Positions 1-28,523 of a stretch of 28,523 nucleotides of DNA are shown one piece after another; position 1 is the stretch's first letter; every line of letters begins with the position of its first letter. A program made the position numbers and the translations under genes. The notes beneath the pieces were generated by a model. That model saw only the letters and a program-made list of their open reading frames with translations, had not been told where the DNA came from and did not search any database. This DNA is from a virus, in the IMG/VR virus record IMGVR_UViG_3300027736_000189, positions 1 through 28,523 of that record. One strand, given 5' to 3'.

Positions 1-3000
1 CGCCCTTGAGTGCTGCCAGATGCGGTTGGTGGCGAATGTCGCCAATGCGGATGGTGCGCTCACCGCCAAACACCAGCTCGGCTATGCCGTTCTCTTTGAC
101 CCGGTAGTACGGAACGTAGTCGCCTTCACGCAGGAAGTCCCGCGCCTCGGCCTTGGTTATAGCGCCCGTCTCAGCCAAGAACTCAATCATGCCCTTGTTG
201 TAGGCGTTGTACCGCTCACGCACTTTTTCCAGTGCGCCCTTCAGTTGGGGGTTGGCTTCTGCCGCAATCATTGCAGCGTCAACTTCTTGCTGGGTAATAC
301 CTAAGGCCCCAAGGTCTAGCTTGGCCAGCCCCTTGTTGGCAGCACGCTGTGCAATCAGATACATGGTCGCCATTTGCATCTTGGCAGCTTCATTGCCGTA
401 CCTATCCGGGATGTCGCCTACCGCATCAAATACTTCCTTGGCGCTGTCTTTCCCAGTGCTGCGGATTCCTTTGAGCCCTTTTGCATCCTCGTACACTTCC
501 AACGGCCCATTGCTCAGCGCAGCCAGTGTCAACGGCATCTTTTGGTCGGCTTTGGTGTAGCTGTACATAGCCTGCTGGAACAGGCGGGAGTCGCCAAACG
601 CCTTGGCCCCCATTTCCATAACCTTGCGCAAAGCCGCCCGCATATCGGTCGTCTGCATCTCAAACTCAAGCGCGTAGTTTGAACCGCCCCGCATGGTTTG
701 CCACCAGCCCTGCTTCTGCGCTACGGTTCTTTGCGCCAGTTGGGACAAGTCATTGTCTTCGCCGTACTTGGCTGCTTTAGCAAACGCTTGCTGTTCGCCC
801 GGTTTGGCAAAGTACGTCTCCGACGGCATGTAGATTTTCTCAATCAAGTCCAGCGCTTGTTTGCTTGGGGGCTGATTGAACAGCCCCGCTATCCAGCGTT
901 TCAGTTTTTGCCAGAGCGACTCAGGCTTGCCAATGCCGTCCAAACGGTCGCGGAAGTCTTTGCTAGAGTTGACCTCGGACATGAACTCGTGCACATCTTT
1001 GATGCCGTACTGGCCTTTCAAATCCAACCGGCTTTCAGCCGCCTTGAACAAGTTGATGATGCCCTGCTTGGCTTCACGCTGCATCGGCGTTAGCTGGGAG
1101 TCCGGCGTGCGCATGGCCTTGGTGGTGGCAGCGTGGGTCAACTCGTGCAGCAAATCCTCTTCCGTCACGCGGTTGGGATGCATTGTGATTTTGTTGCGGC
1201 CCTCTTCGTACAGACCGGCGACCATCTCACCCTGATACTTAACGAACCGGTCAACGCCAATCGTAGTGCCATGCAAAAACTCACGCAGCCCCTTGGCACG
1301 TTCACGGATTGCCGGGGTCGAGCCATGCTTGATAAGCCCATCAACAACACCCATGATGTCGTTGTCCCGCACAGCAAACTTCACATCGTCATGCGGCACG
1401 GTCAGGTTCAACTCTTCCGCTTCATCCATCAGCTTGGCAAATTCACCGCCCTTATCCAGCTCAGCTTGCGTAGCTGCTTGCAGTTTGGCTTGGGCTTTCT
1501 TTTCCGCAGGGGTCAGCAGCGCTTGTTTAGCAAGCTCCAATGCGTTTGCTTTAGCGCGTTCGTTTGTTTCAGCCCGGTCTGCTACGGCTTGCGCTTCTTC
1601 TTTAGCCTTACCTTCTTTGGTGGCATTCAATTTTTCCAATGCAGCAACGGCTTCTTTTGTGGCCTGCTTCAGCGCAGCTTCTGCCGAGATGACGTTGTTC
1701 TCCAATACTTCCCGCGCTTCCTGTGCAGGCGACAGCTTTCGGGGCTTGCGGGCTTGGCTAAGCCGTTGTTGCCCGCCGGTGCTGCCCGCACCTTCAATAC
1801 TTTCAGCCGTACCCGTACGCATTGTCGAAGGCGCAGCCGACTGTGTTCGGGCGACTGGGCCTGCGGTTGGTGCAACTTTTACAATGCCTGCAAGGTTTTT
1901 GTAGTACTGATACTGCGCTTTTAACTTTTCAAGCTGCTTGTTGATTTGCGCAACACTCTTGCCTTGTTTTTGCAAAGCTTGGCCTTCTGCTCTCAAAGCA
2001 TCAAACTGGGCTTTAAGCTGACCCATTTTTTCAACAGCTTCTTGCTTTTCTTGCGCACGCTGCATCTGGTCAAACAGCGCGGTTGCAGATTGTGCCCTGC
2101 TTGCCGCTGCACGGCTTTCAGGTGTAGTCTTTTCAATGGGTTCAACCACAGGGCCGGGGCGCACAGACTGTGCTTCATACCCGGCAATCTCGGCTTCCAA
2201 TTTTTTAATTAGGTTGTCGGCGCGTTTTGTTGGTTTGTTCTGTTGAGCAAGCTCAGCACGTTTTGTTTTGGCGTCTTCCAACCGTTCCATAGCACCGCGC
2301 ATAGCTAACGCCAATGCTTTTTGTTTGCCTGTTGGTTGGGACACTTTGACTCCGGGCAATGTCTCGCCTTTTGCCGTTTGAATGGTTCCAGTTTGCCGCG
2401 CCGTAACCGCAGCCTGCATCTGGTTTTTCTGCTTGTTCACAGCTTCAGCGTTGCGCTTGGCCGCTATTTCGGCTGCGCCCACAACAGCGCGTTGCGCCTT
2501 GGCCTCGGCTTGTTTTTGTTTGACGGCAGGGTTGTTCTTTTGAAACTCCTGCAAGTCTTTAAGCTGCCCGTCCAGCAACTCCAGCTTCTTACGCTCAACC
2601 AACACCAGCCCATCCAGCATGGCTTGGGCAGAAAACTCCGCACCGTTGTAAGCTTCGTTCAGCTTCCCGTTCAGTTCTGATAGCCCTTGCTGCGCCGCAG
2701 CAATTTCTGCTTGCAAAACGTTTGCTTTTTCCAGTTCTTTTGCTAGCGCCTTCTGTTCACCAGCGCGACCTTCAATGGCTTCAGCAGCGGCAATCATCTG
2801 CCCTATGCGCGTTTGCACAGCAGCCAACTGCTTCTCGGCGGTATTCAGTGCGTCCTGTGCGTTCTTAATGTCCGGGGCGTACAGCGCAGCCCGTGCATCC
2901 ACTGCTTCCTTCTTGGCTTCTGCAAAGGCTTCCTTCACTGCGATGGCATAGTTCTTCTGCGCCTCGGGGATGCGCTTGTTCAACCGCTCGGTTGCTGCAT

Positions 3001-6000
3001 CAATGATTTTTTGGTTGGCAATAGCCAGCTTCTTGGCTTCGCCCAGTGCAGCGCGCCCAGCCTTGACCGCAGGGGACTTTTCAAAATTGGTTGCCGTGGC
3101 ACGGATGTGCCCAATGTCTTCCCGCGTTTCAGGGAACATCTGCTGTTGCCCCGCTTCACGCTGCTCTTCTGCGGTGGGGGTTCTTGCTGCCAGTGCATCT
3201 TTTATCGAACGCGCATCGCGCTGTGTCACCTGTCGGCCTGCAACAATGGCGTCAACAACGGGCTCAACAGCGTCCAAAATGTCGCGGGTAGCCTTGCCTG
3301 CATCCATGACATCCGCAGCGGCATTAAGCACATCACGGGCAGCGGGGCGCATGGCCCCCATCTTGGACATCTTGTTGCGCACAAACTCTGTGCGGCGGCG
3401 CAGTTCCCCCGCCAGCGTGGTGGCAGTTTCTCCACGGGCTTCAGCAGTCTTGCTGGCTTCTTCGGCAGCAAACTGGCGTTTCAATGGGCCTGTCTCTACG
3501 CGCTGCGGCGCACGCGGTGGGTTTGCAAGCTGGCTGCGAAGGGTATCCAGTTGTTCTTTGATGACGGCAACCGCAGGGTGGTACGCGCCAAACCGGCGCT
3601 CCTCCAACGGACGCAAGTCCCGCATTTCAGTCTCTGCGCCAAGGATGGTCTCGGCCCCCCGCACAATGGCAGGCTTTGTGACGACTTCAGTCAGTGCTTC
3701 ACGGCGCGGCAACGCTTGCACGCGGTTAATCCATTCGTTCAAAGTGTGGTGCAGTTCGGACGCGGCTTTGGTGGCTTCATCTATCGTTATGGCAGGACGG
3801 CCTTGCGCACGTCGAGCAATGGCGGCTTCTTGCAAAGCAGAACTTATATACACAGCACGGGCTTGTTTAGCACGGGCTAGGGCCGTTTCCAAAGTACCAC
3901 CGGCCATTTCACCTTTTTCTTTGCCCAAAAATTCATTAGCACGAATTTTGTTTATTTCGTCTTCCAAACGGGCAAGCGCATCTTGTTGTGCTCGGCGTGC
4001 TGCAATAGTTTCTTGTACGTGAACAGGGCCGTTTTCAGCCAATGCGTTTATTTGTTTTACCGCAAGATTGCCCCGCCCCAATGCTGCCGATGCTGCGGCT
4101 TGTTCGTTTGCCCGTTTTGCGGTGTCGTGTTCTTGGTCTGCTCGGTCAGCTTCATTTAGCAAGCTGTGCAATTTACTAATGTCGTTTACCGCCTTGTCAG
4201 ATGGAAGAATTGCTTCATTTACTTTGACAACCGGTTGTTCACTTGTTAATCCTTTTTCAAACAAGTGGTCTGTATAAATAGATAAATCAGGGCCGCTGCG
4301 GGGTTGCTGTTCTTTGAACCCTTTAGGGCGTAAATCCTCAAGCGCGTCGGCCCCTTCCATGAATCCCGACATGCGCATGTCCGCTGGCGCAACTTGTTGC
4401 TGGGTTTGCAAATCGGCTTGGCGCGTAGCCAGTTCCTGCGCCGTGGCTTTCTTGGCCTGTTTTTCTTGCTCCGCAAGCCGCATTTTCAAGCCGGACAACA
4501 AGTTGTTGTTCTCTACTGTAGACAGCGTAAATGCCGCATTACCTTCTGGTATGGGCGGTATCTTGACACGGTTTTCAACCAACTGCTGTGCCAGCTTGGG
4601 GTCTTGCATCAAGTAGTCAGCGTAGCTGCTCAAGTCCATATCGCCCGCAGCGCGGGCTGCGCCAATCTGCTGGGCGGCATAGTCTGTTAGCGTTGTATCC
4701 GCTTTGGGGGCCGGTGCAGCTTCTGTCTCATATAACGAGCGGTCAGCGCCCTTGCGTCCGCTGACCTGAATGCCTTCGCCTGCCCGGCTCTGCATCTGCT
4801 CCAGCATGTACTCCTCGGGACTCATGGCATCCCGGCGCTCTTGTTCTTTGGCAGTATCCAAGACAGACCGAACACGCCGATACTCCGACGCTGCCGCTTT
4901 GAGTACGGGGGCATGCTCTTTGAGCTGGGCGTTGATTGCCGCGTTGTCCTGCTTCTGCGCTTCGGTGAGCGGCTGCGTCTTTGTGGCCTTCTGAATTTGC
5001 GCTTGAAGGTCGGCCTTCACTTTTTCAGCAGCTTGGTACTCCGCTTCTTTTTCTTTGGCGTACTCGGGCGTCTGACGGCGGGCTTGCTCGACGGCTGCGG
5101 CCTCGGCTTTAGCCTGCGCATCGGTTACGGCTTGGGCGCGTTGGGCTTCACGTTGCTGAACATCGAACCGGCCTTGCTCTTGACCACGTTCTACGCGGCG
5201 ACCAATGGGGGCGACCACACCACCCAACACCGCACCGCCTACAAAGCTGTCAAAGTATTCCTGACGGGCTCCGGGGTCGTTAATCTGCAACCCTGCCTGC
5301 ATGCGCTCAAACACCTGCTGGCTTGCTTCGGTCAAGCCCTCAACCGTCAGAGCCTTGCCCGTGGACAGCATGTAGTCTACGGCGGTTTTTTTGAGCGCTT
5401 CCTTGGTGTAGTCGGCGACAACTTTTTCGGACGCGTTGATGCCAGCGTTTTGCAGAATTTTGCCTACACCGGGTATGCTGCGCACACCGATGGTTTCCAA
5501 GGCCGTTTGCGGGATGGCGGCTAAAGCGGCATTAACAAGGTTTGTATCACCCAGTTTCTTACCTTCTTGTACTTGGCGAGACAGGTTAGAACCAGTGAAC
5601 TGCGCTTCACGCGTCAATGCGGCTGCACCCGCGCCTACAGCGGCGGCAACTCCAGTACCCGCGCCCAACACAGAAGCAATAGGTGCGGCAACGCCCGCAG
5701 CAATTGGAACCGCCATGTAGGGCAGTGAGCCGCCAACTAGTTCGCCAATTTTTGTGAAGGGGGCTTCAGCAAAATTTTCTTCGGTTGGCTTGAACGTCTT
5801 GGCTTGGTACGCTTTCTGTTTGGCAATCTCTTGCTCAGCTTCTTCCAAACTGCCAATGCCAACTCGGCCTTTTAATGCGGCATAGTCTGCTTGAAGCCCT
5901 GCAATACCCGACTTGAGCGCGGGCATGAGGCCTGACTTGGGTTGTTGCTCTGGTGTTTTGGAAGCAAAGGCTTCCGGGTACATCTTCTGCGCGCGTGCGT

Positions 6001-6073
6001 AAGCGGACTCTGGCGTTTCCCCCGGTCTAACTGCCACTTGTGTGCCATCGGGAAGCGGAACGGTTTGCGCCAT
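1..6073 (-). CDS. Giant polyvalent / internal virion protein with zincin-like metallopeptidase motif (partial, C-terminus beyond window)
   Basis: The minus frame is open from the ATG at 6073 to the left edge, giving 2024 residues without a stop. A TTAAGGA ribosome site lies 6 bases before the ATG. Residues about 110-152 are a hydrophobic Ala/Gly/Val stretch. A segment with EGLTEASQQ follows near residue 243, a pattern typical of large phage internal or ejected proteins. Residues about 300-1600 are dominated by long Ala/Glu/Lys/Gln coiled-coil sequence. HELTH at residues 1643-1647 is a zinc HExxH motif, and HEFMSE (E1696, E1700) about 50 residues later could supply the third ligand, as in gluzincin-like domains of phage polyvalent proteins. 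Near the edge, a segment with DYVPYYRV and ERTIRIGDI resembles large-polyvalent-protein-associated domains. It is last in the visible operon. The likely role is a virion protein ejected with the DNA, with peptidase activity on host or phage protein; this is inferred. The ORF is certain, the family likely, the substrate unknown. Confidence 0.85.
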   Translation of the reverse strand, partial: MAQTVPLPDGTQVAVRPGETPESAYARAQKMYPEAFASKTPEQQPKSGLMPALKSGIAGLQADYAALKGRVGIGSLEEAEQEIAKQKAYQAKTFKPTEENFAEAPFTKIGELVGGSLPYMAVPIAAGVAAPIASVLGAGTGVAAAVGAGAAALTREAQFTGSNLSRQVQEGKKLGDTNLVNAALAAIPQTALETIGVRSIPGVGKILQNAGINASEKVVADYTKEALKKTAVDYMLSTGKALTVEGLTEASQQVFERMQAGLQINDPGARQEYFDSFVGGAVLGGVVAPIGRRVERGQEQGRFDVQQREAQRAQAVTDAQAKAEAAAVEQARRQTPEYAKEKEAEYQAAEKVKADLQAQIQKATKTQPLTEAQKQDNAAINAQLKEHAPVLKAAASEYRRVRSVLDTAKEQERRDAMSPEEYMLEQMQSRAGEGIQVSGRKGADRSLYETEAAPAPKADTTLTDYAAQQIGAARAAGDMDLSSYADYLMQDPKLAQQLVENRVKIPPIPEGNAAFTLSTVENNNLLSGLKMRLAEQEKQAKKATAQELATRQADLQTQQQVAPADMRMSGFMEGADALEDLRPKGFKEQQPRSGPDLSIYTDHLFEKGLTSEQPVVKVNEAILPSDKAVNDISKLHSLLNEADRADQEHDTAKRANEQAAASAALGRGNLAVKQINALAENGPVHVQETIAARRAQQDALARLEDEINKIRANEFLGKEKGEMAGGTLETALARAKQARAVYISSALQEAAIARRAQGRPAITIDEATKAASELHHTLNEWINRVQALPRREALTEVVTKPAIVRGAETILGAETEMRDLRPLEERRFGAYHPAVAVIKEQLDTLRSQLANPPRAPQRVETGPLKRQFAAEEASKTAEARGETATTLAGELRRRTEFVRNKMSKMGAMRPAARDVLNAAADVMDAGKATRDILDAVEPVVDAIVAGRQVTQRDARSIKDALAARTPTAEEQREAGQQQMFPETREDIGHIRATATNFEKSPAVKAGRAALGEAKKLAIANQKIIDAATERLNKRIPEAQKNYAIAVKEAFAEAKKEAVDARAALYAPDIKNAQDALNTAEKQLAAVQTRIGQMIAAAEAIEGRAGEQKALAKELEKANVLQAEIAAAQQGLSELNGKLNEAYNGAEFSAQAMLDGLVLVERKKLELLDGQLKDLQEFQKNNPAVKQKQAEAKAQRAVVGAAEIAAKRNAEAVNKQKNQMQAAVTARQTGTIQTAKGETLPGVKVSQPTGKQKALALAMRGAMERLEDAKTKRAELAQQNKPTKRADNLIKKLEAEIAGYEAQSVRPGPVVEPIEKTTPESRAAASRAQSATALFDQMQRAQEKQEAVEKMGQLKAQFDALRAEGQALQKQGKSVAQINKQLEKLKAQYQYYKNLAGIVKVAPTAGPVARTQSAAPSTMRTGTAESIEGAGSTGGQQRLSQARKPRKLSPAQEAREVLENNVISAEAALKQATKEAVAALEKLNATKEGKAKEEAQAVADRAETNERAKANALELAKQALLTPAEKKAQAKLQAATQAELDKGGEFAKLMDEAEELNLTVPHDDVKFAVRDNDIMGVVDGLIKHGSTPAIRERAKGLREFLHGTTIGVDRFVKYQGEMVAGLYEEGRNKITMHPNRVTEEDLLHELTHAATTKAMRTPDSQLTPMQREAKQGIINLFKAAESRLDLKGQYGIKDVHEFMSEVNSSKDFRDRLDGIGKPESLWQKLKRWIAGLFNQPPSKQALDLIEKIYMPSETYFAKPGEQQAFAKAAKYGEDNDLSQLAQRTVAQKQGWWQTMRGGSNYALEFEMQTTDMRAALRKVMEMGAKAFGDSRLFQQAMYSYTKADQKMPLTLAALSNGPLEVYEDAKGLKGIRSTGKDSAKEVFDAVGDIPDRYGNEAAKMQMATMYLIAQRAANKGLAKLDLGALGITQQEVDAAMIAAEANPQLKGALEKVRERYNAYNKGMIEFLAETGAITKAEARDFLREGDYVPYYRVKENGIAELVFGGERTIRIGDIRHQPHLAALKG

Positions 6074-6126
6074 ATAGAGTCCTTAACAGAGATTTGCTGC
6101 TCTAGTGCAGCTTGCTTACTATACCA

Positions 6127-7875
6127 CTACGGCCTGACCGCAGGCATACCCAACGACCCCAAAAACTGTACATAGGTCATAGGCGGGTTAAGGGTTTCTT
6201 TACCTGCAAAAGCCGGTAGGTAGTGCGATGTGTACGCCGTCATCGGGTTAAACTTACCGGCTTCAATAGTTGCCTTCATTTCCAGACCCTTTTGCAAATC
6301 GCCTTTGCCCAGCGCCATCAACGTGCGGGCTTCTCCGGGCAACAATTGCGCCCTTGCGTTTGCGCCACTTTCTTGCATTGCAGCGCGGCGGTTTGCACCT
6401 TCTTCGGATATTGTTTGCAAGCGTTCGCGGGAAGCGCGGTCGGCAGCGCCCTCTTGTTGCTTGACGGTCATATCCAACATCGAACGTGCATCAGCGCGGT
6501 CTTCACCGTAGATTTTGGTTCTGAAACCAATCATGGAGTCCAGACCAGCGGCGCGAGTGTCGTTAATGTTTTTGACAAGAGCGCGGCGGTCTTTGTCGTT
6601 CATCGTGTCTTCGGTGCGACGGTACTGCTCGATCAAATCACGAGCCGTATCCAATTTCTCTTTGGCGTTGTCGTACTCACGCAGCCCAGCTTGGTACTGC
6701 TTAGTACCCACTTGAGCGCCCTCGGCTAACCCTGCCAACCCTTTTCCGGTGGACTGCATCATTGACAACCCAGCGTTGATGAGTGACATGTTGGTGTTGG
6801 TGTCCAACCGGTCTTTGGACGTAGCTTCCCGCGCAGCAATACGCGCCTCTTGCTCGGTCATAGCTTTGCCGCGTTTGGCAAGGTCAGTGTCAAAACCAGA
6901 AAGCGCTTCTTGTGCGCCTTGCATTCTTGCTGCGTTTGCGGCTTCTACATCCGATTCGCCCGGACGTTTGGCTCCAGCAGGCATGAACCGGTCAAGCGAC
7001 AAGTCTTGTGAGGGGCGTTCAGCGGCTGACGGCGGTATTTCTTTTCGGGGCGCAACTTTTTCTTGGCGCAATTGGTCAATCCCAGACGGTTTATCCACGG
7101 CTGCTGCGGGGGCGTAGTTAGCTGGGTCGCGTTTGGTTCTGTCATTCCTAGCCGGTGCTGTTTGGGTTACCGGGTAGTTAACTCTGGGCGGTTGGTAATC
7201 TTTTCCTGCGGCAGCTACAGGCACAGTTAATCCAGCGCGTGCTGCTTGCGCTTTTTCAACACCGGTGAGCGGTTCGTTTCGTTCTATCTTGGCTTTTAGA
7301 TAGTTTGTCCCTGCGTTTGTCAGGCTTGTGCCCGCTGCTTGAAGGCTTTCTCTAATGCCGGTTCCAAGCGATTCGCCTGTTTGCCCCGCTTCTTGGTACA
7401 TAGCCGCTGTTTGCGCTGACACAGGCAGTCCTCTAACCAAGCCCGTATCCGCATACCCAACTATCCCACCGTCAGCCATGCCCTGCATGTTCTGCGCGGG
7501 CAACTGGCCAATACCTACGTCTTCGGGCATGGGCTGCGCTTGGCCTTGTGGTGCGGCTTGCTGTTGTGGGGCAGCCTGCGGCATGGGCGCGGCTTGGGGA
7601 GCTGGGGGCTGCGGAGACATCTGCGCCACCACTTGTTGGTTCACTGGGGGAGGGGCAGCGCCCATCCGCTGCGCTGACAGGGCGGCAGCTTGCTTGGAGA
7701 TTTGGTTGTCTACGAACTTGGCAGCGGACAGCATCATGGGGTCGTCCATGTGCATCTGGGCAAACTGCTTGCGCTGGGGTGGCGTCATCTCCACAAGGTG
7801 GGCAATGACCGCGTTGATGTTCATGGGGGCAGTGATGCCCGAAGAGCTGGTCGATGTAGAGCGAGTTCCAATCAT
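6127..7875 (-). CDS. Probable internal virion protein, low complexity and coiled coil (582 aa)
   Basis: The ATG has AAGGAA upstream and starts 9 bases after the 429-residue gene. Residues about 20-70 are a compact helical segment (NAVIAHLVEMTPP). A Pro/Gln/Ala-rich linker runs to about residue 115, then comes the MADGGIVGYADTG motif. The middle is Pro/Lys-rich and disordered. From about residue 300 on the chain is helical, with charged coiled-coil sequence. The C-terminus is an ordered-looking segment with FNPMTAYTSHYLPAF. There is no catalytic motif. Position between two other Gln/Ala- or Gly-rich virion candidates and the giant polyvalent protein suggests a protein packaged inside the particle, but this is inference from order and composition. 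The ADGGIVGYA motif is common in aquatic podovirus proteins of unknown function. Confidence 0.75.
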   Translation of the reverse strand: MIGTRSTSTSSSGITAPMNINAVIAHLVEMTPPQRKQFAQMHMDDPMMLSAAKFVDNQISKQAAALSAQRMGAAPPPVNQQVVAQMSPQPPAPQAAPMPQAAPQQQAAPQGQAQPMPEDVGIGQLPAQNMQGMADGGIVGYADTGLVRGLPVSAQTAAMYQEAGQTGESLGTGIRESLQAAGTSLTNAGTNYLKAKIERNEPLTGVEKAQAARAGLTVPVAAAGKDYQPPRVNYPVTQTAPARNDRTKRDPANYAPAAAVDKPSGIDQLRQEKVAPRKEIPPSAAERPSQDLSLDRFMPAGAKRPGESDVEAANAARMQGAQEALSGFDTDLAKRGKAMTEQEARIAAREATSKDRLDTNTNMSLINAGLSMMQSTGKGLAGLAEGAQVGTKQYQAGLREYDNAKEKLDTARDLIEQYRRTEDTMNDKDRRALVKNINDTRAAGLDSMIGFRTKIYGEDRADARSMLDMTVKQQEGAADRASRERLQTISEEGANRRAAMQESGANARAQLLPGEARTLMALGKGDLQKGLEMKATIEAGKFNPMTAYTSHYLPAFAGKETLNPPMTYVQFLGSLGMPAVRP

Positions 7876-7884
7876 GACTGTTCC

Positions 7885-9174
7885 TTATGCCATGCTGTTG
7901 AGCAAAAGCGCTGGCAGACCGCCTTGGGGTTTCTTGGACTTGATTGCGCCGCCCTTGGCGCTGCCTGCGGGTTTGTTGGCTTGGTTGTACGCACCAAAAA
8001 GACCGGCTGCTGCCGTGCCTAGACCTGCCACTTGGTTGAGCAGTGATGGGGGAGATTGGTACATTGAAGAACCCAGTGTGGTAGTTGGAGTCCCACGGAT
8101 AACGTCCGACATGAAGTTGAGTTGCTTGTACGGGGCGTTCTCTTGATTCAAGAAGTCCTGATACTGCTGGTTCATCACGTTCTGGGTCTGCTGTTGCTGC
8201 TGACCACCAAAAGCATTTTGAATACCCAAAGCATTCGCTTGTTGTCCGTAGATGTTCTGACCTACGGCTCCAAGATTGCTCATGCCTTGCATACCGGCTT
8301 GCAGGCCCTGTAAGCCCAAACCAGCACCAAACTGCCGAGACTGTTCATTTAGTTGGTTGGCGGCTTGCCCATACTGAGCGCCCATTCCTGCTGCTTGCAG
8401 GTTTTGTCCTGCATTAAATTGCCCAGCTTGGTTCTGTGCGTTTTGGTTAGCCAATGCAATTTGTTGGGCAGCGTTTAGATTTTGTCCACCAACAGTGATA
8501 CCGGCTTGCTGGTTTGCCTGCTGTGCCGCCAAACGGGCCTGCTGTTCTGCATTGAATTGTTGTTGTGCTTGCTGGTACGCAGCTTGGGAGCCGGTTGCTT
8601 GAATGTCCCCCATCTGCTGTCCCAGATTCCGCTCACGCTCTGCACGCATAATGGCGTCACGCCCGCCTCCAAAGGCTCCGGCTTGGGCGGCTTGTGCTTG
8701 CTGTTGTGTACCTTGGATACCAGACTGGCGTTGTGCTTCGCGCTTTTGAATGTCCACCACGCTCTGCATATACGGGGACATGTAGGCATCTGCCGCGCCG
8801 GGTTGGGCAAAACTTTGTGTGCGTACTTGTTGAGCAGGCCCCATCTGATAGCCCTGCGCATTCTGTGCGTTGTAACCAAAACCTTGCGGGTTAAACTGAT
8901 TACCGTAGTTGCTTGCGCCATAACCAGTTTTTGCAGCCTGTTGGGAGTAATCCAACAAGCCCGAGGCAGCGTCGAGCGAGGCGGTTGATGGGCCCAACTG
9001 CCTAGCACCAGTAAATGACTGCTGTTGCAATGGATTGAACTGGGCAATCCGGTCTCGGTTGTACGTCTGATAGTCAGTATCTGTAAGCGCTTGGGCTTTA
9101 CCAAGCAATGTCTGCGCGTAGGGGGCTATTTCGGGTGCAAACCCGACTATGTTGGTGTATGTTGCGTCTGCCAT
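7885..9174 (-). CDS. Gln/Ala-rich conserved phage virion protein candidate (429 aa)
   Basis: The ATG follows an AAGGAG site and lies 9 bases after the 770-residue gene. The N-terminus (residues 1-60) includes the conserved-looking NPLQQQSFTGAR segment. Residues about 130-200 carry YMSPYMQSVVDIQKREAQR, then AFGGGRDAIMRAE and ERNLGQQMGDIQ, a pattern I associate with structural proteins of many aquatic podoviruses. Residues about 190-320 are almost entirely Gln, Ala, Asn and Gly and likely form long helices. The C-terminal 40 residues carry SAKGGAIKSKK, a version of the GG-V motif seen in neighbouring proteins. No enzyme motif or membrane segment is obvious. An internal or tail-tip helical virion protein is the best guess; the exact role is unknown. 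Confidence 0.75.
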   Translation of the reverse strand: MADATYTNIVGFAPEIAPYAQTLLGKAQALTDTDYQTYNRDRIAQFNPLQQQSFTGARQLGPSTASLDAASGLLDYSQQAAKTGYGASNYGNQFNPQGFGYNAQNAQGYQMGPAQQVRTQSFAQPGAADAYMSPYMQSVVDIQKREAQRQSGIQGTQQQAQAAQAGAFGGGRDAIMRAERERNLGQQMGDIQATGSQAAYQQAQQQFNAEQQARLAAQQANQQAGITVGGQNLNAAQQIALANQNAQNQAGQFNAGQNLQAAGMGAQYGQAANQLNEQSRQFGAGLGLQGLQAGMQGMSNLGAVGQNIYGQQANALGIQNAFGGQQQQQTQNVMNQQYQDFLNQENAPYKQLNFMSDVIRGTPTTTLGSSMYQSPPSLLNQVAGLGTAAAGLFGAYNQANKPAGSAKGGAIKSKKPQGGLPALLLNSMA

Positions 9175-9183
9175 GTCAGCTCC

Positions 9184-11496
9184 TTATGCTGGAAGGTGGC
9201 GAGCAGATTTGCTGTTCTTTGCCACTTGGTCTTTACCGACGGTCTTTCTACGACCGGCTTGGATTCTGTCCATCATCTTGTACAACTCACGAGCGCCTGC
9301 GTCAGTGGAACCGTTGCCAAGTTCTGACACGATTCGTGCAGGAATTACAAATTCGCCATCTGCAAGGCGGGCTGGCTGACCGTGACCGATTGTAGCGGGG
9401 ATGTCGTCGGAAACACCATCGCCCGGCCCTTTGAGCAAGCGCCCACCATCGGAATAGGAACCAAGGTTGTACTGGTGCAGGTCGGCTATGCCGCCTTGGG
9501 CCATGCGCTGGTCAAATCGACCGTGTTGTAGGTAGCCGCCTCGGGCATCGCCACCGCCAGCATCCCGGCTTCCCCAGCCGCCGAACGTTGAGTTATTAGT
9601 TGGGCTTGGGCCTCTATCACCACCCGCATCGCGGCTACCACTACCGCCCCCGCCGCCATCCACATTCCCACCCCCACCACCTCTACCGGTGTCTCCGGAA
9701 TTGCTAGGGGCTGAAGGAGCACTAGGAGCAGTGCCACCGCCAGCGTCACGGCTCCCCCAGCCGCCAACACCTTCAGAACCTTGGGTATTAGTAGTCCCCG
9801 GAGCGGGGCCAGTAGAAGTTCCTGCGGCAGCACCTGAGCCAGAAAACATACCTTCGCGCCCGCCAGTTCCTGCAAAGTTGTTTCTGTCCATTCCAGAAAA
9901 ATCAGTGTTTGAAATAGCTTGTTGTACTTCTTCGGAAGCAGGTGTTACTGGGGCAGTTCTTGACACTGGTTGCGTGCCGTTGTAAATACTTTGGTTTGTT
10001 TCCTGAATCATCCGCAACAAGTTATCCGATTCAACTTGTGCTTTTTTTGCCTCAGCATCCACAGCTTCTTTTGCGTAGATGTCTTTAAGCTGCTGCTCCT
10101 TAAAGAAGCCCTGAACGGCATCTGCGGCCTTTGGAATCCATGACCCCGGCAATAAATTTGATACTAAATTGACCCCGGTGCGTAAAGTATTAGCATGCGC
10201 TTCTCTTTGCTCTGGTGTCATGTTGTCAAAATAGGCTTCTCTTGCTAGACGTTGCGCTTCACGCGACTCTGAGTCGCCACCGCCACCTTGGTTAGGATTT
10301 ACAGGCACAGGCACGGCAACGTCCACCGGCTTGATGGGGTCAGGAACCCACTTGTACTTCTTCGTCACGGGGTCAAACTCATAGTGGCCCGTACCCTTTG
10401 GTGGAGCGGTTGTATCTACGCCCCCCGTACCTCCACCTGTACCACCTGTACCACCTGTACCACCTGTACCACCTGTACCACCACCTGTGCCGCCCGAGGG
10501 GGTGTTGCCCATCAAATAATCGTACGCATCGCGTGAAGCGCCGGTCATGTTGTTTGCTGGAAATGGGGCTGTTGGCTTAAACAAATCTCGCTGGTCGTAT
10601 CCACGATTGGGTGCTTCGGGTGGGCGAGGCAGGAACCGCTCATATTCGGGAATGCGGTTCTCACCACGACCCGCGTAACCACCACGAGCTAAAGCAACCA
10701 AACCGCCGCCAGCGGCTGCATAGGGGGCACCTGCTGTATAGGCGTCATTGAACCAACGGCGCTCCCCAGAGCCTGTGTACCCTTGCTGCGGGTTTGTTTG
10801 TTGCCGGGAGAAGGTGTATGGGCGAATCATGCCCCGCGATTGCTCAGGGGCTTCCGTTGTGGTCTCTACCATTTCATCCGCAATGATGGGCGCTGCCGCA
10901 GCACCCAGCATACCGGCCCCTGCCAGCTTGCTACCGCCACCAATAGTTTGCATAGTTTGGCCGGGGTTGGAGAATAGCTGCCCAGCGCCTGCGCTGAGTT
11001 TGTCCCAGTTGGAAGGCGCTGCTGCACGGGAAATAGCTTCATCTGGTATATACGCACCGCGCCCTGCACCTGCACTTGCAGCCTGCTCCTCAATGGATTG
11101 CGCCAAAGCGACTTCACGCCCAAGTTCACCAGCCCCTGCACCCATCAACCCAGACGTTAGGCCCGCACCGCCGTACGCGCCAAGACCCGCCATCAGACCT
11201 TTGCTCAGGTCTTTGGAGTCCAGCGCAGAAATACCGCCAACAATTCCCGCAGCCATCATGGGGGTGATTGCCCCACCGCTGATATAGCTAAGCCCCGCGC
11301 CTGCAATGGTTGGGAGGATGCTGTCCAAGAACCCTGCTTCGGGCAACCCAGTTTGGGGGTTGACACTCAAAGAACCGCCATGCTTTTGGGCAAGTGCTTG
11401 CAGCCCGCCCACTTCTCGGGGAGACATGTGGACAAGCGTGGAGTCGGGCCCGCGCCCTTTTTGGGCAAGGTGGTTTGCAACAAGTTGGAGGCTCAT
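9184..11496 (-). CDS. Gly-rich conserved phage protein with distinctive N- and C-terminal modules (770 aa)
   Basis: The ATG has an AAGGA site 9 bases upstream. The chain is built as conserved ends around a variable core. The N-terminal 55 residues (LVANHLAQKGRGPDS, MSPREVGGLQALA, NPQTGLPEAGFL) look like a defined module. Residues about 56-130 are a Gly/Ala-rich hydrophobic tract that could insert in membrane. The core contains a Gly-Gly-Thr run made by 9-base repeats at 10433-10477, plus further Gly/Ser/Arg-rich linkers with repeated GWGSRDAGGG. The last 110 residues contain SYSDGGRLLKGPGDGVSDDI, LADGEFVIPARIV and GNGSTDAGARELYKMMD, a module I recognise from aquatic podovirus proteins of unknown function. 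Hydrophobic Gly/Ala content and neighbours suggest an internal or ejected virion protein. No catalytic motif was found. Confidence 0.75.
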   Translation of the reverse strand: MSLQLVANHLAQKGRGPDSTLVHMSPREVGGLQALAQKHGGSLSVNPQTGLPEAGFLDSILPTIAGAGLSYISGGAITPMMAAGIVGGISALDSKDLSKGLMAGLGAYGGAGLTSGLMGAGAGELGREVALAQSIEEQAASAGAGRGAYIPDEAISRAAAPSNWDKLSAGAGQLFSNPGQTMQTIGGGSKLAGAGMLGAAAAPIIADEMVETTTEAPEQSRGMIRPYTFSRQQTNPQQGYTGSGERRWFNDAYTAGAPYAAAGGGLVALARGGYAGRGENRIPEYERFLPRPPEAPNRGYDQRDLFKPTAPFPANNMTGASRDAYDYLMGNTPSGGTGGGTGGTGGTGGTGGTGGGTGGVDTTAPPKGTGHYEFDPVTKKYKWVPDPIKPVDVAVPVPVNPNQGGGGDSESREAQRLAREAYFDNMTPEQREAHANTLRTGVNLVSNLLPGSWIPKAADAVQGFFKEQQLKDIYAKEAVDAEAKKAQVESDNLLRMIQETNQSIYNGTQPVSRTAPVTPASEEVQQAISNTDFSGMDRNNFAGTGGREGMFSGSGAAAGTSTGPAPGTTNTQGSEGVGGWGSRDAGGGTAPSAPSAPSNSGDTGRGGGGGNVDGGGGGSGSRDAGGDRGPSPTNNSTFGGWGSRDAGGGDARGGYLQHGRFDQRMAQGGIADLHQYNLGSYSDGGRLLKGPGDGVSDDIPATIGHGQPARLADGEFVIPARIVSELGNGSTDAGARELYKMMDRIQAGRRKTVGKDQVAKNSKSARHLPA
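10433..10477. repeat. 9-bp tandem repeat, five exact copies, in the 770-aa protein gene
   Basis: The unit ccacctgta occurs five times in a row on the plus strand, and degenerate copies flank it. On the coding strand it encodes Gly-Gly-Thr triplets, so repeat number changes keep the frame. It is a likely slippage site that alters linker length. Confidence 0.9.
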
Positions 11497-11530
11497 AAGG
11501 TTGTTCCTTGAATGGCAGGCATTGTATCTT

Positions 11531-11881
11531 TTAACCTATTTTCCAGTTGGTTCCGTCGGAGTAAACAGGAACTTTGTTTGCGCCTGTACCGGCGACCGTG
11601 GAAGCGAATGTGGTGGCTGTTGCATCAGACACAAAGGCCCGCGCCCCAACTCCCGCTGTAGCTGCGCTGGGAAGGGTTGATACCGTGTAAACGGTTAGAG
11701 CCGGGATGTACCCGGAGCCCGAACTTAACTGCCCCAGTATGTTGTCTACTTGGTTGAAATACAACCGCAAGATGTTGTTAAGCTGGTTGAGGTAGTTGAT
11801 GTCATATTCAACCGTAGCCGCAGGCAGGCGCGGGGCAACTACTCGATTGAGCGTTTTTTCCGTTGTAACAATAAATGTCAT
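11531..11881 (-). CDS. Small virion protein candidate, nozzle-gene partner (116 aa)
   Basis: The ATG overlaps the stop of the 703-residue gene by four bases (ATGA), so the two are probably translationally coupled. Residues 25-50 form a helical segment with LNQLNNILRLYFNQVDNI. The rest is Ser/Thr/Ala-rich beta sequence ending in YSDGTNWKIG, a short ending common in phage tail or head fibre-type proteins. The DGTNW motif recurs in the 114-residue protein at 19057-19401. A structural accessory protein of the tail or neck is likely. I see no enzyme motif or signal peptide. Confidence 0.7.
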   Translation of the reverse strand: MTFIVTTEKTLNRVVAPRLPAATVEYDINYLNQLNNILRLYFNQVDNILGQLSSGSGYIPALTVYTVSTLPSAATAGVGARAFVSDATATTFASTVAGTGANKVPVYSDGTNWKIG

Positions 11882-13989
11882 CGTCTGCCGTCCGGTCTAA
11901 TGTCAATACGGGGAGCGCCAAGCTGCCACTGCGTACCGAGGGTGTTGGAGGTAATCTTCATCTGCATCTGGCGACCACGAATGCGAATGTAAATCTGCCC
12001 GGTGTATTCGTCTACATTGATGACCGATGGGGCAGTACCGTTGTAGGTCACCCCAGCATTGCCGGTCTGCGTGATGCCAGAGCCAGAGTTGTTTAAACCC
12101 TGTAGATACATGGTCACAGCAGGCGTTGTGCCACCTGTAGAACCACGGAACGTCAAGTCAGGAATCATGCGGTACACAAACGCAAAATTGTGCCCGTCCC
12201 CAATATCGTACTGCGCGGAGGTGATGTATGCCTCAATTGGCAGCGTTGTACCAGTCTCGTTGTCATCAACGCCGTATTCTTGGTTGACGATGTTGTAGTT
12301 GTATGTAGCTGCAATAGGGTAGTTGCGCAGGCCGGTATCTAGCCAAGCTGTACGCGCCATAGTGCCGTACTGCCAAATGTCTTCTGCGTAGTTATAAATA
12401 ACGTACCGGTCAATGGCGTTGCTGTTCTCGGAGCAGTAGAACCACCAGACCTCGTTGAAACCTTCATTGGTGCTGGCAAATACTTGGTCGTACTGAAGCG
12501 GGTTGATGTCACTGTAGATGAATTGGCGTAGGTCGCAACGCAGGGTCTGAACCCGTCCGTCGTATTTATAGAACTTGTCCACGCCCATCCAGTAAGTAAC
12601 ACCGGAACCAATTGCGGCTGCGTTTGGCCCAGCGATAGATACGTTGTCGGCAAGTAGCTGAGTACCCCAGACATACGGAGGACCAAGATATTGAAGTGAA
12701 TAAAGCGCTTGGTCGGTAAACACCAAAATTTCTTGGCGGCTTTGCAGCGTGGTGACAATCTTGGAGCCGTGGGACAGTCGCACACTGCCTGCTTGGTTGG
12801 TCACAGCCGGATACCATACAGTCAAAGACTCTTGGTCAGACCACCGAATGAGCATGGGGTCAAGGATGGTGCTGCCATAGTCGTTCGTTCCAAACACAAT
12901 TAAGAACCGGCTGGCATCTGAGACCGTGAAGTAATTTTGGTACAGCGGGGTATATCCGTCTGCCCCAGAAAGGGATGAAAGCAAAACACCACGGGGAGAA
13001 ATTGATTGCGTACCAGATTGCGTACCGGTGGTCGTAATGGCAGCACCGCCCGATGTAGCTGCCAAGTTGAACGTAGTGGAGGACAGGTACTTGGTGTAGT
13101 AGGTGACCCCCGGCAACAAACCGGTCGGCAACCACCCTGTGGTGGAGAAAGCAATCGGGGTAGCATCTGCGAGATTCAAATTGCATGTGACCACGCAAGG
13201 AGCCGCAATGGTCATCGTCGCCGTTGTAGAGGTAACCCCTATGGCGGCATCCCAGTAGTACAGCGGAGCCCCACGGGGGCCGTACACAAGGTCTTCCCCC
13301 CAGTTCATCTGATTCCAAATGCGCAAAGCATCCGTAGATGCAGTTCCAATACCCCAAGTACCGGAGCCCCAAGTGCTTGCGCCCCAACCAACCAGCGGAG
13401 CAGCGTATGAAGGGCCGGTGTTGACTTGGTATACGGCGTAGATTGTCCCGCCGCCTGCGGAGCTTGCAGATGCTGTACCTGTGACCGTGATGGTGTAGGT
13501 CGTGGAGCTTACGTACGCAATCTGGTACTCAGTACCAGTCGTAATGGTGATGCCGTTGAACGTGACCGACGCTGCCCCACCCGCATAGTAGGTGACATAA
13601 TCATTGTTGATGAACCCGCCGTTTGCATCCGTCACTGTGACTGTCGTGGTTGTGCCGGTGTTAGTAGACGTAGCCGTTGTGAATGGGTTGGTCAGCGTGG
13701 TTGTGGTGCGTATTGGGGTGATGTCGTTGTACACACCGCCGCTCTCAATATAGAACTTAAGGTTTGTGCCAACACCCAGCAGGTTCAAAGAACCCAGCGT
13801 TATCCAATTCCAAAGAGAACGGCAAAGCCCAAGAAATGTGCTTGTAGAGATGCGCTGCCATCCACCAATCTTCTCAGGCGTGCCTTGGCGGAACCGAACC
13901 TTGTCGGACTCGTACCAACCGCCCTCGTTGGTGTAACGGGTATTCTCCCTGTTTACACCGGGTTTGAGAAGAATTTTTTGTAATGGCAT
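11878..13989 (-). CDS. Large beta-rich tail protein, nozzle-like candidate (703 aa)
   Basis: The ATG at 13989 follows the endolysin stop by one base. The N-terminus (LLKPGVNRENTRYTNEGGWY, DKVRFRQGTPEKIGGW) and later blocks such as MLIRWSDQESLTVW, WMGVDKFYKYDGRVQ and WWFYCSENSNAIDRYVIYNY repeat a Trp/Tyr-rich strand pattern like the beta-propeller tail nozzle proteins of podoviruses (P22 gp10 or T7 gp12 type). The C-terminus ends in WQLGAPRIDIRPDGRR. Two Thr/Ala-rich stretches look like extra modules: about residues 95-200, and about residues 252-332 between YYWDAAIGV and RGVLLSSL. Its position beside the lysis genes and its size fit a major tail component. The nozzle assignment is inference from composition and context; a structure prediction would settle it. 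Confidence 0.75.
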   Translation of the reverse strand: MPLQKILLKPGVNRENTRYTNEGGWYESDKVRFRQGTPEKIGGWQRISTSTFLGLCRSLWNWITLGSLNLLGVGTNLKFYIESGGVYNDITPIRTTTTLTNPFTTATSTNTGTTTTVTVTDANGGFINNDYVTYYAGGAASVTFNGITITTGTEYQIAYVSSTTYTITVTGTASASSAGGGTIYAVYQVNTGPSYAAPLVGWGASTWGSGTWGIGTASTDALRIWNQMNWGEDLVYGPRGAPLYYWDAAIGVTSTTATMTIAAPCVVTCNLNLADATPIAFSTTGWLPTGLLPGVTYYTKYLSSTTFNLAATSGGAAITTTGTQSGTQSISPRGVLLSSLSGADGYTPLYQNYFTVSDASRFLIVFGTNDYGSTILDPMLIRWSDQESLTVWYPAVTNQAGSVRLSHGSKIVTTLQSRQEILVFTDQALYSLQYLGPPYVWGTQLLADNVSIAGPNAAAIGSGVTYWMGVDKFYKYDGRVQTLRCDLRQFIYSDINPLQYDQVFASTNEGFNEVWWFYCSENSNAIDRYVIYNYAEDIWQYGTMARTAWLDTGLRNYPIAATYNYNIVNQEYGVDDNETGTTLPIEAYITSAQYDIGDGHNFAFVYRMIPDLTFRGSTGGTTPAVTMYLQGLNNSGSGITQTGNAGVTYNGTAPSVINVDEYTGQIYIRIRGRQMQMKITSNTLGTQWQLGAPRIDIRPDGRR

Positions 13990-13990
13990 A

Positions 13991-14407
13991 TCAAGCTATC
14001 TTTGCGCCTTGTTGCAGTTGGGCCAAAGTCAAACCCCCGGTGTATTGAAAATGTGGGTACTCCTTGAATGTCACCCAATCACCAGCCCATTCAAGCCCGC
14101 AGGACTTGCCTATTTCACCGACTTGTTTCCATAGTGCTTGGTCATCCCAGATAGCCTTACCGTTGACGAGGGGAACTACATCTAGAGCGCAGCGCCAGTT
14201 GTGCCACGATTGCCCCGCCTTAGCTCTGGTTACGACATTGCCGGGGGTTGTACGTCCTTGCGCATACAGTGCGTTTTGGCTTTCATTGTCACGGTAGGTG
14301 GAGGTCACCAGCAAGTCGATACCCTTGGCCTTGGCAGCTTCTACAAAGGCTTGCGCCCGCTGCTTGGCGGGTGGAGCTAGGTCATCAAGGCTGCGAGAGT
14401 TAATCAT
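13991..14407 (-). CDS. Endolysin, L-Ala-D-Glu / D-Ala-D-Ala peptidase of family M15 (138 aa)
   Basis: This is a single-domain peptidoglycan peptidase that cuts the stem peptide at the end of infection. The zinc motif is visible: H69 and D76 lie in SWHNWRCALD (pattern SxHxxxxAxD), and H119 lies in EYPHFQ with E116 as the likely catalytic acid. The upstream TSTYRD (R39) and W107 (GLEWAGDW) are also typical of VanY/T5-endolysin-like enzymes. The length matches the compact phage form without a cell-wall-binding domain. There is no signal peptide, so release depends on the holin, whose gene it overlaps by four bases (ATGA). This order fits a lysis cassette for a Gram-negative host. Confidence 0.93.
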   Translation of the reverse strand: MINSRSLDDLAPPAKQRAQAFVEAAKAKGIDLLVTSTYRDNESQNALYAQGRTTPGNVVTRAKAGQSWHNWRCALDVVPLVNGKAIWDDQALWKQVGEIGKSCGLEWAGDWVTFKEYPHFQYTGGLTLAQLQQGAKIA

Positions 14408-14811
14408 TTTGCGGCTACCCCGTTGATTTTTTCAGCAGTACGCATAGCGCCTAAGCCCAGCATCCCCGCCAATAAAGGCATCATTGTGCCCATATCCATC
14501 TGGGGGAACTTGACAGGGTGGCCGTAAAGAGCGCTGCCCCACTCAGCCAGCGGGCCGATGACAAACTGGATGGCAAACCCGCTGCCGCAGACCCACCCGA
14601 TAAATGGTCGCCAGCCAGACACAAACACTGAGGGGTTAGCCGCTTCGACTTTGTTGATGTCCAGTTGGCCCGCAATGACTGCAAGCTCACCGGACTGCTG
14701 CATCTTGAACAGCTCCAGCTTCGCAGCCGCAGCCTTCTCGGGGTCAGGCCATACACGGTCAATGACTTTGCTGCCAATGTCGAGCAGTGCGGATAGGGGG
14801 TCAAGCGCCAT
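14404..14811 (-). CDS. Holin, 3TM / gene-transfer-agent holin family (135 aa)
   Basis: The ATG is preceded by GGAG at 6 bases. An amphipathic N-terminal helix (residues 1-55) with WPDPEKAAAAKLEL is followed by the signature SGWRPFIGWVCGSGFA (residues 65-80), which begins the first strong membrane segment. A second membrane segment is at about residues 108-124. This layout matches the 3TM holin family found next to M15 or glycosidase endolysins. The protein would open the inner membrane for the adjacent endolysin. The gene overlaps the endolysin by 4 bases and its upstream neighbour by 11 bases, so the cassette is tightly coupled. Confidence 0.88.
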   Translation of the reverse strand: MALDPLSALLDIGSKVIDRVWPDPEKAAAAKLELFKMQQSGELAVIAGQLDINKVEAANPSVFVSGWRPFIGWVCGSGFAIQFVIGPLAEWGSALYGHPVKFPQMDMGTMMPLLAGMLGLGAMRTAEKINGVAAK

Positions 14812-15052
14812 TGTTTGCTCCAGTTGTAATTTCGTCCATGTGGGAGCCGACCTTCAGGCCAGACAGCCACCCAATCAAGCCACCAACAATAGTCTGAAAC
14901 GCAGGGCCAATGATTTCAAAAATCTTGGTATTGTCCACTTCCTTGACAAACAGACCGTGTACGAGTGCCCCAATCAGCACCACGACTACAGAGCAAAGGG
15001 TGGCGGTCACCATCATGGTCACCCAGTAAATCAGCTTGTCTTTCGCGTCCAT
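14801..15052 (-). CDS. Small two-TM membrane protein of the lysis cassette (83 aa)
   Basis: I take the ATG at 15052, which overlaps the previous stop in TGATG; a GTG one codon earlier is possible. Residues about 8-34 form a strong membrane helix (VVVVLIGALVHGLF). Residues about 45-66 form a second, with the conserved-looking KIFEIIGPAFQTIVGG. The tail is short and polar. The position directly before the 3TM holin suggests a second holin, pinholin or antiholin, but no family-defining motif decides between them. The membrane topology is clear; the function is inferred from neighbours. Confidence 0.75.
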   Translation of the reverse strand: MDAKDKLIYWVTMMVTATLCSVVVVLIGALVHGLFVKEVDNTKIFEIIGPAFQTIVGGLIGWLSGLKVGSHMDEITTGANNGA

Positions 15053-15327
15053 CACTTTGCCCTTTCATACAACTGCTCAATTCTTGAGCGGATTTTAACG
15101 CTGTCGGAAGTGCCCATTATCGTCGCTAAGTTAGCGTAAAGCAGCGTTAACTGCTCTTTGGTGCACACAGGCCCTGACTCATCCAACCACTCCCAGACTT
15201 TGCTTGAACGCTCTTTGGGGTCATGGCTACTGTAGGCAATACTCAAAAACTCAGATACGCTGCACTCGCGCTTGACCGTGGCCCCGTAGACCAACGACAA
15301 GATAAAAAACGGAATGAGCCAGCGCAC
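15052..15327 (-). CDS. Small exported protein of unknown function, lysis-adjacent (91 aa)
   Basis: The start is a GTG at 15327, eight bases after the 50-residue gene; no in-frame ATG lies nearby. Residues 1-16 (RWLIPFFILSLVYGA) form a signal peptide or membrane anchor. The mature part has two cysteines (in KREC and VCTKEQ) that could form a disulfide in the periplasm, and ends in a charged helix (IEQLYERAK). There is no lipobox directly before a cysteine, so it is not an obvious outer spanin. Proteins of this pattern occur in aquatic podovirus lysis regions with unknown function. Candidate roles are lysis regulation or superinfection exclusion. Confidence 0.7.
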   Translation of the reverse strand: MRWLIPFFILSLVYGATVKRECSVSEFLSIAYSSHDPKERSSKVWEWLDESGPVCTKEQLTLLYANLATIMGTSDSVKIRSRIEQLYERAK

Positions 15328-15334
15328 ATTGGGT

Positions 15335-15487
15335 TTACTCTACAGGCGCGGCTTCGGGTTGCGGCGCTTGCTTGACGGCCTCGGCTTGAATTGCTCCAAC
15401 AAGCTGAAACACCTCGCCGTAGGGGCGGGATGCCATGTATTGCAGGACTGCGTTAACGAGGTCGATTGGTAGCGTGATGTTTTCCAT
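15335..15487 (-). CDS. Conserved small phage protein (50 aa)
   Basis: A 50-residue frame begins at the ATG at 15487, which shares one base with the stop of the upstream gene (TAATG). It starts ENITLPIDLVNAVLQYMASR and continues with GEVFQLVGAIQAEA, predicting two short helices and an acidic Pro/Ala tail. It fills exactly the space between its neighbours and is coupled to the upstream gene, which supports it being real despite its length. I recognise the LVNAVLQY...EVFQLVGAIQ pattern as a recurring tiny phage protein. The function is unknown. Confidence 0.7.
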   Translation of the reverse strand: MENITLPIDLVNAVLQYMASRPYGEVFQLVGAIQAEAVKQAPQPEAAPVE

Positions 15488-15807
15488 TAATTGCTCCAAG
15501 GAAGTGCTTGCGATGTTGGAGAAACAGGTGGATTAACCATGCTGTCAATCTGACCTTGTACGCACGCTTCCATGTTGGAGATGGTCTGTGGGTCAGCCCA
15601 GCCAACTACTTGGGCTTCGGTCAATTGCGAATAAGGCGTAAACGAACCGCCTTGTTGAATAGTGAACTGTTGGCTAAAGCCAATGTTGGCGGTGTATGCG
15701 CCGTTCACTCCAGTGACAAGGTATTGGACGTTGACAACAACATCGGTCTGCCCTGCTTCTTGGGGCAAAGTAAACATTTGGGTTACGGTGGTGGTAAAGG
15801 TAGTCAT
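15487..15807 (-). CDS. Conserved phage protein of unknown function (106 aa)
   Basis: The ATG follows a good CAGGAG site. The first 55 residues are beta-strand-like (VTQMFTLPQEAGQTDVVVNV, YTANIGFSQQFTIQQGG). The second half is helical, with SQLTEAQVVGWADPQTISNM, and ends with VNPPVSPTSQALPW. This beta-then-helix layout with the NPPVSP ending is a pattern I know from small phage tail-region proteins of unknown function, probably an existing DUF. It sits directly after the fibre gene, so a fibre-associated role is plausible but unproven. Confidence 0.7.
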   Translation of the reverse strand: MTTFTTTVTQMFTLPQEAGQTDVVVNVQYLVTGVNGAYTANIGFSQQFTIQQGGSFTPYSQLTEAQVVGWADPQTISNMEACVQGQIDSMVNPPVSPTSQALPWSN

Positions 15808-15819
15808 GGTTACTCCTGA

Positions 15820-17325
15820 TTAAGAAAGCCGGTAAAGAACGTAAGTAGCCGCAGCCGTTCTACGCAAACGAAAATGAGCAGATGTTGCAGCCGAAACCGT
15901 CAAAAGACCAACAGATGTAATTCCAGTATTTACGGCAATTGTGATTACACCTGTTGCGGTGTTAACAATGTGAAAATCAAGACCCATGCTTGTACCAGCG
16001 GCGGGGTATGCCGTGTCTATCGCAGACGCAAGCGGCAAAGTGACGGTGTAGGTCGTTCCGGTGGTGTTGATGATGTCTGTGGCAAGCTGCGCGGCAGTAA
16101 GCGTGACCGCACCACTTGGGGCAGTAGGAGCAGGGGCATACACCCACAGGTTTCCTGCCGCGATATACATATTTCCGGTTGAATCACCATATTGGCGCAC
16201 ATTGCCATCACCGTCCGACAGCACAACAAAATTGCTGCCAGTAGCAGAGATGGGAGCAGCAGAACCTTGGTATGAGCCAATGATGATGTTCTTGGAGCCA
16301 GTAGTTACTCCATAACCTGATTGGTATCCATAAAATGCATTTCCCGCTGCGGTTGTTTGTGTGTACCCAGCTTGATAACCTACAGCAGTGTTGTTGCTGG
16401 CGGTGGTGGTGTTGTAAAGAGCGCGGTCACCAAGCGCTGTGTTATATGAACCCGTGCTAGTGTTACGCAATGCGTTAGAACCGATTGACGTGTTATCTGT
16501 TCCGCCAAGGGTTTCAAATTGCGAATAGTCGCCAACGGCTACGTTGTTTGACCCCGTATTTTTTTGCAGCGCAGAATAACCAACTGCGGTATTTGAGCCA
16601 TTGGTGGAAACGGCTCCTAATGCGCCATAACCAATCCCAGTGTTATTTGTTCCTGTGGTAATTGCTGCGCCAGCAAAAGCGCCATAAATAGAATTTCCAG
16701 TGCCAGTTGTATTTGCCCCTAATGCGCTACCCGCTCCCACCACCGTATTACTTGCAATAGCACCAGCGCCTCGGCCTACGGTGAGTCCGTAGACAGTCAG
16801 GTCAGTACCTGAGTACAGCAAGTTAGCGGAGTTGGTCTCAAGCCCGCCGGTGGTGGAATAGACCACACGGCCCGAGGTCAGGCCGGTGTTGGTGATAGAG
16901 GAGAACACACCCGCACCGGAGATGTTGGACACCTTAACGAAGTCGGAGCCGTTCCAAGCGCAGACTGCCGACTCGCCCTTGATGATGGTTACCCCGGTGG
17001 TGGGGCCAACGCCTCGCAGCACGATGCTTTGGGTGCTGGAGCTTTTGTTGATGACGATATACGTCTTGGACTGGGCCGGGGCTGTGATGTTGCGGGTTAT
17101 CGTACCGCCCGCTGTCCACAAGAGGATGGCTTCACGAGCCTCGTTGGCAGCGCCAGTAGTTGTACTAAGTGTGATGTCCGCATCTACGCTGATTGTGGTC
17201 GTGCCAGAAACGGCGGAGTCCAGCAACGAGGTGATAGAGTTGTTTACCGTATCGCCCCAGGTTCCAGACAGCTCTCCCGTGACTGGAAGCGCCAGACCAA
17301 GTAGGGATGTGTATGCTGTAGTCAT
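15820..17325 (-). CDS. Tail fibre with YadA-head-like repeats (501 aa)
   Basis: I take the ATG at 17325: it overlaps the upstream stop (ATGA) and has GGAGA 8 bases upstream. A TTG start five codons earlier is less likely. Residues 1-45 (LLGLALPVTGELSGTWGDTV) are a common phage fibre N-terminal segment. Residues about 195-375 contain many repeats of the N-[TS]-x-[AIV]-G-x-x-A-L type (NTAVGYSALQKN, NTALGDRALYNT, NTAVGYQAGYT), like the trimeric head of YadA-type adhesins. The C-terminal 130 residues form a separate beta domain ending in FRLRRTAAATYVLYRLS. No S74 chaperone/peptidase domain is visible. It probably forms a trimeric receptor-binding or stalk fibre. Confidence 0.8.
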   Translation of the reverse strand: MTTAYTSLLGLALPVTGELSGTWGDTVNNSITSLLDSAVSGTTTISVDADITLSTTTGAANEAREAILLWTAGGTITRNITAPAQSKTYIVINKSSSTQSIVLRGVGPTTGVTIIKGESAVCAWNGSDFVKVSNISGAGVFSSITNTGLTSGRVVYSTTGGLETNSANLLYSGTDLTVYGLTVGRGAGAIASNTVVGAGSALGANTTGTGNSIYGAFAGAAITTGTNNTGIGYGALGAVSTNGSNTAVGYSALQKNTGSNNVAVGDYSQFETLGGTDNTSIGSNALRNTSTGSYNTALGDRALYNTTTASNNTAVGYQAGYTQTTAAGNAFYGYQSGYGVTTGSKNIIIGSYQGSAAPISATGSNFVVLSDGDGNVRQYGDSTGNMYIAAGNLWVYAPAPTAPSGAVTLTAAQLATDIINTTGTTYTVTLPLASAIDTAYPAAGTSMGLDFHIVNTATGVITIAVNTGITSVGLLTVSAATSAHFRLRRTAAATYVLYRLS

Positions 17326-17684
17326 GTAATCATTCTCCAAGAGAGGGACTCTTCATCCCATTCGTACATATTATCGTCCACAGGATGCGCTACAGGCGCT
17401 TGCCACAAACAGGTGTCTTCATTCAGAGTCCAGCTATTGTACGGCTTTGGCGGTATAAACGCATCCCGTTGAGCATCATAGGTATAACCGATACCCGCGT
17501 AATTCTTGCGAAAATTCCCATTGTAGGAAGTCTGCTTCCAGTTGGTATATCCACCAGACCAGTTGACAAGGAACACAATCCCCATTGCCTCCACTTCAAC
17601 GCCGTTAATTAACAACTCATTGTTGTGAACGGAATGCACTTCCAGCACTACGTTGTTTTCATCAAGTTTTGCAAAATGTGCCAT
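17322..17684 (-). CDS. Conserved phage tail-fibre-region protein (120 aa)
   Basis: I choose the internal ATG at 17684 (MAHFAKLDENN), two bases after the upstream stop, because the eleven-codon extension lies inside the upstream gene. The protein is rich in aromatic residues. TSYNGNFRKNYAGIGYTYD is followed by DAFIPPKPYNSW, LNEDTCLWQAPV and DEESLSWRMI. I recognise this as a frequent small phage protein, found in cyanophages and other aquatic phages, usually beside fibre genes. Its function is unknown; a fibre-tip or assembly role is suggested only by position between two fibre candidates. Confidence 0.8.
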   Translation of the reverse strand: MAHFAKLDENNVVLEVHSVHNNELLINGVEVEAMGIVFLVNWSGGYTNWKQTSYNGNFRKNYAGIGYTYDAQRDAFIPPKPYNSWTLNEDTCLWQAPVAHPVDDNMYEWDEESLSWRMIT

Positions 17685-17686
17685 GA

Positions 17687-18676
17687 TTAGAACGTAATTG
17701 AACCATCGCCAGTCCATACATAAACACGATAACCACCAGCAGTAGTTATTGTGGGAGAACCTGTAGTGCTAGTAGCAAGCGCATATGTGTCAGCATAACG
17801 AATAATGACTATTCCTTTGCCGCCAATACCAGTATTAGACCCGCCGCTAGTACCCCATCCTCCAGCACCACCGCCGTTACCCGTGTTAGCTGTTCCAGCA
17901 GTTGTCCCACTAATGTACGCTCCGCTACCACCAGTGTTATAGGCTCCACCATGACCGCCTCCATCTGCGGAGCCAACACCACCACCAGCCGCGGCAGAAG
18001 ATGCGCCGCCGCCTCCAACTGCATAAATTACGGCTGAACCAGAAATGGAATTAGATGTTCCAGCACCACCATTACCGCCCGCTGAGGTAGTTGATGCTGG
18101 AGTTTGACCTACTGCTGAAGAACCGCCACCACCACCGGATGTATATGCCCCAGACGCGCCGGGTGAACTACCCCCAGCAAATCCTTGTGCCGGGCTAACT
18201 GATGGAGTGTTGCCCGCCGCGCCAGTAAGAAAAGAAGATGATGAACCACCACCGCCCGAACCGCCCGTAGTAGGCGCTGCTCCTGTTCCACCGCCGCCAA
18301 CACCACCGCCACCACCGCCTGCTGATGTAATAGTGCTGAAAACTGAAGAACTACCTTGCAAACCGCTAGAACTGTTTGTGGTTCCAGCAGCGCCGCCACC
18401 GCCGACCGTCACGGTTATTGCCGACCCAGCTGACACCGCAAAACCTGTTGCTGTTCGATAGCCTCCAGCGCCACCGCCGCCGCCTAAATAACCACCACCA
18501 CCACCACCGCCGCCGACAACCAAATATTCAACATTTGGAGTTATAGCAGAAAACAAAGGCCAAGTTCCTGCCTGACGAGCCTGCATAGCTTCTGTTTGAG
18601 TCCAAATGCCAACAGCCGCAGAACTGCTGGTAGCAGCAGCCGTTGCAGACCGAATGGAACCCTTAAACCGATTCAT
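17687..18676 (-). CDS. Glycine-rich receptor-binding candidate with poly-Gly tracts (329 aa)
   Basis: The ATG at 18676 overlaps the upstream stop by one base (TAATG). Residues 1-50 form a short N-terminal region. NVEYLVVGGGGGGGG then starts a domain of repeated poly-Gly runs separated by Ser/Thr/Ala-rich loops (residues about 52-285), which closes with GIVIIRYAD. The last 35 residues end in GGYRVYVWTGDGSITF. The YLVVGGGGGGG...GIVIIRY frame is the widespread glycine-rich phage domain. Such runs can pack as polyglycine-II sandwiches, as in T-even-like gp38 adhesins, with the loops binding the receptor. A host-recognition role fits the fibre neighbours; the fold is inferred. Confidence 0.8.
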   Translation of the reverse strand: MNRFKGSIRSATAAATSSSAAVGIWTQTEAMQARQAGTWPLFSAITPNVEYLVVGGGGGGGGYLGGGGGAGGYRTATGFAVSAGSAITVTVGGGGAAGTTNSSSGLQGSSSVFSTITSAGGGGGGVGGGGTGAAPTTGGSGGGGSSSSFLTGAAGNTPSVSPAQGFAGGSSPGASGAYTSGGGGGSSAVGQTPASTTSAGGNGGAGTSNSISGSAVIYAVGGGGASSAAAGGGVGSADGGGHGGAYNTGGSGAYISGTTAGTANTGNGGGAGGWGTSGGSNTGIGGKGIVIIRYADTYALATSTTGSPTITTAGGYRVYVWTGDGSITF

Positions 18677-19047
18677 TAACTGATAGCCTCGTAGGTAGCA
18701 ACCATCTCAATGGCGTTAGTGGTTCCAGATGTCACCACGATGGACTGAGCCTCGCCAACATAAATCATGGTAGTTTTGTCTACCACCATTAAAGAGGAAT
18801 TACCCGGTACGCTTGTTTGGTACGTAAGTCGGTACGCTGTACCGCCACCACTAATTGCACTATTGATAGACACAGTAATAGTTGCAGCGGATGCCGTGAC
18901 ATTGGTAGCCATCATGGTATCTATCTTATTGACGGTTCCAGCAGACGGAGTTAACGCAGTCCAAGTGGTTGCAGTTGTAGTTGTCGGTACAAGGTAAGTA
19001 GTCGCTCCAAGGATGGAGGACACATTGACCATATTCGGGTTTGCCAT
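18676..19047 (-). CDS. Beta-rich small virion protein candidate (123 aa)
   Basis: The ATG has an AAGGAA site 7 bases upstream. The sequence is Thr/Ser/Ala-rich with alternating hydrophobic residues throughout (AATITVSINSAISGG, YRLTYQTSVPGNSSL, QSIVVTSGTTNAIEMVATYE), which predicts a single beta-sandwich. There is no signal peptide or catalytic motif. It is coupled to the poly-Gly gene by a one-base overlap. This kind of protein is common in aquatic podovirus tail clusters and is probably a fibre-base or decoration protein. Confidence 0.65.
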   Translation of the reverse strand: MANPNMVNVSSILGATTYLVPTTTTATTWTALTPSAGTVNKIDTMMATNVTASAATITVSINSAISGGGTAYRLTYQTSVPGNSSLMVVDKTTMIYVGEAQSIVVTSGTTNAIEMVATYEAIS

Positions 19048-19056
19048 GCTATTCCT

Positions 19057-19401
19057 TTAGATTCCAAATACCATACTCATTACAAGCGCCCTGCCAAGGG
19101 TGTCGGCACGGCCTGACGGTAAGTCACAAAACACTGTAACGGTCCCCCCGAATGTGCTGACTGCGTTGTTGCTGTTGCTGGAAGAAATGATTGTGGTGCG
19201 GGTCAGGGTTGGACCGGAGGTGGCGTATGTACCGATGCCTACTTCCCAGTTGGTTCCATCCGTCGCGGAATAGTACGTGGTGTTGCCATTCCCAATCACG
19301 GCAAAGCTCTGGTAGCCGGTAGAGGTCGAACCTAACGTGAAGCTGACAGTCGTGTTGGCTGTCGCTGTTACCTGTACGCGGTCGGCTAAAACAAGTGCCA
19401 T
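19057..19401 (-). CDS. Beta-rich phage structural protein candidate (114 aa)
   Basis: The ATG lies eight bases after the stop of the repeat protein. The N-terminal MALVLADRVQVT is followed by FTLGSTSTGYQSFAVIGNGN, TYYSATDGTNWEVGIGTY and LTRTTIISSSNSNNAVSTFG. This arrangement (ADRVQ, then GNGNTTYY, then DGTNWEVG) is a recurrent small phage tail-region protein. A compact beta-sandwich is expected. The DGTNW element is shared with the 116-residue protein next to the nozzle-like gene. The exact role is unknown. Confidence 0.7.
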   Translation of the reverse strand: MALVLADRVQVTATANTTVSFTLGSTSTGYQSFAVIGNGNTTYYSATDGTNWEVGIGTYATSGPTLTRTTIISSSNSNNAVSTFGGTVTVFCDLPSGRADTLGRALVMSMVFGI

Positions 19402-19409
19402 TTATAACC

Positions 19410-20600
19410 CTATGTCGTTTCGACCAATTCCCACTGGTCGGTTTGCGCGTTGTCGATTGTACCCCAGCCCGGTGTTTGGTTGGTACTCACACTACTCCAG
19501 CTTGAAGCCTGCGCATTATCAATCACCGCCCAAGCTGCGGTCTGCGCATCGTTAATATTCTGCCAGTTTGCTGTTTGGCTATCGTCAATAAGTTCCCACA
19601 GCAGTCGAAGCGAACCCACGTAACCCGAAGCGGAAACACCGGACAGCGCCACGGTGATGCCAAACCCAACGCTGCCAACCTGACCTTCTGCCGATACCGT
19701 GTTGATATTAAGAGGTGGAACCACTGTCCCCACACCACCCGCAGCTTCAATGCCGGTCAGGGCAAGGCTCTTATTAAAGCTGACGGAACCTACTTCTCCT
19801 GTAGCAGACCTTCCAGACAGCGCCAAAGAGCGGTTTGTGGTGACAGAACCTACAGAACCGGTAGCAGACCGCCCAGACAATGCCAAAGAACGGCTTGTCG
19901 CAACTATATCGGTAAGGCCAGAAGCTTGGACTCCTGTCAGTGGGATACTTACCGCAGGGGACTCTGAGCCAACTAGACCTGAAGCAGATACACCGGAAAG
20001 CGCCAGCGTCAGGTTATAGGCAACTGAGCCTGTAAGACCGCTTGCAGTTACACCAGAAAGCGCAAAAGATTTATCGGTGTTTACGGTATTTACCAGCCCC
20101 GCAGCTTGCACGCCCGTGAGGGCCAGCGAAGCGTTATATGTAACCGTGCCAACAAGGCCAGAGGCTACGACACCATTCAGAGCAAGCGTTCTGCTTGTTG
20201 CTACCGTTCCAGTTAGACCAGCAGCTTGGACTCCGGTAAGGGTTAATGTGGTGCTGGGCGTTACTGTGTTGACTAAGCCAGCAGCTTGAACCCCAGAAAG
20301 GGCAAAAGACTTGTTTACGGATGCTACTGAACCTACTAGGCCAGCGGCGGATACGCCGGTTATTGACCGGTCATAGGAGATGCTTACGCCAAGATTTGGG
20401 GATACACCGCCCCACCCGTAGTCACTCCAAGCCCCTGTACCCCATGCGTAGTTGACTTGGGCTTCCGCGCTGACCCCTGTCAGGGCAATGGTGCAACTTA
20501 CACCGACAGTTCCGGTGTTACCTGTAGCTTGAACGCCAGACAACCCGCCCGCAGCCGTGGCTCCAAACGGCGCAGCGGAAAACGGGTTTATACCAAACAT
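19410..20600 (-). CDS. Two-repeat-type phage protein, fibre-like (396 aa)
   Basis: After a short N-terminus (MFGINPFSAAPFGA) come about 15 units of roughly 20 residues with consensus LALSGVxAxGLVGTVxxNxS (residues about 20-330). The C-terminal 62 residues change to about five 11-residue units of type W-x2-[IV]-x-[DN]-x-Q-[TA]-x2 (IDDSQTANW, INDAQTAAW, IDNAQTDQW). A YAWGTGAWSDYGWGG insert lies near residue 55. The first class predicts a regular beta stack. The second, with one Trp per unit, may be a binding or assembly tail. It lies in the fibre cluster and has no enzyme motif. A virion stalk or adhesin is likely. Unit number probably varies among relatives. Confidence 0.75.
   Translation of the reverse strand: MFGINPFSAAPFGATAAGGLSGVQATGNTGTVGVSCTIALTGVSAEAQVNYAWGTGAWSDYGWGGVSPNLGVSISYDRSITGVSAAGLVGSVASVNKSFALSGVQAAGLVNTVTPSTTLTLTGVQAAGLTGTVATSRTLALNGVVASGLVGTVTYNASLALTGVQAAGLVNTVNTDKSFALSGVTASGLTGSVAYNLTLALSGVSASGLVGSESPAVSIPLTGVQASGLTDIVATSRSLALSGRSATGSVGSVTTNRSLALSGRSATGEVGSVSFNKSLALTGIEAAGGVGTVVPPLNINTVSAEGQVGSVGFGITVALSGVSASGYVGSLRLLWELIDDSQTANWQNINDAQTAAWAVIDNAQASSWSSVSTNQTPGWGTIDNAQTDQWELVETT
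19413..20543 (-). repeat. Coding repeats: ~15 x 20 aa plus ~5 x 11 aa
   Basis: The first block (about 19600-20543) has near-60-base units encoding [LI]-[STN]-G-[VR]-x-A-x-G-x-[VT]. The second (about 19413-19598) has 33-base units with a Trp codon at a fixed place. Copies differ at the DNA level, so the array is old and kept by selection on protein, not a recent expansion. Confidence 0.75.
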
Positions 20601-20631
20601 GGTTTACACGGCGTATAGCCGCGCCCCGCTA

Positions 20632-21123
20632 TTAGGTTGTAGCCAAACGCAGCAATGCAGTCGTCGTGGTGTTGGACGGCATTGTCAACGTCAAGGTTCC
20701 GGCAGTGATGGTCTGCGAAGAGAACGTGTGAACGCTGATTGCTTTGTTGCTCTGGGTGGAGTTGTAAATCAACACTGTGTCAAACGCGGTGCTCAGGGTC
20801 ACTGTCGTGTACACCAAACTGGCAGAAGGAGTCCAATACCCCACACCAGCAGTAGATGACGAGTTGGTAGACGTGGGTGCAGTTGCATTGGTAACCGTAA
20901 CGCCACCCGCCGTGTAGTTCGTGCCGGTTACTTCACCAGTAGCCGTATAAGCCGTAGTGGCTGCATTGATAGTCGCAGAAGCAAGGTACAGAGCTGCTTT
21001 AAGCGTATCTGTAGTGGGGGAAGTCAAGCTGCCGCGAGACACAATAGTAGAAGTGCCAAGCTGATGTTGGCCCAGCATTAGTTCACCGAGGAACGAAGTA
21101 CACATTGATTGGGTGTTTGCCAC
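20632..21123 (-). CDS. Beta-rich virion protein candidate, paralogue A (163 aa)
   Basis: The start is a GTG at 21123, supported by TTAAGGA seven bases upstream; an ATG six codons later is the alternative. After the N-terminus the chain reads DTLKAALYLASATINAATTA, then EVTGTNYTAGGVTVTN, later VLIYNSTQSNKAISVHTF, and ends LTLTMPSNTTTTALLRL. The same order of motifs occurs in the 138-residue protein two genes upstream, so the two are paralogues. It is all-beta and Thr-rich with no enzyme motif. It lies between the adaptor-like gene and the fibres, which suggests a small tail or head-surface protein. Confidence 0.75.
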   Translation of the reverse strand: MANTQSMCTSFLGELMLGQHQLGTSTIVSRGSLTSPTTDTLKAALYLASATINAATTAYTATGEVTGTNYTAGGVTVTNATAPTSTNSSSTAGVGYWTPSASLVYTTVTLSTAFDTVLIYNSTQSNKAISVHTFSSQTITAGTLTLTMPSNTTTTALLRLATT

Positions 21124-21132
21124 GATATATCC

Positions 21133-21324
21133 TTAAAAGGTTGCGGTTTCGCCGCCAGCAAAGCTGGGCATTTGTTTCAGTGTCACATGTGCCGAACGAT
21201 GCACAAGCTCACCGTCCAGCCAATACTCAGTCCACACAGTCAACTCGTTGTCGTTGTCAACTTCGCCAGAGCGGTGCTCCAACAGGGAATCGTCCATGTC
21301 GCCTTTGGTCGTAGTGACAATCAA
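21133..21324 (-). CDS. Small acidic protein of unknown function (63 aa)
   Basis: The start is a TTG at 21324 that overlaps the upstream stop (TTGA) and has AGGAG six bases before it. An in-frame ATG nine codons on is the alternative. The sequence has an acidic first half (GDMDDSLLEHRSGEVDNDNE) and a strand-like middle (ELTVWTEYWLDGELVHRSAH). It lies between two paralogous beta-protein genes and reading is continuous with them, which supports it being real. I do not recognise the family. An assembly or chaperone role for the paralogues is only a guess from position. Confidence 0.6.
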   Translation of the reverse strand: MIVTTTKGDMDDSLLEHRSGEVDNDNELTVWTEYWLDGELVHRSAHVTLKQMPSFAGGETATF

Positions 21325-21737
21325 TTTGAACTCCTGATAAGTGCAGTGGTGGAAGTGTTAGCGGGCATCGTGATTGTAAACGTGGTGGTCGAAGTTTTGT
21401 CCGCGCCAAAATCAATGACTGCGATGGACTTGTTGCCTTGCGTCACGTTGTAAATCAAAGCGCACCGGGCCGTAATTGCAGCCGTCCAAGACGTGTTCGC
21501 CCAGTTTACATAGGCCGTGTAGTCTGAAGAGCTGATAGCCACCCCAGTCAGTGTGTTGCCGCCCGCCGTGTAGCCCGATGCCACCACTTCGTTGGAGGTG
21601 GTATATACAGTCGTGTCCGCATTCAAGTTAGCATTGCCGGTGTACAAGGCAATCTTGAGGGTATCCGTGGACAGGTTATGGACAGCCTGATACAGCTCCT
21701 TCTTGAAGCTGGTGGTCTGCGTTTGAACAATGCTCAC
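21321..21737 (-). CDS. Beta-rich virion protein candidate, paralogue B (138 aa)
   Basis: The start is a GTG at 21737 that overlaps the adaptor-like gene stop (GTGA), with GAGGA eight bases upstream. Motifs in order are STDTLKIALYTGNANLNADT, EVVASGYTAGGNTLTGV, CALIYNVTQGNKSIAVIDF and TFTITMPANTSTTALIR. All are shared with paralogue A downstream, which is 25 residues longer in the middle and N-terminus. All-beta composition and position in the tail cluster suggest a small structural protein. A duplication followed by divergence is the simplest explanation of the pair. Confidence 0.75.
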   Translation of the reverse strand: MSIVQTQTTSFKKELYQAVHNLSTDTLKIALYTGNANLNADTTVYTTSNEVVASGYTAGGNTLTGVAISSSDYTAYVNWANTSWTAAITARCALIYNVTQGNKSIAVIDFGADKTSTTTFTITMPANTSTTALIRSSN

Positions 21738-22432
21738 GTCGTTATCCTCAGCTTGGTCTGGCCATCACGGTATGCATCGCCACGCTCCAGACCATCACCC
21801 AGACGTTTAGCTAGTGCAAGGGCTTCTTTGTACTTGCCCTCATACAGCCCAATCATGTCGGATTCACCCTTCATAAAGGTATAAGCTTCAATCAATGCCC
21901 CATACAGCAGCACGGTGTCAAAGTTGTCGCCCAGCCAAGTAGTCGATGCCGTGGTGATGGACTCGGGGTAATAGTAGTAGTGCAGCTCAGCAGAGTAAGT
22001 AGCGTCAGGCGTAGGCCCGAGGATGAACGAAAGCTCGTTGCTGATAGTCGAGCCCGAAACAGTCGGGCCAAACAGTGCGTAGTACTTAGGGGTTCCCGTG
22101 TCGGTCGGCGTGGGGTACGCCTCGCGCATGAAGTTCACATCCTTGTTTAGTAGGAATGTGTACGGGCCGGAACCAGAGAAGATAGCCAAGGAGTACGAAG
22201 CAAGGAAGTCATCCGGACAAGACAAGTACTTGTTACCAGACGTAACCGTGCCCGTCACGTTTTTACGCAGCGAGGGGAACTGTACTGAGTTATAGATGCG
22301 CTGCTCCGCTTGCTGAATAAAGCGGTTAATCTGAGTTGTAGACGAGACCGTAGACCCATCCGCGAGTGTAATCGCCGGAAAGTTGTTCTCCGTGTAGGTC
22401 TGTATCGCCGATACAAGCTCAGAATAGTTCAT
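21734..22432 (-). CDS. Phage adaptor / head-tail connector-like protein (232 aa)
   Basis: The ATG overlaps the upstream stop by four bases (ATGA). The N-terminal half is helical: SELVSAIQTYTENNFP, then INRFIQQAEQRIYNSVQFPS, then the conserved-looking LRKNVTGTVTSGNKYLSCP. The middle is a beta region (KYYALFGPTVSG, LSFILGPTPDATYSAELHYY). The C-terminal part is helical again (LLYGALIEAYTFMKGESDMI), with GDAYRDGQTKLR at the end. This pattern matches the SU10-type adaptor proteins that sit under the portal and join it to the tail nozzle. The family assignment is by recognition; a profile search would test it. Confidence 0.78.
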   Translation of the reverse strand: MNYSELVSAIQTYTENNFPAITLADGSTVSSTTQINRFIQQAEQRIYNSVQFPSLRKNVTGTVTSGNKYLSCPDDFLASYSLAIFSGSGPYTFLLNKDVNFMREAYPTPTDTGTPKYYALFGPTVSGSTISNELSFILGPTPDATYSAELHYYYYPESITTASTTWLGDNFDTVLLYGALIEAYTFMKGESDMIGLYEGKYKEALALAKRLGDGLERGDAYRDGQTKLRITT

Positions 22433-22692
22433 GCCATCGGGCCTCGTGCCATCAGTCCTTTGGTAGCCGCGCCTGTACCGCGCACCTTGATGCCGTCAGT
22501 TTTAACACCCTCGTCACCAGCAGATTTGCTCAATCCGCCAAGGCTGACATCCAAACTGTCCAGCTTGCTCTTGTTGGGCTCTTTGCCGGGGCTGGCAGAA
22601 AGCTTCATCTTCTTCCCGTCCATTGTGTGGGGCTCAGCGTAAACGCTGGCGGGGCCAATTTCTTTACCACCGCTTTTCATACTGTATGCCAT
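22429..22692 (-). CDS. Small Lys/Gly-rich conserved phage protein (87 aa)
   Basis: The ATG at 22692 lies three bases after the upstream stop, and its own stop overlaps the adaptor-like gene (ATGA). The sequence is basic and mostly disordered: MAYSMKSGGKEIGPASVYAE, a Lys/Ser/Pro middle, then TDGIKVRGTGAATKGLMARG. The DGIxxRGT element near the C-terminus resembles the tag on three other small proteins in this cluster. I know the GTGAATKGLMARGPMA ending from aquatic phages; the function is unknown. Confidence 0.7.
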   Translation of the reverse strand: MAYSMKSGGKEIGPASVYAEPHTMDGKKMKLSASPGKEPNKSKLDSLDVSLGGLSKSAGDEGVKTDGIKVRGTGAATKGLMARGPMA

Positions 22693-22695
22693 GAT

Positions 22696-22866
22696 TTACC
22701 CCGTTTTCTGGTTGGCTGCACGGGACAGGTTGCGACCAACGCGCATCCGGTCTTCGGAGGTTGGGCCACCTTTTTTCATGCCCTTGGCATGCATACGCGA
22801 CTCGTGCCCCTTGACCATCTTTTTGGCCTCGGTGTCGGCAATGCGTTTAACTGTCTTTGTATCCAT
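22696..22866 (-). CDS. Tiny basic conserved phage protein (56 aa)
   Basis: A 56-residue frame starts at the second of two adjacent ATGs (22866), which places AGGAG six bases upstream; the first ATG at 22869 would be too close. The sequence MDTKTVKRIADTEAKKMVK, then HESRMHAKGMKKGGPTSED, then RMRVGRNLSRAANQ is strongly basic and helical, with a KKGG element. It fits the space between its neighbours. Similar KGHExxMH proteins are frequent in aquatic phages. It may bind nucleic acid or be a minor virion component; there is no direct evidence. Confidence 0.7.
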   Translation of the reverse strand: MDTKTVKRIADTEAKKMVKGHESRMHAKGMKKGGPTSEDRMRVGRNLSRAANQKTG

Positions 22867-22875
22867 CATGAACTC

Positions 22876-23265
22876 CTATGAAACCGTTACTGTTACCGTG
22901 CCAACACTTGTGGTTCCGACCAAGTAATTGGGAGTCAAACCTATATCTGTGCTGCCCGCTCCACCAACCGGACTCCAGCCCCACTGGATGTCCCTGCTAC
23001 CGCCGCTATTGTAGCCGTCAGTCATGGGGCCCGCAGTGTAGTACGTTGAATCGCGGCGCGGGTTGCGAAGGGCTTGCGGGTCATCAACTGGGTACATTCC
23101 AAGCTGCAACTGGGGCTGGTCAGGGTCCCAACAGCTCTTGCACACCAGCAAGTTGTACGTCTTGGTCTTGATGATTTCCTTGCGCAGCTCGACGAGCTTA
23201 AACTGCTGTCCGCACCTGTCGCAGATAGCAATTGCTTTCTTGCCGGAAGCAAACCTGTTTGCCAT
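22876..23265 (-). CDS. Zinc-ribbon conserved phage protein (129 aa)
   Basis: The ATG shares one base with the upstream stop (TAATG). Two CxxC pairs, C15/C18 (CDRCG) and C42/C45 (CKSC), form a likely zinc ribbon in the first 50 residues. WDPDQPQLQLGMYPVDDPQA follows, a segment I recognise from many phage structural clusters. The last 60 residues are Gly/Thr-rich strand sequence ending TTSVGTVTVTVS, unlike the N-terminal part, so the gene may be a fusion of a zinc ribbon with a beta tail. Position next to the 305-residue neck candidate suggests a connector-region role, not transcription, but this is open. Confidence 0.78.
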   Translation of the reverse strand: MANRFASGKKAIAICDRCGQQFKLVELRKEIIKTKTYNLLVCKSCWDPDQPQLQLGMYPVDDPQALRNPRRDSTYYTAGPMTDGYNSGGSRDIQWGWSPVGGAGSTDIGLTPNYLVGTTSVGTVTVTVS

Positions 23266-24182
23266 TAGATGTACGTCTGACGCGGCACAAACCGCAGCGC
23301 TGCTGTCTCACGGTCTTCGGTGGCTGCTAACTCCCACGCTTCGTCGTATTGGGCTTTAAGCACTTCCAACCGTTCCATAGCGTTGGGAACTTTGAGCGCC
23401 AAGTAGTAGGCCAAGCCTGCCACCAAGCAATTCAAAAAGCGAAAAGGTACGTCCATCGTGTTCACACCGCCGCCAGCATCGTCAATACGGCGCATGCGCC
23501 AGTACACAAGAGTGTATGTCTGGGAATCGTCCGGTGTAGGCCACACGGTCACGCAGGGAAGGTTCTGCGTATAGACCGAATCCCCGGCTGTGTGGGAGGC
23601 CGCAGTCGTCCCGTTCTGCGCACGCACGCAGTTGTACAGGACATTACCCGTGACGTACCCGTAGTAGATGGTCTCTGTACCAATCAGGATGAACCCGGCA
23701 GACGACAAGTTGGCTGCGGAGGCCACGGTGATGGTTGTGGCGGTTGAGGATATGCTGGCACTCAGCGTAGTAATTGCCGCCGTGGTGGAGCCGTCCAGCC
23801 GTTGGAACCACAACTGAATGGGCCGGGCTTGCTGTAGCTTGTTGGGGATGGTGGCGTAGGTTGAGACGCTGATGCGCGTGATGGTCAGGTCTGCTTGCGT
23901 CGCTACGCTGCCTTCCCCTGTGCGGATGACGTGCTCTAAAAGGTCAACAGTATCAAGCGGCACGGGGTACGTAGGAACGCCGGGAACCAAAGTGATGGAG
24001 CCCTGCTCAAACGTCCACATGTTAACACCACGATTCGCCCAGTCAGCAAACAGTAAGTTCAACGACCGGCGGGCTGTCTTCAGGTCATAGCCCGTGCGCA
24101 ACTCGGAACCCGTGCGCTCATACGCCTCCTCAACGATTTCCGTCAAGTCAAGGTTGAACGTAGCGCTTCCTGAAGTTGCCAT
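23265..24182 (-). CDS. Conserved phage neck/tail protein candidate with inserted beta module (305 aa)
   Basis: The ATG shares one base with the upstream stop (TAATG). Residues about 10-60 carry LTEIVEEAYERTGSELRTGY, then RRSLNLLFADWANRGVNMWT, a strongly conserved phage signature that I link to head-tail junction proteins. The protein continues with YPVPLDTVDLLEHVIRTGE and a C-terminal helical region (VAGLAYYLALKVPNAMERL). Between QLWFQRLDG and CVTVWPTPDD lies a Thr/Ala-rich module of about 75 residues (TTITVASAANLSSAGFILIG, ETIYYGYVTG), which looks inserted. The exact part of the particle is uncertain. Confidence 0.75.
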   Translation of the reverse strand: MATSGSATFNLDLTEIVEEAYERTGSELRTGYDLKTARRSLNLLFADWANRGVNMWTFEQGSITLVPGVPTYPVPLDTVDLLEHVIRTGEGSVATQADLTITRISVSTYATIPNKLQQARPIQLWFQRLDGSTTAAITTLSASISSTATTITVASAANLSSAGFILIGTETIYYGYVTGNVLYNCVRAQNGTTAASHTAGDSVYTQNLPCVTVWPTPDDSQTYTLVYWRMRRIDDAGGGVNTMDVPFRFLNCLVAGLAYYLALKVPNAMERLEVLKAQYDEAWELAATEDRETAALRFVPRQTYI

Positions 24183-24415
24183 TATCTAAAACCTGCTGTT
24201 TTCTTTGCAATGCTCTTGGGCTGGGCCACAAACTGTTTGCCTGCTGCTTTACCTGCTCGTTTGGCTTTGGTAGTTGCAGCGTACTCAGATGGAGACAAGG
24301 ACTTTATAGCAGCTTCAGGGAGGTATCGCTCACCTGTTTTTGACGACGGCTTTCCCGACTTGGTGCGCCATTTCTGGTCACCCCAAGCTTTCAGGGATTG
24401 CTGCGGCGCTTTCAA
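24182..24415 (-). CDS. Small basic conserved protein, SLKAW...TGERYLP family (77 aa)
   Basis: The start is a TTG at 24415 that overlaps the upstream stop (TTGA); no other start is available without losing the conserved N-terminus. The sequence reads SLKAWGDQKWRTKSGKPSSK, then TGERYLPEAAIKSLSPSEYA, then a Lys/Ala-rich tail. About a quarter of residues are Lys or Arg. This is a domain I know from phages and large DNA viruses (I believe a DUF5872-type domain). Its function is unknown; basic charge suggests nucleic-acid or virion association. The SLKAW motif recurs at the end of the 81-residue protein at 26536-26781. Confidence 0.72.
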   Translation of the reverse strand: MKAPQQSLKAWGDQKWRTKSGKPSSKTGERYLPEAAIKSLSPSEYAATTKAKRAGKAAGKQFVAQPKSIAKKTAGFR

Positions 24416-24687
24416 TCCTTGTACCCCCCGCCCGCAGCCTTGTACTTTTTGGCTACAAGCTGCGCCTTACGTGCTGACCACTGCCCTGCGCCTGTCCCGT
24501 GTGTGGCCGCAGCCTTGACTTGGGATAGGATGCGTTTACGCAAGCTCGGCTTGGTGTAGTTGCCCGCAGCATTGACCTTGCCGCCTTCAGCGTATTGCGT
24601 AAAGGCGGTGTCATCCAGCCGGGCTTTTTTCTTAGCACCGGGCATCTTGGCTGGATTGACGGCTCCCATGCCGCGAGAGGGCATCAT
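24412..24687 (-). CDS. Small basic conserved phage protein (91 aa)
   Basis: The ATG at 24687 overlaps the upstream stop (ATGA). After a Met/Pro/Lys-rich start (GMGAVNPAKMPGAKKKARLD) come YAEGGKVNAAGNYTKPSLRK and GTGAGQWSARKAQLVAKKYK, ending in AAGGGYKD. I recognise the AAGNYTKP...GQWSARKAQLLAK pattern from aquatic phages. The AEGGKVN element is one version of the GG-V motif in this cluster. It is probably a virion or DNA-associated protein, with no direct evidence. Confidence 0.72.
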   Translation of the reverse strand: MMPSRGMGAVNPAKMPGAKKKARLDDTAFTQYAEGGKVNAAGNYTKPSLRKRILSQVKAAATHGTGAGQWSARKAQLVAKKYKAAGGGYKD

Positions 24688-25448
24688 AGGTATTTACCCC
24701 GAGTTCTGCCGCGTTGAGCAATACCATCACCGCGACTTGCGCCGCTTGGCTTGGACATCTTGGAGGAAGCCATACCGCCGGAGGCCATCTTGACTGCGCC
24801 GCCTTTGGCCCGCCCTGCACCCTGCCGCAAAAGACGCGCTTGAGCTTGTGCGTTGGGGGATTGAACTTGCCGAACACCTTGTCGCAAAATGCGGGCTTGA
24901 GCTGCGTCATTTGGCGTTTGTGAAGGGACTACGCCTGCCCGCTGGTTTCTTTTGTACGCTTGGTCGTTCATTGAGCCCATTGCAGGGCGTGTATCCGCAG
25001 GAACCATTTCGTTGTACATGATGTCCGGGTTGTACGGCGTGACTCGGCTTGCATCCGGCATTACCGGCTTGGGCGCAGTACGCGGCATTGGGTAATCGTC
25101 TGCAACAGCATCCGCAGCGGGGGCGGCAGCAACAGACCTAGTAACTACAGGCGTGCGAACAGGTTTGGCTACGGCAACGGGTTCCCGTGGCGCAACGCGG
25201 GGGGCTGGGTAATCAGTGTCTGCCTCAATATCTGCACTACGGTCAACTCTATCACGCACATACCGAGGAACCTCAACTTCATCGGGCTCAGGACGAGTGG
25301 CGCGCACCATTGCGCCTTGGTTGGTCATGTCCAGACCTTCCCCCATCTTTTTCTTGGCTGGTTCGTCAACTTTGTTGCCAAACTTGTCATACGCGTACTT
25401 GCCCGCGATGCCGAGGGCTGCAAGGGCTGCTAAGTCTTTTGCTTTCAT
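24684..25448 (-). CDS. Pro/Arg-rich protein with C-terminal GDGIAQRG tag (254 aa)
   Basis: The ATG follows an AAGGAG site. The N-terminal 20 residues (KAKDLAALAALGIAGKYAYD) could be a weak membrane or amphipathic helix. Residues about 40-200 are Pro/Val/Arg/Asp-rich and disordered, with two similar stretches (DYPAPRVAPREP and DYPMPRTAPKP) and two ARILRQGVRQV-like units (ARILRQG, ARLLRQG). The last 45 residues carry KGGAVKMASGG followed by ASRGDGIAQRGRTRGKYL, a tag shared with other proteins here. An internal virion or ejected protein is plausible; there is no fold-level evidence. Confidence 0.7.
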   Translation of the reverse strand: MKAKDLAALAALGIAGKYAYDKFGNKVDEPAKKKMGEGLDMTNQGAMVRATRPEPDEVEVPRYVRDRVDRSADIEADTDYPAPRVAPREPVAVAKPVRTPVVTRSVAAAPAADAVADDYPMPRTAPKPVMPDASRVTPYNPDIMYNEMVPADTRPAMGSMNDQAYKRNQRAGVVPSQTPNDAAQARILRQGVRQVQSPNAQAQARLLRQGAGRAKGGAVKMASGGMASSKMSKPSGASRGDGIAQRGRTRGKYL

Positions 25449-25458
25449 GGATTACTCC

Positions 25459-25833
25459 TTAGCAGGCCATGCCGCCTTTGTTCATCTTCACTTGAGTGGC
25501 TTTGGTCTTGCCCTTGGAAGCAACACCGTCAGCCGCACGGACGTACCCGCCGGTAGCCATTTTCTTCATGCCGTCTTTGGCCGTGTCCATGCCTTTTTTC
25601 ATGGTGGGCTTGCCCATTGCGGAAGGAGCAACGCCCTTTTTCTTAGCCATCATTGCCATAAAACCGGGATTCATTTTGGAAGCCATATCACCACCTTGTT
25701 TGAAAGTCTTGCCTTTGTCGGCGTTGCTGAAATCTTTGCCCACGGATTGCGGGACTCCTGCTTTCTTGGCGAACGATGGGCTGTGTGCCACCGCTTCCAT
25801 GAAATTGTGTTGCTTCTTACTCGTGCTTGGCAT
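25459..25833 (-). CDS. Small basic protein, KKQHNFM...GVPQSVGKDF family (124 aa)
   Basis: I take the ATG at 25833 (TGATG overlap with the upstream stop) rather than the GTG one codon earlier. The first 50 residues (STSKKQHNFMEAVAHSPSFA, then GVPQSVGKDFSNADKGKTF) form a small conserved phage domain. The rest is Met/Lys/Gly-rich, with MKKMATGGYVRAADGVASKG and GKTKATQVKMNKGGMAC at the end. The ADGVASKGKTK element resembles the DGIAQRGKTK tag in neighbours. I have no firm function; a virion-associated DNA-binding role would fit the charge. Confidence 0.72.
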   Translation of the reverse strand: MPSTSKKQHNFMEAVAHSPSFAKKAGVPQSVGKDFSNADKGKTFKQGGDMASKMNPGFMAMMAKKKGVAPSAMGKPTMKKGMDTAKDGMKKMATGGYVRAADGVASKGKTKATQVKMNKGGMAC

Positions 25834-26075
25834 CACTTCCCCGCTTGAATAAGCTGGTCAATTTTTGCTTCAAGCTTGTTAAAGCGTTGGTCAATGTGGT
25901 CAGTAATGCGCTGAATTTCTGATTGAGTAACGTAATCACGGGCAATTTCCTCGCGGGTTTTGTTGAGCAGCAGGTTGAGACGGGTCAACTCAGAGAACTT
26001 CTCTTTGAGCAGAAATCCGATTACTGTTGTAGCCATTGTCAGGCCCGCAGACCATACTGTGTTCAAGTTTTCCAT
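25833..26075 (-). CDS. Membrane-anchored coiled-coil protein (80 aa)
   Basis: The ATG directly follows the upstream stop (TAAATGG). Residues about 4-22 (NTVWSAGLTMATTVIGFLL) are one membrane helix. After it, residues 23-76 are a charged heptad coiled coil (LLLNKTREEIARDYV, ITDHIDQRFNKLEAKIDQLI). An N-terminal anchor with a coiled coil is the layout of an inner-membrane spanin, but the gene lies 10 kb from the lysis genes and no outer-spanin lipoprotein partner is visible. A role in membrane docking during ejection or assembly is equally possible. Confidence 0.72.
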   Translation of the reverse strand: MENLNTVWSAGLTMATTVIGFLLKEKFSELTRLNLLLNKTREEIARDYVTQSEIQRITDHIDQRFNKLEAKIDQLIQAGK

Positions 26076-26525
26076 TTAGCACATCCGCCCTTTGGTCTTG
26101 CCGCGCTGGGCAATGCCATCGCCCCGACTGGATGCGCTGGAAACTGAACCACCTTTGGCGTAGGCTTTTACTTTGCCACCTTTTTTCATTTGCAATGACC
26201 CCGCACGCTGTACTGCTATCGGGCCTGAAAGCCCCATACCACCCCCTTGATTTCCGCGTCCACCAACCAGCGCCTCATTGGATGCGTCATTAGCTTTTTG
26301 CGCTGTGTTGACGGCATTTTCAACAGTGGAAGTGCCTTGGTTTATTTGGCCTATGCCATCCACCGCACTTTTACCACCGCCAAAACCGCCACCAAAACCG
26401 CCACCACCAATAGGCTGAAAGGGGTTTACTGCAGGTTGCGGAGGTTGCGAAGGTTGTTCACCGTAAAATTTTTTATCCATAGCTTGCATTACAGATATGG
26501 GTGTGCCGGGTGCATACGAACTCAT
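26076..26525 (-). CDS. Gly/Lys-rich protein with C-terminal GDGIAQRG tag (149 aa)
   Basis: The ATG has an AAGGAG site six bases upstream. The N-terminal 30 residues (APGTPISVMQAMDKKFYGEQ) are followed by a Pro/Gln linker and a GGGGFGGGFGGGK run. A helical segment follows (STVENAVNTAQKANDASNEA). The C-terminus is KKGGKVKAYAKGG, then ASSRGDGIAQRGKTKGRMC. The last 15 residues closely match the end of the 254-residue protein. The middle sections are unrelated, so the tail behaves as a separable module. The function is unknown; virion location is inferred from the cluster. Confidence 0.7.
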   Translation of the reverse strand: MSSYAPGTPISVMQAMDKKFYGEQPSQPPQPAVNPFQPIGGGGFGGGFGGGKSAVDGIGQINQGTSTVENAVNTAQKANDASNEALVGGRGNQGGGMGLSGPIAVQRAGSLQMKKGGKVKAYAKGGSVSSASSRGDGIAQRGKTKGRMC

Positions 26526-26535
26526 AATTTACTCC

Positions 26536-26781
26536 TTAACAGTTCCACGCTTTCAGCGATTTATTGATACGGGAATTCGGGTCTTTGGCCGTCTTCTCGC
26601 TGGTGAGCTTCTTCTTCATGCCAGTCATCCTTGCGCAGAAGGAGTCGCGCCTGCTTCCGCCTTCCGGCTGGGGAGGCTTCAAATTCATTCCTTGTTTTTT
26701 GGCTGATGCGCGCCCCTTGGCGTTCAAGCCACCCTCGGGGTTTTTGCCTTCCTTGCGAGTCCATGCGGGTGATTTAGCCAT
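26536..26781 (-). CDS. Conserved small phage protein, KSPAWTRKEGKNP...CARM family (81 aa)
   Basis: The ATG lies inside the end of the upstream gene (eight-base overlap), so translation is probably coupled. The sequence is very conserved-looking: KSPAWTRKEGKNPEGGLNAK, then LKPPQPEGGSRRDSFCARM, then SEKTAKDPNSRINKSLKAWN with a final Cys. I recognise this as a DUF6321-type protein found across phages. It is Lys/Arg-rich with two Cys. Such strong conservation in a tiny protein suggests an essential virion or packaging contact, but the role is not known. It ends with the same SLKAW motif that opens the 77-residue protein. Confidence 0.8.
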   Translation of the reverse strand: MAKSPAWTRKEGKNPEGGLNAKGRASAKKQGMNLKPPQPEGGSRRDSFCARMTGMKKKLTSEKTAKDPNSRINKSLKAWNC

Positions 26782-27064
26782 AGAACACCGTCACACCGGT
26801 AACCGATGCGCTCAAAGCAAGGTACAACGTAGTGCTGAACTTAATCCCCTCACCGGGGATGTCGAACGTGTAGGTGTTGGGGTTGGAGTTACTGGCAATA
26901 TCAATCTCCAACAAGACCGCGCCGGACGACCCACCATCTTTGAATTGAATGGTCGCAGCAGTGCTTGCTGCCGGGCAAATAATCAAGCCCTTCAGGCGTG
27001 TTGGCCCGTTGAACAACGTACCCGCTGCACTTGCGTGCGCGCTCTTAACGTCTGTCTGCATCAT
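26774..27064 (-). CDS. Beta-rich virion / decoration protein candidate (96 aa)
   Basis: I choose the ATG at 27064, seven bases after AGGAG; a TTG two codons upstream would touch the ribosome site. The sequence MQTDVKSAHASAAGTLFNGP, then RLKGLIICPAASTAATIQF, then KDGGSSGAVLLEIDI, then IPGEGIKFSTTLYLALS and a final VTVFYG is an all-beta domain. I recognise it as common in aquatic phage structural clusters. Position near the start of the late operon fits a capsid decoration or head protein, inferred only from order and composition. Confidence 0.75.
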   Translation of the reverse strand: MMQTDVKSAHASAAGTLFNGPTRLKGLIICPAASTAATIQFKDGGSSGAVLLEIDIASNSNPNTYTFDIPGEGIKFSTTLYLALSASVTGVTVFYG

Positions 27065-27082
27065 AATCAATCTCCTGTAAAG

Positions 27083-27100
27083 CGGGGGCCGAAGCCCCCG
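27083..27100 (-). terminator. UUCG-loop hairpin between two structural genes
   Basis: On the minus strand the RNA forms a seven-pair GC-rich stem closed by a C(UUCG)G tetraloop, eight bases after the stop of the 163-residue gene. No U-run follows, and the next gene's ribosome site comes right after. A partial terminator, attenuator or mRNA-stabilising or processing hairpin is more likely than a full stop. The core 16 bases are identical to the hairpin at 28059-28074. Confidence 0.6.
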
Positions 27101-27107
27101 AGACTAA

Positions 27108-27599
27108 TTACTGCTGGTTAGCAGGGGGCGACTGGTTGCCGCTGGAGTCTTTGACTGCGTACTCCACGGTAATCTGTGCTGCACCGCCGCTGGCAGTTCC
27201 TGCGCAAGCATAGATGACTTGCAAAATCAAGTCGGTTGTGCCTACGTTCAGGATGGTAGCCATGTTTGTGCCCGACAGCGTGGTGGTTGCACGCCCAATA
27301 GCCAGAGGCGTCGTAGTAGCGCCGCCAACAGTTGCTAACGAAGTTCCACCCGAAGTCTGAATGGTGATGGTATTACCAGTAGTACCAGAGAACGCCGTAG
27401 TGATGTCGCAGAAGATGTTCGTAATCTGTGCGCCTGCGGGGATAACTGCAAAAGTGGTCGCGGTCGTGGTGTTAACCGTCATCGTGCCCGTTTGGGTGAC
27501 AGTGGTAGTACCGGTGTTCTGGATGGTTCCAGCAGTAGTGCCGGTGGTGTTTTTGACCGTGCCCAAGAGCCACGGGCCAAGGTGAGTAGCGAATCCCAT
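27108..27599 (-). CDS. Beta-rich virion protein candidate, first gene of long operon (163 aa)
   Basis: The ATG has TAAGGA seven bases upstream. The N-terminus (GFATHLGPWLLGTVKNTTGT) is followed by Thr-rich strands (TVNTTTATTFAVIPAGAQIT, ITIQTSGGTSLATVGG), with a longer loop and a final ITVEYAVKDSSGNQ. THLGPWLLGTVKNTTGTT is a start I recognise from aquatic phage structural proteins. There is no enzyme motif. It would be the first and so strongly expressed gene of the operon, which suits an abundant head surface protein, but this is inference. Confidence 0.75.
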   Translation of the reverse strand: MGFATHLGPWLLGTVKNTTGTTAGTIQNTGTTTVTQTGTMTVNTTTATTFAVIPAGAQITNIFCDITTAFSGTTGNTITIQTSGGTSLATVGGATTTPLAIGRATTTLSGTNMATILNVGTTDLILQVIYACAGTASGGAAQITVEYAVKDSSGNQSPPANQQ

Positions 27600-27623
27600 G
27601 ATAAGTCCTTACATACAAGTTAG

Positions 27624-27666
27624 GTACACTGGTCGGTATGTCGTCTGCCGGGGCAGTCCAGTGCAC
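27624..27666 (-). promoter_or_regulatory. Structured 5' leader upstream of the long operon
   Basis: On the minus strand a nine-pair outer stem (27658-27666 with 27624-27632, one G-U pair) encloses a 25-base loop that contains a small CTGC/GCAG hairpin (27645-27648 with 27653-27656). It lies between the candidate promoter and the ribosome site, which stays unpaired. Possible roles are mRNA stability, protein binding, or a recognition site for the neighbouring HNH enzyme. Confidence 0.4.
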
Positions 27667-27686
27667 CGGAAGTCCCGGATGGCTGC

Positions 27687-27714
27687 AATATACACTATTT
27701 TTGTGATGCATCAA
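27687..27714 (-). promoter_or_regulatory. Candidate sigma70-type promoter for the long minus-strand operon
   Basis: On the minus strand TTGATG (27709-27714) and TATATT (27687-27692) are separated by 16 bases, each with one or two mismatches from the sigma70 consensus. It would start a transcript near 27680, about 80 bases before the first gene. No other promoter-like pair was seen upstream of this gene string. Confidence 0.5.
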
Positions 27715-27718
27715 GTTT

Positions 27719-28096
27719 ATGCCGTACAAAGACCCAGCAGTTCGCAAAGCCAAGCACAAGGAGTACTCTGCTGCCCACTACAAAAACAACAAAGAAGTTG
27801 TGCAGGCTTCCTCAAAAAAGTCCCGGAAACAAAAAAGGCAAGAGTGGTTGGATTTTAAGGCGGCACAGTCCTGTACGCACTGCGGCTTCTCCCACCCCGC
27901 CGCCATTGACTTCCATCATGTGGGGCCTAAAAAATACAGCGTCAACGAACTCATAACCGGCGGGCGGTTTAAGCTGGCGTATGAAGAGGTAAAGCAGTGC
28001 ATAACCTTGTGTGCAAACTGCCACCGCATACACCACTACGAAGAACACGAACGAAAAAGGGGGCCGAAGCCCCCTTTAGAACCTAACACAGATTAA
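27719..28096 (+). CDS. HNH endonuclease, free-standing (125 aa)
   Basis: This is the only plus-strand gene. Two Cys pairs (C52/C55 in CTHCG and C98/C101 in CANC) form the zinc knuckle around an HNH core: DFHH (H66, H67), then LCANCHRIHH (N100, H102, H105, H106). The first 45 residues are basic (PYKDPAVRKAKHKEYSAAHY, KKSRKQKRQEW) and likely bind DNA. No strong ribosome site is seen. Its reversed orientation between two genes marks it as a mobile, probably homing, gene. Its 3' end contains the terminator of the convergent acidic gene, and the two stops share TTAA at 28093-28096. A packaging-associated HNH is less likely, since those usually sit by the terminase in the same direction. Confidence 0.87.
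   Translation: MPYKDPAVRKAKHKEYSAAHYKNNKEVVQASSKKSRKQKRQEWLDFKAAQSCTHCGFSHPAAIDFHHVGPKKYSVNELITGGRFKLAYEEVKQCITLCANCHRIHHYEEHERKRGPKPPLEPNTD
28056..28077 (-). terminator. Rho-independent terminator of the acidic protein gene, inside the HNH coding sequence
   Basis: On the minus strand a nine-pair stem (AAAGGGGGC with GCCCCCTTT) is closed by a C(UUCG)G loop and followed by a run of five T, 16 bases after the acidic gene stop. This is a classical intrinsic terminator. On the other strand the same bases encode the HNH residues around KRGPKPPL. Confidence 0.8.
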
Positions 28097-28428
28097 ACCT
28101 CTTCGGCTTCGTCTTCAGCTTCATCTTCAGCTTCATCTTCAGCTTCGTCTTCAACCAAGAGCCACTCACAAGACTCTTCGTCCAACCAGTACCAAGCATC
28201 GTACTCTTCGTCATACCAGCAGTAGCAGTTAGCGTCTTCGTCATAGAAGTACTCTTCGCCTTCAGTGAAGCAATCAGCAAACGCTTCAAACTCGTCGTCC
28301 TCGTCTTCCACTTCTTCGATGTCGGTGTTACCCATCATCTGTGCGGTTTGCAAGAACTTCAAAATGGACTCGGTAGAGTACTCAAAAAAGCCGCCATCGG
28401 CCAGCTCAACAGATACAGTAAACAGCAT
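28093..28428 (-). CDS. Highly acidic, aromatic-rich small protein (111 aa)
   Basis: I choose the ATG at 28428 because GGAG lies six bases upstream; a further upstream start would add 14 residues with no ribosome site. About 43 of 111 residues are Asp or Glu, with one Lys and no Arg. A short globular N-terminus (LFTVSVELADGGFFEYSTES, ILKFLQTAQMM) is followed by acidic sequence. YDEDANCYCWYDEEYDAWYW alternates acids with Trp/Tyr, and the tail is four EDEA-like units from a 12-base repeat. It has its own promoter candidate, leader hairpin and terminator. Charge and size suggest a DNA mimic or an inhibitor of a basic protein, but I recognise no defined family. Confidence 0.7.
   Translation of the reverse strand: MLFTVSVELADGGFFEYSTESILKFLQTAQMMGNTDIEEVEDEDDEFEAFADCFTEGEEYFYDEDANCYCWYDEEYDAWYWLDEESCEWLLVEDEAEDEAEDEAEDEAEEV
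28105..28152. repeat. 12-bp tandem repeat, four copies, in the acidic protein gene
   Basis: Four units of the form rgcttcrtcttc (plus strand, r = a or g) follow in tandem; they encode Glu-Asp-Glu-Ala on the minus strand. Repeat changes keep the frame, so the acidic tail length can vary. Confidence 0.85.
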
Positions 28429-28446
28429 TTTTAACTCCAAAAATAG

Positions 28447-28465
28447 TTGCAGCACCGCGCTGCAA
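28447..28465 (-). promoter_or_regulatory. Leader hairpin upstream of the acidic protein gene
   Basis: A perfect seven-pair stem (TTGCAGC with GCTGCAA) with a five-base loop lies between the candidate promoter and the ribosome site, starting about ten bases from the predicted transcript start. A 5' stabilising or regulatory hairpin is a possible role. Confidence 0.5.
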
Positions 28466-28482
28466 GCCATCCTACCACGCCG

Positions 28483-28491
28483 TCTATAGCA
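28483..28491 (-). promoter_or_regulatory. Candidate extended -10 promoter of the acidic protein gene
   Basis: On the minus strand TGCTATAGA matches the extended -10 pattern TGnTATAAT with one mismatch in the hexamer. No good -35 is seen at the expected distance. It would start transcription near 28476, about 48 bases before the ATG at 28428. A CGTCTA/TAGACG inverted repeat (28481-28486 and 28507-28512) flanks it and could be an operator. Confidence 0.45.
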
Positions 28492-28523
28492 GTTTGTGAC
28501 GTTTTTTAGACGTAAAAAAGGCC

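Follow-up and report, generated by a model that had tools for sequence, protein, structure and literature searches.

The virus record analysed here, a single stretch of 28,523 bases (the window), encodes on its minus strand, from 28428 to 28093, a hyperacidic aromatic protein of 111 amino acid residues (P0002). We interpret its gene as accessory and moron-like, organised for autonomous expression, and assign a probability of roughly 40% to the reading that it is an early-expressed, moron-like cassette whose protein mimics nucleic acid and acts against a host DNA- or RNA-binding protein. Such mimicry is plausible and the likeliest function of the protein. The coordinates given in the initial annotation were right; the gene lies on the minus strand.

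P0002 contains 43 acidic residues (15 D and 28 E) and a single lysine, with neither arginine nor histidine; the remainder includes 4 W, 7 Y, 8 F and 4 C. The predicted pI is 4.05 and the net charge about −42, which bears out the extreme acidity and near lack of basic residues first claimed for it. At −0.378 charges per residue, P0002 is the extreme outlier of the window, far below every other ORF checked, the next most acidic of which stands at −0.069. The coding sequence (28093..28428) is covered by three family alignments (A1, A3 and A4), and comparison with close relatives gave a dN/dS of about 0.12 over residues 1–92. Selection on the ORF is thus purifying, and the ratio marks it as a real gene. 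Two relatives (L008 and L009) offer an N-terminally extended start; the internal ATG that follows the leader is conserved and was preferred.

Three segments can be distinguished in the protein. The N-terminal segment (aa 1–35, 28324..28428, minus strand) was modelled by AlphaFold2 as beta-beta-alpha with a pLDDT of ~52–60; it is shortened or replaced in some relatives and absent from type-B and several type-C members. The core (aa 57–94, 28147..28260, minus strand), delimited by family alignments and AlphaFold2, is a predicted acidic and aromatic four-stranded beta-meander with strands at residues 60–63, 68–73, 78–83 and 88–91 (pLDDT ~78–84). Its consensus, EEYxYDEDxxAYxWYDEExDVWYWYDEExDDW, comprises four short strands with a period of ~10 residues, and Y60, Y62, C70, W71, Y72, D73, E74, E75, W79, Y80 and W89 are near-invariant in the family alignments. 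The low-complexity acidic tail with EDEA repeats (aa 95–111, 28096..28146, minus strand) is variable in length and mostly modelled with a pLDDT below 50. An independent AlphaFold2 model of a sister protein predicted the same meander at its residues 32–62, corresponding to 60–91 of P0002. Across the two models the meander reached a pLDDT of ~78–88 and the remainder was poor; overall, the confidence of the structure prediction is modest (mean pLDDT 63 for the window protein and 67 for its sister). Searches of the PDB with Foldseek returned insignificant matches only: the window model hit Polo-box chains, and the sister model individual blades of beta-propellers (E > 2). In BFVD, Foldseek found a single homologue (E 1.7e-5), an uncharacterised protein of an uncultured phage.

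Relatives were numerous among viral contigs. A scan with the single protein as query found 46 and one with a profile 134 close loci; 102 further, more distant loci belong to a sister subfamily that came to light by scanning relatives of the capsid and phosphoesterase proteins. Two scans of 84,980 cellular genomes matched short patterns only and confirmed no cellular relative. Three family members were compared by tblastn with the genomes of cultured phages and matched nothing; some matches could have been masked by the low-complexity filter of that search. Sequence searches of the PDB yielded nothing significant, with chance matches for the single protein and none for the profile. The window protein matched neither Pfam nor, at E<=0.1, PHROG. 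Among 45 relatives, 12 weakly matched phrog_21303, a group of unknown function (best E 1e-4), and two showed a weak, non-significant similarity to the OCRE domain (PF17780, best E 0.011). OCRE is a regular Tyr-rich repeat of short strands, and this aromatic octamer repeat resembles the acidic core without implying membership. By these searches, the acidic protein represents an undescribed viral family without annotation that occurs in many uncultured bacterial viruses.

The gene is framed by its own expression signals. A promoter −10 element with a TGn extension (TGG-TAGGAT, 28469..28477, minus strand) lies upstream, with no conserved −35; TARGAT is conserved in alignment A2, the start site is predicted, and the TG does not hold its canonical position in all members. 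It is followed by a 6-bp leader hairpin (TGCAGC-GCGG-TGCTGCA region, 28448..28464, minus strand) and by a U-run with a Shine-Dalgarno sequence (TTTTT-GGAG, 28435..28443, minus strand) conserved in both leader alignments. Downstream, a terminator-like stem of eight pairs, reported as ending in a T run (28054..28077, minus strand), falls within the 3′ end of the HNH gene that runs convergently. The transcription unit postulated for this gene is thus complete in sequence, with −10 element, leader hairpin and terminator-like stem; that it should be unlike all others in the window did not hold, since the cement-protein gene (27599–27108) is likewise preceded by a −10-like sequence and by a leader with RNA structure.

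In the 44 leaders of A2, promoter and hairpin are conserved and the six-pair stem is paired in 97.3% of cells, with 16 double-change cells; four of the six pairs are changed on both sides, and the stem scores higher than slid controls. The 30 sister-subfamily leaders of A6 are paired in 97.2% of cells, with 11 double-change cells and three pairs changed on both sides. Because compensatory changes occur in two separate alignments, the hairpin is read as an RNA element, and by this covariation it is conserved as RNA. A role as DNA operator is disfavoured by G-U intermediates in the stem. The hairpin, which a scanner lists as an intrinsic terminator, was rejected as such, since the U-run begins several nucleotides past the stem and enters the Shine-Dalgarno sequence. 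Rfam returned nothing meaningful for window positions 27000–28523.

A covariance model of the leader (R1) matches the window at 28477–28426 (E 9e-8). Over 739 kb of loci it recovered 74 matches, every one of them at an acidic gene, and in sister-subfamily loci 61, almost all of which fall at the acidic gene; L282 has a second, weak match. In whole records, 12 of 15 contained one strong match each; the remaining three were type-B phages, in whose members leader and N-terminal segment are lost and the gene lies directly behind the phosphoesterase gene. As far as the model matches indicate, the leader almost exclusively precedes the acidic gene family and is in that sense dedicated to it. As far as these tools show, this portable leader is apparently new within the open-access literature, which was searched otherwise than by family name. 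One locus (L254, 2019–2357, minus strand) combines the leader and the family N-terminal segment with a protein that has no aromatic repeats.

By the usual −10 spacing, the stem starts no more than ~2 nt from the predicted 5′ end of the transcript. In ompA-type leaders, a 5′-terminal stem shields the mRNA from 5′-end-dependent decay. The −10 element would be read early by the host RNA polymerase and the 5′-terminal stem could protect the mRNA in the same manner, so that abundant protein would be present early in infection.

The copies of the gene reside in two phage backbones. Backbone 1, that of the window, has the order major capsid gene, acidic gene, convergent HNH gene, cement gene. Here the capsid gene itself, the upstream gene in relatives, lies beyond the contig end, and only what looks like the tail of its terminator is retained (28508..28523, minus strand), where GGCCTTTTTTACGTC matches the U-tail and flank in L003, L005 and L018. 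The HNH endonuclease gene (27719..28096, plus strand; phrog_3106, E 5e-22) is constant in capsid-type loci. In backbone 2, replication and recombination genes precede the acidic gene, which is followed by a convergent or tandem metallophosphoesterase gene. That cluster encodes an Erf-like annealing protein, an exonuclease, an HNH protein of another family and MazG, and in L029 a primase-helicase; the acidic gene stands at its end, on the same strand as its genes. All copies checked lie in backbone 1 or 2 except four loci without informative flank or neighbour; the last set placed 75 of 79 loci there, with one showing an HNH gene only and three lacking an informative neighbour.

The acidic gene and the neighbouring enzyme gene overlap, or nearly so, tail to tail. 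This arrangement could mean that the acidic protein controls the adjacent HNH or metallophosphoesterase, sitting in its active or DNA-binding site as an inhibitor or timing factor. One or the other enzyme adjoins nearly every locus checked, two acidic-phosphoesterase pairs occur in L070, and the HNH protein is basic (pI 9.5). The two enzymes are, on the other hand, unrelated to each other. Searches turned up no relative of the phosphoesterase in four capsid-type records and none of the window HNH among eight phosphoesterase-type records. One acidic allele stands, almost unchanged, beside both partners, and some HNH or phosphoesterase genes have no detected acidic neighbour. We retain this explanation chiefly because of the constant nuclease or phosphoesterase neighbour, and consider it unlikely chiefly because one allele is shared across both. 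Were it correct, it would represent a new way of restraining phage-encoded nucleases.

The position next to the major capsid gene in backbone 1, together with a leader suited to high expression, would also suit abundant production of a capsid-associated protein, whether internal, scaffold-like or a decoration. This is quite improbable given that the gene sits at the end of the replication cluster in backbone 2 and is absent from phages with capsid proteins 88–96% identical. In L095, L098, L171 and the cultured phages Pag-Yong1 and DSL-LC04, the cement gene directly follows the capsid gene with no acidic insert. The slot between capsid and cement genes is occupied by the HNH gene in the window (27719–28096, plus strand), by an apparent GIY-YIG gene in L105, L124, L126 and L156 and by other genes elsewhere, and is likely a homing-endonuclease hotspot.

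The initial annotation had offered, besides a DNA mimic, a chaperone for the many basic proteins of the cluster. The charges are indeed opposite, several window ORFs having a pI of ~10, and a role as chaperone or counter-ion for these small proteins would be conceivable on that ground. The acidic gene travels without that basic-protein cluster, however, and recurs in phages whose gene content is very different, where it closes an early gene cluster; this proposal is therefore unsupported and very improbable.

Two loci illustrate the mobility of the unit. L029 (backbone 2) and L030 (backbone 1) have 358 bp in common at 97.8% DNA identity, and nothing else was alike in the stretches compared. 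The homology starts at the −10 element, at TGTAAGAT, and ends in the acidic tail, excluding the nuclease gene. The alignment indicates that the acidic unit is exchanged between unrelated phages; recombination within an already shared gene explains this exchange as well as insertion does. A quick tree of 127 sequences required 13 parsimony changes of backbone, a rough figure because the sequences are short. Comparison of the loci thus shows, at the level of sequence, that −10 element, 5′ hairpin, U-rich and Shine-Dalgarno region, ORF and nearby terminator together form one dedicated unit, autonomous in its signals, which has been transferred between unrelated backbones. Homing-endonuclease-linked exchange (PMC10448857) is similar in that an HNH gene stands beside the exchanged gene, near the capsid gene. 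It differs in that no relative of the window HNH was found in the phosphoesterase backbone and that the unit shared by L029 and L030 includes no nuclease gene.

Phage morons provide the closest parallel in gene organization: like them, the acidic gene has its own promoter and terminator, as read from the DNA, and occurs sporadically, outside the shared backbone, and is missing from the corresponding position in otherwise related phages. Descriptions of classical morons come from temperate phages, where the genes are expressed from the prophage, whereas no lysogenic carrier of the acidic gene was found in the 84,980 cellular genomes; we therefore speak of a moron-like gene only. A further difference from classical morons is the leader hairpin, which is conserved and has moved with the gene.

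Nucleic-acid mimicry is favoured as the function because the gene has an autonomous promoter, is accessory and has moved between lineages, because the charge exceeds that of Ocr and acidity is kept despite divergence, and because of the early gene neighbourhood in backbone 2. T7 Ocr (gene 0.3), a DNA mimic directed against type I restriction and BREX, is likewise a small hyperacidic phage accessory protein. It has 117 residues, 34 acidic and 6 basic, and −0.239 charges per residue, compared with −0.378 for P0002. The strong negative net charge extends over the whole of P0002, as in mimics of the Ocr/ArdA type, and is retained across the family although the sequence diverges. No homology to Ocr was detected, and P0002 differs from it in being richer in aromatics, in its predicted beta-meander and in the recurrent dedicated leader. 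PDB sequence searches and Foldseek against the PDB likewise gave no sequence or fold match to known DNA mimics. According to the proposed mechanism, inferred from fold and composition, the small acidic and aromatic meander and the acidic tail would mimic nucleic acid, with carboxylates standing in for phosphates and aromatic rings possibly for bases. The protein would then fill the DNA or RNA site of a host protein that serves defence or gene expression, candidates being a restriction or BREX-type enzyme, RecBCD- or SMC-type machinery, and RNA polymerase.

A DNA-mimic reading is compatible with everything found. Acidity by itself is no proof of mimicry, and the near-invariant Trp/Tyr/Cys pattern exceeds the needs of a generic acidic surface and speaks against mimicry; it could equally represent a protein-protein interface. 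The near-constant nuclease or phosphoesterase neighbour is left unexplained by the mimic model, and the type-B members, in which leader and N-terminal segment are gone, also count against the proposed cassette.

Transcription takeover would be one particular form of mimicry, with the acidic surface binding a sigma factor or the RNA polymerase of the host; the sequence does not tell it apart from mimicry in general. SPO1 Gp44, also a phage protein with a strongly acidic segment, documents that such binding occurs, its disordered acidic part acting as an ssDNA mimic that inhibits RNA polymerase (PMC8208478). Gp44 combines this part with a DNA-binding N-terminal part, whereas the acidic core of P0002 is predicted to be ordered, and no homology between the two was found. 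A search for a T7-type RNA polymerase in six records had no match; the control was silent too, and absence is not claimed. By analogy with Gp44, takeover may be entertained as a rather unlikely explanation.

More broadly, and only tentatively, the two subfamilies may belong to a virus-only superfamily of proteins with aromatic and acidic repeats. These would act as mimics of single-stranded nucleic acid, their genes passing between unrelated uncultured phages as a module of promoter, hairpin and gene and settling beside whichever nuclease or phosphoesterase gene the phage has. If this doubtful proposal were true, the superfamily would constitute a new and widely employed factor for counter-defence or takeover, with a portable expression signal. 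The family is in any case a sizeable unannotated one whose compact acidic and aromatic core is selected in two unrelated phage backbones, and its design is clear and testable, with the leader as a portable expression tag. If the protein is a mimic, its target would point to the host system whose blocking matters most to these uncultured phages.

Further observations concern the surroundings of the gene. The divergent acidic genes of L070 (1021–1395 and 3009–3344) each adjoin their own metallophosphoesterase gene, with an endolysin gene between them. In L021 (4724–4893), L022 (573–828) and L024 (4724–4893), tRNA genes for Pro and His, and in L022 also Trp, lie between capsid and acidic genes. 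At the far end of the window (2–6073, minus strand), an open-ended ORF of 2024 aa had no PHROG match at E<=0.01.

The cement-protein gene, whose product is 32% identical to the cement protein of phage DSL-LC04, is directly preceded by a leader (27597–27691, minus strand) with four helices and crossing pairs, i.e. a pseudoknot. Both sides are changed in 22 of its 24 pairs, with a covariation score of 0.49 compared with <=0.14 for slid controls; the pairing was drawn by eye from the same sequences, which favours itself in the cells paired and less so in the double changes. Rfam gave no match for it in the window at E<=1, bar one chance match elsewhere in the stretch, and nothing above gathering thresholds in five related loci. 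Four contigs contain one strong match to this leader per record, and in DSL-LC04 a weak one stands at the corresponding position. Translational control is suggested by some relatives, in which the final helix and the Shine-Dalgarno sequence overlap.

Two motifs recur near the −10 element of the acidic gene. In the sister-subfamily leaders of L201, L202, L206, L209 and L210, an inverted repeat (ATGTGG..CCACAT or similar) extends back to the −10, and a transcript starting at the usual distance would hold only part of it. Many relatives, among them L004, L015 and L260, have a TGTCA motif that precedes the −10 by ~11–12 nt; in the window the nearest TGTCA lies farther from the −10 than in those relatives.
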